A DNA stretch of 64,000 nt from Bacteroidia bacterium (GTDB lineage: Bacteria > Bacteroidota > Bacteroidia > JADZBD01): NCBI GenBank assembly GCA_020054095.1, contig JAGVMA010000072.1, positions 1-64,000 on the forward strand, in the 5' to 3' direction. Made by a program: the position numbers and the translations under genes. Positions 1-64,000 of the stretch are shown piece by piece (the first letter of the stretch is position 1; every line of letters begins with the position of its first letter). The notes beneath the pieces were generated by a model, which had not been told where the DNA came from, did not search any database, and saw only the letters and a list, made by a program, of their open reading frames with translations.

Positions 1-2286
1 GCAGGTGCGCTGCACAGGTATGTTAAAGTCTGCAACTTTTAAACTGCCCACGTTTAAAATATTATTTGTGTAACTGTAAATAGCTGCACGCACATTTTGG
101 TTTAGCTGTGTATTAATGTTTGTAAACAATGCGTTTTGCACATTGGTATTACTGCCATTGCTGCGTATGCCTATGTTGTGGTTATTAAAACGGTTTTTAA
201 ATTGTGCAAATGCTTCGTTACCAATTTTTATTTGTTGCACGTTTATTATGTCAATTGCAACATCGCTGCGCTTGCCAGCGTATGGTGGCAACAAAAAATT
301 GCCGGGGCTTAATATTGGGTTTAATGTTAATGTGTTATACACATTGCTTGCACATGTAAACTCAGTATTTTGCACTACCCCCGAATGCACGCCATTAAAT
401 GGGTTTACCACTATGCTACGCAAATTTTTATTAAAACCACACGTTCTTATTTTATACACACCTCCATTGTTAGATACAATGGTGTTAAACGCATCTTCAA
501 AATAACTGGTGTTAGCTTCAACTGTTGATGTGTTGTTTGTTAAATAAATACCATCCCACATAATACAACATCCTGCTTCAAAACGGTCGTCATCTAAAAC
601 AAGTGTGCGACCTGCTAATACATTTATTTTGCTGTAAGGTCCCATATAAAAATGGCACTTGGTAAATGTGATGTTAATGTCAATTGTAAGCGTACCGTTT
701 AATAAAAATTTAGCTAATGTAATATTGCTTGTATTAAACAATGCAAATAATGAAGATGCAGTTGTATATGGAGTATTTATTCCTATTTGTAAATAGTTGC
801 CCGGAGGGAAAATGCACGGTGAGCCACCCGGGTCTAATGTATCGCAGCAAGGGAAAACAACTAATGTGCTGCATGCCTTGCAGCCATTGGTATCGGTTAC
901 ACAAAATGTAACTGCTCCACCAGCAGTACTCATGTTAAAACCACTTGCAGTAGTGCCTGTGCCCGTTACAATGCCATTGGGCGTATTGGCAGTCCAATCA
1001 TATATATAATTAGGATTGATAGGATTAACTGTGTAAACATAGTTTCCTGCATTTGGGTCGCATGCTACTAATGGGCCTGTAAAACTTGGCGCAGTGGGCA
1101 GCGGAAAAACTTGTACCGTGTGCTGTACGCTACTGCTATTACCGTTGACATCTGTAACAACTAATGTTACAGTGTATGTGCCTGCGGCAGCGTAAGTGTG
1201 CGATGGATTTTGCTGGTTAGATGTAGTATTATCGCCAAAATTCCAACTGTAACTGATGGGCGTAAATGTTAAACACGTTGACATATCATTAAACTGTGTT
1301 GCACTACCTAAGCACACATCTGCGTATGAAAACTCTGCAACAGGGCCACTTATTTTTATAGTAGTTGCAAATACCAAAGTGTCGCAGCCATAAATGGTGA
1401 GTGTAATGTTGTAGGTACCGGGCTGAGCGTAAGCATGGCAATCGTTACCGCTATAGGTTGCGCTTGAACAACCGCCAATATAATTACACACTGTCCATCC
1501 ATCACCAAAATCTAAAATAATGGTGGGGCCGCCAACGGTATTTGGATTAAACGCATTTAGTGCCTGCGATTGTATGCAAACCGGGACACCCACGCAAACA
1601 GGCGCGGGACTGGTTAAAAAACCGGATGGGTTAGGAAAAATAACTATTGCGCATTGAACACTATTGTTATTAATCGGATTTCCATTGATGTCTGCTTCAT
1701 ATAATGTGGCAATATAATTACCTGGAGCAAAATAAGTAATACAAGGGGGCTGAGCGCCAATGTAACTAGCGGGAACGCCTCCCGGAAAAGTCCAAAAATA
1801 ATTTTTAAAACAGGATGTATCTAAATTACCATTGGGACCAAATGAATTATTAGTAAAAGTTAAACAACCCGGACAACCATCAGGTGGGCAGCCAATAATC
1901 AGCAAACAGCTTTGCGAAGCCAAACATATATCAAATGGTTTTAAAACACTTGATGGCGATGGATTTGCAATGCCATAAGCTTTAAAATAATAAGTGTTGC
2001 CAATTGTTAAATTACTAACAGTTAAATTTATTACGCTATCGGGCAAGGTAACAAACGAACTGTCAACTGCAACCAATGTAGAGCATGTGCCGCTGCACAC
2101 TATTATTTTTCTGAAATATTCTGCCGTATCCGCTCCAAGATTCGTAAATGCAACTTGCATACTGCTGTTCGTTGCCGTAAAACTTGTCCAGTATTCTGTT
2201 CCTAAAGTTGAAAGATTATTATAGCAACTATCGGTATTAGTTAAATTTAAAGCATTAGCACAACTGTTTTGTGCATTTGCATTTAT
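1..2286 (-). CDS. Secreted PKD-domain protein, 3' truncated by window, 5' end disrupted
   Basis: The minus strand is open for about 762 codons from 2286 to the window edge. The translation begins N-A-N-A-Q-N-S-C and is rich in Cys, Asn, Thr and Gly. Two PKD-like domains are visible, with motifs DFGDGW...HAYAQPGTYNITL and SWNFGDN...SHTYAAAGTYTVTL. After them comes a stretch typical of large Bacteroidota T9SS cargo proteins. The C-terminus, where a sorting domain would be expected, lies outside the window. The 5' end is abnormal. A good signal peptide (IKKLITLFFAALLA) is encoded just upstream but in another frame, and it begins with ATC rather than ATG. No usable start is seen in the main frame. 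The gene is either decayed or mis-sequenced here. The function is probably a surface or secreted adhesin-like protein; the substrate is unknown. Confidence 0.75.
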   Translation of the reverse strand, partial: MNANAQNSCANALNLTNTDSCYNNLSTLGTEYWTSFTATNSSMQVAFTNLGADTAEYFRKIIVCSGTCSTLVAVDSSFVTLPDSVINLTVSNLTIGNTYYFKAYGIANPSPSSVLKPFDICLASQSCLLIIGCPPDGCPGCLTFTNNSFGPNGNLDTSCFKNYFWTFPGGVPASYIGAQPPCITYFAPGNYIATLYEADINGNPINNNSVQCAIVIFPNPSGFLTSPAPVCVGVPVCIQSQALNAFNPNTVGGPTIILDFGDGWTVCNYIGGCSSATYSGNDCHAYAQPGTYNITLTIYGCDTLVFATTIKISGPVAEFSYADVCLGSATQFNDMSTCLTFTPISYSWNFGDNTTSNQQNPSHTYAAAGTYTVTLVVTDVNGNSSSVQHTVQVFPLPTAPSFTGPLVACDPNAGNYVYTVNPINPNYIYDWTANTPNGIVTGTGTTASGFNMSTAGGAVTFCVTDTNGCKACSTLVVFPCCDTLDPGGSPCIFPPGNYLQIGINTPYTTASSLFALFNTSNITLAKFLLNGTLTIDINITFTKCHFYMGPYSKINVLAGRTLVLDDDRFEAGCCIMWDGIYLTNNTSTVEANTSYFEDAFNTIVSNNGGVYKIRTCGFNKNLRSIVVNPFNGVHSGVVQNTEFTCASNVYNTLTLNPILSPGNFLLPPYAGKRSDVAIDIINVQQIKIGNEAFAQFKNRFNNHNIGIRSNGSNTNVQNALFTNINTQLNQNVRAAIYSYTNNILNVGSLKVADFNIPVQRTC

Positions 2287-2454
2287 GCGCCAGCAGCGCA
2301 GCAAAAAATAAGGTGATTAGTTTTTTGATGGTAAAGTGTGTTTAACTGTTTGACTTTATTCTCATTTTAAATATATAAAACTTTTTAGTTCCACTTTAAA
2401 AGTTCCTTTTTATTTAAAGTAATTTATATGTCGCAACACTATCATTTTTGTTGT

Positions 2455-2679
2455 ATGCAAAAGCATGAAAAAGAATTGGTAGATGAGATTGGCAGAAAAA
2501 TAAAGGAATTACGTAAAAAAGCAGGCTACAGTAGCCAAGAAACATTTGCTTACGATGCTGATTTGCCGAGGGCTTTATATGGCAGACACGAAAAAGGAGC
2601 CAACCTAACTATATTGAGCTTATTGAAAATATTGAGAAAACATAAAATAAAGTTTGAGGACTTTTTTAAAAATATTTAG
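2455..2679 (+). CDS. Small XRE-family helix-turn-helix regulator
   Basis: This 74-residue protein consists of one HTH_3/XRE domain: EIGRKIKELRKKAGYSSQETFAYDADL, then a recognition-helix region ending YGRHEKGANLTILSLLKIL, and KFEDFF at the end. Small proteins of this form are common in Bacteroidota and often sit next to mobile or toxin-type genes. No partner is adjacent here. An upstream ATG at 2428 would add MSQHYHFCC, which does not look like part of the fold, so the ATG at 2455 is preferred. The gene lies divergently from the disrupted PKD-protein gene and could regulate it, but that is only inference from position. Confidence 0.75.
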   Translation: MQKHEKELVDEIGRKIKELRKKAGYSSQETFAYDADLPRALYGRHEKGANLTILSLLKILRKHKIKFEDFFKNI

Positions 2680-2684
2680 TGCGG

Positions 2685-3755
2685 CTAAACAAATTTTTCA
2701 CCTTTTGAAACTTTCACATCGTTTACAAAATTGCGAATTTGCTGTTCGTCTTTTTTAGGGCAGATTAAAATAATATTGTCAGATTCAACTACAATGTAAT
2801 CGTTCAATCCTTCAATAACCACTAATTTATCGTTCGATACGTTTACAATACAATTAGCCGAGTTATACATCATCACATTTTTTCCAACTATGGCATTGCC
2901 GTTAGCATCATGCTTAATGTGTGTGTAAAGCGAGCCCCAAGTGCCTAAGTCGCTCCAACCGATAATGGACGAGCGCACAAAAACATTGTTTGCCTTTTCC
3001 ATTATGCCGTAATCAATTGAAATATTTTTGCAGGTGGTGTAAGCTTTATCAATAAATTCTTTTTCTTTTTTTGTTCCGTACAGTTTTGTTCCTTCCGAAA
3101 AAAGCGATGCCATATCGGGCAAATATTTTTCAAAAGCGGTGATTATACTTTTGGTGCTAAAAATAAAAATTCCAGAGTTCCATAAAAAATCGCCACTCTG
3201 CAAAAAAAACTTCGCCATTTCGGCATCGGGTTTTTCGGTAAATGTTTTTACTTTTTTTATGCGCTTGTCTTTCTCCGTTTTATCGGGTTCGCGAAACTGA
3301 ATGTAGCCGTAACCGGTATCGGGGCGCGTGGGGCGGAGGCCAATGGTAAGCAAGCAATTATCGGTTTTAGCTTTTGTGAAACACGATTTTATTGCTTTTA
3401 TAAATGTATCTTCTTTAATAATCAAGTGGTCAGATGGCGCTACTACTAAGTTAGCATCTTTGTTTATCGCATTTATTTTATACGCTGCATAAGCCACGCA
3501 TGGCGCTGTATTTTTGCGCGCTGGTTCACTTAAAATATTTTCTATCGGCAGTTTGGGTAACTGCTGTTTTACAAGTTTAAGATAGGCCTCGTTGGTAACA
3601 ACAAAAATATTTTCGGGCGGCATTAGGCGAATAAATCGATCGTAAGTTTGTTGCAACAATGTGCGACCTGTTCCCAGTACATCTAAAAACTGCTTGGGAT
3701 GTGCAGTACGGCTCATGGGCCAAAATCGGCTGCCCACACCTCCTGCCATTATCAC
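2685..3755 (-). CDS. manC: Mannose-1-phosphate guanylyltransferase
   Basis: The enzyme makes GDP-mannose from mannose-1-phosphate and GTP for surface polysaccharides. The nucleotide-binding signature MAGGVGSRFWPMSR is at the extreme N-terminus, followed by HPKQFLD, and there is a sugar-binding region PTRPDTGYGYIQF and FTEKPDAEMAKFF. This is the short (about 350-residue) GMP form without the C-terminal isomerase domain. The open frame begins at a GTG (3755) directly before IMAGG, leaving no lead-in strand. An ATG at 3775 would give a normal MKKNNYCVIMAGG start if the A7 run at 3766-3772 had one more A. The true start is therefore probably 3775 with a frameshift or sequencing error. No polysaccharide genes flank it. 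Confidence 0.9.
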   Translation of the reverse strand: MIMAGGVGSRFWPMSRTAHPKQFLDVLGTGRTLLQQTYDRFIRLMPPENIFVVTNEAYLKLVKQQLPKLPIENILSEPARKNTAPCVAYAAYKINAINKDANLVVAPSDHLIIKEDTFIKAIKSCFTKAKTDNCLLTIGLRPTRPDTGYGYIQFREPDKTEKDKRIKKVKTFTEKPDAEMAKFFLQSGDFLWNSGIFIFSTKSIITAFEKYLPDMASLFSEGTKLYGTKKEKEFIDKAYTTCKNISIDYGIMEKANNVFVRSSIIGWSDLGTWGSLYTHIKHDANGNAIVGKNVMMYNSANCIVNVSNDKLVVIEGLNDYIVVESDNIILICPKKDEQQIRNFVNDVKVSKGEKFV

Positions 3756-3793
3756 ACAATAATTATTTTTTTCATCTTATTACCTGCGCTATA

Positions 3794-5080
3794 TTACGAC
3801 AAGTTTTTTAAAGCCGCTCGCAACCCTGAAATGATAGCCGTTACATCTTCTAACTTGCAGGTGCCCACCGATACACGATACCAATTTGATTCATCGGCCG
3901 AGCCAAATGCATAAAACGGAACGATTGCAATTTTTGCTTCGTCTAATAAATACTTGGTGATGTCTTTAGTGCTGGCAAGCACTTTGCCATCTTTTGTTTT
4001 TTTGCCGTGCAATGCAAATTGTACTGTTAAGTAAATAGCCGCTTGCGGTGCTATTGAGTTTACATGGTGTCCTTCAGCTTTTAATTCTTCAATACCGCTG
4101 TGCAAAGCATCTAATCGTTTGCTTACTTTATCTTTTATATCTGTTAAAAAATTATCGTAAGCAGCAGTGTTATTCAAATAATTAGCGGTAGCTACTTGTT
4201 CTGCCTTTGGCGACCAAGCGCCCATGTGCCCTAAAATAGATTTCATTTTATCCATTATTCGTTTCGGACCAAAAGTCCAACCAACACGCACGCCTGTTGC
4301 GGCTAATGATTTTGAAATACCATCAATAAAAACTGTATAGTTTTTAATTTCCGGATTTAGTAATACCGGATTGTAGTGCTTGGTGTTACCGAATGTAAGT
4401 TCCCAGTAAATTTGATCGTACATTAAATAAAGTGGTTTCTCGTCAGCAGTTCTACGCTTGTTTTCGGCCACTATTAAATCACAAATTTCGCGTAAATCTT
4501 TTTCGGTAAAGGTTGTTCCTGTAGGATTTAATGGCGAACAAAGTGCTACCAAGTTTGCTTTGCTGAGATGTGGTTTTAACTCAGCAGCCGTGGGCATAAA
4601 ATTATTTTCGGGTTTGGTTTCAATTAAAATATTGTTGCAGTTATTAAGATGCGAATAGTGATTATTATTCCACGATGGAACGGGGAACAAAACTGTATCG
4701 CCATCATCAACAAGTGCTTTAAAAGTGGCGTAAATAAGTGGGCGAGCGCCACCGGCAATTATAATTTGGTCGGGCGCATAATCTAATCCGCCTTTATTTT
4801 TCAGGAAAGCTGAAACCGCTTTACGCAAATCGGCAATGCCATCGGCAGGCGGATAATTAGTTTCATCATTATTATATGCTGCTATAATTTCTTGTTTTAA
4901 CTCAGCCGGAATAGGAAATATTTTAGGGTTAAAATCGCCAATGGTAAGATTGAAAATTTTTTCTCCGTTTTTTATCTTCTCATTCACTTCACCGGCAAGT
5001 TTAATAATTTCCGAACCTATAAGTGTTTCGGCAATGTGCGAGAGTTTTGTTGGCGTTTGTTTTTCGGCAGTTGCAGTCAT
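3794..5080 (-). CDS. Pyridoxal-phosphate aminotransferase, class I/II (aspartate aminotransferase-like)
   Basis: This 428-residue fold-type I aminotransferase probably works on aspartate or another amino acid and 2-oxoglutarate. The PLP lysine is K257 in DGISKSLAATGVRVGW. N185 is in NPTG, D222 and Y225 in YDQIYWE, and the substrate-binding Arg is expected in WYRVSVG near the C-terminus. The protein is slightly longer than classical AspC. The N-terminal MTATAEKQTPTKLSHIAETLIGSE is typical of a Bacteroidota subgroup. It is followed on the same strand, after 38 bases, by manC, and the two may be cotranscribed without any metabolic link. Exact substrate cannot be told from sequence alone. Confidence 0.85.
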   Translation of the reverse strand: MTATAEKQTPTKLSHIAETLIGSEIIKLAGEVNEKIKNGEKIFNLTIGDFNPKIFPIPAELKQEIIAAYNNDETNYPPADGIADLRKAVSAFLKNKGGLDYAPDQIIIAGGARPLIYATFKALVDDGDTVLFPVPSWNNNHYSHLNNCNNILIETKPENNFMPTAAELKPHLSKANLVALCSPLNPTGTTFTEKDLREICDLIVAENKRRTADEKPLYLMYDQIYWELTFGNTKHYNPVLLNPEIKNYTVFIDGISKSLAATGVRVGWTFGPKRIMDKMKSILGHMGAWSPKAEQVATANYLNNTAAYDNFLTDIKDKVSKRLDALHSGIEELKAEGHHVNSIAPQAAIYLTVQFALHGKKTKDGKVLASTKDITKYLLDEAKIAIVPFYAFGSADESNWYRVSVGTCKLEDVTAIISGLRAALKNLS

Positions 5081-5181
5081 GTTTTTATTTTTTTCGGGAT
5101 GCTAAAGTATAAATAAAAACAAATGATTGGCTGCTTGTTTTTAATTTCATAGGTAACATAAACTTAGCCGGTTAATTTTAA

Positions 5182-5210
5182 TTGCACCTATTGGTAAATA
5201 CTTAATTTTG
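5182..5210 (+). promoter_or_regulatory. Bacteroidota-type promoter of the TolC/HlyD pair
   Basis: A -7 box TAATTTTG (5203-5210) lies 10 bases before the ATG at 5221, and a TTG at 5182-5184 sits 18 bases upstream of it as the -33 element. This matches the TTTG/TAnnTTTG pattern of the Bacteroidota primary sigma factor and implies a very short leader. Confidence 0.5.
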
Positions 5211-5220
5211 TGCCTGCTTT

Positions 5221-6645
5221 ATGAAAAGTGTTTTTTTACTCTTAGTTTTTATTTTCTCCTCAGCAATCGCTTTTGCCCAATCACCGGATGTGAGCCAACC
5301 TTGGAATTTGCAACAGTGTATTGAATATGCCATAACGCACAATATACAAGTAAAGCAAAGCGAACTAAATTTAGAATTACAAAAAGATCAATACACGCAA
5401 AGCAAGGGCAATATATTGCCGAGCATTAATGCCAATGCATCGCACACGCTAAATGCCGGCCGTAGAATTGACCCTTTCACCAATACTTTTGCTAACAATA
5501 CGGTAGTGAGCGATAACTTCAGCATCAGCGGTAGTCTTACGCTATTTAGTGGTTTCCAAAACTACAATACCATTTTGCAAAACAATTACAATATTATTGC
5601 CGGCAAATACGATGTAGATAAAATGCGCAATGATATTTCACTTAATGTGGCAACTGTTTACCTGCAAATATTATTTAATAAAGAATTAGTTACCAATGCA
5701 CAAGCCCAAGTTGACATTACCAAGCAGCAAGTGGAACGTATAAAAAAACAAGTGGATGCCGGAGTGCTTGCCAAAGGAAGTTTGTATGATATACAAGCGC
5801 AGCTCGCATCAGAAGAACTGAACATGGTGAATGCCCAAAACCAATTAGATATTTCTTATTTAACGCTATCGCAATTATTGGAGATAAATGCGCCCATTGA
5901 AATTGTGAAACCCGATTTAAATGTTCCGCAAAACATAAACATGAATTTAAACCCAATCCAAATTTTTAACACCGCAGTTACTTTAATGCCCGAAATAAAA
6001 AGCAACGAGTATAAAATACTAAGCGCACAAAAAGGACTAAAAATTTCGTACAGCGGGCTTTACCCATCGCTTACCGTAAGCGGCTCGTATGGTACAGGTT
6101 TTTCAGGAGCGAGTAAAGATATTTTATCAATAACACCCACCGGTAGTTTTGATACTACCGGAATTACCACCGGTGGCGATTACGTGGTGGTGCCCACTTT
6201 TGACTATAAAACACAAACTACCCCATTTAGCAAGCAACTCGACCAGAATTTGAATAAATCAATAGGCGTGTTTTTAACCGTGCCACTTTTTAACCGCTTT
6301 CAAAACAAAACAAATATTTCGCGCTCGCGCATTAATGTGCTTAACGCACAATTATCGCTCGACTTGGCAAAAAATCAATTACAAAAAAGCGTGCAACAAG
6401 CTTATGCTGATGCTTTTGCCGCACTTAATAAATACAACGCAACTTTAAAAACAGTGAGCGCCATGGAAGAATCGTTTAAATACACCGAACAGCGTTACAA
6501 CGTGAATATGATAAGCACATTTAATTACAACGATGCAAAAAACAAACTGAACAAAACAAAATCGGATTTGCTGCAAGCCAAGTTCGATTATATTTTTAAG
6601 ATGAAAATTTTAGATTTCTACATGGGCAAACCATTAACACTATAA
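5221..6645 (+). CDS. TolC-family outer-membrane efflux protein
   Basis: The 474-residue protein starts with a signal peptide (MKSVFLLLVFIFSSAIAFAQ). It then has two OEP repeats made of long amphipathic helices, with typical segments WNLQQCIEYAITHNIQVKQ, NNTILQN-like barrel strands and FNYNDAKNKLNKTKSDLLQAKFDYIFKMKILDFYMG at the end. Trimers would form the outer-membrane and periplasmic channel of a tripartite exporter. The gene is 9 bases upstream of the HlyD-type adaptor, so the two form an operon. The cognate inner-membrane transporter, usually the next gene (MacB-type ABC permease), is absent: the following gene is on the opposite strand. The cargo is unknown. Confidence 0.9.
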   Translation: MKSVFLLLVFIFSSAIAFAQSPDVSQPWNLQQCIEYAITHNIQVKQSELNLELQKDQYTQSKGNILPSINANASHTLNAGRRIDPFTNTFANNTVVSDNFSISGSLTLFSGFQNYNTILQNNYNIIAGKYDVDKMRNDISLNVATVYLQILFNKELVTNAQAQVDITKQQVERIKKQVDAGVLAKGSLYDIQAQLASEELNMVNAQNQLDISYLTLSQLLEINAPIEIVKPDLNVPQNINMNLNPIQIFNTAVTLMPEIKSNEYKILSAQKGLKISYSGLYPSLTVSGSYGTGFSGASKDILSITPTGSFDTTGITTGGDYVVVPTFDYKTQTTPFSKQLDQNLNKSIGVFLTVPLFNRFQNKTNISRSRINVLNAQLSLDLAKNQLQKSVQQAYADAFAALNKYNATLKTVSAMEESFKYTEQRYNVNMISTFNYNDAKNKLNKTKSDLLQAKFDYIFKMKILDFYMGKPLTL

Positions 6646-6654
6646 CATTTAAAC

Positions 6655-7992
6655 ATGCGTAAAATTTATATTTATTCGTTGATAGGCATTTTACTACTCA
6701 TTATTGTAATTGCAGTAAAAAAATGCGGCAGCACCGGCTCGCTCGAAGTTACCACCGAAAAAGCAAACAAGCGTACTATTATTGAAACCGTTTCGGCTAA
6801 CGGAAAAATACAACCCGAAGTGGAAGTGAAAATAAGTTCGGACGTTTCGGGCGAAATTATTGACTTACTTATTAAAGAAGGCGACTTGGTTAAGAAAGGT
6901 GATTTGCTGGCGAAAATAAACCCGGATATTTATCAGTCAACTTTAGAGCGAATGAACGCATCGGTTAACACAGCAAAAGCAAATTTGGCTAATACAAAAG
7001 CACAACTTGAGCAGGTTAAATCGCAATTTGTGAATACCGAATCGAATTACAATCGGCAAAAAAAACTGTACGACCAAGGCGCCATTTCACAATCTGAATT
7101 TGATAACGCAAAAGCACAATACGAAAGCAGTAAAGCAAATGTGGCTGCTGCCGAAGAAAATGTAAAAGCATCGGAGTTTCAGGTAAAATCTGCCGAAGCG
7201 GCACTGAAAGAGTCAAACGATAATTTGCGAAAAACCACCATTATCTCTCCGGTGAACGGAAAAGTAATAAAACTTAGCGTTGAAAAAGGCGAGCGCGTGG
7301 TAGGCACATCGCAAATGACCGGAACAGAAATGATGGTAATTGCCAGCAGCGATGAAATGGAAGTGAATGTAGAAGTGAACGAAAGCGACATTATTCGCGT
7401 GCATTTGAATGATACTGCCGAAATTGAAGTAGATGCTTACCTCGACCGAAAATTTAAAGGCATAGTTACTGAAATTGCTAACTCAGCTAATACTACCGGT
7501 TTATCTGCCGACCAGGTAACAAACTTTACGGTAAAAATTCGCATTCTCCAGTCGTCATATACCGATTTAACAAATCCGTTCCGCAGAGGAATGACTGCCA
7601 CTGTGGACATACAAACCAAGCGCGCTTTCAACGTGGTGTGCGTTCCCATTCAATCGGTTACAACACGCATTGATTCTACTTTAATAAAAAAGAAAGAGAA
7701 TGAAAAAGACAACAACGAAGGCGAAGTAAAAGTGGTGGACGAAAAAGAAAAAACTGCCAAAGAAGAAAAAATAAAACCACAAGAGTGTGTGTTTATTTAT
7801 ACTGCCGATGGAAGCGCCAAACTTATAAAAGTAAAAACCGGAATACAGGATAATAATTACATAGAAATTACTGAAGGATTAAAACTGGGCGATGAAGTTA
7901 TTTCTGGACCTTACACAGCAGTATCAAAAATGATACGCGATGGGCAAAAGCTTGACAAAACAAGTGAGCTTAACTGGGAAGAGAAAAAGTAA
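6655..7992 (+). CDS. Periplasmic adaptor (membrane fusion) protein, HlyD/MacA type
   Basis: The 445-residue protein has an N-terminal membrane anchor (IYIYSLIGILLLIIVIAV). A first lipoyl half follows (VSANGKIQPEVEVKISSDVSGEI), then a long coiled-coil hairpin rich in Ala and Lys (about residues 95-190). The second lipoyl half is near TTIISPVNGKVI, and beta-barrel and membrane-proximal domains end in GLKLGDEVISGP. An acidic/lysine-rich insertion (KKKENEKDNNEGEVKVVDEKEK) interrupts the membrane-proximal domain. The layout is that of MacA-like adaptors, which link an inner-membrane ABC or RND pump to TolC. It follows the TolC gene directly. No pump gene follows, so the pair must serve a transporter encoded elsewhere or be an orphan. 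Confidence 0.88.
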   Translation: MRKIYIYSLIGILLLIIVIAVKKCGSTGSLEVTTEKANKRTIIETVSANGKIQPEVEVKISSDVSGEIIDLLIKEGDLVKKGDLLAKINPDIYQSTLERMNASVNTAKANLANTKAQLEQVKSQFVNTESNYNRQKKLYDQGAISQSEFDNAKAQYESSKANVAAAEENVKASEFQVKSAEAALKESNDNLRKTTIISPVNGKVIKLSVEKGERVVGTSQMTGTEMMVIASSDEMEVNVEVNESDIIRVHLNDTAEIEVDAYLDRKFKGIVTEIANSANTTGLSADQVTNFTVKIRILQSSYTDLTNPFRRGMTATVDIQTKRAFNVVCVPIQSVTTRIDSTLIKKKENEKDNNEGEVKVVDEKEKTAKEEKIKPQECVFIYTADGSAKLIKVKTGIQDNNYIEITEGLKLGDEVISGPYTAVSKMIRDGQKLDKTSELNWEEKK

Positions 7993-7995
7993 TTT

Positions 7996-8874
7996 TCACA
8001 CAAGGCAAACAAAAATTGCTTGCAGAGCTATCATTCCGTCTATAACAAAGAGGTAATATTCTTCGCCTCTGTTTTTATTTGCCATAAAAATTACAAAGCA
8101 AGTAGTAGCTGCCGAAACCATTAGTGCAGGAACAAACGGCTGACTAAGTGCACCATGTTTTAAAACAAAACCCACAAAATAGCACCTGAAAATTACGAGT
8201 GCTGCAAAAACAAAAACCATCAGCACCGATACTATTTTTGCTGCACGTATTCCGTAAATTATCGGAATTGTTTTTACTCCGGCAAGGCGGTCAATAGCCA
8301 TATCGCGGATATTAAAAACGATGCACAATGGCAAAATAAAAAAGAAACGCTCGGCAGTTAAAAGCAGCAAGTGTTTATTATTTAGGATGGCGGAAACAAA
8401 ACCGGTTTCGTGTTGCACTTTAATATAATATGGAAAAACAACCGTACTAAATGCCCAAAGCAATGCTATATAACTTGCTTTTACTAATGGCACCGAACGC
8501 AAATTAACCACAGGCAAAAAATAAAGCGATGCCAGTAAACTAAAAACCGAGAAAATTAAAATTGAATTTAGTTGCCAAAAATTGACAAGCGGCAATGCCG
8601 CAAGGAAAAACAAAACACATAGCGCAGTAAGCAGTTTTTTGTTTCTAAAAATCCACCGATGGCGCTCCGAAGAATTTTCGGACTTGTAATTTTCAGATAG
8701 AAACAAACGCTGTGCATTATAAAAAACAAAGGTGGAGCAAAATACAAATGCAATGTACACCCATTCTGCACGGTGTAAGTTGCCAACCACAATATAAGTT
8801 TGCCAACTTGCAGCGGCAGCGCAAAACGAAATAAAAAAATTACTGTAGAAGATGAAATTGAATAACCTCTTCAT
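7996..8874 (-). CDS. UbiA-like prenyltransferase family membrane protein
   Basis: This 292-residue protein has about eight hydrophobic segments. The second UbiA aspartate motif is present as NIRDMAIDRLAGVKTIP (about residues 193-209). The first motif (normally NDxxDxxxD) is replaced by VFYNAQRLF near residue 50, so prenyl-diphosphate binding may be altered. Such half-degenerate UbiA relatives are frequent in Bacteroidota and have no firm function. Its ATG overlaps the stop of the upstream gene by one base (TAATG), so the two are translationally coupled. The 3' end converges on the HlyD gene with 3 bases between them. Confidence 0.72.
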   Translation of the reverse strand: MKRLFNFIFYSNFFISFCAAAASWQTYIVVGNLHRAEWVYIAFVFCSTFVFYNAQRLFLSENYKSENSSERHRWIFRNKKLLTALCVLFFLAALPLVNFWQLNSILIFSVFSLLASLYFLPVVNLRSVPLVKASYIALLWAFSTVVFPYYIKVQHETGFVSAILNNKHLLLLTAERFFFILPLCIVFNIRDMAIDRLAGVKTIPIIYGIRAAKIVSVLMVFVFAALVIFRCYFVGFVLKHGALSQPFVPALMVSAATTCFVIFMANKNRGEEYYLFVIDGMIALQAIFVCLV

Positions 8875-9503
8875 TACAAATTACGCTGGCCAAGTAAAAT
8901 GGCGGTAACCAATCCCACGCCCAAACCAATTGCACCACCCGTAAGCGAATAAAGCGTTTTTTTCTTTCGCGCTATCAATTCATAACCCATTAAATAAGTG
9001 TCTTTTTTCAGGTACTCTTTACTCAAAAGCATTTTGGTATTCACTTTTATTTTCGGAATTTTTACAATAAAAGTAAAGGCAATGGGCCCGGCAGGTGCAA
9101 TAACCGATGGCGAAAAAATTGCCGATGCAGTGCCCACTAAAAATCCGCCAATAAAATCCCAGCGGGGTTTGTAGCCGCGCTTGGCGTCATATTCGCCATA
9201 AACAAAGTAGCGCGTTTCGTCAACCGTAAAAATATTACCTGATATGGAATCAAATTCATAATAAAAATACTCTTTACCATTGCTGCCGTATTTTATTGAA
9301 AACAGGCGCTCGCCTTCTGTTTTAAGCTGGCGCTCTTTTTTCTTCATGTTAAATTTATAGGTAACCACATCGAGGGTGCTATCAATAATATCGCCCACTA
9401 CAAGTTCGCCATTCATAAACCACAAACTGTCTTTTGTATTTTGCGAATTAGCTGCAAGACAAAAAATAAGCGGTAAAAAGAGCAAAAAAAATCGTTTTAT
9501 CAT
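8874..9503 (-). CDS. Uncharacterised exported protein with C-terminal membrane segments
   Basis: The start at 9503 was chosen because it gives a clear signal peptide ([21 protein letters not shown]); the frame is open further upstream, but there it overlaps the gcvP leader. The 209-residue product has a beta-rich region ([41 protein letters not shown]) that resembles the N-terminal part of Bacteroidota proteins reporting a surface-exposed small domain. It is followed by hydrophobic segments [20 protein letters not shown] and [21 protein letters not shown] do not recognise a named family. It forms a two-gene unit with the UbiA-like gene and is divergent from gcvP. Confidence 0.65.
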
Positions 9504-9584
9504 CAGCGTAAAAATACAAACAAATAAGAAGCCACAACGCCTTGCGCTGTTAATAAGTCGCACTGCGTGGGTATCAAAACTTTT

Positions 9585-9592
9585 TATCTTTG
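9585..9592 (+). promoter_or_regulatory. -7 box of gcvP promoter
   Basis: TATCTTTG fits the TAnnTTTG consensus and lies 26 bases before the gcvP ATG at 9619. A matching -33 TTTG is not clear. No glycine riboswitch-like sequence is seen in the short leader. Confidence 0.4.
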
Positions 9593-9618
9593 CTATCCTT
9601 TTTAAATACACCATTATT

Positions 9619-12513
9619 ATGAAAACCGACCAATTTGTAAATCGCCATAACGGACCAAGTAAAAAAGACATTGATTTAATGCTTAAAAAAACGGGCGTTA
9701 ACTCAGTTGATGAACTTATCAATCAAATTATACCTGATAATATTCGGCTAAAAAAGCCGCTGAAAGTAGCTGCCGCTGTTACTGAATTTCAGTATTTAAA
9801 AAACCTGCGAAAGCTGGCTGCAAAAAATAAAGTTTTTCGCACCTATATCGGATTAGGCTATAACGGAACAATTGTTCCGCCCGTTATCCAGCGCAATATT
9901 TTAGAAAACCCGGGATGGTACACGGCTTACACTCCATATCAGGCAGAAATTGCCCAAGGCAGATTAGAAGCGCTTTTGAATTTCCAAACCATGGTAATAG
10001 ATTTAACCGGAATGCAAATTGCCAACGCATCGCTTTTAGATGAAGCAACTGCCGCTGCCGAAGCAATGGCAATGCTATTTTCATCGCGAAGCAGAGAGGC
10101 GCAAACAAAAGGCGCTAATCAGTTTTTTGTGGATACTAACACTTATCCGCAAACGATAGATGTTTTAAAAACACGCTCGGTGCCGATGGGCATTGAAGTA
10201 GTGATAGCAGATTGGAAAAGTTTTACGTTCACCGATAAAGTTTACGGAGCATTGGTTCAATACCCAAATATGGATGGGCAGGTACACGACTATAAAGATT
10301 TTGTGAGCAAAGCAAAAGCAAACGGAAGTGCAGTGGCAGTTGCCACCGATTTACTTGCCCTGGCGCTTTTAACACCTCCGGGCGAATGGGGTGCCGATGT
10401 GGTTTTTGGCAACTCGCAGCGCTTTGGAGTGCCCATGGGATATGGCGGCCCACACGCAGCTTTTTTTGCATCAAAAGAAGAATACAAACGCCTTTTCCCG
10501 GGAAGAATAATTGGCGTTTCGGTTGATTCGCACGGAAACCCTGCACTACGCATGGCATTACAAACCCGCGAACAACACATACGCAGAGAAAAAGCAACAT
10601 CTAATATCTGTACCGCACAAGCATTGCTCGCCATTATGGCAAGCATGTATGCCGTATATCACGGGCAAGATGGAATAAAAGGAATTGCACAGCAAGTACA
10701 CGCAACAGCAGTTCATACTGCTAACGAATTAAAAAACTTAGGTTACGAAACAGAAAACACCTTGTATTTCGATACGCTAAAAGTAAAACTACCGGCAAGT
10801 GTAGCCATGAGCAAAGTAAAAGACCTTGCCATGAAATACGAAGTTAACCTCCGCTATATTGACGATACCACATTTACCCTTAGCTTAGACCAAACAACCG
10901 ACCCCGAAGACGCATTAGACCTCATCACCATATTTGCAACCGCCAAAGGCACACCGCCCAATGCAACAAAAATTGATTTCACTAATTCAGCTATTGAAAC
11001 ATCGGCACTAAAACGCACAAGCAGCTATTTAACACATCCTGTTTTTAATTCGTATCACAGCGAAAGCGAAATGATGCGCTACATTAAGCGTTTAGAAAAC
11101 AAAGATTTATCGCTAACCCATAGCATGATTTCACTTGGCTCGTGCACCATGAAACTAAATGCCGCTGCCGAACTTTTACCACTCACCTGGCCCGAATGGG
11201 CAAACATTCATCCCTTTGCTCCGCTCGACCAAGCTAAAGGATATGCAACTGTTCTAAAAGAACTTGATAAAGATTTGAGCAACATCACCGGATTTGATGC
11301 CATGAGCTTCCAGTCCAATTCAGGAGCGCAGGGCGAATACGCAGGGCTGATGGTGATTCGCGCTTACCACCATTCGCGTGGCGATTTGCATCGCAATGTG
11401 GCACTCATTCCACAATCGGCACACGGCACAAACCCTGCAAGCGCTGCTATGGCAGGCATGCAAATAATAATTGTGAAATGCGATGATAAAGGCAATATTG
11501 ATTTAAAAGATTTAAAAGAAAAAGCAGAAGCCAATAAAGCAACCCTTTCGTGCCTGATGGTAACTTACCCATCTACACACGGAGTGTACGAAGATGGCAT
11601 CAGAAAAATCACAAAAATAATACACGATAACGGAGGCCAGGTTTACATGGATGGCGCAAACATGAATGCACAAGTGGGCTTAACATCTCCGGGAAACATA
11701 GGTGCCGATGTTTGCCACCTTAACTTACATAAAACTTTTGCCATTCCGCACGGAGGTGGCGGCCCGGGCATGGGCCCGATAGGCGTAGCCAAGCACCTTA
11801 CACCATTTTTGCCAACGCACCCAATTATTGCCACAAGTGGTGATAAGGGCATATCGGCAGTAAGCTCTGCCCCTTACGGAAGCTCACTTATTTTACTAAT
11901 ATCGTATGGCTATATAAAAATGCTCGGTGGCGAGGGCTGCACCGAAGCCACTAAAATGGCAATACTCAATGCCAATTACATGAAAGAAATATTGAAAAAC
12001 CATTACCCTATACTTTACACCGGAAATAACGGGCGCGTAGCACACGAAATGATTTTAGATTGCAAAGAACTAAAACGCATAAGCGGTGTAGAAGTTGCCG
12101 ATATTGCAAAACGACTGATGGATTACGGCTTCCATGCACCCACAGTAGCATTTCCGGTGCACGATACACTGATGGTAGAACCCACCGAAAGCGAAGCCAA
12201 AGCAGAATTAGACCGCTTTTGCGATGCCATGATTGCTATCAAAAAAGAAATAATACAAATAGCCGAAGGCAATGCCGATAAAGAAGATAACGTAATTAAA
12301 AACGCACCACACACTGTAAAATCAGTAGCAGCATCTCAATGGAACCACCCTTACACGCGCGAACAAGCCGTGTTTCCGTTAAAATGGGTAAAAGAAAACA
12401 AATTTTGGCCCACCGTGGGCCGCGTGGATAATGCCACCGGTGACCGTAACCTTATTTGCACCTGCCCACCCATAGAAGCATACCTGGAAGAAAATGCTGT
12501 TGCTTACAACTAA
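9619..12513 (+). CDS. gcvP: Glycine dehydrogenase (aminomethyl-transferring), P protein
   Basis: This is the 964-residue single-chain P protein of the glycine cleavage system. It decarboxylates glycine and passes the aminomethyl group to lipoyl-H protein. Both homologous halves are present: the N-terminal half opens [21 protein letters not shown] and the C-terminal half carries [10 protein letters not shown] and the PLP lysine K705 in [19 protein letters not shown]. The open frame extends upstream to 9376, but similarity starts at the ATG at 9619, which also lies behind a promoter box. gcvT and gcvH are not nearby. The length is normal for the fused type found in Bacteroidota and E. coli. Confidence 0.97.
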
Positions 12514-12530
12514 ATAATATATTACATTTG
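12500..12530 (+). promoter_or_regulatory. Promoter of the T9SS protein gene at 12558
   Basis: TACATTTG at 12523-12530 matches the -7 consensus. TTGC at 12500-12503, 19 bases upstream, serves as -33. The promoter overlaps the gcvP stop, giving an independent transcript with a leader of roughly 20 bases. Confidence 0.5.
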
Positions 12531-12557
12531 TACCTCAAACTAAAAAACCAAAAACAC

Positions 12558-13523
12558 ATGAAAAAAATTTACTCTTTTATTACTTTGCTTGCCATAAGTG
12601 CTATCACATTTGCGCAAAGCTCAAGAAATTCCAACAACCTATCGAGCAAAACAATAATGTGGGATAACAATTACCCATCTACACAGGTTGCTATTGACAC
12701 ACTATCTAACTTGGAGCCGGACGATACACTAACAATATTTAATGATCAAAATTGGGGATACGCCTTAGGACACAATAGCTATGGCGATATTGCATGGGCT
12801 GAAAAATACACCGTTACAGGAAGCGTATCGGTACTGGGAGGTGCTTATTTCTTATATGCAAACACCATACAAAGCGGAAACACAAATGCGATGGGACAAA
12901 TATATTCTACCGGTGCAGATGGTCCTGTTAATCAAATTGGTAATTCTGCAAACATTCCATTCTCAAGTATTCCATTAGGTGGCAGCGGTGCAACATACTT
13001 TGCTTTTGGCACTCCAATTGCTGTTACTAACAGCTTTTATACGGTATTTAGATTACCATCATACACCTCAACACAAGATACCATAGGTGTAATTACTTCA
13101 CGTAATGGAAACCGCTCTGCGGGAGACAGTACCCAAAATGCTGCTATGTGGAACGATAATATGTGGTACTTAGAGGAAACAGAAAATTTCGGCTTAGTAG
13201 TTACCTATTGCCTGTTTCCTATTATTAACTTTCCTTCCGGAGTAGGTAGTGTTAGTAAAAATGATTTAACACTTTATAACGCATACCCTAATCCGGTTAG
13301 CAGCAATGTTACATTAAAATACGAGTTGGTTTCTAACTCAGATGTAACCATTAAGATAATGGACAGCCAAGGAAAAATATTACAAACAATACAACGCACC
13401 AATTTAACTAATGGCACCCAATACGAAATGGTTGATACCTCCAACCTATCGTCCGGAACTTACTTATTTTCTGTAGTTTCGGGTAGTGCTACATTAGTAA
13501 GTTCGTTTACGGTAAGCAAATAA
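12558..13523 (+). CDS. T9SS-sorted secreted protein of unknown function
   Basis: The ATG at 12558 gives a signal peptide MKKIYSFITLLAISAITFAQ; the frame is open further back, but only over gcvP. Residues 20-240 form a beta-rich domain (TIMWDNNYPSTQVAIDTL; VSVLGGAYFLYANTIQSGN; GSGATYFAFGTPIAVTNSFY) with no motif I can name. The last 75-80 residues are a type A T9SS sorting domain: YNAYPNPVSSNVTLKYEL, DVTIKIMDSQGKIL and SSGTYLFSVVSGSATLVSSFTVSK. The product is thus exported by Sec, moved across the outer membrane by T9SS and probably cleaved. It is 321 residues long. Confidence 0.85.
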   Translation: MKKIYSFITLLAISAITFAQSSRNSNNLSSKTIMWDNNYPSTQVAIDTLSNLEPDDTLTIFNDQNWGYALGHNSYGDIAWAEKYTVTGSVSVLGGAYFLYANTIQSGNTNAMGQIYSTGADGPVNQIGNSANIPFSSIPLGGSGATYFAFGTPIAVTNSFYTVFRLPSYTSTQDTIGVITSRNGNRSAGDSTQNAAMWNDNMWYLEETENFGLVVTYCLFPIINFPSGVGSVSKNDLTLYNAYPNPVSSNVTLKYELVSNSDVTIKIMDSQGKILQTIQRTNLTNGTQYEMVDTSNLSSGTYLFSVVSGSATLVSSFTVSK

Positions 13524-13539
13524 AAGGATAACAGATTTT

Positions 13540-13590
13540 AAAACACAGCAAACCCCGTTCGCCAGTGGCGAACGGGGTTTGCTGTGTTTT
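13540..13590. terminator. Strong bidirectional terminator hairpin
   Basis: Two perfectly complementary 24-base arms (13540-13563 and 13567-13590) are separated by only three bases (AGT). The outer ends are A4 and T4, so each strand reads as stem followed by U-rich tract. It lies between the convergent genes ending at 13523 and 13632. Confidence 0.85.
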
Positions 13591-13631
13591 AACAGCAGTA
13601 GTTACCTCACGCATCCCATCTCATCTCTCAG

Positions 13632-14348
13632 CTACACAATTACGGTTTGCACCATATCGCTCCAGGGGCCGCTGCGGGCTTGGTTTTTAATATCTATCCA
13701 CCGGCCGTAAGCAAATAGTTTTTGGGTTGTGTTAGCGGCACCTAATTGGAGCGTAAAAAGGGCTTCGGTGCGTATTTCTTTAGCGGGGCAATCGTCCACA
13801 CTATTAGGTGCGGTGCTGCCAATGAGGTAACGTATTTCTAAGCCATTGGCCCCTTGCGGAATGCTGGCACGGCTGGCATCGTGCGCGCTGCGGCAGCTAA
13901 AGCGCATGGAACCGCCACCGCCAAGGGGTTTCATGTCAAAAAACAATTCGGTGGCAATGGGCGTGGTGGGCACGGTGCGGGTTTCGTCACGTTCTTTGAT
14001 GTTAAATACCTGGCGGTCCTGGGCGGTGCAATTGGGGCTTGCGCCTATGCGGTCGAGCTTATTAAGCTTAGGATCGGTTGCCCATTGGGTAAATTGTTTT
14101 TTGCTGTCGTTTTTTTCGGTGATGGCTGCACTATCGCGGATGCCTTGCTCTTGCTGGGTTACCACTTTTTGGTATTTCAGGTTCCAATCGTTTTTGTAAT
14201 TAACCCAGGCGGTAAACTCGGGGCCGGTTAAGCTTAGCCGTTCCCAATTAGGGGAAGCAAAGCCCGGATTGGTTGCCGTTAAATAAGTGGCCGTTGCGTT
14301 AATGTAGGTGTTAAAATCATTGTCGGGTTGTGGGATTCGTGCTGCCAT
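13632..14348 (-). CDS. Uncharacterised 238-residue protein
   Basis: The product has no signal peptide and begins MAARIPQPDNDFNTYINATATYL. A helical N-terminal half contains AWVNYKNDWNLKYQKVV and a run of charged residues. A C-terminal half, possibly fibronectin-like, ends FAYGRWIDIKNQARSGPWSDMVQTVIV. From memory this layout resembles a group of uncharacterised Bacteroidota proteins that end in a GPWS motif, but I cannot name a family. By eye the gene is clearly richer in G and C than its neighbours, which may indicate transfer or strong codon selection. It is the only gene between the terminator at 13540-13590 and the repeat block at 14388. Confidence 0.6.
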   Translation of the reverse strand: MAARIPQPDNDFNTYINATATYLTATNPGFASPNWERLSLTGPEFTAWVNYKNDWNLKYQKVVTQQEQGIRDSAAITEKNDSKKQFTQWATDPKLNKLDRIGASPNCTAQDRQVFNIKERDETRTVPTTPIATELFFDMKPLGGGGSMRFSCRSAHDASRASIPQGANGLEIRYLIGSTAPNSVDDCPAKEIRTEALFTLQLGAANTTQKLFAYGRWIDIKNQARSGPWSDMVQTVIV

Positions 14349-14387
14349 GTTTTTTGTTTTTTTATTTGGTTAATAATTGATTTTTTA

Positions 14388-14560
14388 TGATAGCGCTACT
14401 AAGGTAGTAACTGCCGTGGCTAAGGTTATAGCTACTGTAACCAAGGTTGTAACCATTACAACTGTGGTTATGGCTGCTGCAACTATGGTTGCGGCTTTTC
14501 CAACTATGGTTGTAACTGCTGCAACTAAGGTTGTAACTGCTGCAACTAAGGTTGGAGTAT
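14388..14560. repeat. Degenerate 21-bp tandem repeat
   Basis: The block is made of 21-base units of the form GTAACTGCTGCAACTAAGGTT. The last two copies (about 14514-14554) are nearly identical and earlier ones drift. Because 21 is a multiple of three, several frames stay open across it on both strands. The plus frame (TTG at 14377 to 14682) would encode a VTAATKV heptad repeat of 101 residues. No start, promoter or family match supports translation, so it is listed as a repeat rather than a gene. Confidence 0.7.
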
Positions 14561-14699
14561 ATAAAGAACACATCTATAGCACATCAATCGCAATAGCAAA
14601 TTGTAAGGCTAAAACTTTAGTCAAACATAGTGCAGCACACATGGCCGATGCAATAGGAAATAAACCAAAGGGCAAAAATTAAAACCAATGTGCCAATAG

Positions 14700-15023
14700 C
14701 TAAATGGCAATAGCAGTTTTAAAAACACACAACTGTTTTTTGGCAACGGTAAGCTGTTTACCATCGGCCATAAGCAAAATATATTGCTTGTGGCGAGTTA
14801 TACATTTAATAGCATTAATATTAACAATGCACGAGCGGCTAATGCGTAGAAACAAATCAGCAGGAAGCTTTTTTTCATGCACACCAATGTGGTGCGAGCA
14901 TACCAGCTGGCTGCCATTGGCCAAATAAAAATTACTAAAGCTGCGCGCAGATAGTATATACAATATAGCATTGTATTGCACCGGCCTAATATCCTGCCCG
15001 CAGCATAAAAAAATTTTATCCAT
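14700..15023 (-). CDS. Stand-alone LytTR DNA-binding protein
   Basis: The 107-residue protein is essentially one LytTR domain: ILYILSARSFSNFYLANGSQLV is the DNA-contacting beta region. It is followed by LPADLFLRISRSCIVNINAIKCI, the family's strongest signature (F-x-R-x-H/S-R-S-x-x-V-N), and QYILLMADGKQLTVAKKQL. No response-regulator receiver domain precedes it, unlike AlgR/AgrA-type proteins. An unpaired LytTR regulator could be activated by a partner or act as a constitutive DNA binder. The genes on either side (unknown protein, T9SS cargo) are possible targets; this is inference from position. Confidence 0.8.
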   Translation of the reverse strand: MDKIFLCCGQDIRPVQYNAILYILSARSFSNFYLANGSQLVCSHHIGVHEKKLPADLFLRISRSCIVNINAIKCITRHKQYILLMADGKQLTVAKKQLCVFKTAIAI

Positions 15024-15283
15024 TGCTTACACCATTCATAATTAGTACACTAAAAAAAACACTACCATTAAAACACACAATGCAAAAAGAAAGCAAGCCG
15101 CTTAGTAATTGTAAACTATTTCTGTATACAGAAATCTTAAAAAAGTACAGCTTTTTTTAAAAAAAGGTAAAAAGCATACCTCTAAAACGAAAGTAATAAA
15201 AAAAGCCAATATGAAAAAAAATGTAGTATATAGTTTGCGTTTTTTGTTACCTTAGCAGTCACTTAACTAAAAAAACAAAAAAC

Positions 15284-16474
15284 ATGAAAAAACTCTACAC
15301 CTTGGTATTAAGTACGGTGGTTACAGTTGCAGCAATGGCACAAAGCACAGCTAACCTGCCTATTCTTAACAAAACACCACGTACACCAAATTCAATTCCC
15401 CAAAAACCGGTAGCACCACTTGCTACCAGCACATTTATTATTGATTACGATTCGGCCGATGCGGTGGCACAGCAAAACACATTTGGTTTTGGGTTCCAGC
15501 GTTTTATCTGGGATTTTAACTATAATTACAATGTTCCGGCAGATACCGGCTTAAAATATTTTGTAATTGCATTTGACAGCTTGTACGATTCATATATGCA
15601 AGTTGGTTATAACCGCGCAACGGTAAACAACGTGCGTATTGACTCTATTCACATGATTTTAGGTCAAGAAAACAATTCAGGAGTGGATGATACAATTACG
15701 TATAAAATTGTAAGCGTTAATGCTAACGGTTACCCCGGAACTACTGTTTTATGGACGTATGATTATATTATACCAGCAACCAGCCCATTCGGCACAAATT
15801 GGTTACAACCGGTGCTTTTATCAATCCCTTGCGGATACACTACTGCAAGTAACGTAGATCGTTTTGCATTACGTGTAGAATATCACGGAAACAAATTAGA
15901 TACTTGCGGATGGATTGCAGGTTTCGGTAACCAAGGTCAAAGTGGCACTTGCAACATAGCCGCTAACCGCACAGAATATTCACCATACAAAATGACGAAT
16001 GGCCAGCCATACAATGCCAACACATTTACGGTGTGGACACAATATTTATCATACGGCACATTACCCAATGCAGCTGGAGCAAACATCTATTATGATTGCA
16101 ATGGAAGCGGACAATATGAGCCGGGCGCAGGCGATGGTGAAAATTATTTACAAGACATATCGGTTTTTGTTCAAGTAACCACCGATCCATTATCCATAAA
16201 AGAAACCAACTTAGATTTTTCAATATCGCAAAACGTGCCCAATCCATTTAACGGCAACACGATGATTAACTACGAACTGAAAAACAATTCAACAGTTGCA
16301 TTAACGGTTTTTGATATTACAGGCGCAGTAGTAAAAAACATACAATTAGGCAAACAATTAAGCGGCAAACACAATGTAACCATTGATGGAACCGATTTAA
16401 CTGCCGGTATTTACTTCTACACCTTTAATGTAAACGGAAGCACCATCACTAGAAAAATGACTGTTATAAAATAA
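15284..16474 (+). CDS. T9SS-sorted secreted protein, tandem paralogue 1
   Basis: The 396-residue product has a signal peptide (MKKLYTLVLSTVVTVAAMAQ) and a Pro-rich linker. An unknown beta-rich domain (about residues 50-310) contains FIIDYDSADAVAQQ, FDSLYDSYMQV, HMILGQENNSGVDDT and IYYDCNGSGQYEPGAGDGENYLQ. The end is a type A sorting domain (FSISQNVPNPFNGNTMINYE...GIYFYTFNVNGSTITRKMTVIK). It shares its whole architecture and many of these motifs with the next gene, so the two arose by tandem duplication. The long AT-rich upstream region (15024-15283) carries its promoter; a hairpin follows the stop. Function unknown, location cell surface or secreted. Confidence 0.85.
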   Translation: MKKLYTLVLSTVVTVAAMAQSTANLPILNKTPRTPNSIPQKPVAPLATSTFIIDYDSADAVAQQNTFGFGFQRFIWDFNYNYNVPADTGLKYFVIAFDSLYDSYMQVGYNRATVNNVRIDSIHMILGQENNSGVDDTITYKIVSVNANGYPGTTVLWTYDYIIPATSPFGTNWLQPVLLSIPCGYTTASNVDRFALRVEYHGNKLDTCGWIAGFGNQGQSGTCNIAANRTEYSPYKMTNGQPYNANTFTVWTQYLSYGTLPNAAGANIYYDCNGSGQYEPGAGDGENYLQDISVFVQVTTDPLSIKETNLDFSISQNVPNPFNGNTMINYELKNNSTVALTVFDITGAVVKNIQLGKQLSGKHNVTIDGTDLTAGIYFYTFNVNGSTITRKMTVIK

Positions 16475-16496
16475 CCGCTTTATTTTTTCGTTCTAT

Positions 16497-16530
16497 AAAG
16501 AGTCTCGCCCATCAAAGGCGGGACTCTTTT
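16497..16530 (+). terminator. Hairpin terminator between the tandem paralogues
   Basis: Arms AAAGAGTCTCGCC and GGCGGGACTCTTT pair with one U-G wobble around a short loop and run into TTTT. It ends the transcript of the 15284 gene only 17 bases before the ATG of the next. Confidence 0.75.
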
Positions 16531-16532
16531 GT

Positions 16533-16540
16533 TATATTTG
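16533..16540 (+). promoter_or_regulatory. -7 box giving a probably leaderless mRNA
   Basis: TATATTTG ends six bases before the ATG at 16547, so the transcription start should fall on or next to the initiation codon. The box directly follows the terminator of the upstream gene. Confidence 0.5.
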
Positions 16541-16546
16541 CACCCG

Positions 16547-17713
16547 ATGAATAAACCATTAATAATAGCACTATTGATTTTTGTTGGAGCAATAAGCACT
16601 AATGCCCAACAATTGTTTTTGCTAAAGAACAAGCAAAACAATACTATCCCACAATTATATCAGCAACCACAAATTGCAAGCGATTACAACAGCATTGTGA
16701 TAGATTATGACAGTGCCGATGCCCGCGCATATAATAACCAATACAGCCGGCTGATGTGGCCCATGAACATGCGTTATGCCACAAACGATACCGCACCTAA
16801 TTTTTGCATGGTGGCTTATGATAGTTTATACGATGTGTATGCCGACACGGCATACATAAGCGATAGCGTTACCAGCTTAGGGCTTGATTCTATACACTTA
16901 TTCATCGGTCACGAAAATAATTCAGGACAAAACGATACACTGATAACAAAAATTGTATCGCTAAACGCAGATGGCTATCCGCAGATAAATAATGTGCTGT
17001 GGAGTTTTATGAAAATAATTACGGCCAATAATCCGCTAAGCGGAAATTGGCAACAACCGGTTGTGTTAAGCCACACACCATACGCATCCATAACAGGCAA
17101 TGGCTTTGCCGTAGTGATAGAATATTACGGCAGCACACTCGATACACTTGGTATCATTGCCGGATTTGGCCATACCGATTCGTGCGGAACGAGTGCATAC
17201 AATGCAGATACAACAAATTTTTCGCGCATCAGGATGCAAATAGGATCTAACAGATTTAAAGCCAATAGCTTTGCCAAATGGTCGCACCTTACACAATTTG
17301 GAACACTGCCCACGCCAAATGGCGCCAATGTTTTTTATGATTGTAACAATAACTCGCAATACGATCCGGGTTCGGATGGAGAATCGTTTTTGCAAAACAT
17401 TAAGCTAATTGCATTTCTTCAAACCAACTCGGCAAGCATTAACGATTTTAATAATGCACTTGAACTTACCAATGTTTACCCTTCACCGGCAAGTTCCGTT
17501 ATCAGTCTCAAATACAATGGAAATGATTGCATTAAATATACTTATCAAATTACAGATATAACAGGCAGAGAATTGCTGACTGGAAATAATAGTTTTTGCC
17601 TCACAGAAAAAACCTTAACACTTGATGTAAACTCACTCACCGATGGCGTTTATTTTATCACCATCATTTCCGTAAAAGGTAAAAGCACTAAGAAATTTGC
17701 AATAAGCAAATAA
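16547..17713 (+). CDS. T9SS-sorted secreted protein, tandem paralogue 2
   Basis: This 388-residue protein starts at the ATG at 16547 with signal peptide MNKPLIIALLIFVGAISTNAQ; upstream in-frame codons to 16529 fall within the promoter. The central domain mirrors the preceding gene: IVIDYDSADARAYNN, YDSLYDVYADT, HLFIGHENNSGQNDT, VVIEYYGSTLDTLGIIAGFGHT and VFYDCNNNSQYDPGSDGESFLQ. The sorting domain begins LTNVYPSPASSVISL and ends in KSTKKFAISK. The conserved DxNxxxxYDPG region could bind calcium, but that is a guess. The gene is separately transcribed and convergent with the MlaF-like gene, whose stop abuts it. Confidence 0.85.
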   Translation: MNKPLIIALLIFVGAISTNAQQLFLLKNKQNNTIPQLYQQPQIASDYNSIVIDYDSADARAYNNQYSRLMWPMNMRYATNDTAPNFCMVAYDSLYDVYADTAYISDSVTSLGLDSIHLFIGHENNSGQNDTLITKIVSLNADGYPQINNVLWSFMKIITANNPLSGNWQQPVVLSHTPYASITGNGFAVVIEYYGSTLDTLGIIAGFGHTDSCGTSAYNADTTNFSRIRMQIGSNRFKANSFAKWSHLTQFGTLPTPNGANVFYDCNNNSQYDPGSDGESFLQNIKLIAFLQTNSASINDFNNALELTNVYPSPASSVISLKYNGNDCIKYTYQITDITGRELLTGNNSFCLTEKTLTLDVNSLTDGVYFITIISVKGKSTKKFAISK

Positions 17714-18463
17714 TTATTTTTTGCGAAGCGCTTTCATAAATTTAGCTGCATAAACAAAGTCAACCACACGCTCGTTGTCAGTATCTAATATCTCTTTGTT
17801 TGTTCCTTCCCACGCTTTTTCGCCTTTGAAAATAAATGCAATTTTGTCACCAATCTCCATCACCGAATTCATATCGTGAGTAATAACTACGGTTGTAATT
17901 TGATATTCGTCAGTAATTTCTTTTATCAAATCATCTATCAATAAAGATGTGCGCGGATCTAAGCCGGAATTGGGCTCATCGCAAAACAAATATTTTGGTT
18001 GCACCGAAATGGCCCGAGCAATAGCAACACGCTTTTTCATTCCGCCACTTATTTCGGCCGGAAAAAGTTTGTTTGCATTATTAATATTTACACGTGATAA
18101 GCAAAAGTTAGCACGCTCGCGCATTTCATCTTCGCGCATATTGGTAAACATTCGCAATGGAAAAATTACGTTTTCTTCCACCGTCATGCTATCAAACAAA
18201 GCCGAGCCCTGAAAAAGCATACCTATTTCTTTACGCACTTGCTTTTTTTGCTGCAAGTTCATGGCAGTAAAATTTCTTCCATCGTATAATATTTCACCTG
18301 TATCTGCCTCGAGCAAACCCACCATACACTTTATTGTTACCGATTTCCCCGAGCCGCTTTCGCCAATAATTAAATTGGTTTTTCCTTTTTCGGCAGTAAA
18401 CGAAAAATCTTTTATTACCGTGCGCTCACCAAATTTTTTTGATATGTTTTTTACTTCTATCAT
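17714..18463 (-). CDS. ABC transporter ATPase of Mla/MCE lipid-transport type
   Basis: The 249-residue ATPase has Walker A GESGSGKSVTIKC, Q-loop MLFQGSALFDSMTVEENV, signature SGGMKKRVAIARAI, Walker B LFCDEPNSGLDP and H-loop VVITHDMNSV. GSALFDSMTVxENV and SGGMxKRV are characteristic of MlaF-like ATPases, which drive phospholipid movement between membranes. The start at 18463 was chosen because similarity begins at MIEVKNISKKFG and it gives a 4-base ATGA overlap with the permease gene. The MCE-domain (MlaD) gene normally next to it is not in this window. Confidence 0.9.
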   Translation of the reverse strand: MIEVKNISKKFGERTVIKDFSFTAEKGKTNLIIGESGSGKSVTIKCMVGLLEADTGEILYDGRNFTAMNLQQKKQVRKEIGMLFQGSALFDSMTVEENVIFPLRMFTNMREDEMRERANFCLSRVNINNANKLFPAEISGGMKKRVAIARAISVQPKYLFCDEPNSGLDPRTSLLIDDLIKEITDEYQITTVVITHDMNSVMEIGDKIAFIFKGEKAWEGTNKEILDTDNERVVDFVYAAKFMKALRKK

Positions 18464-19206
18464 ATCAAGAATAATTGTGTGGTTACAAAGTTGGCTATCA
18501 AAATCCAGATGCAACTGTAAACAACTGCTTTAGTACTGTTTTTGCCCACTTCAAGCGCACCGCCATTTGCATAATAACCGTAGTAGGAAGAAACGGATGA
18601 AATGATAAACGCAAAAAACACTGTTTTAATAAGTGCATAAGCCACATTATATGGCCTGAAATCGTACTGTATGCCATACATATATTCATGTTCGGTAACA
18701 GCGCCCGTTAAAATTCCGAAAATATAACCACCAAAAATGCCGAGCACCATGCTTATTGCTATTAAAAAAGGATTGATTAAAATGGATGCAATAATTTTAG
18801 GGAAAATCAAATATCCTGCTGAGTTAATTCCCATTATTTCGAGCGCATCTATTTGCTCGGACACGCGCATCGATCCTAATTCAGATGCAATATTAGAACC
18901 CACCTTGCCCGCCAATATGAGACTTATCATGGTGGGCGAAAATTCCAAAATCATCGAATCGCGCGCTGCTACACCCACTGCATAAAGCGGAATTAACGGG
19001 CTTTCGAAATTAAATGCCGATTGAATGGTAACAACCGCTCCCATAAAAAGTGAAATAATTGCAACAATGCCCAGCGAGCTTAAACCAATGTTTTCTATTT
19101 CAATAAAAATTTGTTTGCGATAAATAGAACCTTTTTCGGGGCGGCTGAAGGCGCGGCCCATTAATTGATAATACTTGCCCAGATGATAAAACACCGATGA
19201 AATCAT
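18460..19206 (-). CDS. MlaE-type ABC permease
   Basis: This 248-residue integral membrane protein belongs to the MlaE permease family: LSSLGIVAIISLFMGAVVTIQ, FSPTMISLILAGKVGSNIASELGSMRVSEQIDALEIMGINS and FFAFIISSVSSYYGYYANGGALEVG are family signatures. It would form the membrane part of a lipid transporter with the overlapping ATPase downstream. The promoter region (19207-19288) is shared divergently with a tiny lipoprotein gene. A substrate-binding MCE protein must be encoded elsewhere. Confidence 0.92.
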   Translation of the reverse strand: MISSVFYHLGKYYQLMGRAFSRPEKGSIYRKQIFIEIENIGLSSLGIVAIISLFMGAVVTIQSAFNFESPLIPLYAVGVAARDSMILEFSPTMISLILAGKVGSNIASELGSMRVSEQIDALEIMGINSAGYLIFPKIIASILINPFLIAISMVLGIFGGYIFGILTGAVTEHEYMYGIQYDFRPYNVAYALIKTVFFAFIISSVSSYYGYYANGGALEVGKNSTKAVVYSCIWILIANFVTTQLFLI

Positions 19207-19288
19207 GGTGGATAAAAATAGTTAGAAATAAGCAAACTAATTAGTTAAAGTAGCGTACAAATATTAAATTTGATGTGTTAATTACAAG

Positions 19289-19441
19289 ATGATGAACAAA
19301 AAAATAGTACTCGTTATTTTCTCAATCGCACTGCTGTTCTCATCCTGCTTTTTATTCCGGAAGAAAAACAAATGCAATACTTGCCCGCACTGGAGTAAAA
19401 CAAACAACCATTCAACCATAGGCACCAGCGCCAAGCGCTAA
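19289..19441 (+). CDS. 50-residue lipoprotein with CxxCPxW motif
   Basis: This short gene begins with ATG-ATG and encodes a lipoprotein signal peptide (MMNKKIVLVIFSIALLFSSC), a basic stretch FLFRKKNK, then CNTCPHWSK and a Ser/Thr-rich tail ending TSAKR. The lipobox Cys is residue 20. The mature peptide is only about 30 residues. The CxxCPxW segment could bind metal or form a disulphide. It stands 58 bases upstream of feoA and may be linked to iron uptake, although a dyad lies between them. Spacing, codon pattern and the clean lipobox support it as real. Confidence 0.7.
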   Translation: MMNKKIVLVIFSIALLFSSCFLFRKKNKCNTCPHWSKTNNHSTIGTSAKR

Positions 19442-19446
19442 TTAAA

Positions 19447-19468
19447 ATATACCCTATTTGGGGTATAT
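19447..19468. promoter_or_regulatory. Operator-like dyad upstream of feoA
   Basis: Perfect 8-base arms ATATACCC and GGGTATAT flank a 6-base spacer. The dyad is centred about 42 bases before the feoA ATG and overlaps where the -33 element of the feoA promoter should be, a good position for a repressor. It could alternatively form a weak hairpin ending the lipoprotein transcript; there is no T-tract after it. Confidence 0.5.
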
Positions 19469-19487
19469 CCATGTTTTAGTGTAAGCC

Positions 19488-19495
19488 TATATTTG
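19488..19495 (+). promoter_or_regulatory. -7 box of feoA promoter, leaderless spacing
   Basis: TATATTTG ends only four bases before the feoA ATG at 19500. The expected transcription start coincides with the start codon. Confidence 0.5.
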
Positions 19496-19499
19496 CATC

Positions 19500-19730
19500 A
19501 TGCAACAGCAAACTTTAGCCGAATTAAAAAAAGGAGAATCAGCCACGATAGAATCTATCTCTGATAGTTTTGTTTCGCAAAAACTAATGGAGATGGGCGT
19601 GGTGCCGGGCGAACTTGTGGTGCTTGAGAAAATTGCGCCACTTGGCGATCCTATCGCTATCAGCATTTCAGGATATACTTTAAGTTTACGAAAATCCGAA
19701 GCGGCAACTGTTTTAGTAAGTAAAAACTAA
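19500..19730 (+). CDS. feoA: Ferrous iron transport protein A
   Basis: The 76-residue SH3-like FeoA protein has TLAELKKGESATIESI, LMEMGVVPGELVVLEKIAPLGDP and a final GYTLSLRKSEAATVLV, all typical of the family. It is cytoplasmic and modulates the FeoB transporter. feoB follows within 5-26 bases depending on its start. Expression probably responds to iron through the dyad at 19447-19468. Confidence 0.93.
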   Translation: MQQQTLAELKKGESATIESISDSFVSQKLMEMGVVPGELVVLEKIAPLGDPIAISISGYTLSLRKSEAATVLVSKN

Positions 19731-19735
19731 GATAT

Positions 19736-21706
19736 TTGCTCTACTCATTTACTGATTTGAATTCTTCATCACCAAAAAATAAAATAACAGTTGCCTTTGC
19801 AGGAAATCCTAATTCGGGCAAATCAACGCTATTTAATTTATTTACCGGGCTGAAGCAAAGCACCGGAAATTTTCCGGGCGTAACGGTAGATAAAAAAACA
19901 GGAACTGCTCATTTATATAACGAGGCAACAAAAAAACTTGTTGAACTAGATTGTATTGATTTGCCGGGCATTTATAGCTTACAGCCTAATACGGAAGACG
20001 AAAAAGTGAGTGCCGATGTTTTGCTAAACAATAATGACATAGATATTGTTTTGATAGTTGCCGATGCAACCAACTTGCGCAGAAATTTATTTTTAGCCAC
20101 TCAAATAATTGACATTGGCAAACAATGCGTTTTGGCGCTTAACATGATAGATTTAGTTGAGCAGGGTGGAATGCAGATAAATATTAATTTACTGGCAGAA
20201 AAATTAGGGGTACCTGTTTTACCCATCAGCGCAAGAAACAGCAAAGGAATTGAGAAAATAAAAAAGGCTCTTCTAACAACAATTAGTGCACCTGTAACAA
20301 AATTTATTTCTGACAAAAACGGTGAAATGCAGGCAGAAAATATTTTGCGCTACAAGCTGATTGATAAGTTGATTGAAAACGTAATTACAGAAAAGCAAAT
20401 ACTGCCATCTGAGAAAATTGCAAAACGATTGGATAAAATACTGACTCATAAATTTTGGGGATATTTCATTTTTTTATTTGTGTTGGCACTCATATTTCAG
20501 TCGGTATTTATTTTGGCTGAATATCCAATGGTGTGGATAGAAAATTTGTTTTTATGGGCAGGTAATAAGTTTGCTGAAATTTTACCCGAAGGCAAATTAA
20601 GCGACTTGTTCATCAATGGTATCTGGGCGGGCCTTAGCGGTGTAGTAGTATTTGTTCCTCAAATTGCATTTTTGTTTTTATTCATTGGCATTTTAGAAGA
20701 TACCGGTTACATGGCTCGCGTTATTTTTATTATGGATAAATTAATGCGAAAGTTCGGGCTCAATGGCAAATCGGTAATTCCGCTTATTAGCGGCATGGCT
20801 TGCGCAGTGCCGGCAATTATGTCGGCCCGCACAATTGGTAATAAAAAAGAGCGACTGATAACCATTTTGGTTACGCCCCTGATGAGTTGCTCGGCACGAT
20901 TGCCGGTTTTCACATTACTCATTTCAATGATAATACCAGCCACAAGCAAAGTGGGATTTTTTAACCTGCAAGGATTAACGCTGATGGCACTTTACTTGCT
21001 CGGATTTGGCGCTGCATTAATTGCTGCACTGTTTTTGAAATTACTTTTAAAAACTACCGATAAAAGTTTTTTCATTCTTGAACTACCTATCTATCGTGCG
21101 CCACAATGGAAATCAATAGCTATAAATATAATTGATAAAGTAAAAGTATTTGTGGTGGATGCAGGTAAAGTAATTTTAGCAGTATCAGTAATATTGTGGG
21201 CACTTTCTTCTTTTGCACCCGGAAGCAGATTTGAAGAATTAGAAAAAAAATATGATCAGACACAAAACGATGATAGCGCTGCTACAAAACTTGCGGCAGA
21301 AAAACTTGAAGCATCGTATGCCGGCATACTTGGTAAAATAATTGAACCCACCATAGCTCCTTTAGGTTTTGACTGGAAAATAGGAATAGCATTGGTTACA
21401 TCATTTGCAGCCCGCGAAGTTTTTGTGGGAACAATGGCAACTATTTACAGTGTGGGCGATGAAGCTAACACATTATCAATTAGAGAAAAAATGTTGAACG
21501 AAAAACGAGCAAACGGTGCTGCATTATACAGTGTTGCTACTTGCCTGTCGCTAATGGTGTTTTATGTTTTTGCCATGCAGTGCATGAGCACGTTAGCAGT
21601 AGTTTATCGCGAAACAAAATCGTGGAAATGGCCGCTCATTCAATTTGTTTACATGAGCATACTTGCATACGCAGCAAGTTTTATTACGTATACAATTTTT
21701 AACTGA
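19736..21706 (+). CDS. feoB: Ferrous iron transport protein B
   Basis: FeoB imports Fe(II). The N-terminal G domain carries GNPNSGKST (residues 23-31), FPGVTVDKKTG, DLPGIYSL and NMIDL. Its membrane part contains both gate regions (GLSGVVVFVPQIAFLFLFIG; EDTGYMARVIF; ISGMACAVPAIMSARTI; SCSARLPVF; SFAAREVFVGTMATIY). Total length is about 656. There is no ATG near the start: TTG at 19736 or, giving a more usual length, TTG at 19757 must initiate, possibly coupled to feoA termination. The stop overlaps the next ATG by one base. Confidence 0.94.
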   Translation: MLYSFTDLNSSSPKNKITVAFAGNPNSGKSTLFNLFTGLKQSTGNFPGVTVDKKTGTAHLYNEATKKLVELDCIDLPGIYSLQPNTEDEKVSADVLLNNNDIDIVLIVADATNLRRNLFLATQIIDIGKQCVLALNMIDLVEQGGMQININLLAEKLGVPVLPISARNSKGIEKIKKALLTTISAPVTKFISDKNGEMQAENILRYKLIDKLIENVITEKQILPSEKIAKRLDKILTHKFWGYFIFLFVLALIFQSVFILAEYPMVWIENLFLWAGNKFAEILPEGKLSDLFINGIWAGLSGVVVFVPQIAFLFLFIGILEDTGYMARVIFIMDKLMRKFGLNGKSVIPLISGMACAVPAIMSARTIGNKKERLITILVTPLMSCSARLPVFTLLISMIIPATSKVGFFNLQGLTLMALYLLGFGAALIAALFLKLLLKTTDKSFFILELPIYRAPQWKSIAINIIDKVKVFVVDAGKVILAVSVILWALSSFAPGSRFEELEKKYDQTQNDDSAATKLAAEKLEASYAGILGKIIEPTIAPLGFDWKIGIALVTSFAAREVFVGTMATIYSVGDEANTLSIREKMLNEKRANGAALYSVATCLSLMVFYVFAMQCMSTLAVVYRETKSWKWPLIQFVYMSILAYAASFITYTIFN

Positions 21707-22326
21707 TGGGCGGCAAGCAGCTTGATCGCAACATTGCAGTTCTTAACAAATACATTGCACCTGATGCATCGGCAATTTTAGCACAGTGGATTTATGTTTA
21801 TGATTTTAAACTGAAAATAAAAAAATCGCGTGCTACCAAATTAGGCGATTACAGGCCGCCTGCCGAAAACGAAAACCACACCATAACAATCAATAACGAT
21901 TTAAACAAACATGCGTTTCTCATCACATTTGTGCACGAAATAGCTCACTTGGTGAATTGGGAAAAAAATAAAAATCGTGTGAGTCCGCACGGGGAAGAAT
22001 GGAAAGAAGAATTTAAGCGACTGATGCAGCCGTTTTTTCAATTAAATATTTTTCCGGATGATGTGAGTATTGCACTAAGAAATTACATGCAAAATCCGGC
22101 AGCTTCAAGTTGCTCTGATTTGGATTTACAGCGTGTACTAAAAAAATACGATTCATCGGGAACGGGCATTTTGCTGGAAAGCATTCCGCTGAATTCACTG
22201 TTTAAATCAGGTAAAGGAAAAATTTACAAAAAACTTGAAAAGCAACGCACAAGATTTTTATGTGTAGAAATTGAAACGGGAAAGAAATATTTATTCAGCC
22301 CTGTAGCCGAAATTGAACGAATGTAA
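21706..22326 (+). CDS. SprT-like zinc metalloprotease-domain protein
   Basis: The 206-residue protein has a zinc site HEIAH (H77, E78, H81) in ITFVHEIAHLVNWEK, and H95 in VSPHGEEWKEEF as probable third ligand. This matches SprT/Spartan-like domains. The C-terminal part (FKSGKGKIYKKLEKQRTRFLC) resembles the zinc-ribbon-like tail of the family without its cysteines. Bacterial SprT-like proteins are poorly characterised; Spartan in eukaryotes cleaves DNA-protein crosslinks. Translational coupling to feoB (TGATG) places it in the iron-uptake operon, but a functional link is unproven. Confidence 0.85.
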   Translation: MGGKQLDRNIAVLNKYIAPDASAILAQWIYVYDFKLKIKKSRATKLGDYRPPAENENHTITINNDLNKHAFLITFVHEIAHLVNWEKNKNRVSPHGEEWKEEFKRLMQPFFQLNIFPDDVSIALRNYMQNPAASSCSDLDLQRVLKKYDSSGTGILLESIPLNSLFKSGKGKIYKKLEKQRTRFLCVEIETGKKYLFSPVAEIERM

Positions 22327-22329
22327 AAG

Positions 22330-25080
22330 TTATAGTTTAGCTTTTACCTCCACCATTTCGTATCCTTCAATAATATCGGCTACTTGAATATCGTTAAACT
22401 TATCAATGTTCAAGCCGCACTCGGTACCGGCAGCCACTTCTTTCACATCGTCTTTATGGCGCTTTAATGAACCTAATTCGCCCGTGAAAACAACTATGCC
22501 ATTGCGGATAACGCGCACTTTTGTATTTCGGGTCACTTTGCCATCAAGTACCAAGCATCCGGCAACTGTTCCTACTTTGGTGATGTTAAACACTTCTCTT
22601 ATTTCGAGGTTACATGTAACTTTTTCGTGAAACTCAGGTGCGAGCATACCTTCCATGGCAGCTTTTACTTCGTTAATTGCATCGTAAATAATTGAGTAAA
22701 GTCTGATATCAATTTGTTCGGTTTCGGCAAGTTTGCGGGCGCCAGATGACGGGCGAACTTGGAAACCAATAATGATTGCATCTGAAGCTGATGCCAATAA
22801 GACATCCGATTCGGAAATTGCGCCCACCGATTTATGGATAACATTTACCTGTACTTTTTCGGTAGATAGTTTCAATAACGAATCGGTTAAGGCTTCAATT
22901 GATCCATCCACATCACCTTTAATAATTACTTTCAACTCACGGAAATTTCCTATTGCCAAGCGTCTGCCAATTTCATCGAGTGTGATGTGTCTTTGTGTGC
23001 GTATACCTTGTTCGCGTTGCAACTGCAATCTTTTCGATGCAATTTCTCTTGCTTCGCGCTCATCATCAAGCACGTTAATTTGATCGCCTGCTTGCGGTGC
23101 ACCATTCAATCCTAAAATTTGAACAGGGAAAGATGGGCCTGCTTCTTTAACAGGTAAGCCACGCTCGTTAAACATCGCTTTCACTCTTCCGCTATGTGCG
23201 CCTGCCAAAATTATATCGCCCACATGCAGTGTTCCCTTTTGAATTAAAATATTTGCTGTGTAACCTCTTCCTTTATCAAGAGAAGATTCAATAACTGCTC
23301 CCGAAGCATTACGTTCCGGATTAGCTTTCATGTCGAGCATCTCAGCTTCAAGCAATACCTTTTCTAAAAGCAAATTAATATTCAATCCCTTTTTTGCCGA
23401 TACTTCCTGGCACTGGTATTTTCCGCCCCACTCTTCCACTAAAATATTCATCTGCGAAAGCGCTTCGCGAATTTTATCGGGATTAGCTCCGGGTTTATCA
23501 ATTTTATTGATGGCAAAAACCATAGGCGCGCCTGCTGCCTGTGCGTGGTTTATGGCTTCTATGGTTTGTGGCATCACGCTGTCATCGGCTGATACAACTA
23601 TAATTACCACATCGGTTAATTTAGCACCGCGTGCACGCATGGCTGTAAATGCTTCGTGGCCGGGAGTATCTAAAAAGGTAATTTTTTTACCGCTCTCTAA
23701 TGTTACATTGTAAGCACCAATGTGCTGTGTAATTCCGCCTGCCTCGCCTGCTACCACATTTGCACTTCGTATGTAATCAAGTAAAGATGTTTTGCCATGA
23801 TCTACGTGTCCCATAACGGTAATAATTGGCGGACGTGGCACTAAATCTTCCGGCTTATCTACTTCTTCTTTAATTGACTCTTGGGTTTCTGCGCTCACAA
23901 ATTCAATAGAGAATCCATACTCTTGGGCAATCATGCTTATTGTTTCGGCATCTAATCGCTGATTAATTGACACAAACAAACCTATGCTCATGCACGTAGA
24001 AATAATTTGAGTTACTGGCAAGTTCATCATCGTTGCCAATTGATTAGCCGAGATAAACTCGGTTACTTTCAAATTTTTACTTTCTGCTTCTACTTGCTCT
24101 GCCTCTTCCTGCATTCGAGTGCGAACTTCTTCGCGTTTCTCTCTGCGGTATTTTGCGGCTTTTGATTTGCCACCACCGCTTAATCGGGCAAGTGTTTCTT
24201 TAATTTGCTTTTGTACTTCTTCTTCTGTTAATGCCGGTTTATCTTCTTTTTTCCTCGGGCCTTTGTTGCCAAATTTATTATCGCGGTTAAATGGAGTGTT
24301 GCCTGTTGCAGGTTTGTTATTGGAAAAGTCTTTGAAATCAACTTTGCTTTTCTTGATGCGCTTTCTTTTTTTCTTACTTAAATCATTTGCATCGTTTGAT
24401 GAAGCAGCCGGTTTTTTCTTTTCCTCTTTTAGTTCAATTTTGTGTAAAATTTTTGGGCCTTCTAGTTTTTGGTAAGAAGTAGGAATAAAATCTTCTTTCT
24501 TTTCTTCTTGCACCACCTCTGGTGTTACCCCTGTTTCTTCTGCTTTTACTTCTTCGGCAGCCTCTTCAGTCTTTTTCTTTCTGCCTTTTTTTACGGTTTT
24601 TTTCTCTTCTTCTTCCTTTGGTTCTTCTTTTTTCTTTTTCGTTGCTTTTTTAGGCGTTTCTATTTTTTCGAGATTAACTTTCGAAACAACTTTAGGGCCA
24701 TCTAATTTTTCGGCTTTTGCTTTAATTACAACTTCGGGCTCTGCTTTTTTGGGTTTTGCTTTTTGCTCTTGGTTGCTTTTAATCATCAGCTCTTCTTCCT
24801 CTTCCACTTTCTTTTTTGGCTCGGCAACAATAGTAGGTGCAAACTCCTCGCCTGCTTCGCGTTTAATTTTAGCTTTGGTAATATTAGTAGCGTTTTCTTT
24901 ATCTTTTATTTCGGATGAAAATTCTGCCATTATTAGCCCATGCTGTTCGGCTGTAATTTTTGTCATTGGGTTAGAGTCAACCTTGTGCCCTTTTGATGCC
25001 AAAAATTCAACTACAGTTTTAAGTGCTACGTTACATTCTTTAGCTACTTTACTTAGTCTTTCGAGTTTTGCTTCGCTCAT
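22330..25080 (-). CDS. infB: Translation initiation factor IF-2
   Basis: The 916-residue protein opens with an IF2_N domain ([26 protein letters not shown]). A long Lys/Glu-rich linker (about 90-290) follows, then a second IF2_N-like region, and the G domain with GHVDHGKTS near residue 425, DTPGHEAF and NKID. EF-Tu-like domain 2, IF2 domain 3 and a C-terminal fMet-tRNA binding domain ([20 protein letters not shown]) complete it. IF-2 places initiator tRNA on the 30S subunit. It is the last gene of the rimP-nusA-infB operon and is convergent with the SprT-like gene, 4 bases apart. Confidence 0.97.
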
Positions 25081-25158
25081 ATTTTTTTCTGTTGGGTAAA
25101 ATTATGTTAGGATTTATAGTTTAACCCAAACTTGTTTTTTGTATTTGTTTGTTACTTT

Positions 25159-26412
25159 TTACTCAAATTCTGATTTAAGGATGTTATGAACTTCAGTAAT
25201 TGTTTCTTCTTCCAAATCGGTGCGTTTTACTAGCTCTTCTACACTAAGCTCTAATACGCTTTTTGCAGTATCGCAACCTATTGCTTTTAGTTCATCAATA
25301 ATCCAACTGTCAATTTCATCTGCAAATTCTTCTAAATCCACATCTTCAATATCTTCATCTGTATCGCGATATACATCTATATCATAACCGGTTAATTTAC
25401 CTGCCAGTTTTATATTGTGTCCGCCCTTGCCAATAGCCAACGAAACTTGATCGGGTTTCAAATATACTTCGGCACGTTTGTTTTCTTCATCCAACTTTAT
25501 GGTAGTGATTTTAGCAGGGCTAAGTGCACGCTGAATAAAAAGTGTAGGGTTGGTAGTAAAGTTAATTACATCAATGTTTTCGTTACGTAACTCACGAACA
25601 ATGCCGTGTATGCGCGAACCTTTCATTCCCACACAAGCTCCCACAGGGTCAATGCGGTCGTCATACGATTCTACTGCCACTTTTGCACGCTCGCCAGGCT
25701 CGCGCACTATTTTTTTAATTGTGATTAAGCCATCAAATACTTCTGGAACTTCCAACTCGAAAAGTTTTGCCAAAAACTCGGGCGAAATACGCGATAGGAT
25801 AATAACCGGTGTAGTGTTTTTCATGTCTACACGTTGAATAACGGCTCGCACGGCATCGCCTTTTTTAAAGAAATCCGATCCTATTTGTTCGTTCTTTGGC
25901 ATTATTAATTCATTGCCTTCGTCATCTAAAATGAGTAATTCTTTTTTCCAAATTTGATATACTTCGCCTGTTACAATTTCGCCTATTCTGTCTTTGTACT
26001 TTTTGTAAACATTGTCTTTTTCCAATTCTAATATTTTAGAAACTAAATTTTGGCGCACTGCCAAAACTGCTCTGCGACCAAAATCGTTAAGCGTAACGGG
26101 TACAGTTACCTCTTCGCCTATTTCTAAATCGCTATCAATTTTACGTGCTTCGGTTAAGCCCACATGCAATGCCGGATCGAAATCAAAACTGTCTTCTGCA
26201 AATTCATCGTCAACAATAGTACGGTTATGATACATTTCTATATCGCCTCTATCGGGGTTTACAATGATATCGAAAGTTTCATCGGTGCTAAATTTTTTAC
26301 GAATCATGCTTCTAAAAACTTCTTCGAGTATACTCATGAGTGTAACTCGGTCGATGTTTTTCATTTCTTTGAATTCTGAAAACGATTCAATCAGGTTTAG
26401 GTTGTTTTCCAT
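25159..26412 (-). CDS. nusA: Transcription termination/antitermination factor NusA
   Basis: The 417-residue NusA has an N-terminal RNA-polymerase binding domain (SMIRKKFSTDETFDIIVNPDRGDIEMY). It is followed by an S1 domain (GEIVTGEVYQIWKKELLILDDEGNELIMPKNEQI) and two KH domains (VGACVGMKGSRIHGIVREL; VSLAIGKGGHNIKLAGKL). A short acidic C-terminus ends EETITEVHNILKSEFE. The double AR repeats of E. coli NusA are missing, as usual outside proteobacteria. It lies between rimP (8-base gap) and infB and probably autoregulates the operon by termination control, as known in E. coli. Confidence 0.96.
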   Translation of the reverse strand: MENNLNLIESFSEFKEMKNIDRVTLMSILEEVFRSMIRKKFSTDETFDIIVNPDRGDIEMYHNRTIVDDEFAEDSFDFDPALHVGLTEARKIDSDLEIGEEVTVPVTLNDFGRRAVLAVRQNLVSKILELEKDNVYKKYKDRIGEIVTGEVYQIWKKELLILDDEGNELIMPKNEQIGSDFFKKGDAVRAVIQRVDMKNTTPVIILSRISPEFLAKLFELEVPEVFDGLITIKKIVREPGERAKVAVESYDDRIDPVGACVGMKGSRIHGIVRELRNENIDVINFTTNPTLFIQRALSPAKITTIKLDEENKRAEVYLKPDQVSLAIGKGGHNIKLAGKLTGYDIDVYRDTDEDIEDVDLEEFADEIDSWIIDELKAIGCDTAKSVLELSVEELVKRTDLEEETITEVHNILKSEFE

Positions 26413-26420
26413 TTTATTTT

Positions 26421-26879
26421 TTATTTAAACGATATTACTTTTTTGGTGTGTTTTATTTTTTCGAAGGGGATATTAAGTGTTTCGGTTATTTCTTTTTTCT
26501 GTTTTTTGTCGCGATAGGTTTTTTGCACTTGCAATTCGTGCTCATTAACTGCCATTAGTTTTACCTGCTGTTTTATTCCATCAAAGGTTAATACCTCCAC
26601 ATTTTTGCCTACGCTTTTTTGATATTGTTGTAACACCTTAAATGGTTCATCTAATCCGGCAGAAAGCACATCTAGCTGAAAATCTTCTTCTTCGCGATTA
26701 AAGTGTGATTCTATAAAGCGGCTTATCTCTACACAATCGTTAATAGTAATCTTATCGTTAAGTCTATCTATGGCCACCTGAATGTGATTATGGGGCTTCA
26801 CGCTTACTTCGGTAATAAAGTAATCTGATCCCTTTATCTTGGTTTCTACTATTGTTTTTATGGTCTCGGCCGTAATCAT
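26421..26879 (-). CDS. rimP: Ribosome maturation factor RimP
   Basis: The 152-residue protein helps 30S subunit assembly. The N-terminal domain has YFITEVSVKPHNHIQVAIDRLNDKITINDCVEISRFIESHF, and DVLSAGLDEPFKV is the family hallmark (normally VSSPGLxRPL). The C-terminal SH3-like domain follows (VEVLTFDGIKQQVKLMAVNEHEL). It is the first gene of the operon, behind the promoter at 26964-26994 and a leader hairpin. Confidence 0.93.
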   Translation of the reverse strand: MITAETIKTIVETKIKGSDYFITEVSVKPHNHIQVAIDRLNDKITINDCVEISRFIESHFNREEEDFQLDVLSAGLDEPFKVLQQYQKSVGKNVEVLTFDGIKQQVKLMAVNEHELQVQKTYRDKKQKKEITETLNIPFEKIKHTKKVISFK

Positions 26880-26914
26880 GCTGTATTATTAAATTGTTAA
26901 ACTCTTGAAAATGA

Positions 26915-26938
26915 AAGAGGGGATTGTTATCCCCTCTT
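26915..26938 (-). promoter_or_regulatory. Leader hairpin of the rimP-nusA-infB operon
   Basis: A perfect 10-base stem (AAGAGGGGAT / ATCCCCTCTT) with a 4-base loop lies in the transcribed leader 36 bases before the rimP ATG. On the mRNA it is followed by UUUCAUUUUC, so it could act as an attenuator or as a structured element that NusA controls. It is the only G/C-rich stretch in the leader. Confidence 0.55.
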
Positions 26939-26963
26939 AATTTTACTATCGAATTTGCGCAAG

Positions 26964-26994
26964 CAAAGGTAAAGGAATAATTGTTGTAAACAAA
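26964..26994 (-). promoter_or_regulatory. Promoter of the rimP-nusA-infB operon
   Basis: Read on the minus strand, TTTG (26994-26991) and TACCTTTG (26971-26964) are separated by 19 bases, an exact match to the Bacteroidota -33/-7 promoter. It predicts transcription starting near 26957 and a leader of roughly 75-80 bases. Confidence 0.7.
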
Positions 26995-27114
26995 TAAAAA
27001 AATGGGCAACTTTTAGCTTACTCGCCTCGTCTAATAGGTAGAAATAAGTGTTGCGAGTATTTCATTGACCAAGAAATGTTCTTTAATTAATTGGATTCTT
27101 AAAACCAATATATC

Positions 27115-27447
27115 ATGAAAACTCAATCTTTAACAACCAAGAGGGGCGTATTTTCAGCCAAATTAGCTGAATTTGTGCTTCCGGCAGTTTTGGTTATGCA
27201 GAGCATAGCCGGTTTTGCCCAAGAAAAAACCATTACTGTCGAAGATGCTAAAAAAGCTGCTGAGGAAAGCCAAATGCTTTATTATTTGCTTTTTGGTGCG
27301 GGTGTTTTGGCAATTGTGGCTTTTAGCTATTTTACCAGCATTGGTGGTAAAAACAAAAAGTCAACCGGCATTGGCTACCGTAAGCATACGCATCACCATC
27401 ATGGTGGGCATCACCACCATCACAAGATGCATCGTTCGGCTAAATAG
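27115..27447 (+). CDS. Small membrane protein with histidine-rich tail
   Basis: This 110-residue protein has an N-terminal hydrophobic signal (about 19-35, ending IAGFAQ) with a plausible cleavage site at residue 36. A short acidic linker TITVEDAKKAAEESQ follows, then one transmembrane helix (54-73, MLYYLLFGAGVLAIVAFSYF) and a basic cytosolic or periplasmic tail with 11 His in its last 20 residues. The His cluster should bind Ni, Zn or Cu. I do not recognise a family. It is monocistronic, divergent from rimP. Orientation in the membrane cannot be fixed from sequence. Confidence 0.75.
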   Translation: MKTQSLTTKRGVFSAKLAEFVLPAVLVMQSIAGFAQEKTITVEDAKKAAEESQMLYYLLFGAGVLAIVAFSYFTSIGGKNKKSTGIGYRKHTHHHHGGHHHHHKMHRSAK

Positions 27448-27516
27448 CTAAGCCATTAAAGGGTTAGCTTTCTACTCATTTTTTGTAACAAAAATATGTT
27501 TACAGGGAATTATTAG

Positions 27517-29280
27517 CTATTTCTTCTTCCCGTGTGTCTCTTCTTTTATCACTTTTCCGGTTTTATCGTAATAGGTCCATTTGCCCCATTTAATACTAAT
27601 CCACTCGGTTCCTTTTTGCTTTTGTGCCAGTCTGTATTGCGATTTTAGTTGCACTTTTCCATCCTCAAAATATGTTGTGCATTTGCCATGAGGTTTGCCG
27701 TACAGAAAATTTTGCTCTTTAAATTTTGCTCCAAATTCGTAGTAATAAGTCCAAGTTCCTGCAATTTGGCCATCTTCGTATTTGCCTTCTACTGATTTGA
27801 ATCCGTTTTCGCCCCAGCTTATCCATTTGCCGTTGCGTTTTCCTTTTTCGTAAACTTCTACTAATCGTGGCTTGGCATTTTTTTCGTAAAAATATTTCCA
27901 CTCGCCTGTTTTTAAGCTGTCTTTATATTGTCCATCGTAATTTACTGTTCCGTTTTTGTAGTAGCCCATCCACTTTCCTTCCATAATTCCGTTTTTGAAA
28001 TTGCCATCGTCTTTTAACTGGCCGTTATTATGCCACGATTGCCACTGACCGTTTTCTTTTCCTTTTAGATAAGCGCCTTGTTGCGCTTTTAATCCGGGCG
28101 AATCGTAATAAAAAGTCCAAGTGCCCTCGCGGTAGCTTTCTGTAAAATTGCCTTCTTTCCATTTATTGCCCGATTCGTAATAAAACAGCCAAGTGCTATC
28201 CATCTTATCGTTCTTAAAATTTCCTTCCGATTCCTTTGCTCCTTTGGGATAATAAAATTTCCATTTTTTTTCTCGCGACTCCATCGCAATTGTTCCTTCC
28301 ATGTTAAGCGTTCCATCTTCGTTGTACCATTTCCAATAGCCATCTTTTTTATCATTTGTGTAGCTGCCTTCGCTTTTTACTTTTCCGGTTTCAAAATAGT
28401 TAATGCATTTGCCGTTAAGTCTTCCTTCTTTGTAAGTCAGTTTATTTTCGGTGTAGCCGCCAACTTTGTTGGTAACTATCCATTCTCCATCTTGCTTTCC
28501 GTTTTTCATTGTGCCCTCATATTTCTGTGGTTTTTGCGGAACATCTATTATGTATTTGCCGTTGCCATCTTTAAGCCATTGTTCGCCTTTTTCTGTCCAA
28601 AAGTTTAATACTAAATACTCATCGCCTTTAAAAAGTGTTTCTTCTTTTTTCTTTCCGTTCAAATACCAAAAAGTCCAATTGCCAATTTGGCCACCGTTTT
28701 TGTATTCTCCTTTTTTCTCGGGATTTCCATTTTCGTACCAGCTTTCAAACAAGCCGCTTATTGAATCAGCATCAAAAAAACCAACATTCTGCTTTTTTCC
28801 ATTTTCGTGCCAATAAGCAAATTTGCCTTGTTTTGAACTTGTCCATTTATAGTTTTTCTCGAGTGCTTTATAATTTTCTTCGCTGCGCATTTTACCGTTT
28901 TCGTACCAGCCAAGCCATGTACTATCGGGTAAATCGTTTTTATAAAATGATATCTGTGCTTTTACTCCGCTATCGTAATAATAAGTGCATAACCCGTGCT
29001 TTTTGCCGTATTGGTATGGTTCTTCTGATTTTAACTTTCCGTTTTCGTAATACACTTTCCATATACCGTTTTCAAGACCTAAATCAAAATTACCTTCCTT
29101 AGCAAGTTGCCCTGATTTGTACCAATATTTACTTGACCCCTGCGCTACACCTTTTTTGAAATTTTGTTCCGATTTTTTTTGCTTTTTGTCTTCATCCCAA
29201 TACTCGGTAACAGGCTGTGCCAATAATGTGGCTGTATTTAAAAGCAGAAGTAGAAATAAGAAAGATTTATTTTTTTGCAT
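27517..29280 (-). CDS. Exported YwqK/MORN-like repeat protein
   Basis: The 587-residue product has a signal peptide (MQKNKSFLFLLLLLNTATLLAQ). About twenty repeats of roughly 23 residues of the type G.W..YYE.GK...EG.YK.GK.HG follow through the whole chain. These match the variant MORN repeats of the COG2849 'YwqK' group, formerly annotated as an antitoxin component. Such repeats form a beta-hairpin ladder. The C-terminus is basic (KEETHGKKK) without a T9SS domain, so it is periplasmic or lipid-free outer-membrane associated. It is alone on its strand; no toxin partner is visible. Confidence 0.85.
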   Translation of the reverse strand: MQKNKSFLFLLLLLNTATLLAQPVTEYWDEDKKQKKSEQNFKKGVAQGSSKYWYKSGQLAKEGNFDLGLENGIWKVYYENGKLKSEEPYQYGKKHGLCTYYYDSGVKAQISFYKNDLPDSTWLGWYENGKMRSEENYKALEKNYKWTSSKQGKFAYWHENGKKQNVGFFDADSISGLFESWYENGNPEKKGEYKNGGQIGNWTFWYLNGKKKEETLFKGDEYLVLNFWTEKGEQWLKDGNGKYIIDVPQKPQKYEGTMKNGKQDGEWIVTNKVGGYTENKLTYKEGRLNGKCINYFETGKVKSEGSYTNDKKDGYWKWYNEDGTLNMEGTIAMESREKKWKFYYPKGAKESEGNFKNDKMDSTWLFYYESGNKWKEGNFTESYREGTWTFYYDSPGLKAQQGAYLKGKENGQWQSWHNNGQLKDDGNFKNGIMEGKWMGYYKNGTVNYDGQYKDSLKTGEWKYFYEKNAKPRLVEVYEKGKRNGKWISWGENGFKSVEGKYEDGQIAGTWTYYYEFGAKFKEQNFLYGKPHGKCTTYFEDGKVQLKSQYRLAQKQKGTEWISIKWGKWTYYDKTGKVIKEETHGKKK

Positions 29281-29284
29281 ACTA

Positions 29285-29329
29285 ACGTAAAACTATATAA
29301 TAGATTTATAAGGTGCTGATGTTTTACGT
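29285..29329. repeat. Inverted repeat upstream of the YwqK-like gene
   Basis: Arms ACGTAAAAC (29285-29293) and GTTTTACGT (29321-29329) are perfect, with 27 bases between. They lie immediately before the start of the 29280 gene, so a role in its control is possible. A chance origin is also possible in AT-rich DNA. Confidence 0.35.
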
Positions 29330-29386
29330 AAAGGATTTCAAATAGGTTATCAACAAAATATCCGCCTCAAAAAGCAGATTTACAAT

Positions 29387-29567
29387 GAGCACGGCTCGCT
29401 CATTTTATTTTTTAGTTGCCCGAGCTGGATTACTCACCCCTTTAATTTTCTCGAGAGTTCGTGAGCACAGCTCGTTCATTTTATTTTTTAGTTGCCCGAG
29501 CTGGATTACTCACCCCTTTAATTTTCTCGAGAGTTCGTGAGCACAGCTCGTTTATTTTATTTTTTAG
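29387..29567. repeat. 76-bp direct repeats carrying a tRNA-Gln 3' fragment
   Basis: Units begin at 29387, 29463 and 29539. The first two are full length and nearly identical; the third runs into the real tRNA. Each contains TTGCCCGAGCTGGATT, the reverse complement of the tRNA acceptor end and part of the T arm, then diverges from the tRNA. Each also contains GAGCACAGCTC (one copy GAGCACGGCTC), able to form a small hairpin. Confidence 0.85.
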
Positions 29568-29638
29568 TTGCCCGAGCTGGATTCGAACCAACACAGTCAG
29601 AATCAAAATCTGAAGTCCTGCCTTTAGACGATCGGGCA
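29568..29638 (-). tRNA. tRNA-Gln (anticodon TTG)
   Basis: Read on the minus strand, the acceptor arms TGCCCGA and TCGGGCA pair perfectly, with A as discriminator. The anticodon arm is TCAGA-TTTTGAT-TCTGA, placing TTG at positions 34-36. The T arm carries GGTTCGAATCC. CCA is not encoded. About 71 bases with a short D-loop, normal for Bacteroidota tRNA-Gln. Confidence 0.93.
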
Positions 29639-29727
29639 ATTTCCCTATTTGGGGCAGCGAATATAGCAAAAAAATAAAATATCAAATGTTTCTATTATTT
29701 TCGCTTTGCTTAAAAAATATCAAAACG

Positions 29728-30894
29728 ATGAAAAAAATAATGTTACTCGGCTCGGGCGAATTAGGGAAAGAGTTTGTTATTGCCGCCAAACGCCTTGGGC
29801 AATACGTAATAGCAGTTGACTCATACAGCAATGCACCTGCCCAGCAAGTGGCCGATGAGCGCGAAGTAATAAATATGCTCGATGGCAACGAGTTAGATAA
29901 AATAGTGGCCAAGCACAAGCCCGATATTATTGTTCCGGAAATTGAAGCTATACGCACGGAGCGCTTTTACGATTATGAAAAGCAAAACATACAAGTAGTG
30001 CCAAGTGCGCGAGCCGCTAATTTTACTATGAACCGTAAATCAATACGTGATTTGGCAGCTAACGACTTAGGACTAAAAACGGCAAAATATGCTTATGCAA
30101 AAACGATTGATGAATTTAAAAACGCGGTTAATACAATTGGAATTCCATGCGTGGTGAAGCCGCTAATGAGTTCATCGGGCAAAGGGCAATCAGTTATAAA
30201 AGCGGAAGCAGATATTGAAAAATCGTGGAATTATGCTTTAGAAGGATCGCGTGGCGATTTATTGGAAGTAATTGTGGAAGAATTTATAAAATTTGAATCA
30301 GAGATTACATTATTAACTGTTACACAAAAAAATGGCAAAACATTGTTTTGTCCACCAATAGGCCACCGACAAGAGCGTGGTGATTATCAAGAAAGCTGGC
30401 AACCACACGCCATGAGCGAAAAGCAATTGCACAATGCACAAGCTATGGCCGATAAGGTTACGCAAGCTTTAACTGGTGCAGGTATATGGGGAGTTGAATT
30501 TTTCTTAACAACCGATGATGTTTACTTTTCAGAGTTATCTCCACGACCACATGATACGGGGATGGTAACACTTGCAGGTACTCAAAACCTATCTGAATTT
30601 GAATTACATGCCCGTGCAGTTTTGGGTTTACCTATTACTGAGATTACTCTTGAGCGTACAGGTGCAAGTGCAGTTATTCTTGCGACCGAAACAGGAACAA
30701 CCCCAGCGTATAGCGGCATTGATGATGCTTTAAACGAAAAGAATATTGATGTGAAAATTTTCGGGAAGCCCACCACAAGACCTTATAGGCGTATGGCAGT
30801 GGCGTTAGCATACGGCAGTAGCAATGCCGATATAACTGCAATCAAAAACAAAGCAATGGGAGCTGCTAAAAAAGTTACGATAACCTGTAAATGA
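29728..30894 (+). CDS. purT: Formate-dependent phosphoribosylglycinamide formyltransferase
   Basis: PurT (388 residues here; 392 in E. coli) formylates GAR using formate and ATP in purine synthesis. The ATP-grasp fold is evident: [88 protein letters not shown] and [14 protein letters not shown]. The ATG at 29728 is preferred over upstream in-frame codons because homology starts there. It stands alone between the tRNA and a convergent T9SS gene, separated by a terminator. Confidence 0.96.
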
Positions 30895-30929
30895 AAAACG
30901 CGCCAAGAAAAAATTTTTGGCGCGTTTTT
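30894..30929. terminator. Bidirectional terminator after purT
   Basis: Arms AAAAACGCGCCAA (30894-30906) and TTGGCGCGTTTTT (30917-30929) are perfect and end in T5 on both strands. It serves the convergent purT and the T9SS gene ending at 30945. Confidence 0.85.
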
Positions 30930-30944
30930 CTAAAACTATATTTT

Positions 30945-32675
30945 TTACTGGGTAACAATAAGCGAAGTATTTACCACTCCGTTTTCTGAATCAACCATGA
31001 TGGTATAATAACCGGGTAATAAATTTTCAATCACCACCTTTTGCTGTGTATCAGCAGAAGGCAAAATAGTCTTCACTGTTTGACCAAGACTATTTGTAAT
31101 TCTTATAGCGTTTATTTTTACTCCACTGTTTTCTATGTACACTGTACCATTTGAAGGATTGGGATAAAGCGAAAACAAGTCGCTGAAGTTTACTTCATTA
31201 AGTCCTGTGAAACTATTATCAAGATATACAGTATCGTGATCAACTGCCAAAGAAACTACTTGTTTGTTTTTCATAATAGCATACACATCAGAAATTATTA
31301 ATGGAATATTTCCGCTGTTGGTAGATGATGTAACAGTATGAAAACGAAACTTAGCTATGCTTCCAAAGCCGCTCACATTTTCATAATCAATTCTTGACTG
31401 TGATGCATCAATAAACCCTTGCGTGTGAAAATTCTTTTCGAGCGTTATCATATTAGTAGTGGGTGCAAACCAAGTTGAGCTAAACATCATTTGTTCGGTA
31501 TTTTGCAAAAATTGGTTGTTGTAACTTATTTTATATGCTATCCCGTAAATTGAATCTATTGGTAAATTGCTTGTTCCTAAAATAATATCCACATCCACAG
31601 TTTGATTTAAACCGGCTGTATCTGTATTTGCTTGTAACGAAATTTTGGGAAGTGATGCTGTTTGTTCGGGTGCTTGTGGTATTAATCTGAATGGGTGCAC
31701 AAAACCATAGTTATTAATAATTGCTTGAATATCCATTGCATCTACTACGCCATCTCCATTACAATCGCTGTGTTTGTAATTTGCACCAAGCTGAAACCAT
31801 TGGTTCCAGTCGGCAGATGCTTCTGCTTGCCAGTTAATTGTTGCACCGTTGCGTATTGTTCCGGTAGCTCCAAATGCAATACCCAGCGATAATAAATCTA
31901 CTGCGTTGGCATTTAAATCGTAATCGCAATCGCCTGGCCACACATTGGCTATAAGTGACCCAAAGCAAGAGCCATCTATATAAGTGTAGCCAAAATGACC
32001 GCCAAATGCGCAATCAAAATTATTCATTTCGATAGTTAGTGTTTGACCAATGTAAGCCGACAAATTAATGCTTACGCCCGACCATCTTTTGTACTTGTAA
32101 AGGAAATTATTTGCACTTGTAATAAAAGGATACTGAGGGTCGCCACTATAAACTGTATCAGACAAAGATGGTATGATGTTATTATTTGCATCGTAAATAT
32201 TTACGGCAAAACCGGGCTGCTCAACTAATGGATGAGATGGGTCTTCAAAAACACAAGCGTATTGATATGTGAAAACTGTGTCGGATGAAGTAACATTAAA
32301 TGGGATTTTAATCCCTTCTGCTTCAGCTCCCACATTGGAATTACCCAAACGAATTGAAAACAAACCACCATTGGGTGCAAGCGTTGTCATATATATATCG
32401 GGCAAATTAGTAAGTGGATCTATTGTATTAGAATCAAGTTGATTAACAGTTAAAATAGTATGTCTTGCACCAATATCTGTAACCAATGCATCATTGCCAT
32501 TAGACACCTGGCCGCCCGACCAATTGAGATTGCTACTACCTGTGTTCATTCCAGATTGCGGAATCCATCCGGAAAAATTTCCGTTTTCAAAATCGCGATT
32601 ACCGCAATTGCTTTGGGCATACAATACATTTGCTGAAAGCATTAGCGCAGCAAAAAAGGGATATTTTGTTTTCAT
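30945..32675 (-). CDS. T9SS-sorted protein with dockerin-like EF-hand pair
   Basis: The ATG at 32675 gives signal peptide MKTKYPFFAALMLSANVLYAQ. The N-terminal domain (NRDFENGNFSGWIPQSG...) resembles jelly-roll or concanavalin-like sugar-binding modules. Near the middle is a dockerin-like pair, WPGDCDYDLNANAVDLLSLG and SDCNGDGVVDAMDIQAIINNYG, the second a complete calcium EF loop. A beta-sandwich region resembling cohesin partners follows (SLQANTDTAGLNQTVDVDIILG; FRFHTVTSSTNSGNIPLIISDVYAI). The C-terminus is a type A sorting domain (FSLYPNPSNGTVYI...). Total 576 residues. Probably a secreted surface protein; substrate unknown. Confidence 0.82.
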   Translation of the reverse strand: MKTKYPFFAALMLSANVLYAQSNCGNRDFENGNFSGWIPQSGMNTGSSNLNWSGGQVSNGNDALVTDIGARHTILTVNQLDSNTIDPLTNLPDIYMTTLAPNGGLFSIRLGNSNVGAEAEGIKIPFNVTSSDTVFTYQYACVFEDPSHPLVEQPGFAVNIYDANNNIIPSLSDTVYSGDPQYPFITSANNFLYKYKRWSGVSINLSAYIGQTLTIEMNNFDCAFGGHFGYTYIDGSCFGSLIANVWPGDCDYDLNANAVDLLSLGIAFGATGTIRNGATINWQAEASADWNQWFQLGANYKHSDCNGDGVVDAMDIQAIINNYGFVHPFRLIPQAPEQTASLPKISLQANTDTAGLNQTVDVDIILGTSNLPIDSIYGIAYKISYNNQFLQNTEQMMFSSTWFAPTTNMITLEKNFHTQGFIDASQSRIDYENVSGFGSIAKFRFHTVTSSTNSGNIPLIISDVYAIMKNKQVVSLAVDHDTVYLDNSFTGLNEVNFSDLFSLYPNPSNGTVYIENSGVKINAIRITNSLGQTVKTILPSADTQQKVVIENLLPGYYTIMVDSENGVVNTSLIVTQ

Positions 32676-32734
32676 GAGTAAGGGGGGCATGAAGTTTGTT
32701 GTATATAAGACACATATAGGCAAACATAAGTTGC

Positions 32735-33844
32735 TTACGCTAATTGATAAATCTTGCCGGGTAACGACTTGATATAACCGCTAAACTCCATGTTTAGCAA
32801 TAGTGCCGATGCTTTACTCATTGGCATCTCTGCTATCACTGCTAATTCATCAATATTAACTTTACCTTTTTCTTTGATAAAAGAAAAAAGTTTTTCCTCC
32901 TCAATAGTTAAGTTGAGCGGCAACGAAACTTGACTGGTTTTATTTTTTTTATTGCTTTCAGCTTCCCAGCCGAGTATGTAAGCTATATCAGCCGCGGTTT
33001 CGAGCAATGCGGCTTTGTTTATTTTTATGTAATGATTGCATCCTTTTGAATAAGGCATATCTATTGTACCCGGCACAGCAAACACATCTCGGTTATACGA
33101 ATTAGCAATATCGGCAGTGATGAGAGAACCTCCATCTTTTTTCGATTCAATTACTATTACAGCATCGCACAAGCCAGCAACAATTCTATTTCGTTTCGGG
33201 AAATTTTCTCGGTCAGGATTTGTTTCGCTCGGAAAATCGGAAAGCAAGCCACCTTGATTTACCATTTTATCGGCAGTTTGTGTGTGCACAGATGGATAAA
33301 TTCTATCCAGTCCGTGTGCCATAACGCCAATTGTTTTTAATCCGTTATCAAGCGCGGCACGATGGGCTGTTATATCAACACCATAAGCTAATCCGCTTAC
33401 AATTAACACATCGTGTGCGGCTAATTCTTTCACAATTGTATTGGTCATTCTTTCGCCATATTCTGTTTGGTTACGGGCACCCACAATACTTATTATTTTT
33501 TGTTGGTTTAAATCCGCATTTCCTTTAAAATACAATAGCAAAGGCGAATCGGCACATTGTTTTAGCCGAGCAGGATATTTCCCATCTGTAAAAAACAACG
33601 GACTGATTTCGTTTTTTTCAATAAAAGTTAATTCTTTTTCTGCACTTGCCAAGGCATCGGCTTTGTTGTTAATTATTGCTTCGGCAAGCAAATCGCCAAT
33701 ACCCGGTATTTTGCAGAGCGATTGTTTTTTTTCGCTGAATACACTTTCGGCACTGCCACAATACGCCAATAAATTTTTAGCGCGTATGTCGCCTATATCT
33801 TTAATAAAAGTGATGGCGATATTGTATAACAAACTGCTTTGCAT
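32735..33844 (-). CDS. dprA: DNA-processing protein DprA
   Basis: The 369-residue protein loads RecA on incoming single strands during transformation. An N-terminal helix-hairpin-helix/SAM-like part (RAKNLLAYCGSAESVFSEKKQ...IPGIGDLLAEAI) is followed by the Rossmann DNA_processg_A domain. That domain carries ISIVGARNQTEYG, VSGLAYGVDITAHRAAL, VMAHGLDRIYPSVH, RFPKRNRIVAGL (here ENFPKRNRIVAGL) and SYNRDVFAVPG. A C-terminal winged helix (KEKGKVNIDELAVIAEMPMSKASALLLNMEFSG) closes it. Monocistronic; other competence genes are not in the window. Confidence 0.95.
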   Translation of the reverse strand: MQSSLLYNIAITFIKDIGDIRAKNLLAYCGSAESVFSEKKQSLCKIPGIGDLLAEAIINNKADALASAEKELTFIEKNEISPLFFTDGKYPARLKQCADSPLLLYFKGNADLNQQKIISIVGARNQTEYGERMTNTIVKELAAHDVLIVSGLAYGVDITAHRAALDNGLKTIGVMAHGLDRIYPSVHTQTADKMVNQGGLLSDFPSETNPDRENFPKRNRIVAGLCDAVIVIESKKDGGSLITADIANSYNRDVFAVPGTIDMPYSKGCNHYIKINKAALLETAADIAYILGWEAESNKKNKTSQVSLPLNLTIEEEKLFSFIKEKGKVNIDELAVIAEMPMSKASALLLNMEFSGYIKSLPGKIYQLA

Positions 33845-33927
33845 TTTTTAAAATGATGCGCTAAAGTACAATCAGTTTTTAAACAAATAAACTTGCCGAG
33901 CAAATAAATGGTTATTACATTCGTGAT

Positions 33928-36273
33928 ATGAAATATGTTTTTCTCCCAATTTTATTGTGCATTACTACTTTTTCGTTTGCACAAGATGTTATATTGGCTG
34001 GCAAAGTTACTGATGCTCGTTCGGGCGAAGCTATGATTGGTGTTGCCATTAATATTGATTCGACAAAAAACGGAGCAGTTACAGATGTAAACGGCAGTTA
34101 CACAATAACTACATCGGCTGGAAAACACCAATTAAAAATTTCGTTTGTAGGTTACAAAACAAAATATCTTTTTGTAGATGCTATTAATCAAACAAATAAA
34201 ATTAGTGATATTCAACTTGAAGAAGACATAAAAGAACTTGGCACAGTTGTAATTTCTGCCGGCAGATTTGAACAAAAAATTGAGGATGTTACCATTTCCA
34301 TGGAAGTAATAAAGCCACAATTAGTGGAAAATAAAAACACACTAAATATGGAAACCATTATTGACCAAGTGCCGGGCGTTAACATGACCGATGGGCAAGC
34401 AAACATTAGAAGCGGGAGCGGTTATAGTTACGGTGCCGGAAGTAGGGTTTTGCTTTTGGTAGATGATATGCCCATGCTTTCGGCAGATGCCGGTGATGTG
34501 AAATGGAATTATTTGCCCATCGAAAATTTAGAGCAAATAGAAGTTATAAAAGGAGCATCATCTGCGCTTTTTGGCTCATCTGCGCTCAATGGAGTAATTC
34601 ACATTCGCACTTCTTACCCAAAAGATGTTCCGCAAACGTGCATTAATTTTTCATCGGGAGTGTATGGCGACCCTAAGCGCGAAAGTTTGCGCTGGTGGGA
34701 AAACGCAAATCCAATTTTTACCAATGCCGGTTTTTATCACTCTCGCAAAATCAAAAACCTTGACTTGGTAATTGGCGGAAATTTATTTAGCGATGATGGT
34801 TACCGAAAACTTGAAACCGAACAGCGTTTCAGATTTAATACTAACCTGCGCTATCGGTTTAAAAAAATTGAAGGATTATCAGTGGGGCTAAATGCAAATC
34901 ACATGAATGTAACAGGGGGCTTGTTTATGCTATGGCAGAATGCGGATTCGGCTTATTACCCACAAGGCGGTAACATACAGCTGTATCAAAACTACCGTAC
35001 CAATATTGATCCGTACGTGATTTATTTCACAAAAAAAAATGGCAGACATAGTTTGCGTTCGCGTTTTTTCCGCACTAATAATTTAAACGATAAGGAGCAA
35101 TCATCGCTTGCCGATTTATATTACAGCGAGTATCAATATCAAAAACGATTTAAAAAAGAATGGGTTTTAACAAGCGGCATTCTTTACACATATAGTCAAA
35201 TAAAATCCGATTCTCTTTACGGAGTGCATTTTGGGAACAACCTCGCCATTTACACTCAGGTAGACAAAAAATTTAACAAACTCACCCTTTCATTTGGCGC
35301 ACGTGGCGAATATTATAAAATAGATACTGCCGAAACTCGCTTTAATATTCCTTTAGGAAAAGATACAGTTCAACTGCCAATTTATCCGGTGTTTAGAGCA
35401 GGAGCAAATTACCAGATTGCAAAATACAGTTTTCTGCGCGCTTCATTTGGGCAAGGTTATCGCTTTCCATCTATTGCCGAAAAATTTATTCAAACATCAG
35501 TTAGTGGTTTAAAAATTTTCCCAAACACATCTTTACAGCCCGAACATGGCTGGAGCACCGAAATAGGAATTAAACAAGCAATTATCTTGGGTTCATGGAA
35601 AGGATTTGTTGATTTAGCAATTTTCAGAATGGAGTATAAAAACATGATGGAGTTTAATTTTGGCTACCACACACCTGATAGTTTAGTAAATCCCACGCCT
35701 ACGCAGCAAGCGGGTTATTTTGGTGCAAAATCAATTAATGTGAGTGATGCCAACATCACCGGTTTTGAATTTAGCACTACGCTGCAAGGCAAAATTGGGA
35801 AAATAGAAACAACTGTTTTTGGCGGTTACACTTACACTAATCCCATAAATGCAGATAACGATTCGGCATACAAATACACCGGAACCGATACCATTACAGG
35901 AATTTTAAAATACCGTTATAAGCACAATGCAAAATTAGATGTGCAGTTAGATTATAAAAAGATATCGTTTGGCATTAGCGCGCGTTACAATAGTTTCATG
36001 CAAAATATTGACAAAGCATTTCAGCAAGAAATTTTAAACGATTTATTTCCGAGCTATAATTCGGGTTTATATATTTTGCCGGGCATTAAAGAATATCGCG
36101 AGAAGTATAACAAAGGTGATTTTGTGATGGATGCTCGCCTAGCTTATCACATTAATAAAAATGTAAAACTATCGGTGATTGTAAATAATATATTAAACAG
36201 TGAGTATTCATCGCGGCCGGGCGATATTATGGCGCCACGCAACAGCGCTCTGCAAGTGGTAATTAAATTTTAA
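33928..36273 (+). CDS. TonB-dependent outer-membrane receptor
   Basis: The 781-residue receptor has a signal peptide (MKYVFLPILLCITTFSFAQ). A carboxypeptidase-regulatory-like domain follows (LAGKVTDARSGEAMIGVAINI...SFVGYKT). The plug domain contains IIDQVPGVNMTDGQANIRSG and LEQIEVIKGASSALFGSSALNGVIHI, and a 22-strand barrel ends RPGDIMAPRNSALQVVIKF with terminal Phe. The SusC-type signature is absent, so it is more likely for a siderophore, cobalamin or metal complex. No SusD, binding protein or transporter lies next to it, so the ligand is unknown. A TACATTCG box precedes the ATG by only 4 bases. Confidence 0.92.
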   Translation: MKYVFLPILLCITTFSFAQDVILAGKVTDARSGEAMIGVAINIDSTKNGAVTDVNGSYTITTSAGKHQLKISFVGYKTKYLFVDAINQTNKISDIQLEEDIKELGTVVISAGRFEQKIEDVTISMEVIKPQLVENKNTLNMETIIDQVPGVNMTDGQANIRSGSGYSYGAGSRVLLLVDDMPMLSADAGDVKWNYLPIENLEQIEVIKGASSALFGSSALNGVIHIRTSYPKDVPQTCINFSSGVYGDPKRESLRWWENANPIFTNAGFYHSRKIKNLDLVIGGNLFSDDGYRKLETEQRFRFNTNLRYRFKKIEGLSVGLNANHMNVTGGLFMLWQNADSAYYPQGGNIQLYQNYRTNIDPYVIYFTKKNGRHSLRSRFFRTNNLNDKEQSSLADLYYSEYQYQKRFKKEWVLTSGILYTYSQIKSDSLYGVHFGNNLAIYTQVDKKFNKLTLSFGARGEYYKIDTAETRFNIPLGKDTVQLPIYPVFRAGANYQIAKYSFLRASFGQGYRFPSIAEKFIQTSVSGLKIFPNTSLQPEHGWSTEIGIKQAIILGSWKGFVDLAIFRMEYKNMMEFNFGYHTPDSLVNPTPTQQAGYFGAKSINVSDANITGFEFSTTLQGKIGKIETTVFGGYTYTNPINADNDSAYKYTGTDTITGILKYRYKHNAKLDVQLDYKKISFGISARYNSFMQNIDKAFQQEILNDLFPSYNSGLYILPGIKEYREKYNKGDFVMDARLAYHINKNVKLSVIVNNILNSEYSSRPGDIMAPRNSALQVVIKF

Positions 36274-37127
36274 AAGCCGTAGTCATTATAATTTTTGCTG
36301 AATTCATCAGCGGCAAATCCTTTATTGATTTGCAAATTGTAATACTCATAGTGTTCAAACAATCCTTTCTCGTCACTCATTTTTATATTGATAGGCAACA
36401 TTGTTTTTTTATCAATGTATAATTCTATTTTTTTAATGTACGCATTAGAGAGTTTAATTACCTGCCCATCTTTTAAATCATAATATCCTTTTACGTTTCC
36501 TTCATTAGCTTCTAATAACAAAAACTCGCACAGGTATTTTGCACGTGCGAGTTTAAATAATGTTTCGCCTTTTTTTGCCGTATGGTTGTAATATTTAAAA
36601 TCGGCATAATCTATTACCACAAAATAGCAATCGTGGCCGTTCCATTTCACATCTGCATTTTTTTTCAAGTAGTTTTCAAATTTGTCGCCAATTTGTTTCA
36701 TGGAATTACCCACCACTTCGCCAAAATAATTATACCCAAGCTCGAAAATGGTGTGATGCTGGCCATTACGCATGGTATTGCTAAATGGATTCAAATTCAA
36801 ATTCATGTAAGGAAACGCATTCGGATTAATTAGTGCGCCTATAGTTTTTTCTCCATTTGGCCATAGCACCTCAATACCGCGCTCATGGCTTTTAAAATAA
36901 ATTTTCAATGGTTTGTTATTCATCTTTATCAACGATAAAGAAGTTTTAAGTTTTCCCTCTTTTCTCTCGGTTGATTTTAAATCGTACTTAAGTGTTTTCA
37001 AATGTTTAATACTATCAAGCATTTGAGAAATAATTTCTTTAGCAGTTTGCGGTACAGTTGTAGGCGATACAGCTCCAAGAAAAAAAATTGCTATAAAAAG
37101 AAATAAATAAAATCGCCTGCGAAACAT
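36270..37127 (-). CDS. DUF1571-like exported protein
   Basis: The ATG at 37127 gives a basic, strongly hydrophobic N-terminus (MFRRRFYLFLFIAIFFLGAV). The 285-residue product has ISQMLDSIKHLKTLKYDLKSTERKEGK, KPLKIYFKSHERGIEVLWPNG, NPFSNTMRNGQHHTIFELGY and LYIDKKTMLPINIKMSDEKGLFEHYEYYNLQINK. This matches the DUF1571 family, related in fold to LolA/LppX-like lipoprotein carriers. Its last codon overlaps the end of the convergent TonB receptor gene by 4 bases. Function is not established. Confidence 0.78.
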   Translation of the reverse strand: MFRRRFYLFLFIAIFFLGAVSPTTVPQTAKEIISQMLDSIKHLKTLKYDLKSTERKEGKLKTSLSLIKMNNKPLKIYFKSHERGIEVLWPNGEKTIGALINPNAFPYMNLNLNPFSNTMRNGQHHTIFELGYNYFGEVVGNSMKQIGDKFENYLKKNADVKWNGHDCYFVVIDYADFKYYNHTAKKGETLFKLARAKYLCEFLLLEANEGNVKGYYDLKDGQVIKLSNAYIKKIELYIDKKTMLPINIKMSDEKGLFEHYEYYNLQINKGFAADEFSKNYNDYGF

Positions 37128-37177
37128 GCCGCGAAAATAATAAATAATAATGTGCTTAGGATGATTGAGAATTGGTA

Positions 37178-37185
37178 TAAATTTG
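37178..37185 (+). promoter_or_regulatory. -7 box of the kdsB operon, leaderless spacing
   Basis: TAAATTTG ends five bases before the ATG at 37191. With normal spacing the message would begin at or one base from the start codon. Confidence 0.45.
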
Positions 37186-37190
37186 CACCA

Positions 37191-37913
37191 ATGCAAATTA
37201 CAGGTATAATTCCGTCTCGTTATGCGTCCACCCGTTTTCCGGGAAAACCGCTGGTACTCATTAACGGGAAAACAATGATACAGCGTGTTTACGAACAAGC
37301 ATCAAAGGCAAAAATGCTTAATGCGGTTTATGTTGCTACCGATGATAAGCGAATTGCGAATCATGTTCAATCATTTGGCGGAAAAGTAATTCTCACATCG
37401 GCAAAACACCAAACCGGAACCGACCGCTGTGCCGAAACTGCGAAAAAATTAAATCTAAAACCAACTGATGTAGCCATCAATATACAAGGCGATGAACCTT
37501 ATATAAAGCCCGAACAAATAAATGCAGTTGCAAAATTATTTGCCTATAAAAACATAAACATTGCAACACTTGCAAAAAAATTAGGCACTGATGCAGATGT
37601 AGCTAATCCTAATTTGGTAAAAGTAATTTTCGATAAAAACAAAAAAGCAATTTATTTCAGCCGCTATGCAATTCCATTTAGCAGAAATGGCTCGACCGTA
37701 AACTGCCACAAGCATATTGGCATTTATGCATATCGTGTTCACACGCTTTTGGCGATAACAAAACTAAAAATGTCAGCGCTCGAAAAAGCAGAATCGCTTG
37801 AGCAACTGAGATGGATTGAAAACGGGTACGCAATTCATGTGGGCATCACAAAACACGAAACTATATCGGTGGATGCGCCCGATGATTTAAAAAAAATACA
37901 ACAATTTGCTTAA
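37191..37913 (+). CDS. kdsB: 3-deoxy-manno-octulosonate cytidylyltransferase
   Basis: KdsB activates KDO as CMP-KDO for lipopolysaccharide core synthesis. The 240-residue sequence shows IIPSRYASTRFPGKPLVLI, VYVATDDKRIANHVQSFGG, HQTGTDRCAE, INIQGDEPYIKPEQI, YFSRYAIPF and HIGIYAYR, all standard. The ATG at 37191 is used rather than an upstream in-frame ATG at 37152, which lies before the promoter box. Its TAATG overlaps the following glycosyltransferase start, so the two are coupled. Confidence 0.96.
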   Translation: MQITGIIPSRYASTRFPGKPLVLINGKTMIQRVYEQASKAKMLNAVYVATDDKRIANHVQSFGGKVILTSAKHQTGTDRCAETAKKLNLKPTDVAINIQGDEPYIKPEQINAVAKLFAYKNINIATLAKKLGTDADVANPNLVKVIFDKNKKAIYFSRYAIPFSRNGSTVNCHKHIGIYAYRVHTLLAITKLKMSALEKAESLEQLRWIENGYAIHVGITKHETISVDAPDDLKKIQQFA

Positions 37914-39037
37914 TGGTTATTGCCGTAAACACACGCTTGCTTATAAAAAATAAATTAGAAGGCATTGGCTGGTACACGTATGAAACACTTAAGCGAATTA
38001 CGCAAGCTAACAAGCAACATCAGTTTATTTTTATTTTCGACCGACCTTACAGCGATGAATTTATTTTTGCCGACAACATTACACCCCTTATTGCCTGGCC
38101 ACAGGCACGGCATCCGTTTTTATGGTATTGGTGGTTCGAAAAAACTATTCCTAAAGTTTTAAAAAAGCACCGTGCCGATTTATTTTTATCTACTGATGGC
38201 TATTTATCGTTGGCGGCAGAAATTCCGCAAGTATGCGTTATGCACGATATAAACTTTGAGCATTATCCGCAAGATTTGCCTGCACTTGTAAAATGGTATT
38301 ATAAAAAGTATAGTCCGCTTTATGCCCGCAAAGCAAAACGAATAATTACTGTTTCTGATTTTTCAAAACAAGATATTATTGACAAATACAAAATTGATTC
38401 ATCAAAAATAGATTTTGCATACAATGGCGCTTCTGCTGAATTTGCAATTGCCGATGAGCAAACAAAAAAGCAAGTGAGAAAAAAACTAACGGGCGGAGAA
38501 AATTATTTTTTATACGTTGGTTCCATTCACCCGCGTAAAAATGTGGAGCGCCTGCTGCAAGCATTTGAAAAATACAAAACCGATACTGCCGAAAAAACAA
38601 AACTGGTAATTGTGGGCGAAAAAATGAGTTGGGTAAAAAAAACAAGTGCTACCTGTGAAAATATAAAACATAAAACCGATATTATTTTTACAGGGCGCCT
38701 GCCACTTTCCGAATTAAAAAAAATTTACGGAGCTGCATTGGCATTAGCATATATACCCTATTTTGAGGGATTTGGCATACCACTTGCCGAAGCCATGCAC
38801 AGTGGTATTCCTATTATTACCTCTGATGTAACATCCATGCCCGAAGTAGCAGGCAATGCTGCTATTACAGTTAATCCATTTGATATAAATGCAATTGCCG
38901 AAGCAATGAAAAAAATGGCAGGTGATGATACACTAAGAAACGAATTGATAAAAAACGGTCAGGCAAGGAAAGATTTATTTAATTGGGATAATACTGCTCA
39001 GGCGCTATGGCAAGCCATCGAAAAATCAATGAGCTGA
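37913..39037 (+). CDS. Glycosyltransferase family 4 protein
   Basis: The 374-residue GT-B enzyme has an N-terminal acceptor domain (MVIAVNTRLLIKNKLEGIGWYTYETLKRI; VCVMHDINFEHYP). The C-terminal Glycos_transf_1 domain contains FLYVGSIHPRKNVERLLQAF, IIFTGRLPLSELKKIYGAALALAYIPYFEGFGIPLAEAMHSGIPII and TSMPEVAGNAA. The EGFGIPLAEAM motif holds the E(x7)E nucleotide-sugar site. Cotranscription with kdsB suggests a role in lipopolysaccharide or other envelope glycan assembly. The donor sugar cannot be read from sequence. Confidence 0.92.
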   Translation: MVIAVNTRLLIKNKLEGIGWYTYETLKRITQANKQHQFIFIFDRPYSDEFIFADNITPLIAWPQARHPFLWYWWFEKTIPKVLKKHRADLFLSTDGYLSLAAEIPQVCVMHDINFEHYPQDLPALVKWYYKKYSPLYARKAKRIITVSDFSKQDIIDKYKIDSSKIDFAYNGASAEFAIADEQTKKQVRKKLTGGENYFLYVGSIHPRKNVERLLQAFEKYKTDTAEKTKLVIVGEKMSWVKKTSATCENIKHKTDIIFTGRLPLSELKKIYGAALALAYIPYFEGFGIPLAEAMHSGIPIITSDVTSMPEVAGNAAITVNPFDINAIAEAMKKMAGDDTLRNELIKNGQARKDLFNWDNTAQALWQAIEKSMS

Positions 39038-39897
39038 TGCAAACAGTAAGATTGCAAGAAATAAAACACCCGTTAGTTTCCGAGCAAAATTTAAAACTAT
39101 TTATTCTCCGCTTAGATGAACTGAATCCTGAGATGAGCGGAAACAAATTATTTAAACTCCACTACAATATTGCCGAAATGAAAAAGCAAGGGAAAAGCAC
39201 TTTGCTAAGTTTTGGTGGAACATTTTCTAATCACATTGCCGCAACTGCCGCAGCCGGAAAAATACACAACATAAACACAATTGGCATTATACGTGGCGAT
39301 GAAGTAATTAACCACACGCTTGAAACTGCAAAAGAAAACGGGATGAAGTTGGACTTTGTTTCGCGCGATGACTACAGAAGAAAAGGAAGTGATGATTTTA
39401 TTAAAATGCTGCATGATAAATGGGGCGATTTTTATTTGGTGCCCGAAGGCGGTGCAAATGAATTAGGCGTGAAAGGATGTGAAGAAATTATGCAACACAT
39501 CACAATTAATTTTAATTATGTGTGCTGTGCAGTGGGTACAGGAACTACACTGGCAGGCGTGGCGAACAGTTTGCAAACAAACCAAAAAGCAATTGGATTT
39601 ATGGCACTAAAAGGCGCTGATAATATAACTAACGAAATCAGAAAATACAATACTAATAATCGGTTTAGTATTGTGAGCGATTATCATTTTGGCGGTTACG
39701 CAAAGATCAATAAACAACTAAGTGATTTTGTAGATACATTTTACAAGGAACACAACATAATGCTCGATTATGTGTACACAGCAAAAATGATGTACGGCAT
39801 TTTTGATTTAATTGCGAAAAAACGGTTTGGCGCCAATAGTACTCTTGTTGCCATTCACACAGGCGGACTGCAAGGCAATAAGGGCTTTATTCATTAA
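39037..39897 (+). CDS. PLP-dependent ACC deaminase / D-cysteine desulfhydrase family protein
   Basis: The 286-residue fold-type II enzyme has MSGNKLFKLHYN (PLP lysine within residues 36-42), LLSFGGTFSNHIAATAAAGK, VPEGGANELGVKGCEEI and CAVGTGTTLAGVANSL. It ends AIHTGGLQGNKGF. These are shared by 1-aminocyclopropane-1-carboxylate deaminase and D-cysteine desulfhydrase; bacterial members of this shorter type are mostly the latter or unknown. The start at 39037 overlaps the glycosyltransferase stop (TGATG). It probably rides in the operon without sharing a pathway. Confidence 0.85.
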   Translation: MQTVRLQEIKHPLVSEQNLKLFILRLDELNPEMSGNKLFKLHYNIAEMKKQGKSTLLSFGGTFSNHIAATAAAGKIHNINTIGIIRGDEVINHTLETAKENGMKLDFVSRDDYRRKGSDDFIKMLHDKWGDFYLVPEGGANELGVKGCEEIMQHITINFNYVCCAVGTGTTLAGVANSLQTNQKAIGFMALKGADNITNEIRKYNTNNRFSIVSDYHFGGYAKINKQLSDFVDTFYKEHNIMLDYVYTAKMMYGIFDLIAKKRFGANSTLVAIHTGGLQGNKGFIH

Positions 39898-39986
39898 CAG
39901 ACTACTGTTAAAAAGCGAATATAATTTGCTTTTTCGCAATGGCACTTAGCATTATTTTTGCGATAGTAAAAGAACTACGGCCAATC

Positions 39987-40062
39987 CGTCATTGCGAATG
40001 TAGTGAAGCAATCTTTTAAAAATCGTATAACAGCAGATGGCTTCACTACATTCGCAATGACG
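39987..40062. repeat. REP-like inverted repeat
   Basis: Two perfect 23-base arms (39987-40009 and 40040-40062) are separated by 30 bases. The arm starts CGTCATTGCGAATG and is followed on one side by AAGCAATC-like sequence. This is the CGTCATTGCGA...GAAGCAATC theme of dispersed palindromes known in Bacteroidota and several other groups. It sits between the desulfhydrase gene and the glucosaminidase gene and could also terminate transcription. Confidence 0.8.
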
Positions 40063-40100
40063 CAAGACAAATAAAATCCGGAAGCAAATAGCATTAAAAA

Positions 40101-41027
40101 ATGTCAACAAAGTCAGTTTATTTTAGTTTAGTATTTATGATAGCTGCCCTGTACAGCAGAGCGCAACCATCTGAACATAAATTTACCGAGCAAGAATATG
40201 TAGAAAAATACAAGGATGATGCCGTGAAAGAAATGCTTATGCACGGTGTTCCGGCAAGCATCACACTATCGCAAGGGATGCTTGAAAGTGGAAATGGCAA
40301 TAGCGCACTTGCGGTGTATGCCAATAATCACTTCGGTATAAAGTGCCACGATTGGAAAGGACTCACATTTATACAAGATGATGACACAAAAGATGAATGT
40401 TTTAGAAAGTATGGTTCTGTTTTAGAATCGTATTCTGATCATTCGCAGTTTTTAAAATCGAGGCCGCGCTATGCTTTTTTGTTTGATTTAAAAACTACCG
40501 ATTATAAAGGATGGGCAACCGGATTAAAACAAGCGGGCTATGCCACCGATCCTAACTATGCTTACAAATTAATTGATATTATAGAAAAACACAAACTTTA
40601 CGAATTGGATAAAATGGTGAAAATGCCGATTGTAAAGCCGCAAGAAAAAAATATTGACCAGCCGATTGTAAAAAATAGCACGCACCAAATTTTATTAAAC
40701 AACCGCACCAAATACGTTATTGCAAAAGAAGGCGACACCTACTTTGCCATTGCCAAAGAATTAGACATGGGCCTGTGGCAACTTTATAAATACAACGAGA
40801 GCGGCAAAAGCGCCACCACAAAAGCCGGAGACATTGTGTACCTACAGCCTAAAAAACGCAGTGCCGATAACGCTGATACACACATTGTAAAGAAAAACGA
40901 AACACTTTACGCCATTTCACAGCAATACGGTATTAAGCTAAAACACCTGTACAAAAAAAACAAACTTAACCCCGGCTCGGAGATTAAAACGGGTGATGTA
41001 ATTTTCTTGCGGAAAAAGAAAAAATAG
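40101..41027 (+). CDS. Glucosaminidase with two LysM domains
   Basis: The 308-residue exported protein has a signal region (SVYFSLVFMIAALYSRAQ). A glucosaminidase (GH73-like) domain follows: EMLMHGVPASITLSQGMLESGNGNSALAVYANNHFGIKCH, with E of LESG as catalytic acid, then YSDHSQFLKSRPRYAFLF and GLKQAGYATDPNYAYKLIDIIE. Two C-terminal LysM repeats (KYVIAKEGDTYFAIAKELDMGLWQLYKYN; HIVKKNETLYAISQQYGIKLKHLYKKN) bind peptidoglycan. It probably trims peptidoglycan in cell separation or remodelling. It is transcribed alone after the REP-like hairpin. Confidence 0.93.
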   Translation: MSTKSVYFSLVFMIAALYSRAQPSEHKFTEQEYVEKYKDDAVKEMLMHGVPASITLSQGMLESGNGNSALAVYANNHFGIKCHDWKGLTFIQDDDTKDECFRKYGSVLESYSDHSQFLKSRPRYAFLFDLKTTDYKGWATGLKQAGYATDPNYAYKLIDIIEKHKLYELDKMVKMPIVKPQEKNIDQPIVKNSTHQILLNNRTKYVIAKEGDTYFAIAKELDMGLWQLYKYNESGKSATTKAGDIVYLQPKKRSADNADTHIVKKNETLYAISQQYGIKLKHLYKKNKLNPGSEIKTGDVIFLRKKKK

Positions 41028-41319
41028 CAGAGATATTTTAGCTGTGTGTTTTACAAAAACAAAAGAAGATGGCCTCCAATAAAACAGAACAAACACAGCT
41101 GCGGATAGTTTTATATGAGCCTAATGGCCAATTTATTTATTTTACAACCTAATCTGTCTGCTGCAGGAAGGTATAATAACTGTTATGGCAACCTTACTGC
41201 CATTAATGAGACATTACTGCCAACATAAAACATTCTGCAAAATTCAAGCATCTGCAAAGTTAAAAGACGAAAAATCACAAAGAATACAATTTTATTTGTA
41301 ATTTTGCGTTACTAAGGCA
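41028..41319. other. Intergenic region at the left edge of the copper island
   Basis: No gene is visible in these 292 bases. A -7-like box TAATTTTG (41299-41306) precedes the first island gene at 41320. The word TTACTGCCA occurs twice within about 30 bases (near 41192 and 41215). No attachment-site-like match to the right edge was found by eye. Confidence 0.4.
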
Positions 41320-41709
41320 ATGAAAACTTCAATAGCAACAATTTTACTCATACTTTACGTGATACCGACAATTGGCATCAACATAAACGTGCATTACTGT
41401 AGTCAGAAGATTTCATCTGTATCGCTCTTTGGAGAATTAGCAAACCCATGTGCTTGTGGCGGTAAAAAAATGAAAAAAGATTGCTGCAAAGAAAAGAAAC
41501 TTACATTTAAGATAGAATCAGAACAGCAAAGAGCGATGGCAATTATGCTTGATTTTTCTAAAATATTTACAAACCTTGAATCGGTGATTCCCACATATAC
41601 TTTTTCGTTTAGCCCTATTGCTACCGAAAACATTTTTTACAACGATTATCACCCACCCGACCATCTAAAGCAGCCGCTTTATATTCTACACCAAGTTTTC
41701 CAAATCTGA
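41320..41709 (+). CDS. HYC_CC_PP family small exported protein
   Basis: The 129-residue protein begins with a hydrophobic segment (ATILLILYVIPTIG). It then shows the three elements that name the family: HYC (NVHYCSQKISSVSLFG), CC (KKDCCKEKKLTFKIE) and PP (YHPPDHLKQPLYILHQVFQI). An extra CACGGKKMKKDCC cluster could bind copper. Family members are found in Bacteroidota metal-resistance loci, and this is the first gene of such a locus here. Function unproven; periplasmic metal binding is the natural guess. Confidence 0.75.
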   Translation: MKTSIATILLILYVIPTIGININVHYCSQKISSVSLFGELANPCACGGKKMKKDCCKEKKLTFKIESEQQRAMAIMLDFSKIFTNLESVIPTYTFSFSPIATENIFYNDYHPPDHLKQPLYILHQVFQI

Positions 41710-41800
41710 TTTTGGGGGGCAACTTGAAAATTTTGCCGACATTATAATAGTAGCTCCGCTATTTAAGTTTCTAATCTTTTTAAATGTAAAACCGAAAAAA

Positions 41801-42661
41801 ATGAACATTTTAAATAAAATGACGATGATGCTTTGCATTGCATCAACTTCGCTCACAATTTGTGAAGCTCAAGTAAAAAATGCTAAAACCGAGACCGTAA
41901 AAATTTATGGTAATTGTGGAATGTGTGAAACAACCATTGAAACGGCTGGTAACATTAAAAAGGTTGCTAAAGTTGATTGGGACAAAGACACCAAGATGAC
42001 GGTTATAACTTACGACAGTACAAAAACAAACCAAGATGAAATTTTAAAAAGAATTGCACTTGTAGGTTACGATAGTGATAAGTTTCTTGCTCCCGATGAT
42101 GTTTATAATAAACTACACGGATGTTGCCAATATGAAAGAGTAAATAAAACTGCTGTGGTTCAAAAAGAGGTAGCAGGAAACCTTACATCAACTCAAAATC
42201 AAGAAACAACAGCAGAACCCAAGCAAGATGTTAACCAGCTAAAAGCAATTTTTGAGAACTATTTTGCCCTTAAAGATGCTTTAGTAAAAGCTGACGGAAA
42301 TTCAGCATCTACGATTGCTAAAGATTTACTTTCAAACATCAGCTCTGTTAAAATGGACAAGCTATCAACCGAAGAGCATACAGTTTGGATGAAAGTAATG
42401 AAAGATTTGGCCTTTGATGCCGGGAATATTGAAAAAGTCAAAGATGTAGTAACCCAAAGAAATTCATTTACATCGCTTTCAAAAAACGTGTATTCACTTC
42501 TTAAAGTTTCAAAACAAGAAACAACTATCTATTACCAAAACTGTCCAATGTTTAACGATGGTAAAGGCGCAAATTGGTTAAGCAAAGAAAGCACAATTAA
42601 AAATCCATACTATGGTTCACAAATGATCTCTTGTGGTAAAACAGTTGAGACCATCAAATAA
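41801..42661 (+). CDS. Exported HMA-domain protein with DUF3347
   Basis: The 286-residue protein has a signal peptide (ILNKMTMMLCIASTSLTICEAQ). A heavy-metal-associated domain follows, with the metal site GNCGMCETTIE (C39, C42). A linker and a C-terminal DUF3347 domain complete it (LKAIFENYFALKDALVKADGNSAS; IYYQNCPMFNDGKGANWLSKE; NPYYGSQMISCGKTVETI). DUF3347 occurs in copper-efflux adaptors and copper-island proteins, and CPMFNDGKGANWLS and MISCG hold likely Cu ligands. It is probably a periplasmic Cu(I) chaperone working with the multicopper oxidases downstream. Confidence 0.85.
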   Translation: MNILNKMTMMLCIASTSLTICEAQVKNAKTETVKIYGNCGMCETTIETAGNIKKVAKVDWDKDTKMTVITYDSTKTNQDEILKRIALVGYDSDKFLAPDDVYNKLHGCCQYERVNKTAVVQKEVAGNLTSTQNQETTAEPKQDVNQLKAIFENYFALKDALVKADGNSASTIAKDLLSNISSVKMDKLSTEEHTVWMKVMKDLAFDAGNIEKVKDVVTQRNSFTSLSKNVYSLLKVSKQETTIYYQNCPMFNDGKGANWLSKESTIKNPYYGSQMISCGKTVETIK

Positions 42662-42698
42662 TTAATGGACGGTGCAATATAAACCTAAAACATACAAC

Positions 42699-44207
42699 AT
42701 GGAAAGAAAAAAATTTTTGAAAATTACAGGCAGTGCAGCTGCTCTTGCCTTTTTTGGTGGTATAACAAGTCTGCTGGAAAGTTGTAAAAGAGCTTCAATG
42801 GATATGTCTTCAGCCATTTCTGTAATAACAGGAAAGTTTGATAATATCCTGCGTTTACCTCCGATTATTAATGGAACTTCACCGATAAATTTAGTTGCCA
42901 AAAGAAATACAGCTTCTATCATAAAAGGTAAAACCTCTTATGTGTTAGGTTACGGAGATAGTATTTTGGCCCCAATAATAAAAGTGAATAATGGACAAAA
43001 TGTTTCTATTAATTTTCAAAATCAATTAGAGGAAATTACCAATATTCATTGGCATGGATTAATAATTCCGGAAAATATGGATGGTCATCCTCGATACTTA
43101 GTTCAACCAAATTCAACTTTTAATTACCAATTTTCGATTAATCAGCAAGCAGGCACAAATTGGTTTCACCCACATCCTCATCTGAAAACTGGCAGGCAAG
43201 TTTTCAGGGGTTTGGCCGGAATGTTTATTGTTAACGATTCGGAAGAAGCCGCATTAAATTTACCTTCAGGAGAATTTGAGTTGCCGGTTATTATTCAGGA
43301 TAAACGAATTTATGCAGATGGTAGCATCAATTATTCGCCCGAGGAAATGGATGTAATGAGTGGTTATTTCGGGCAATATATTTGCGTAAATGGCTCATGG
43401 TCGGCATATCATAATGTTAAAACAAAAGTTTACCGACTAAGAATATTAAATGGTTCCAATGCTCGAGTATATAATTTATCTTTCAGTAATGGAATACCTT
43501 TTAATATCATTGGTTCCGATAGTGGATTGTTAGGATCTACTCAAATAATAGGTAATGTAATCTTATCACCCGGAGAAAGAATTGATGTGCTTGTAGATTT
43601 TAGTTCATTAAGTGTGGGTGCAGAATTTTATTTGCAGAGCAACACATTTAACGGTGGTGATTCTCAAGGATCAGAATCATTTAAAATAATGAAGTTCAAT
43701 GTTACAGAACAAGTGCCTGAAACATTCTCCATTCCTTCTTCATTAGTAGCATTTGTACCTATATCTCCTTCTCTCTCCATTAAAACACGCACCTTTGATA
43801 TTTCAAATATTCACATGGCTATGCCTGAAAATGGCAACATGAATATGGGTATGAATATGGATATGTCAAAAATGCACAACATAGGTGGAAAATCGTTCGA
43901 TATGGAGCGAATAGACGAAACAGTAAGTGCAAACACCACAGAAATTTGGGAATTTGATAATGCAGCAGGTGAAGATTTACACCCCATGCACCTGCATGGC
44001 GTGCAATTTCAGGTGATATCTCGAACAGGAGGCAGAGGAGTAATACTGCCACACGAGATGGGCTGGAAAGATACTGTTTTATGCATGCCAGGTGAAAAAG
44101 TAAAGATTATTATGACTTTTCCTAATAATCTCGGAACATTTGCCTTCCATTGCCACAACCTCGAACATGAAGACAGCGGAATGATGTTAAACTTTAAAAT
44201 CGTATAA
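42699..44207 (+). CDS. Multicopper oxidase (CueO/CopA-like)
   Basis: The 502-residue three-cupredoxin enzyme probably oxidises Cu(I) in the periplasm. The trinuclear and type 1 ligands are intact: HWHG (117-120), FHPHPH (156-161), HPMHLHG (about 429) and FHCHNLEHEDSGMM (about 483, with the type 1 Cys and axial Met). A Met-rich loop (MNMGMNMDMSKMH, about residue 375) is like the cuprous-binding loop of CueO. The N-terminus is RKKFLKITGSAAALAFFGG...LLESC, a near-Tat signal (RK instead of RR) with a possible lipobox Cys. The ATG at 42699 is chosen over upstream in-frame ATG 42672 for that signal. Confidence 0.94.
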   Translation: MERKKFLKITGSAAALAFFGGITSLLESCKRASMDMSSAISVITGKFDNILRLPPIINGTSPINLVAKRNTASIIKGKTSYVLGYGDSILAPIIKVNNGQNVSINFQNQLEEITNIHWHGLIIPENMDGHPRYLVQPNSTFNYQFSINQQAGTNWFHPHPHLKTGRQVFRGLAGMFIVNDSEEAALNLPSGEFELPVIIQDKRIYADGSINYSPEEMDVMSGYFGQYICVNGSWSAYHNVKTKVYRLRILNGSNARVYNLSFSNGIPFNIIGSDSGLLGSTQIIGNVILSPGERIDVLVDFSSLSVGAEFYLQSNTFNGGDSQGSESFKIMKFNVTEQVPETFSIPSSLVAFVPISPSLSIKTRTFDISNIHMAMPENGNMNMGMNMDMSKMHNIGGKSFDMERIDETVSANTTEIWEFDNAAGEDLHPMHLHGVQFQVISRTGGRGVILPHEMGWKDTVLCMPGEKVKIIMTFPNNLGTFAFHCHNLEHEDSGMMLNFKIV

Positions 44208-44208
44208 A

Positions 44209-44868
44209 ATGAAAAATATTTTTGTAATACTACCAATGATTGTAATAACCTTATTTTCTAAAGCACAATCAAATTTTAAAATGGGTGTGAACTATAATTT
44301 TGGAGCATCCACTTATTATGGCAATAAAATGGGCGCAATGGAAATGAATGGCTCAGAAATGCCAATATATTCTTTAAAACTAAGTAATGGAATGGGTGTG
44401 AAATTTCAATACTCTATTAATGAAAAATGGGCAATGAACGTAAACGCATCCTATCAACAAAGAGGTGCAATATTTGACAAGGGGATGTATAGCTACAACC
44501 CTCGATACAAATTTAACTACTTGGATTTGGCTTTTGGCACATCATACCAAACAAAGGAAATAATCAAAAAAAGCAGATTATGCTTTAGCATTGCAGGTAC
44601 ATATAATTTACTTTTAAATTCTCAACGTGTAAATAATTACGAATCATATAATTTGATGAATGATTCTCAAATGAGCGATTTTGGAGTTTTTGCATCAGTT
44701 GGATTAAATATACCAAGAGTAGAAATGGATGTCATTCAAATTTCGTTATTTGCTAATTCAGGATTCAAAAATGCTTTTAGCGGAGTATTATTAGATAATG
44801 GAATGGTTGGTAAAAATTTATTGTTTGGTTTACAATTAAATTATCTTTTGGGATTTAACAAAAAGTAA
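44209..44868 (+). CDS. Outer-membrane beta-barrel protein of the copper island
   Basis: The 219-residue protein has a signal peptide (MKNIFVILPMIVITLFSKAQ). It is followed by alternating amphipathic strands typical of a small barrel (FKMGVNYNFGASTYYG; GVKFQYSINEKWAMNVNASYQQRGAIF; YLDLAFGTSYQTKE) with a C-terminal LLFGLQLNYLLGF. It resembles the outer-membrane beta-barrel family (PF13568-like). Its Met-rich stretch MGAMEMNGSEM may touch copper. It starts one base after the oxidase stop and ends directly before the regulator gene, so it is cotranscribed with both. Confidence 0.75.
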   Translation: MKNIFVILPMIVITLFSKAQSNFKMGVNYNFGASTYYGNKMGAMEMNGSEMPIYSLKLSNGMGVKFQYSINEKWAMNVNASYQQRGAIFDKGMYSYNPRYKFNYLDLAFGTSYQTKEIIKKSRLCFSIAGTYNLLLNSQRVNNYESYNLMNDSQMSDFGVFASVGLNIPRVEMDVIQISLFANSGFKNAFSGVLLDNGMVGKNLLFGLQLNYLLGFNKK

Positions 44869-45429
44869 ATGACTCTGTACATCAAAAACATGGTGTGTAG
44901 TCGCTGCAAAATGGTAGTGAAATCTGAGTTGGAAAAATTCGGGCTTCAACTTCTTTCTGTTGAATTAGGTGAAGTGGAAACCAAAGAACCGATTACACCA
45001 GAACAAAAAAGAAATATTGCCGGGCATTTAAATAGTTTTGGTTTTGAACTAATTGATGGTAAAAAAAGCCGAATCATTGATAAAATCAAAACCCTGATTA
45101 TTGAATTAGTGCATAAGCAGAATGCCCAACTCGGCACCAACCTGTCTGATTATCTTTCGGTCCAATTATCGCAAGAATATTCAACACTCAGCAATTTGTT
45201 TTCAGAAGTAGAAGACACGACCATTGAAAAATACTTCATCAATCAAAAAATTGAAAAAGTGAAAGAGCTGCTACTGTATGACGAATTGACTTTAAGTGAA
45301 ATGGCTTTTCAGATGAATTACAGCAGCGTGGCGTATTTGAGTAACCAGTTCAAAAAAGTAACAGGCTTTTCGCCTTCGCACTACAAGCAGTTAAAAGACA
45401 AAAAACGTAAACAAATAGAAGACCTTTAA
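44869..45429 (+). CDS. AraC-type regulator with N-terminal metal-binding HMA-like domain
   Basis: This 186-residue protein starts directly after the previous stop. Residues 1-65 resemble an HMA ferredoxin-like fold: MTLYIKNMVCSRCKMVVKSELEKFG, with C10 and C13 as metal site, and LNSFGFELIDGKKS as the last strand. A helical linker and a C-terminal AraC helix-turn-helix follow: INQKIEKVKELLLYDELTLSEMAFQMNYSSVAYLSNQFKKVTGFSPSHYKQ, the complete family signature. A chaperone-like sensor fused to a DNA-binding domain suggests direct Cu(I) or other metal sensing. It likely controls the surrounding genes. Only one recognisable AraC domain end is seen, with no cupin sensor. Confidence 0.88.
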   Translation: MTLYIKNMVCSRCKMVVKSELEKFGLQLLSVELGEVETKEPITPEQKRNIAGHLNSFGFELIDGKKSRIIDKIKTLIIELVHKQNAQLGTNLSDYLSVQLSQEYSTLSNLFSEVEDTTIEKYFINQKIEKVKELLLYDELTLSEMAFQMNYSSVAYLSNQFKKVTGFSPSHYKQLKDKKRKQIEDL

Positions 45430-45522
45430 ATGTTACAAATCACAACCATAATTCCGCAACGCTTCTCTATAAGAACTTTCGAACTTTGTACCATAGTTAT
45501 TAACCCCAAAACATAATAAAAA

Positions 45523-46245
45523 ATGGTACACCAATATCAAGTTACAGGTATGACCTGTTCAAGTTGTGAAGCAAAAGTAAAGTCATCATTGATGATGGTA
45601 GAAAACGTGTTAAATGTTGAAGTTTCAAAAGAACAAAATTCTGCTACAATTACAATGGAAAAGCACATTTCATTGAGCAAACTGCAAAGTGCATTGGCCG
45701 AAAAATATAAGATTTCTGCCCCTCACCACAGCGAAATAAAAGAACAAACAAAAAGTTGGGCTGAAACTTATAAACCAATTTTACTGATTTTCTTTTACAT
45801 CACTTTGGTAACATTACTAACGCAAGTATTCAATCATCATTTTGATCCGATGCAATGGATGCAGCATTTTATGGCAGGTTTCTTTTTGGTGTTTTCGTTT
45901 TTCAAAATGCTCAACCTCAAAGGTTTTGCCGAAAGCTATGTAATGTATGATGTAGTCGCAAAGCGTTTACCCGCCTGGGCTTACCTTTATGCTTTTACAG
46001 AATTGGCTTTGGGCATTGCCTTTCTAATCAATTTCAACCCACTTATTACCAATAGTGTAACATTTGTAGTGATGAGCATAAGCATTATTGGGGTATTGCA
46101 ATCGGTACTAAACAAAAAGAAAATTCAATGCGCTTGCTTGGGCGCTGTTTTCAATTTACCAATGAGTACAGTTACCATTATTGAAGATGCTTTAATGATT
46201 GTAATGAGTGGAGTCATGCTCATCTACATAATGCAATATAATTAA
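45523..46245 (+). CDS. HMA domain fused to a MauE/DoxX-like membrane domain
   Basis: Residues 1-65 form an HMA domain with GMTCSSCEAKVKSSL (C12, C15). After a linker, residues 85-240 contain four hydrophobic segments (ILLIFFYITLVTLLTQVF; FMAGFFLVFSFFKMLNLKGFAESYVMYDVVAKRLPAWAYLYAFTELALGIAFL). They resemble MauE/DoxX-type proteins, and a further conserved Cys pair CACLG near residue 205 is typical of MauE-like quinone- or thiol-linked proteins. The protein could carry metal across or to the membrane, or use the cysteines in redox maturation. No transport mechanism is established for it. Confidence 0.82.
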   Translation: MVHQYQVTGMTCSSCEAKVKSSLMMVENVLNVEVSKEQNSATITMEKHISLSKLQSALAEKYKISAPHHSEIKEQTKSWAETYKPILLIFFYITLVTLLTQVFNHHFDPMQWMQHFMAGFFLVFSFFKMLNLKGFAESYVMYDVVAKRLPAWAYLYAFTELALGIAFLINFNPLITNSVTFVVMSISIIGVLQSVLNKKKIQCACLGAVFNLPMSTVTIIEDALMIVMSGVMLIYIMQYN

Positions 46246-46250
46246 TTAAA

Positions 46251-46766
46251 ATGAAAATGAAAATGAAAAATAATATATTAAATAAAAGAACTGTAATACT
46301 TACAATAACACTATTATGTGCCCTAATGAGTAATGCACAAATATTAAAAATCGAACTTAGAGCAACCGGATTAACCTGTTCGATGTGTTCCAATGCAATC
46401 TTTAAACAATTAAAATCAATTTCAGATGTTGATAGTATAGAGACTGATTTAAACACCAACACCTTCTTCGTTTTTCTGAAAAAAGACAATACATTGAACC
46501 CAAGTATTTTTAAAGAGAAAGTTGAAAAAGCAGGTTTTTTTGTTGGTTCATTTATTGTTACGGCAATACCTGTAATTCTTGATCAGAATATTTATACTTT
46601 ACTTGATGGTAAACCTGAAAAACAAAAAGAAATAAAATTTCAAGTTTTAGATAAAGGGTATGTTACAGAAAAGGAATTTAAAAAGCTATCTAAGAAATAC
46701 AAAGACCTGGCTACATATTTAACTAATAATGAAAACGATTTTCACATTAAAATTTTAAACCAATGA
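46251..46766 (+). CDS. Exported HMA-like protein
   Basis: The 171-residue product has a signal peptide (ILTITLLCALMSNAQ) and an HMA-like domain with ATGLTCSMCSNAIFKQL (C43, C46). A second, unknown part follows (FIVTAIPVILDQNIYTLLDGKPEKQKE...KGYVTEKEFKKLSKKYKDLATYL). Three in-frame ATGs lie within the first six codons, and the exact start is uncertain. It begins 5 bases after the HMA-MauE gene and its stop overlaps the next gene's ATG by 4 bases. It is a probable periplasmic copper carrier. Confidence 0.8.
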   Translation: MKMKMKNNILNKRTVILTITLLCALMSNAQILKIELRATGLTCSMCSNAIFKQLKSISDVDSIETDLNTNTFFVFLKKDNTLNPSIFKEKVEKAGFFVGSFIVTAIPVILDQNIYTLLDGKPEKQKEIKFQVLDKGYVTEKEFKKLSKKYKDLATYLTNNENDFHIKILNQ

Positions 46767-47581
46767 GATGGATAATTGTCTTTTACATTTTATTAAATTA
46801 TCAAAAAACGTACTGCCAAGAATTGTTTGTGGTTACTGACCCTGCCAGTAATGTTCCTGCAAACTCATTAGCTATTAACATTATGCAGTCTTCGTTTAAA
46901 AATCAGTTTGAAAAAATACTTAACTACCACTTTATGCCAGAAGCAACTTATGGTTTATCTAAGAACCTAATGTTTCGTGGTTCTGCGTTTATAAGTAACA
47001 GGAGCAATCGATTATATGCCGAAGGTGGCGGCCTTATGGCTAAATACCGATTTTACTCTACTGATGACTTAAACAGTCATTTCAGATTGGCAGCTTATGC
47101 AAGATACAGTTTCAACAGAGCCGATATTCATCAAGAACAGATAGAAATAGTAGGACATAATACAGGATTTGAAACCGGAATTATAGCTACAAAGTTGGTC
47201 AAAAAATTGGCAATCAGTACAACTGTTAGTTATGAAAAAGCTTTCGACAACAGACCACAATATGGTTTCCCAAATAATTTGGGCGATAATGCAACCAACT
47301 ATACGCTTTCGTTTGGCAGGTTGATGTATCCAAGAAAGTACACAAATTTTAAACAGACCAACATAAACATAATGGTGGAGTGTGTAGGGCAATCTATTAA
47401 TGAAAATGGAAAAACATTTTTTGATATTGTTCCTGCAATACAATTTATTTTCAATAGTCAATTTCGTATTGATTTAGCTTACAGGAAAGAGTTATACAGC
47501 TCGATGTTTCGCTCCGCACCAAATGGAGTTTATTTCAATTTATACTACACGTTCTTCAATTTGAAGAAAAGAAAAGAGTGA
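46763..47581 (+). CDS. Putative outer-membrane transporter-like barrel protein
   Basis: This 272-residue protein has a short signal peptide (IIVFYILLNYQKTYCQ). Beta strands of an outer-membrane barrel follow (HFMPEATYGLSKNLMFRGSAFIS; GGGLMAKYRFYSTDDLNSHFRLAAYARYSF; FRIDLAYRKELYSS), ending VYFNLYYTFFNLKK. It looks like the transporter/MetA-pathway phenol-degradation-type barrels that accompany metal-resistance operons in Bacteroidota. It overlaps the previous gene by 4 bases (ATGA), so the two are coupled. The conducted substrate is unknown. Confidence 0.72.
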   Translation: MRWIIVFYILLNYQKTYCQELFVVTDPASNVPANSLAINIMQSSFKNQFEKILNYHFMPEATYGLSKNLMFRGSAFISNRSNRLYAEGGGLMAKYRFYSTDDLNSHFRLAAYARYSFNRADIHQEQIEIVGHNTGFETGIIATKLVKKLAISTTVSYEKAFDNRPQYGFPNNLGDNATNYTLSFGRLMYPRKYTNFKQTNINIMVECVGQSINENGKTFFDIVPAIQFIFNSQFRIDLAYRKELYSSMFRSAPNGVYFNLYYTFFNLKKRKE

Positions 47582-47666
47582 AGAAAAATAAAGAATACAT
47601 TCCTGCACCAGGCTCCTATTATTTTACAGCCTGCTAAAATTTTGCAATTATAATTAAATAACTAAA

Positions 47667-49949
47667 ATGAAAATCATAAAATGGCTATTCCAAAAAACTC
47701 TTTGTAAAAAAGTGTTGCCAGTAGTAATCTTGCTGTTTGCAACTCAAATTATTTATGCTCAAAAAACAGTTCGCTACGATTTGTATGTAAAAGATACTAT
47801 CGTAAATTTTGCAGGAAAAGAAAAACGCGCCATTGCCGTAAACGGACAAATACCCATGCCTACGCTCACTTTTACCGAAGGCGACACAGCAGAAATTCAC
47901 GTTCACAATTTGCTCAAAGAAGAAACTTCTTTGCACTGGCACGGATTATTTCTTCCCAACAAAGAAGATGGTGTGCCTAATCTTACGCAAATGCCCATTA
48001 AGCCCAATACCACACATATCTATCGTTTTCCGATTATACAGAACGGTACACATTGGTATCACAGCCATTCGGGATTACAAGAACAAATAGGAATGTACGG
48101 AAATTTTGTAATGCTCAAAAAAACAAACGACCCTACATTTAGAAAAGGAATTGACGATTTACCAACCGTTCCTATTGTGTTAAGCGAATGGACAAACCTA
48201 AAGCCTGATAACATTCATCGAATGTTACACAATGCAAACGATTATCCAGCATTGAAAAAAAATTCCGTTCAAAGCTATGCCGAAGCCATGAAAGCAGGGC
48301 ATTTTAAAACCAAACTCAAAAACGAATGGAAAAGAATGAACGCAATGGATGTAAGCGATGTGTACTACGAAAAAATATTCATGAACGGAAAACCAAGTAC
48401 AAACCTTAAGAACATTGACGGAAAAGAATTAAAAGCTGGCGATAAAGTGCGATTACGTATTTCTAACGGTGGTGCTTCCTCTTACTTTTGGCTCACGTAT
48501 GCAGGTGGAAAAATTACCGTTGTAGCCAACGATGGCAACGATGTAGAACCTGTAGAAGTAGATAGACTGATTATTGCAGTTTCTGAAACCTATGATATAA
48601 TCGTTACCATTCCTGCCGAAAATACTGCGTATGAGTTTTTAGCAACCACCGAAGACCGAACCAATTCAGCATCAATTTATATTGGTAATGGCATCAAACA
48701 ACTGAAATCGCCACAACCACGATTAAAGTATTTTGAAGGAATGAAGATGATGAACGATATGATGAAAATGAATGGAGAATTAAATGATATGGGAATGCAA
48801 ATGAGCCTAAACCAAATGGATATGAATGTAGTAATGTATCCCGAAATTACTGGCGATGCAACTACTAAAACAAAGATGCAGGGAATGAAGATGGATAACG
48901 ACCCAAATAGATACAATGCAAATGCCTTGGCAGATATAGTAACTCTCAATTATGCCATGCTAAAATCGACTATCAATACAACACTGCCTACAAATACAAC
49001 CGTTAAGGAACTAAAATTTGAATTGACTGGAAATATGAACCGCTATGTATGGAGTATGAATAATAAAGTGGTTTCGGAAGCCGATAAAATTCTCATTAAG
49101 AAAGGCGAAAACGTACGCATCGTTTTGTACAACGGTTCTATGATGCGCCACCCAATGCACCTGCATGGACACGATTTTAGATTGCTGAATGGGCAAGGCG
49201 ATAATGCACCATTAAAAAACATAGTGGACATAATGCCAATGGAAGCCGATACTTTGGAATTTAACGCCAATGTAGAAGGCGATTGGTTTTTTCATTGTCA
49301 TATTCTTTACCATATGATGAGCGGAATGGGCAGAGTTTTTTCGTATGAAAATCAAGCACCAAATCCTTTAATTCCAAATTCTAAATTGGCACAACGCAAA
49401 CTTTTTGCAGACGACCGTAAATTTCATTTTATGGCAGAAAACGACTTTGCCACCAATGGAAACGATGGAATGGCAATGTTTCAAAACACACGCTGGAGCA
49501 TAGGCTCAGAATGGCGTTTAGGATATAACGATAGACACGGCTACGAAACCGAAACTCACATAGGAAGATACATTGGCAGAAACCAATGGCTAATGCCTTT
49601 TATTGGTTTTGATTGGCGTTATAGAAAATTAGGGCATAACGAAGTTGAAAAAAATCTATTTGGGCAAATCAACACAAAAGACAACAGAGCCCAAGTCACT
49701 TTAGGCGTAAACTACACGTTGCCAATGCTTCTGATTGCCCAAGCAGAAATTTTTCAAGATGGTAATTTTCGTTTTCAAATAATGAGAGAAGATATTCCCA
49801 TAGCTAAACGGTTGCGCGCAATGTTTATGGTGAATACTGACAAGGAATATATGTTTGGTCTCGACTATATATTTTCCAAAAATATTAGAACAAGATTTCA
49901 CTACGATAGCGACATGGGTTTGGGAATCGGACTTAGTTTGAACTATTAA
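47667..49949 (+). CDS. Multicopper oxidase fused to a CopB-like outer-membrane barrel
   Basis: The 760-residue protein joins two functions. Residues 1-31 are a signal sequence. Residues 32-570 are a CopA-type multicopper oxidase with HWHG (90-93), WYHSHSG (130-136), HPMHLHGHDF (about 495) and FHCHILYHMMSGMGRVF (about 540), so all copper ligands are intact. A Met-rich segment (about 355-420, e.g. MKMMNDMMKMNGELNDMGMQM) could hold Cu(I). Residues 590-760 resemble CopB: WSIGSEWRLGYNDRHGYETETHIGRYIGR, FIGFDWRYRK, VTLGVNYTLPMLLIAQAEIFQDGNFRFQIMRED and the end RTRFHYDSDMGLGIGLSLNY. In proteobacteria CopA and CopB are separate proteins. The fusion would tether the oxidase to the outer membrane. Confidence 0.9.
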   Translation: MKIIKWLFQKTLCKKVLPVVILLFATQIIYAQKTVRYDLYVKDTIVNFAGKEKRAIAVNGQIPMPTLTFTEGDTAEIHVHNLLKEETSLHWHGLFLPNKEDGVPNLTQMPIKPNTTHIYRFPIIQNGTHWYHSHSGLQEQIGMYGNFVMLKKTNDPTFRKGIDDLPTVPIVLSEWTNLKPDNIHRMLHNANDYPALKKNSVQSYAEAMKAGHFKTKLKNEWKRMNAMDVSDVYYEKIFMNGKPSTNLKNIDGKELKAGDKVRLRISNGGASSYFWLTYAGGKITVVANDGNDVEPVEVDRLIIAVSETYDIIVTIPAENTAYEFLATTEDRTNSASIYIGNGIKQLKSPQPRLKYFEGMKMMNDMMKMNGELNDMGMQMSLNQMDMNVVMYPEITGDATTKTKMQGMKMDNDPNRYNANALADIVTLNYAMLKSTINTTLPTNTTVKELKFELTGNMNRYVWSMNNKVVSEADKILIKKGENVRIVLYNGSMMRHPMHLHGHDFRLLNGQGDNAPLKNIVDIMPMEADTLEFNANVEGDWFFHCHILYHMMSGMGRVFSYENQAPNPLIPNSKLAQRKLFADDRKFHFMAENDFATNGNDGMAMFQNTRWSIGSEWRLGYNDRHGYETETHIGRYIGRNQWLMPFIGFDWRYRKLGHNEVEKNLFGQINTKDNRAQVTLGVNYTLPMLLIAQAEIFQDGNFRFQIMREDIPIAKRLRAMFMVNTDKEYMFGLDYIFSKNIRTRFHYDSDMGLGIGLSLNY

Positions 49950-49989
49950 AATCCAACACAATTTACAAGCACATTTAAAAGCAGCACAA

Positions 49990-50184
49990 GAAATGCACAG
50001 GCCAAGTTTTTAAAAGAGCAGTTTTTGAGGCACATAAAAATTTAGAACATAGTACCATTGCAGACGTTGAACTTGCACTTGGACTTGCCCGATACGCAAA
50101 GGATGATTTTCCAATTTTATACTTAATTGGTTTCTTATGTGAGGTTCACATTCTCTCTGAAAAAATAAGAAAAGCAAAATTGTA
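49990..50184. other. Region between copper oxidase and integrase remnant
   Basis: No complete gene is present. One plus frame after a stop (from about 49996) reads KRAVFEAHKNLEHSTIADVELALGLARYAKDDF without any start codon and may be a fragment of a lost gene. I cannot assign it to a family. Confidence 0.3.
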
Positions 50185-50903
50185 TGTATGTAGAATGGCA
50201 CGGTGTTTTAAATTATCGGTGGCCAGTATTATTTTTTTAAGTTCTTCTTCCGAAAAAACAGTGGGCAGTTTATATTCCTTTTTTTGCTCTCGGCAAATCA
50301 TATATATCTGGCGGATGTTTTAGAAGTTTTTCGTAGAAAAATTTTATTGCATTTATCATTTGGTTTTGCAAGGTGCTGCTCCATCGAGTTTTGTCTCGCT
50401 GATTCACCATAAAATCTAAAATATAAAACTTTGTTATGGTGCTCGGCTTACCATTCAGAAAGTTGTTCAGGAAAGCGATGAAGTGATTTTTGTAATTTTT
50501 TATTGTATTTGGAGAATAATTTTCAAGCCGCAGCATTTCAAGATATGCGCGTAGCGCCACTTGGTGCGATTCAATAACATCGTTTTTTAATTACTCAGGC
50601 AATATATTTGAAACAGTTAAAAGTGGCGTTTTATTTTGCTCCTCCACTTCCTCCCACTGTTTTTCAAGCAAACTGAAATTCAACTTTACCAACCCACCAA
50701 ACTTTTCTCTCAGTAATGCAAATATTTACTTGTTCAAATTAAAATGCCACTGACGCATACTATAGCTCCATTTTGCGCCAGGTATTTGTCTCACCAAATT
50801 GTTCAGTTCTTTATTATAATCAAACTGCAAAAAAAGCCGCCTCTCCTCTTTATGAAGAGCTATCGAAAAATTAAGTATAGGTTCTTTTTTTCGGCAGGCA
50901 TTA
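50185..50903 (-). pseudogene. Decayed tyrosine recombinase (integrase)
   Basis: Minus-strand translation shows RKKEPILNFSIALHKEERRL, then FDYNKELNNLVRQIPGAKWS...RQWHF (arm-type DNA-binding part of Bacteroidota integrases). A stop follows (TAA at 50726-50728), then a linker and a second in-frame stop (50591-50593). The SAM-like core-binding domain comes next (LRAYLEMLRLENYSPNTIKNYKNHFIAFLNNF...NQMINAIKFFYEKLL). At an A7 run (50279-50285) the frame shifts, after which KLPTVFSEEELKKIILATDNLKHRAIL continues the family consensus before similarity ends near 50185. The catalytic R-H-R-Y domain is absent. Two stops, a shift and truncation make it non-functional. Confidence 0.9.
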
Positions 50904-51005
50904 AGCTAAATTGAAAATTATAGGATTTGAATATTAAAATTTATTTTTACAACAAATGAGTGTGAGGCAATTCGCTGATTTTACTCCCAAGATTTTTTTA
51001 ATGAA

Positions 51006-52559
51006 CTATTCCTTCACCCAATATTTTTTAGCAGTGCCTTTGTCGGTGGTAATTTCCACAATATAAATTTGCTTGGCAAATGATGGCAATTTTGGAGTGT
51101 AGGTTTGGGTAAAATTGTTTTTGTTTTCGGTGAAAACTATTTTGCCATCGGGGGTAATAATTCGCAGTTGTTGTAAATTAACTTGCGTGTTAAATTCAAT
51201 GGTAAAATTTGCCGATGGGTTAGGGTAGAGCTTGGCATCAATTTGCTTTTGCAAATTAGTATTAACAGATGTGGTTCCCAAAAACCGACAAAAATTAAAA
51301 TTAAGAACTTGCGTTAAGTTTTGTCCGCCACTATCAACCTGGTAGCCATCAAATGTTACGCAAATATTTGCTCCGCCTGTATCAGTAAAAGTTATTTGGC
51401 CAAATTGGCCTGAAAAAATGCCGGGATTGGCAATCGGATTTCCTTCGCTAAACAAGCCGCCTTTTATTGAACCATTTTGGTTAATGGCCGCTGCCTGAAA
51501 AATGGGATACAAAAACGGATTAGAAACTTGCGTACAAAAATCGGCATGTGTGCCATCGTCAATGGCGAGCATGTGTGCATCGCCCGAGAGGATAAAAAGA
51601 TTTGCTATTAAACTATCTCTGAAAAAATTAGCGAGTTCAGTGCGTTCGCCTTGCGAACCGCCCCAATTGTCGTTCACAGTTCCGTTCCAAGTGTAACTAT
51701 TTACCCATGCTATTAAAAAATTATTGTTGCGCGCATAAATGCACTGATTTTTAAACCACTGTTTTTGAACACTACCAAGGTTACTGCCGTTGTATTTATC
51801 TGAACGCAAATCGGTTAAAATAAAATGCACACGGCCAATGGTAAATGCTTGCGCTATGTTTGAGTTTGGACCTCCGCCAAAAGCGAGTGGATAATGTGGC
51901 ACATAGTGATTGTAAGCCAAGCGCGCATTTTCTTTTCCGGAGGCAGTGCTATCGGCATCGTTATAGCAATAATCGTGGTCGTCCCAGATGTAAGCAATGG
52001 GCGCGTGTTTGAAAAAATTAGCAGCGCGTGGTTTTGATAGCACCCACGTTTCGTAAGGCGCCCAATGAGCGCTTAGTACCGAATCGTTATTGGGGTTTGC
52101 ATAATGCAAATCGCCCATATTGATATACATAAATGGATTTAAGCTATCCATTTTATGATACACTTTATGGTCGGAATTATTGCAACAACTGCCGGCCACA
52201 ATAGAAAAAGAAAAAGCTCCGGCAGCAGCAGTTTTAAAATGTCCCACATCATCGGCACTCGAATCCATCACACCGCCCGACTCTACACAATAAAAATATT
52301 TTGTGTTCGGCAAAAGTGTTTGTAATTGCATTGATACTACTCGGTTAGTAGTGCTATCTACGCTATAAAAATTTGAAAACTGTGGAGATGAAAAACCACT
52401 GTCATCATCAGCAACTAAGCGAACGGTGGTGGAATTACTCGTTAATTTTGCGTTTACACGGATTGAGTTAGAACTAACGCCTCCGCTCCACATATATATT
52501 ACTTCGTTTTGCGCAAAAATAAAATTCGAGAATAATATTAAAACAATGGCGAATCGCAT
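51006..52559 (-). CDS. PhoD-like phosphatase with T9SS sorting domain
   Basis: The start at 52559 gives a signal peptide (MRFAIVLILFSNFIFAQ); the longer open frame overlaps the neighbouring aminotransferase. After an N-terminal Ig-like PhoD_N part (YMWSGGVSSNSIRVNAKL) comes a calcineurin-like/PhoD metallophosphatase core: GSCCNNSDHKVYHKM, YINMGDLHYANP, YIWDDHDYCYNDADS, LTDLRSDKYNG and ILSGDAHMLAID. The C-terminal type A sorting domain is KLYPNPSANFTIEF...KGTAKKYWVKE. The 517-residue protein should be a secreted phosphodiesterase/phosphatase that frees phosphate outside the cell. No Pho-box-like element was identified. Confidence 0.88.
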   Translation of the reverse strand: MRFAIVLILFSNFIFAQNEVIYMWSGGVSSNSIRVNAKLTSNSTTVRLVADDDSGFSSPQFSNFYSVDSTTNRVVSMQLQTLLPNTKYFYCVESGGVMDSSADDVGHFKTAAAGAFSFSIVAGSCCNNSDHKVYHKMDSLNPFMYINMGDLHYANPNNDSVLSAHWAPYETWVLSKPRAANFFKHAPIAYIWDDHDYCYNDADSTASGKENARLAYNHYVPHYPLAFGGGPNSNIAQAFTIGRVHFILTDLRSDKYNGSNLGSVQKQWFKNQCIYARNNNFLIAWVNSYTWNGTVNDNWGGSQGERTELANFFRDSLIANLFILSGDAHMLAIDDGTHADFCTQVSNPFLYPIFQAAAINQNGSIKGGLFSEGNPIANPGIFSGQFGQITFTDTGGANICVTFDGYQVDSGGQNLTQVLNFNFCRFLGTTSVNTNLQKQIDAKLYPNPSANFTIEFNTQVNLQQLRIITPDGKIVFTENKNNFTQTYTPKLPSFAKQIYIVEITTDKGTAKKYWVKE

Positions 52560-52572
52560 TTTCAAATTTAAC

Positions 52573-53730
52573 TTAAATTTTACAGAGTATAGCTGCCGCT
52601 TTTTCAAGTGTTTCTTCTTTTTTTGCAAAACAAAAGCGCAGCACTTTTTCGTCAATGGCTTTGTGGTAAAAAACCGAAACGGGAACAGATGCAACACCAA
52701 GCTCCTTAACAAGGCGGATAGCATAATCGCTGTCTTTTTCATTGGAAATGCTGCCGTAGCGGAGCAACTGAAAATAAGTGCCTGCAGAATTATCGAATGT
52801 AAATTTTGATTGCGAGATGAGTTGATTAAAATAATCGCGCTTTTTTTGGTAGAAATTTCCGAGCGATAAATAGTTTTCTTTTTCTTTTAAATATTCGGCA
52901 ATGGCTAATTGCATGGGCGTGTTAACTGCAAAAACCAAAAACTGATGCACTTTTCTAAACTCAGCCATTAAATTTTGAGGTGCTATACAGTAACCCACTT
53001 TCCATCCTGTGGCATGAAATGTTTTACCGAACGATGAAATAATAAAACTGCGCTCGGCAAGTTTTGGAAAACGAGCTACGCTTTGGTGCTGCCGGTTATC
53101 AAAAATAATATGCTCGTACACTTCATCGCTAATGATGATGATGCCTGTGCCGGCAGTAATTTTTTCCAGTTCGCGCATATCATCGGCAGTCATAACTGCG
53201 CCCGTAGGATTATGCGGAGTGTTGATGATAATCATCTTGGTGCGATGATTAATTAACTTTTTTACTTCTTTCCAGTCGATGGTGTAATGCGGTACTTTTA
53301 ACTGAACATAAATTGTTTTACCATAATTTAACTCGATGGCAGGTTGGTAGCAATCATAAGCGGGTTCAAAAATTAGTACTTCATCATCTTCTTCAATCAT
53401 GGCCGTAATAGCTGTGTAAATAGCTTGTGTGGCTCCGGAAGTAATTGTTATTTCTGAATCGGGATTATATTGTGTTCCGTATAAATTTTCTGTTTTTTCG
53501 GCAATTATTTCGCGCAGTGCAATTGCACCCGCCATAGGCGAATATTGATTACTGCCGGCTTTCATGTATTTATTCACTAATTCAATCAGTGCTTTATCGC
53601 AATTAAAATCAGGAAATCCTTGCGATAAATTAATGGCATTGTGTTCGGCCGCAAGGCGCGACATTACAGTAAAAATTGTAGTGCCCACCAGCGGCAGTTT
53701 AGAGTGAATGGCATTAGGAAATTGTGGCAT
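52573..53730 (-). CDS. Aminotransferase, methionine-type (YbdL-like)
   Basis: The 385-residue fold-type I PLP enzyme has LPLVGTTIFTVMSRLAAEHNAINLSQGFPDF, characteristic of the methionine/kynurenine aminotransferase subgroup. It has N174 in NPTGAV, D202/Y205 in SDEVYEH and PLP lysine K236 in SSFGKTFHATGWKVGY. The expected reaction is transamination of methionine with a 2-oxoacid. It lies 13 bases upstream of the PhoD-like gene on the same strand; a shared transcript is likely but no functional link is apparent. Confidence 0.9.
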   Translation of the reverse strand: MPQFPNAIHSKLPLVGTTIFTVMSRLAAEHNAINLSQGFPDFNCDKALIELVNKYMKAGSNQYSPMAGAIALREIIAEKTENLYGTQYNPDSEITITSGATQAIYTAITAMIEEDDEVLIFEPAYDCYQPAIELNYGKTIYVQLKVPHYTIDWKEVKKLINHRTKMIIINTPHNPTGAVMTADDMRELEKITAGTGIIIISDEVYEHIIFDNRQHQSVARFPKLAERSFIISSFGKTFHATGWKVGYCIAPQNLMAEFRKVHQFLVFAVNTPMQLAIAEYLKEKENYLSLGNFYQKKRDYFNQLISQSKFTFDNSAGTYFQLLRYGSISNEKDSDYAIRLVKELGVASVPVSVFYHKAIDEKVLRFCFAKKEETLEKAAAILCKI

Positions 53731-53924
53731 AAATTATTTTTTTTCTAAAAATAAATAAAAGCAGCTTAGCGTGGTTTTTGAATTTTCAACGTATAGATGT
53801 ATTGTTATGAGGAAATAAAACAAAAAGACAGAGGAATGTAGGCGTTGCAAAATTTTAAAATTGAAAAACATAAATTGTACATTTCTTTTATACCTTCGCC
53901 CGAATTTAAAAAACCTTCAATAAA

Positions 53925-54443
53925 ATGAATATCGAAAAAGAGAAAGTTGTATCGGTTAGTTATATTTTATTTAGTCCCAATAAAATTACAAACGAAGAAG
54001 TACAAGTAGAAAAAACCACTGAAGGCAATCCGCTTACCTGGCTTTATGGTGTGGGTGCCATGATTCCTGATTTTGAAAATAACTTAAAAGGAAAAACCAA
54101 AGGGCACAAATTTGATTTTAGAATTACTGCCGAAAATGCTTACGGTGTTATTGACCCTACTTATATTATTGATATTCCACTCGATTCGTTTAGGGATCCT
54201 GATGGAAAAATTGACAGTGAAATGCTGAAAGTGGGTAGCACTTTGCCTATGCAGGATAATCAAGGAAATCATTTGCGCGGAATTGTAAAAGAAGTATCGC
54301 TCACAATTGTGAAAATGGATTTCAATCATCCAATGGCAGGTAAAGATTTACACTTTACAGGTGAAGTGCTTGATGTGCGCGAAGCTACTGCCGATGAAAT
54401 TGCTCACGGCCATGTGCATGGTCCGGGCGGGCATCATCATTAA
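53925..54443 (+). CDS. SlyD-like FKBP peptidyl-prolyl isomerase
   Basis: The 172-residue protein has the split FKBP domain with inserted flap that marks SlyD: VSYILFSPNKITNEEVQVEKTTEGNPLTWLYGVGAMIPDFENNLKGK, AENAYGVIDPTYIIDIPLDSF and MDFNHPMAGKDLHFTGEVLDVREAT. The His tail HGHVHGPGGHHH probably binds nickel or other metals, as in SlyD. It acts as cytosolic chaperone and prolyl isomerase. Single gene between two opposite-strand genes. Confidence 0.92.
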   Translation: MNIEKEKVVSVSYILFSPNKITNEEVQVEKTTEGNPLTWLYGVGAMIPDFENNLKGKTKGHKFDFRITAENAYGVIDPTYIIDIPLDSFRDPDGKIDSEMLKVGSTLPMQDNQGNHLRGIVKEVSLTIVKMDFNHPMAGKDLHFTGEVLDVREATADEIAHGHVHGPGGHHH

Positions 54444-54448
54444 AATAT

Positions 54449-56314
54449 TTATTTCTTTATAATTATTTTCTGAACTTGAGTTTGGCTGTCGGTGATTACT
54501 TTCACGTAATAGGTTCCTTCGGCAAATTCTGTTGTGCTTAATTCGATGTAGTTTTTATTCGACATTGTATTGTAAATTTCTTGGCCAATGTTGTTTGATA
54601 TTGAGACGTTAATCATCTTGATGTTTTGGGCAAGAATAATTGTCAAATTGTTTTGAGCAGGGTTAGGGTAAACCGAAAATAGAGTTAGTTTATCATGATA
54701 AATTGACTCAAGCGCAGAGTAGGTAAAATTACCGTCAAAATCTGTTTGTTTTAAGCGGTAATAACTTTGTCCTGAAAGAGGTGAATCGTCAGTAGTAGAA
54801 TAATTGGTCGTTGCATTGCTGTTCCCTGCTCCATCAACAGTAAATAAATATTCAAAGTTTATCCCATCAGTGGTTCTTTCAATTGTGAAAAAATCATTAT
54901 TTGTTTCGGTAAGTGTGGTCCAAGTAAGTTTCACTTCGCTGTTTAGTAATGTTGCAGAAAAATTCAGAAGTTCAATTGGCAACGGAGTAGGGCTGTTAGA
55001 TATAATACCGCTTCCATTAGTGCCTTGCCCGTTTTGTGCCGTAGTTGAAGACCCACTATTGATAACACCACCTATACCATTGTTGGTTTGTACCGTAGTG
55101 TTTGTTGTTGGTTGAGCTGAAAGAAATATAATTGTTCCCTGACCACCACCACCGCCCCCTGCATGGGTGCCACTGTTCCCCACATCTCCGCCATCACCAC
55201 CATTTGAACTAATAGTGAGTGGGCAGCCACTATTAATAGAGTAACTTCCAACTTCAAGTACAATAGAGCCGCCCGCACCACCACCACCGCTACCATCAAT
55301 TCCACTGGTTGCGGCAGCACTGCCATTTGCACTAATTGTTCGGCCCCCGCAAGTTCCGGTGGTAATGATTTGTGTAGCTTTTATGAAAATTAACCCTCCG
55401 CCATTACCACCGGCAGTTGCTTGTGAGTTATTTTGTTGACCACCACCACCACCACCACCCATAAACACTTTGCTTGCAGAAATATTTGCACTTAAAGATA
55501 TGCCACCTCTTCCTTCGGGGCCATTACAACCTGTGCCTGATCCGTTCCATCCGCCACTTGAATTGCCACCTGCTGTGTAATTGCCACCACCGCCACCACC
55601 GGCATTAATGTTTACGCCACCGCCACCGCCATTTAAAATTTTTGCTTTGCCATAGCGGTGAATTGAATTAGTGCGTAAATAAATTCCTTCGCCTTTTTCG
55701 GCTCTAATATTTAATCCTGACATCCAGGTTCCAGCAACTGTATCGCAAGTGGTTCCACCCGGATAATAATTAACCGAAACAGCTCCGCCTCTAAAACCTG
55801 CTCCATTTGCTGTAATATTATTTGCCAGGGTTAAATTACCCGTAACCTGAAATGCAACAATTCCGCCTACGTTACCATTCCAGTTAACTGCGGTAATATT
55901 AGCGGTAGTTGTAAAATTAGGGGTACCTAATTGGGGAAAGGTTACTATTTGTAAAGATGAATTTCCACCAGTGCTATATGTATTACCCAATGCCGGAGTA
56001 ATTGTTATTGAAGTGGGAACACTCATTGTCTCTGTAATGTTAGAAATTGTTCTTACCTCATATTTGCCGGCATTTACAATAGCTGATAAATCACCAAATG
56101 TTGAAGCGTTAGTTGTGTTAGCGCCAATCACATCATCCTGAATTTGGATAATTATTATCTGTTCTCCTATTTCAAAAGTATCAAATGTTTCGTTTACATT
56201 CGACACAGATAGCACGCTCCCGGCAATAGACGTAACTTTTGCATAGCCATTTACTTGAGCAACACAAAGAAAATGTACAGATATTAAAAGGAAAGTTAGT
56301 ATGGGTGTTTTCAT
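54449..56314 (-). CDS. Glycine-rich T9SS-sorted protein
   Basis: The 621-residue protein has a signal peptide (MKTPILTFLLISVHFLCVAQ) and a beta-rich start (YAKVTSIAGSVLSVSNVNETFDTFEIGEQIIIIQIQDD). A long middle region (about 190-430) is dominated by glycine runs such as GGGGGVNINAGGGGGGNYTAGG. These alternate with short beta elements, as in glycine-rich adhesin or fibre-like surface proteins. An Ig/fibronectin-like module (VKLTWTTLTETNNDFFTIERTTDG) and a type A sorting domain (FSVYPNPAQNNLTIIL...) follow. Probably a surface or matrix protein; ligand unknown. Confidence 0.85.
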   Translation of the reverse strand: MKTPILTFLLISVHFLCVAQVNGYAKVTSIAGSVLSVSNVNETFDTFEIGEQIIIIQIQDDVIGANTTNASTFGDLSAIVNAGKYEVRTISNITETMSVPTSITITPALGNTYSTGGNSSLQIVTFPQLGTPNFTTTANITAVNWNGNVGGIVAFQVTGNLTLANNITANGAGFRGGAVSVNYYPGGTTCDTVAGTWMSGLNIRAEKGEGIYLRTNSIHRYGKAKILNGGGGGVNINAGGGGGGNYTAGGNSSGGWNGSGTGCNGPEGRGGISLSANISASKVFMGGGGGGGQQNNSQATAGGNGGGLIFIKATQIITTGTCGGRTISANGSAAATSGIDGSGGGGAGGSIVLEVGSYSINSGCPLTISSNGGDGGDVGNSGTHAGGGGGGQGTIIFLSAQPTTNTTVQTNNGIGGVINSGSSTTAQNGQGTNGSGIISNSPTPLPIELLNFSATLLNSEVKLTWTTLTETNNDFFTIERTTDGINFEYLFTVDGAGNSNATTNYSTTDDSPLSGQSYYRLKQTDFDGNFTYSALESIYHDKLTLFSVYPNPAQNNLTIILAQNIKMINVSISNNIGQEIYNTMSNKNYIELSTTEFAEGTYYVKVITDSQTQVQKIIIKK

Positions 56315-56357
56315 GTAGAAGATTTAAATAGTTTACCCAAATTTAGTTTTTTTTTGT

Positions 56358-57725
56358 TTAGGCAAACAGCATTCTAAACACATCTTCAATTTTTGTAAAC
56401 GAAACAATTTTAATTCCGTATAGTTTTGCGTCTAATCCTTTTTGGTTGTAAGCAGAAATAAAAATTTGTTCCATTCCTAATTTTTCGGCTTCGGAAATGC
56501 GCTGGTCAATGCGCGAAACAGGGCGAATTTCTCCGCTTAATCCCACTTCGGCTGCAAAGGCAATTTTTTGATTGATAGGAATATCCTCGGCAGATGAAAG
56601 CACAGCGCAGGCAACAGCCAAATCGTTGGCAGGATCTTCTACTTTTATGCCACCGGCAATATTTAAAAAAACATCTTTTGCTCCTAATCTAAAGCCGCAG
56701 CGTTTTTCTAAAACGGCTAAGAGCATGGCAAGCCTTCGCAAATCAAAACCTGTGGATGAGCGCTGTGGAGTGCCGTAAACAGCAGAGCTTACCAATGCTT
56801 GTATTTCGAGCAGCATTGGCCTTGCGCCTTCCATCGTTGCCGAAATAGCAATGCCACTAACCGGTTCGGTACGTTGCGTAATTAATATTTCTGATGGGTT
56901 GGTTACTTGACGCAGCCCGCTGCCTTGCATTTCGTAAATGCCTAATTCGTTGGTTGAGCCAAAACGATTTTTAGTTGTTCGCAATAAACGATAAACGTGG
57001 TTTCGGTCGCCTTCAAACTGAAGCACTGTATCCACCATGTGTTCTAAAACTTTTGGTCCGGCAATGCTTCCATCTTTTGTGATATGACCAATTAAAAAAA
57101 CAGGAGTGCCACTTTCTTTAGCATAGCGCAAAAGTTCGGCAGTACATTCTCTTACCTGCGACACGCTTCCGGGCGATGATTCAATTTCATTGGTATAAAG
57201 CGTTTGTATCGAATCTATAATTACCAAATTAGGTTCAAGCGCTTCAATCTGCTGAAAAATATTTTGCAACGATGTTTCGGCAAGTATATAGCAATTTGAA
57301 TTTTCATCGCCAATGCGCTTAGCTCGCATTTTTATTTGTTGTTCGCTTTCTTCGCCCGACACATAGATAACTTTATTGCGCTTGGCACTTAAAGCAAACT
57401 GAAGCATTAAAGTAGATTTACCTATGCCCGGTTCACCGCCAAATAAAATAAGCGAACCGGCAACAATGCCACCGCCCAGCACTCGGTTAAGTTCTTTATC
57501 AGGAATTACAATTCTATTTTCGTTTACCAGCGAAATTTCAGAAACCAATTGTGGTTTTGCCGCGCGCTGTGTTCCTGATTTTATACCACCTGCTGTGCTT
57601 TTTTCTTTTTGCACCACTTCTTCCACATAAGTATTCCACTCGTTGCAAGATGGGCAACGGCCAATCCACTTGGGCGATTGCGCTCCGCAGTTCTGACAAA
57701 AAAATGTTGTTTTACTTTTAGCCAC
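56358..57725 (-). CDS. radA: DNA repair protein RadA
   Basis: The 455-residue RadA (Sms) is a RecA-like helicase that promotes branch migration. It has a zinc finger CQNCGAQSPKWIGRCPSC (C10, C13, C24, C27), Walker A GGEPGIGKS (96-104), YVSGEES, IDSIQTLYTNEIESSPGSVSQVREC, the RadA-specific KNRFG (252-256) and a Lon-like C-terminal domain (DVFLNIAGGIKVEDPANDLA). Same-strand neighbour of rsmI (12-base gap). Confidence 0.97.
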   Translation of the reverse strand: MAKSKTTFFCQNCGAQSPKWIGRCPSCNEWNTYVEEVVQKEKSTAGGIKSGTQRAAKPQLVSEISLVNENRIVIPDKELNRVLGGGIVAGSLILFGGEPGIGKSTLMLQFALSAKRNKVIYVSGEESEQQIKMRAKRIGDENSNCYILAETSLQNIFQQIEALEPNLVIIDSIQTLYTNEIESSPGSVSQVRECTAELLRYAKESGTPVFLIGHITKDGSIAGPKVLEHMVDTVLQFEGDRNHVYRLLRTTKNRFGSTNELGIYEMQGSGLRQVTNPSEILITQRTEPVSGIAISATMEGARPMLLEIQALVSSAVYGTPQRSSTGFDLRRLAMLLAVLEKRCGFRLGAKDVFLNIAGGIKVEDPANDLAVACAVLSSAEDIPINQKIAFAAEVGLSGEIRPVSRIDQRISEAEKLGMEQIFISAYNQKGLDAKLYGIKIVSFTKIEDVFRMLFA

Positions 57726-57737
57726 TCTTTTTGTTGT

Positions 57738-58415
57738 TTAATCTTTTGGTTTCCCTTCCACTACTATTACAATTTCGCCTTTTAATTCTTTTCCAGCTAC
57801 AATAGCAATTAATTCTTCCAGTGTTCCGCGTTTTGTTTCTTCAAATTTTTTTGTGATCTCACGCGAAACAGATGCTTTGCGTTTATACCCGAAATACTCA
57901 GCAAACTCTGTTAGGGCTTTTAAAATACGGTGAGGCGATTCGTAAAAAATCATTGTTCGATCTTCGTTAACTAAGTTTTTAATTTTAGTTTGTCTTCCTT
58001 TTTTTTGTGGCAAAAATCCCTCAAATGTAAATCGCTCACAAGGTAATCCCGAATTAACAAGAGCGGGAACAAATGCCGTTGCACCGGGCAGCGTTTCAAT
58101 TTCAATGTCTTGCACTAAGCATTCGCGAACAAGTAAAAACCCTGGATCGGATATTCCTGGTGTGCCGGCATCCGATGTAAGTGCAACAGATGTTGCTGCC
58201 TTTATTTTTTCAATTAAAAATTGCAATGATTGGTGTTCGTTGTGCAGATGATTAGAAAATATTTTTTTTTCTATTTGCAAATGGCGCAATAAATTTCCGG
58301 TTACACGTGTGTCTTCTGCAATTACAAAATCCACTTCTTTTAGTAATCTAACTGCACGTAGCGTTATGTCTTCTAAATTGCCGATGGGCGTGGGTATGAT
58401 GTATAATTTTGGCAT
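57738..58415 (-). CDS. rsmI: Ribosomal RNA small-subunit methyltransferase I
   Basis: RsmI 2'-O-methylates C1402 of 16S rRNA. The 225-residue protein has the family start LYIIPTPIGNLEDITLRAVRLL, then IAEDTRVTGNLLRHL, SDAGTPGISDPGFLLVREC, LPGATAFVPALVNSGLPCERFTFEGFLP and FYESPHRI, and ends GELKGEIVIVVEG-like (KELKGEIVIVVEGKPKD). It lacks the extra C-terminal domain of the 286-residue E. coli enzyme, normal for short forms. Its ATG overlaps the preceding gene's stop by one base. Confidence 0.95.
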   Translation of the reverse strand: MPKLYIIPTPIGNLEDITLRAVRLLKEVDFVIAEDTRVTGNLLRHLQIEKKIFSNHLHNEHQSLQFLIEKIKAATSVALTSDAGTPGISDPGFLLVRECLVQDIEIETLPGATAFVPALVNSGLPCERFTFEGFLPQKKGRQTKIKNLVNEDRTMIFYESPHRILKALTEFAEYFGYKRKASVSREITKKFEETKRGTLEELIAIVAGKELKGEIVIVVEGKPKD

Positions 58416-59692
58416 TAGTTCAGTTGGCTTACAAATTCAATTAGCAACGTGTAAATATCTTTAAATTCTGTTAGCGGCAGTGTAGCAGAAGTATCAAACT
58501 TATCGTGATAGTGTGCTACACCTCCTAATGTATAAATGTAAAATGTGTTTACGCCATATTTATCGAAATTGTAATGATCGCTGATGGGAGCTTTTTTTCT
58601 CATTTTTATTTGTGACAATAAATTTTTATCGGCATTGATTTTTGTGAGTAAATCAAATTGGGTTTTATGGGCAGCGCCATTCACCACCATTATTCCTTCA
58701 TCACCGGTTCCAAAAATGTCCATGTTCACTAAAAATTTTATTTTTTTCAAATCAAAAAGCGGATGAGATGTGTAATAATCAGAACCACACAAGCCAAGTT
58801 CTTCGCCTGAAAATGCAATGAATGCAACCGAATATTTTTGCGGATGTGTTGCATAATATTTTGCAAGGCACAATAGCATACTTACTCCACTTGCATTATC
58901 ATTTGCGCCCGGAAAATAAATGGGCTTGCCTTTTTCTTTTATTTTGAGTTCGCCTAAGTGGTCGTAATGTGCTGTGAAAACAATAAAACTATCAGGCATT
59001 TCGGTTCCTTTCACATACCCTACCACGTTTTTTGTGCGATAGCTTTTTATCAGCGTTGCTTTTATATTGATGTTCACATTAGTTAATGTGTCTTTGCTAT
59101 GCGGAATTTGAATAACCGGAATTAAGGATTGATTTTGAGCCAAGTCCCAAGCGTATGTTCCGTTTTTGCGAACCGGATTGTAAACAATAATTCCTTTTGT
59201 GTTTATAGGTGGAAGAGAAATAATACGTTCGATATTAAAGCGGTGCTTTTTGTTTAAATGAAAAGTATCAACCAACAAAAATTTATTTTTCAAATCTTGT
59301 TTCTGAAACGCTAAAACATCTTCAAGTGTTTTAATGTTGTTTGTATCGGCTTTAACTATTTTGTATTTCCCTTTTATTGTTGGGCAATCGGGGTTGATAG
59401 TGAATTCGGTAGTGATTTTTTTGTCGTTAAAGTTTATTGCACCGTTAAAGCAATTCACGCTTAATGTATAATGTTGGAAATAGTTATCAGAAAATGAACT
59501 TAGCCCGGCCTTTATAAATTCGCTACTAATGTAGTTTGCAGCGATGCTGTCACCTTGCATCAAATAGCCCCTGCCGTGCATTACGGGTGAAGTAAGTGTG
59601 TCAAGTATTTTGCGTGCGTATATACTTGCGTCTAAGTTTTCTTGAGCAAATAGCGTTTTACATAAAATTATAAATACGGAAATTAAACGCAT
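58415..59692 (-). CDS. Exported M28-family metallopeptidase
   Basis: The start at 59692 gives a signal peptide (MRLISVFIILCKTLFAQ). The 425-residue protein has a PA-like insertion and an M28 aminopeptidase core. The dinuclear zinc ligands are visible: H in FTAHYDHLGEL, D in GANDNASGVSML, E-E in SGEELGLCGSDYY, D in VNMDIFGTGDEG and H in GVAHYHDKFDT. It probably removes N-terminal residues from peptides in the periplasm or outside. Overlaps by one base both with the upstream coiled-coil gene and with rsmI. Confidence 0.92.
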   Translation of the reverse strand: MRLISVFIILCKTLFAQENLDASIYARKILDTLTSPVMHGRGYLMQGDSIAANYISSEFIKAGLSSFSDNYFQHYTLSVNCFNGAINFNDKKITTEFTINPDCPTIKGKYKIVKADTNNIKTLEDVLAFQKQDLKNKFLLVDTFHLNKKHRFNIERIISLPPINTKGIIVYNPVRKNGTYAWDLAQNQSLIPVIQIPHSKDTLTNVNINIKATLIKSYRTKNVVGYVKGTEMPDSFIVFTAHYDHLGELKIKEKGKPIYFPGANDNASGVSMLLCLAKYYATHPQKYSVAFIAFSGEELGLCGSDYYTSHPLFDLKKIKFLVNMDIFGTGDEGIMVVNGAAHKTQFDLLTKINADKNLLSQIKMRKKAPISDHYNFDKYGVNTFYIYTLGGVAHYHDKFDTSATLPLTEFKDIYTLLIEFVSQLN

Positions 59693-60228
59693 TACGAAAA
59701 ATATTTTTTTACTAATGCAATGAATGCTTCGGTAGTTTTGCTGTCGTCTTTCCAATTGTATTTTTGGCGCACATCATTTAATGCATTATGCGCTTCTTTA
59801 ATATTTTTGCAATCATTAATTTTCTGAAGAACCTCGCTAAAATCTGCTTGGTTGTTTTTGAAGAGTTCGGCAGCGAACTGAAATTTTTGATTTAAGCCAA
59901 TCAAGGATTTAAACTCCGGTTTTGTTTTTTGTACTTGTGGTGCGTCTTCTTTTTTTGCTTCCTGTATGGTATCAGTTTCTTCGTTTTGTAGGGACTCCGT
60001 AGTTTTTGTTTCTATTTTTTTATCAGTTTCTTTCTCATCTTCGTCAGTCGCAGAAACAGAATGTAAGTAATTGTAAATAACAGATTTATCGTGCAACCGC
60101 TCCACTTTACTTAAAATTAATTCCAGTTCTAATTGCGGAATATGCTCCATTGCAGCTAACTCATCGGAGTGTTTTTTAATGCTGTCAATCAGCTGTTGTA
60201 TCTCTTTGCGAAGCTGCTTTTTGTTCAT
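59692..60228 (-). CDS. Uncharacterised coiled-coil protein
   Basis: The 178-residue soluble protein has an N-terminal helical hairpin (KKQLRKEIQQLIDSIKKHSDELAAMEHIPQLELELILSKVERLHDKS). It has an acidic, low-complexity middle (EDEKETDKKIETKTTESLQNEETD) and a C-terminal helical domain (LNQKFQFAAELFKNNQADFSEVLQKINDCKNIKEAHNALNDV). Small proteins of this arrangement are common in Bacteroidota next to rsmI, tdk or peptidase genes, but I know of no tested function. First gene of a four-gene run with M28, rsmI and radA. Confidence 0.75.
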   Translation of the reverse strand: MNKKQLRKEIQQLIDSIKKHSDELAAMEHIPQLELELILSKVERLHDKSVIYNYLHSVSATDEDEKETDKKIETKTTESLQNEETDTIQEAKKEDAPQVQKTKPEFKSLIGLNQKFQFAAELFKNNQADFSEVLQKINDCKNIKEAHNALNDVRQKYNWKDDSKTTEAFIALVKKYFS

Positions 60229-60284
60229 AATTTATATGCTGTAAAAATATTGTTTTGAGTAGTTTTGGATAAAGTTAAAAATAT

Positions 60285-60863
60285 ATGTTTCTCGAAAATC
60301 AGGTAAATACAAACAATAAAAATGGGTGGATAGAGTTGGTTTGTGGCTCTATGTTTTCGGGAAAAACAGAAGAGCTGATAAGAAGATTAAAACGTGCAAA
60401 ACTTGCTCAGCAGCGTGTAGAAATTTTTAAACCCGAAATAGATACTCGTTACGATAAAGCAAAAGTAGTTTCGCACGATGCAAATGAAATTCACAGCACA
60501 CCTGTGAAAAAATCAGTCGACATTTTAAATTTAATTTCGGGAGTGCAGGTGGTAGGAATTGATGAAGCGCAATTTTTTGATACTGAAATAGTGGAAGTGT
60601 GTAATGCGCTTGCTTCAAAAGGAATTAGAGTAATAGTTGCCGGCTTAGATATGGATTATCTCGGCAATCCTTTTGGGCCAATGCCCGCATTAATGGCAAT
60701 TTCCGAATATGTTACGAAAGTACATGCAATATGTGTTAAATGCGGAAATCTTGCCCATCATTCGCATCGTACCACTAATCAAAACGAGTTAGTAGTGATT
60801 GGCGAAACAAATAAATACGAGGCACTTTGCCGACACTGTTTTAACGATGCAATTAAAAGCTGA
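60285..60863 (+). CDS. tdk: Thymidine kinase
   Basis: The 192-residue type II thymidine kinase phosphorylates salvaged thymidine. It has P-loop GSMFSGKT (21-28), catalytic Glu94 in GIDEAQFFD, lasso and substrate region [19 protein letters not shown] and two zinc Cys pairs (CVKCG, CRHC). Divergent from the coiled-coil gene; murF-alr follows 2 bases later and is presumably cotranscribed. Confidence 0.97.
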
Positions 60864-60865
60864 AG

Positions 60866-63349
60866 ATGATTTACAAGATTAAGGATGTAGCTCAAATCAC
60901 CGGTGGAATACTTATTGGCAATGGCGATATTGATATAAAATATTTACTTACGGATAGCCGAAATATTGCACATGCCGAATACTCGCTGTTTTTTGCCATT
61001 AAAGGCGAACGCCACGATGGGCACAAATTTATTGCTGATTTGTATGATAAGAATGTGCGGTGTTTTGTGGTTTCGGATACAACTGCTATTGAAAAAAATT
61101 ATCCTGACGCAATTTTTATAAAAGTTGATAATACGCTAAAAGCACTTCAGGTGCTTTGTGCCGAACATCGTAAAATGTTTAACTATCCTGTTATTGGAAT
61201 CACCGGCAGTAACGGAAAAACGATTGTTAAAGAATGGCTTTATCAATTAATGCGCGAGGATAAAAACATTGTTCGTTCGCCTAAAAGTTACAATTCGCAG
61301 ATAGGAGTCCCTCTTTCAGTATGGCAAATGACGGATGAAAATGACTTGGCAATTTTTGAAGCAGGAATTTCGCAGGCGAGTGAAATGGCTAATCTTCAAA
61401 AAATAATTAAACCAACGATTGGCATATTTACAAATATTGGTCAAGCACATGACGAAAATTTTTCTGACAAACAATTAAAGGTGCTTGAAAAAGCGCAGCT
61501 ATTTTCCGGAAGCGAAACACTTATTTATTGTAAAGATTATTTACAAATAACTGAAACCATAAGTGCTCAAAAAAATTTGGAGCAACTTCGTTTATTTTCC
61601 TGGTCGCGCAAGGTGCGTGCCGATTTGCAAATAGGCAGAGTCAATAAAACTGCTACCGAAACCGAAATACAGGCGGTTTACAAAAACGATTTTCTGAAAA
61701 TTAAAATTCCTTTCACAGATGAGGCATCAATAGAAAACGCAATTCATTGCTGGGATACCCTTTTATTTTTTGGTTACGAGCACGAATTAATTTCAGCGCG
61801 AATGAGTATGCTAAGCCCCGTTGCAATGCGCTTAGAGCTAAAAGAAGGAGTGGGAAATTGTTCGGTGATAAACGATAGCTACAATTCTGATTTAGGTTCA
61901 CTGGCTATAGCGCTTGATTTTTTAAATCAGCAAAAACAGCATGCCAATAAAACGCTCGTTCTTTCCGACATATTACAAAGTGGCAAAGACGAAGAACTGC
62001 TCTATACCGAAGTGGCAAACTTGGTTCATAAAAAAGGCGTTACACGGCTTATCGGAATTGGTTATGCTATAGCAAGGCAGCAACATAAATTTAATATTGA
62101 AAAATTATTTTTTAATTCAACCCCTGATTTTTTATCCGCTTACAACAATAGTTTTTTTAGAGATGAAACTATTTTGCTGAAAGGCGCTCGCAATTTTGGT
62201 TTTGAGGAAATAAGTAAAGTGTTGCAGCAAAAAGCGCATGAAACTGTTTTGGAAATTAACCTAAATGCAGTAGTGCACAACTTAAATTATTTCCGTTCAA
62301 AACTAAAACCCGAAACCAAACTGATGGCAATGGTGAAAGCATTCTCGTATGGTAGCGGTAGTTTTGAAATTGCGAATGTGTTGCAATTTCATCGCGTGGA
62401 TTATTTGGCAGTAGCTTATGCCGATGAGGGAATTGAATTGCGTAAAGCCGGAATAACATTGCCCATAATGGTGATGAACCCCGAGGAGCAGAGTTACGAC
62501 TCGATGATACAATACCAATTGGAACCTGAAATTTTTAGTTTCAGAATTTTAAACTTATTTGAAGAAGCTGCCAAGCGAAGCAAAAAATTAATTGATGCAA
62601 ATAAAAAACTTAGCGTCCACATTAAGTTAGATACCGGTATGCGCAGACTTGGTTTTGACGATAAAGATGTGAACGAATTAATCGTGCGGATAAAAAACAA
62701 TAAATACCTCGCTGTGAAATCTGTTTTCACACACTTGGCGGCAAGCGATGAACCAGAGCACGATGAATTTACTTTTTCGCAAATAAAAAAATTTAATGAG
62801 TTGAGCTCATCAATTGCTAAACATTTTAATTATCCCATCATTAAGCATGTGCTAAACTCTGCCGGAATTGCTCGTTTTCCGGATGCACAATTTGATATGG
62901 TTCGTTTAGGAATTGGTTTATACGGCATAGGATGTGATACTGCCGAACAAAAACATTTGCAAAATGTAAATACACTTAAAACCACCATCTCACAAATAAA
63001 AACAGTTGCCAAAGGCCAAAGTATTGGTTACAGCCGCAAGTGGATTGCCGAGCGAAATATGCTAATAGCAACTGTGCCCATTGGTTATGCCGATGGCCTG
63101 AGCAGAAAATTAAGTAACGGAAAAGGAAAAATGCTTTTGCGCGAAAAATTTGCACCCATCGTAGGCAATGTTTGTATGGATATGTGCATGATAGACATTA
63201 CAGATATTCCTGCAACTGAAGGTGAAGAAGTAATTGTGTTTGGCGAGCAATACCCAATTACACAACTTGCCGAAGATATGGGAACAATTTCCTATGAAGC
63301 TTTAACAAGTGTTTCGCGAAGAGTGAAGCGAATTTATTTTCACGAATAA
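60866..63349 (+). CDS. Bifunctional MurF ligase / alanine racemase
   Basis: The 827-residue fusion joins two steps of peptidoglycan precursor supply. The MurF part (1-455) adds D-Ala-D-Ala to UDP-MurNAc-tripeptide and has GITGSNGKTIVKEW (111-124), SPKSYNSQIGVPLSVW, FEAGIS and VINDSYNSDLGSLAIAL. The alanine racemase part (about 460-827) makes D-Ala: PLP lysine K491 in MAMVKAFSYGSG, KLDTGMRRLGF and catalytic Tyr722 in SIGYSRKW. The fusion is a known Bacteroidota feature. A hairpin terminator follows the stop. Confidence 0.96.
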   Translation: MIYKIKDVAQITGGILIGNGDIDIKYLLTDSRNIAHAEYSLFFAIKGERHDGHKFIADLYDKNVRCFVVSDTTAIEKNYPDAIFIKVDNTLKALQVLCAEHRKMFNYPVIGITGSNGKTIVKEWLYQLMREDKNIVRSPKSYNSQIGVPLSVWQMTDENDLAIFEAGISQASEMANLQKIIKPTIGIFTNIGQAHDENFSDKQLKVLEKAQLFSGSETLIYCKDYLQITETISAQKNLEQLRLFSWSRKVRADLQIGRVNKTATETEIQAVYKNDFLKIKIPFTDEASIENAIHCWDTLLFFGYEHELISARMSMLSPVAMRLELKEGVGNCSVINDSYNSDLGSLAIALDFLNQQKQHANKTLVLSDILQSGKDEELLYTEVANLVHKKGVTRLIGIGYAIARQQHKFNIEKLFFNSTPDFLSAYNNSFFRDETILLKGARNFGFEEISKVLQQKAHETVLEINLNAVVHNLNYFRSKLKPETKLMAMVKAFSYGSGSFEIANVLQFHRVDYLAVAYADEGIELRKAGITLPIMVMNPEEQSYDSMIQYQLEPEIFSFRILNLFEEAAKRSKKLIDANKKLSVHIKLDTGMRRLGFDDKDVNELIVRIKNNKYLAVKSVFTHLAASDEPEHDEFTFSQIKKFNELSSSIAKHFNYPIIKHVLNSAGIARFPDAQFDMVRLGIGLYGIGCDTAEQKHLQNVNTLKTTISQIKTVAKGQSIGYSRKWIAERNMLIATVPIGYADGLSRKLSNGKGKMLLREKFAPIVGNVCMDMCMIDITDIPATEGEEVIVFGEQYPITQLAEDMGTISYEALTSVSRRVKRIYFHE

Positions 63350-63394
63350 AAAATCCTGATTACTCTTTAGGAGCTTAAGAGCAATCAGGATTTT
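63350..63394. terminator. Bidirectional terminator after murF-alr
   Basis: Arms of 18 bases (63350-63367 and 63377-63394) pair with a single mismatch around a 9-base loop. A4 and T4 flank the stem on each strand. It serves the convergent murF-alr and mscL genes. Confidence 0.8.
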
Positions 63395-63408
63395 AAAAAA
63401 GAGCGAAA

Positions 63409-63792
63409 CTATTTTTTTAGTAAATCGCGAATTTCGGTAAGTAGTTTTTCTTGTGCAGTTGGTTCAGGCGGTGCAACAGGCGCTTCGGCTTCTTTCTTTT
63501 TCAGTTTATTTATTCCTCGAATAATGAGGAACAAAACAAAAGCAATCAAAATGAAAGAAATTATTTGCGATATAAAATTTCCGTACTTAATTGCAGTGCC
63601 GGGCACCACAAGTTGGCTTAGGTCTGTTAAGTTTGCAGCTTTTAATGCAGGAGTTAAAATAGCAGGCGTAATTATATCATCTACCATTGATTTTACAATG
63701 GCGCCAAAAGCACCGCCAATTACAACACCCACAGCCAAGTCAATTACATTGCCTTTTACAGCAAACTGTTTAAATTCTGAAAATAGTCCCAT
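63409..63792 (-). CDS. mscL: Large-conductance mechanosensitive channel
   Basis: The 127-residue MscL releases solutes under osmotic downshock. It has FSEFKQFAVKGNVIDLAVGVVIGGAFGAIVKSMVDDIITP (first helix and pore), a periplasmic loop with YGNFI, the second helix FISQIISFILIAFVLFLIIRGIN and a C-terminal helix EKLLTEIRDLL. Length is normal. Confidence 0.97.
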   Translation of the reverse strand: MGLFSEFKQFAVKGNVIDLAVGVVIGGAFGAIVKSMVDDIITPAILTPALKAANLTDLSQLVVPGTAIKYGNFISQIISFILIAFVLFLIIRGINKLKKKEAEAPVAPPEPTAQEKLLTEIRDLLKK

Positions 63793-63820
63793 GTTTTTTG
63801 TTTTTGTTAATTATGTTGAG

Positions 63821-64000
63821 TTAAAATTTATACGAAAATCCTACTGCTAATACTTCTTTGAACTGAGTGCGTGGGCCAGACGCATCTACAACTCCATCGC
63901 TATTATTATCAACAGCAATATTTATATCATGATCGTAAATTAATTGAGTAGTGATAGTTGCTGAAATATATTTATTCACTTTCATTGCAGTTAGTGTTGA
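63821..64000 (-). CDS. C-terminus of a DUF3078-like outer-membrane protein (partial)
   Basis: Sixty codons are open to the window edge. The product ends VNKYISATITTQLIYDHDI...DGVVDASGPRTQFKEVLAVGFSYKF, with final Phe as needed for outer-membrane barrel insertion. The GPRxQFKEVLxVGFSYKF ending is typical of DUF3078 proteins of Bacteroidota. The N-terminal part is beyond the window. Confidence 0.75.
   Translation of the reverse strand, partial: STLTAMKVNKYISATITTQLIYDHDINIAVDNNSDGVVDASGPRTQFKEVLAVGFSYKF

Follow-up and report, generated by a model that had tools for sequence, protein, structure and literature searches.

The window, by which we mean the whole 64,000-nucleotide stretch of DNA analysed here, encodes a 186-residue regulator, HMA-AraC, that carries an HMA-like domain at its N-terminus and an AraC-type DNA-binding domain behind it. 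We propose that this protein is likely a one-component, cytosolic, copper-responsive activator of AraC type that acts on the promoter at 45431-45488. The domain make-up of the regulator, the constraint on Cys10 and Cys13, the place of the operator at a promoter, and the co-occurrence of operator and family are shown here by computation; metal binding, DNA binding, and the response to copper are inferred. The clade to which the window protein belongs, referred to below as the copper clade, has members in 97 or more of the 296 Bacteroidota genomes sampled (the window's own plus 96), and HMA-AraC is probably a widespread copper sensor of this phylum, again with the copper response inferred. Together with a defined predicted operator and natural C10S paralogs, this distribution makes cytosolic copper sensing in Bacteroidota directly testable. 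If the proposal is true, the HMA-type domain joins the sensory parts known in bacterial regulators.

The regulator and its copper-gene neighbourhood

The HMA-AraC gene (44869..45429, plus strand) was defined from its open reading frame, Pfam matches, and an AlphaFold2 model (mean pLDDT 87.5, from a 43-sequence alignment). Its ATG start directly abuts the stop codon of an upstream outer-membrane beta-barrel gene. Pfam and structure comparison place an AraC-type DNA-binding domain at residues 67-178 (45067..45402, plus strand). Within it, residues 103-174 scored 50.7 bits with HTH_18, above its cut-off of 33.6, as expected for an AraC-type double helix-turn-helix, and in structure comparison the domain resembled the C-terminal domain of AraT (Z 15.1), MarA (Z 13.5), and the DNA-binding domain of E. 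coli AraC (Z 12.6).

Residues 1-63 (44869..45057, plus strand) form an HMA-like domain, identified by a profile match and by a beta-alpha-beta-beta-alpha-beta fold in the AlphaFold2 model (strands at 2-6, 28-32, 35-38, and 60-62; helices at 11-22 and 44-55). The regulator has only two cysteines, in a Cys10-x-x-Cys13 motif encoded at 44896..44907 (plus strand); in the model Cys10 sits in the beta1-alpha1 loop and Cys13 lies near the start of helix 1. The MxCxxC motif of HMA domains is met by M8, V9, C10, x, R12, and C13. We call the domain HMA-like because the Pfam HMA profile (PF00403) scored below its gathering cut-off in this protein (13.5 versus 24.8 bits). Across the family, 25 of 43 members matched the same profile at E<=1 (best 5.5e-5), and profile-profile alignment to ten small HMA proteins of related loci covered residues 8-61 with a probability of 95.8% and an E-value of 8e-9. 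Structure comparison with Foldseek and VIA-align gave Z 7.9 against GolB and against an ATP7B domain pair, 7.6 against Atx1, and 7.3 against CopZ. However, ACT domains, which have the same kind of fold, reached Z 7.7, and the structure tool warns that Z values below 8 may reflect nothing beyond a common arrangement. Since ACT domains score alike and all of these values fall just under 8, the fold alone is not decisive. What makes the domain HMA-like is its cysteine motif together with the profile evidence; the fold, known from a model only, would not be enough by itself. The first-pass annotation, made from sequence alone, had described a CxxC chaperone-like domain fused to an AraC helix-turn-helix, with cysteines at positions 10 and 13; this description held, and the cysteine positions are exactly as claimed.

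Copper genes flank the regulator on both sides, so that its claimed location amid such genes also held. Upstream on the plus strand lie genes for a HYC_CC_PP family protein, the first of the upstream set (41320..41709, profile search), a protein with DUF3347 and an HMA-like region below cut-off (41801..42661, Pfam), a multicopper oxidase that is CueO-like but below cut-off (42672..44207, profile search), and the outer-membrane beta-barrel protein (44209..44868, Pfam). The first gene past the predicted operator, on the same strand, encodes an HMA-MauE membrane protein (45523..46245, Pfam and neighbourhood profiles). It is followed by genes for an HMA-domain protein (46251..46766, Pfam), a 272-residue protein without a Pfam hit that is present in 7 other related loci (46763..47581), and a multicopper oxidase of the copper-resistance type, below the TIGR01480 cut-off (47667..49949, profile search). 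In 55 of 81 neighbourhoods there is a protein of the same cluster as the window's DUF3347 protein, and in 51 there is one that clusters with its multicopper-oxidase proteins. Flavobacterium johnsoniae is among the relatives that have this type of locus. The 81 neighbourhoods comprise the window and 80 loci found by query patterns, and the sample favours the motif of the query. The HMA-MauE gene stands where many related loci have a P1B copper ATPase; its product could be an alternative copper transporter or a supplier of reductant.

Two branches of the family and the constraint on its cysteines

Among 296 genomes drawn across Bacteroidota, 142 contain a family member at E<=1e-15, in 81 of 140 genera and with up to five copies per genome. 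Thirty plasmid records contain a match that spans 80% or more of the window protein, and the usual annotation of family members in such records is AraC or helix-turn-helix regulator. The window genome has a single member; the only other match, at E 2e-5, is weak and confined to the helix-turn-helix part. Within this large Bacteroidota family, for which we found no functional description, the window protein is unexceptional.

We classified 159 members, taken from 148 stretches around listed matches, by the residues at positions 10 and 13. The 80 pattern-found loci were left out of these counts. The counts do not include the weakest family members, and flanks were truncated at contig ends. The set comprises 129 CxxC and 28 SxxC members as well as two others (GxxC and CxxD), which were excluded from the comparison. 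A copper gene, defined as a P1B-ATPase with a CPx-type motif, an HMA protein, a DUF3347 protein, or a multicopper oxidase, lies within 5 kb of 104 of the 129 CxxC members, compared with none of the 28 SxxC members. Two SxxC members at a single locus had initially been tagged as copper-linked; the neighbouring P-type ATPase lacks a CPx motif, and they were not counted.

A tree of 163 rows shows how this contrast is distributed. The window protein falls in the copper clade, which comprises 120 rows, all CxxC, with support of 100/99. Copper genes were found within 5 kb of 104 of the other 119 rows in this clade and of none of the remaining 15. Outside it are 43 rows (30 SxxC, 11 CxxC, 2 other), and none of the 40 that could be scored has a copper gene, including the 10 scored of the 11 CxxC members. 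A referee might ask whether the comparison of CxxC with SxxC tests the cysteine independently of ancestry. The state of position 10 changes four times on the tree, giving three independent pairs on supported branches, and most pairings of these showed no difference in copper context. We therefore dropped the comparison as an independent test; the contrast is a single clade-level split, and Fisher p-values for cysteine state against copper context are inflated because of it.

The part of the cysteine evidence that stays strong is the constraint on the residues themselves. Cys10 and Cys13 are invariant in all 120 copper-clade members, as are M8, V9, and G34, whereas in columns 1-62 outside positions 5-13 the top residue averages 45%. 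In 114 of the 120, these two aligned positions hold the only cysteines. Residue 12 is variable across the family and may be R, H, or S. For five members with a CxSC motif, no scored copper gene lies that close, within 5 kb.

The SxxC members have different neighbours: hybrid histidine kinases (12/28), response regulators (12/28), a cupin-like protein whose representative is below the Pfam cut-off (12/28), and a Dps-like ferritin (5/28). This branch mostly has Ser10 and Tyr7, and YceI is also among its neighbours. SxxC paralogs sometimes occur in neighbouring copies, one of them degenerate.

A predicted operator and its distribution

Intergenic DNA downstream of the regulator gene at copper loci, cut at the next start codon, contains a shared motif. 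Its consensus is T-R-Y-A-A-M followed 21 bp on by T-R-Y-A-A-C, with CCAnAAT preceding the second half. Over 76 nonredundant gaps the motif reached a log-likelihood of 410 at width 24, compared with 72-81 in three shuffles; shuffles here and in the site tests preserve base composition only. Sites of at least 8 bits were detected in 119 of 161 post-regulator gaps, a count that is partly circular because the matrix was derived from them. The half-sites of the predicted operator of the window (45431..45460, plus strand), TACAA (45434-45438) and CGCAA (45455-45459), are spaced by 21 bp and enclose CCATAAT. When the matrix was built without the window and its close relatives (60 members in all), this operator scored 21.9 bits, the next best site on either strand of the 64 kb scored 15.2, and none of 2000 shuffles of the window gap reached the operator score. 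A direct repeat of about 21 bp near the promoter, as an AraC/XylS operator would have, is thus predicted by computation, without binding data. Operators of AraC-family proteins include direct repeats with a spacing of about 21 bp, which fits AraC-type dimers.

The position of the repeat relative to the promoter bears on the mode of regulation. In Bacteroides fragilis the -7 and -33 consensus elements are TAnnTTTG and TTTG, and they are also used in Flavobacterium (PMC2483708). In the window, a -7 element, GAACTTTG, lies at 45481..45488 (plus strand), with its TTTG 24 nt past the operator. TTTG occurs at an offset of 24 or 25 after the operator in 44 of 70 nonredundant sites, and every other offset occurs at most twice. 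Across 39 aligned sites, the base three positions ahead of the T-run of the -7 box is always A, in agreement with TAnnTTTG; these rows were selected for TTTG or TTTA and not for the invariant A. The preference for these two adjacent offsets suggests that the operator replaces the -33 element, as expected for an activator. Because the repeat is upstream of the -7 box and keeps a fixed distance to it, repression is the less likely mode.

The SxxC paralogs provide a comparison from outside the training set, since their sites were not used for the operator matrix. Of their downstream flanks, 8 of 23 have a site of at least 8 bits, as have 8 of 30 of their upstream flanks, with one gap included in both counts; the background is 8 in 127,940 window positions. 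The SxxC paralogs therefore carry the same type of operator, which argues that the two branches share DNA recognition and that Cys10 is not needed for it.

The first-pass annotation had named two candidate regions for binding. The region at 45430-45522 held, in that it contains the predicted operator, without binding data. The region at 41100-41320 was not supported: a scan of 41000-41320 for the family operator gave a best score of -0.0 bits, compared with 21.9 at 45431. A -7-like element, TAATTTTG, is present at 41299-41306 without a family operator. Upstream of the HMA-AraC gene at copper loci, only a weak motif was recovered (log-likelihood 116 versus 79-89 in shuffles, width 24), and just 9 of 183 family genes have an operator site in this position.

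To describe the regulon we used a sequence model of the operator built from 39 sites, the window site included. In the window genome, with scoring limited to 150 of 3084 first-look candidates, the only strong match (E 3.7e-7) was the window operator, which is itself in the model; the other 13 matches had E-values of 0.018 or worse. Two of these 13 were inspected and rejected as operators, both lying inside ORFs of unrelated look. The sole Cu-ATPase over cut-off in this genome is on a contig (C18) where the model gives no site. The model thus predicts a regulon consisting of the promoter at 45431-45488 alone.

Across the 296 genomes, 30 sites at E<=1e-5 were found in 27 genomes, all of them among the 142 family-positive genomes; none was found at this threshold in the 154 family-negative genomes. 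The model was trained on sites beside family genes. Half of the sites (15/30) lie outside the training set, though partly from the same genera. Comparison of the site list with the family-gene list placed 22 of the 30 at most 500 bp from a family gene on that list, five at 0.7-2.3 kb, and two at 10-14 kb; one could not be placed. The gene after the site, called as the best fit among 22 neighbourhood profiles, could be assigned in 28 cases: 18 P1B-ATPases, five HMA-MauE proteins, four small HMA proteins, and one multicopper oxidase. The remaining two sites were not matched by the simple site pattern. No site at E<=1e-5 was found in 115 of the 142 family-positive genomes, so either the operator varies more in these genomes or the family works in another way. 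Lineages may differ in their operators. Some of these 115 genomes have weaker matrix sites at their loci.

Mechanism, alternatives, and related systems

In the mechanism that we propose, all steps of which are inferred, Cu(I) would bind Cys10 and Cys13 of the HMA-like domain, and two molecules of the copper-bound regulator would occupy the 21-bp direct repeat, possibly paired via a Cu(I) ion shared between their CxxC motifs. The bound pair would then recruit RNA polymerase for expression of the HMA-MauE, HMA, 272-residue protein, and multicopper oxidase genes. A bolder reading is that the family is a major unrecognised cytosolic Cu(I) sensor of Bacteroidota, in which a metallochaperone domain has been turned into the sensor of an AraC activator, Cu(I) shared by two CxxC motifs pairs the proteins on a 21-bp direct repeat that replaces the -33 element, and a sister branch that has for the most part lost Cys10 has kept the operator type while being rewired to other genes of stress type. 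We would not wager on this extended version in either direction.

Three alternatives to a copper-responsive activator deserve consideration. The CxxC domain could sense another soft metal (Ag, Hg, Cd, Zn) or thiol/redox state, with the copper genes forming part of the response. CxxC motifs bind many soft metals and can form disulfides, and both the variability of residue 12 and the five CxSC members without copper neighbours leave room for this reading. We nevertheless consider it unlikely, as the genes that follow operators are of copper type: HMA proteins, a multicopper oxidase, and P1B-ATPases, in most of which the motif is CPC (78 of 90 P1B-like ORFs, judged by a simple pattern). A more distant possibility is that the N-terminal domain senses nothing and that the regulator acts by abundance, like MarA and SoxS, being induced along with the upstream operon. 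The abutment of the gene on the upstream copper gene set and the retention of the operator type by SxxC paralogs without Cys10 would fit such a regulator, but the invariance of both cysteines throughout the copper clade, in a domain that is mostly variable, makes it very improbable.

Finally, the repeat before the copper genes could be bound by a different regulator, with HMA-AraC an incidental neighbour. In favour of this are the lack of binding data and the seven of 30 sites that lie 0.7-2.3 kb (five) or 10-14 kb (two) from a family gene. Against it, every genome with a strong site has the family (27/27) and no family-less genome has a site (0/154); moreover, SxxC paralogs on which the matrix was not trained bear the same repeat beside their own genes, and the spacing fits AraC-type dimers. 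We regard this alternative, too, as very unlikely.

The favoured copper-responsive activator can be set beside known systems. Its HMA-like domain shares its fold and the position of the MxCxxC motif with the metallochaperones CopZ, Atx1, and GolB and with the HMA domains of copper ATPases; it differs from these in being fused to a DNA-binding domain and, in the window protein, in a sequence below the Pfam HMA cut-off. CueR, of the MerR family, and CsoR sense copper in the cytosol, as is proposed here, and control copper export genes, but they belong to other protein families. The first-pass annotation had claimed that such a fusion would allow metal sensing without a two-component system or a MerR/CsoR protein, and that its place amid copper genes is consistent with local control. 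The fusion and local control are supported by comparative evidence, with metal binding inferred. As to CsoR and CueR, the window genome has no match to CsoR (PF02583), for which a control search found matches in 6 of 14 genomes, and no CueR (TIGR02044) above cut-off (best 24.8 versus 147.4 bits).

The nearest functional precedent is YbtA, an AraC-family activator of the Yersinia high-pathogenicity island that controls siderophore genes. Its activity needs a CxxC pair (C206 and C209), and copper-yersiniabactin raises transcription through it (PMC8725597). In YbtA, by contrast with HMA-AraC, the pair lies in a cysteine-rich ligand-binding domain and the signal is copper-yersiniabactin; no HMA-type domain is mentioned in the bearing sections of that paper. 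Searches of the open-access literature, outside of which most subscription papers lie, yielded no functional description of the HMA-AraC family, and the family is not mentioned in the bearing sections of PMC10710014 and PMC12119571. A 2024 study of copper genes in the flavobacterium Bizionia argentinensis reported MerR and CopY-like proteins without known copper sites, and copA genes that, unlike those of other Gram-negative bacteria, are not arranged with a chaperone and regulator. That study proposed ArsR-type and two-component candidates; the term 'AraC' appears nowhere in its text (PMC11213822).

Some observations concern the origin of the copper region. Its GC content (41320-50000) is 33-36%, compared with 36-44% elsewhere in the window. 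The window regulator is 85% identical to a gene from a genome of another class, and 86-88% identical to genes of Thermoflexibacter, Raineya, and a Saprospiraceae MAG. The GC drop and these cross-lineage identities raise the possibility that 41320-50000 was acquired by horizontal transfer. A megablast search of the same interval against plasmids returned no match. At the edge of the copper cluster, a 96-residue ORF on the minus strand (50270-50560) resembles by eye the N-terminal part of a tyrosine recombinase, a likeness with no search behind it. Elsewhere in the family, a contig labelled Candidatus Saccharibacteria has a member close to one from a Bacteroidetes MAG, and its placement in that group may be a binning error.
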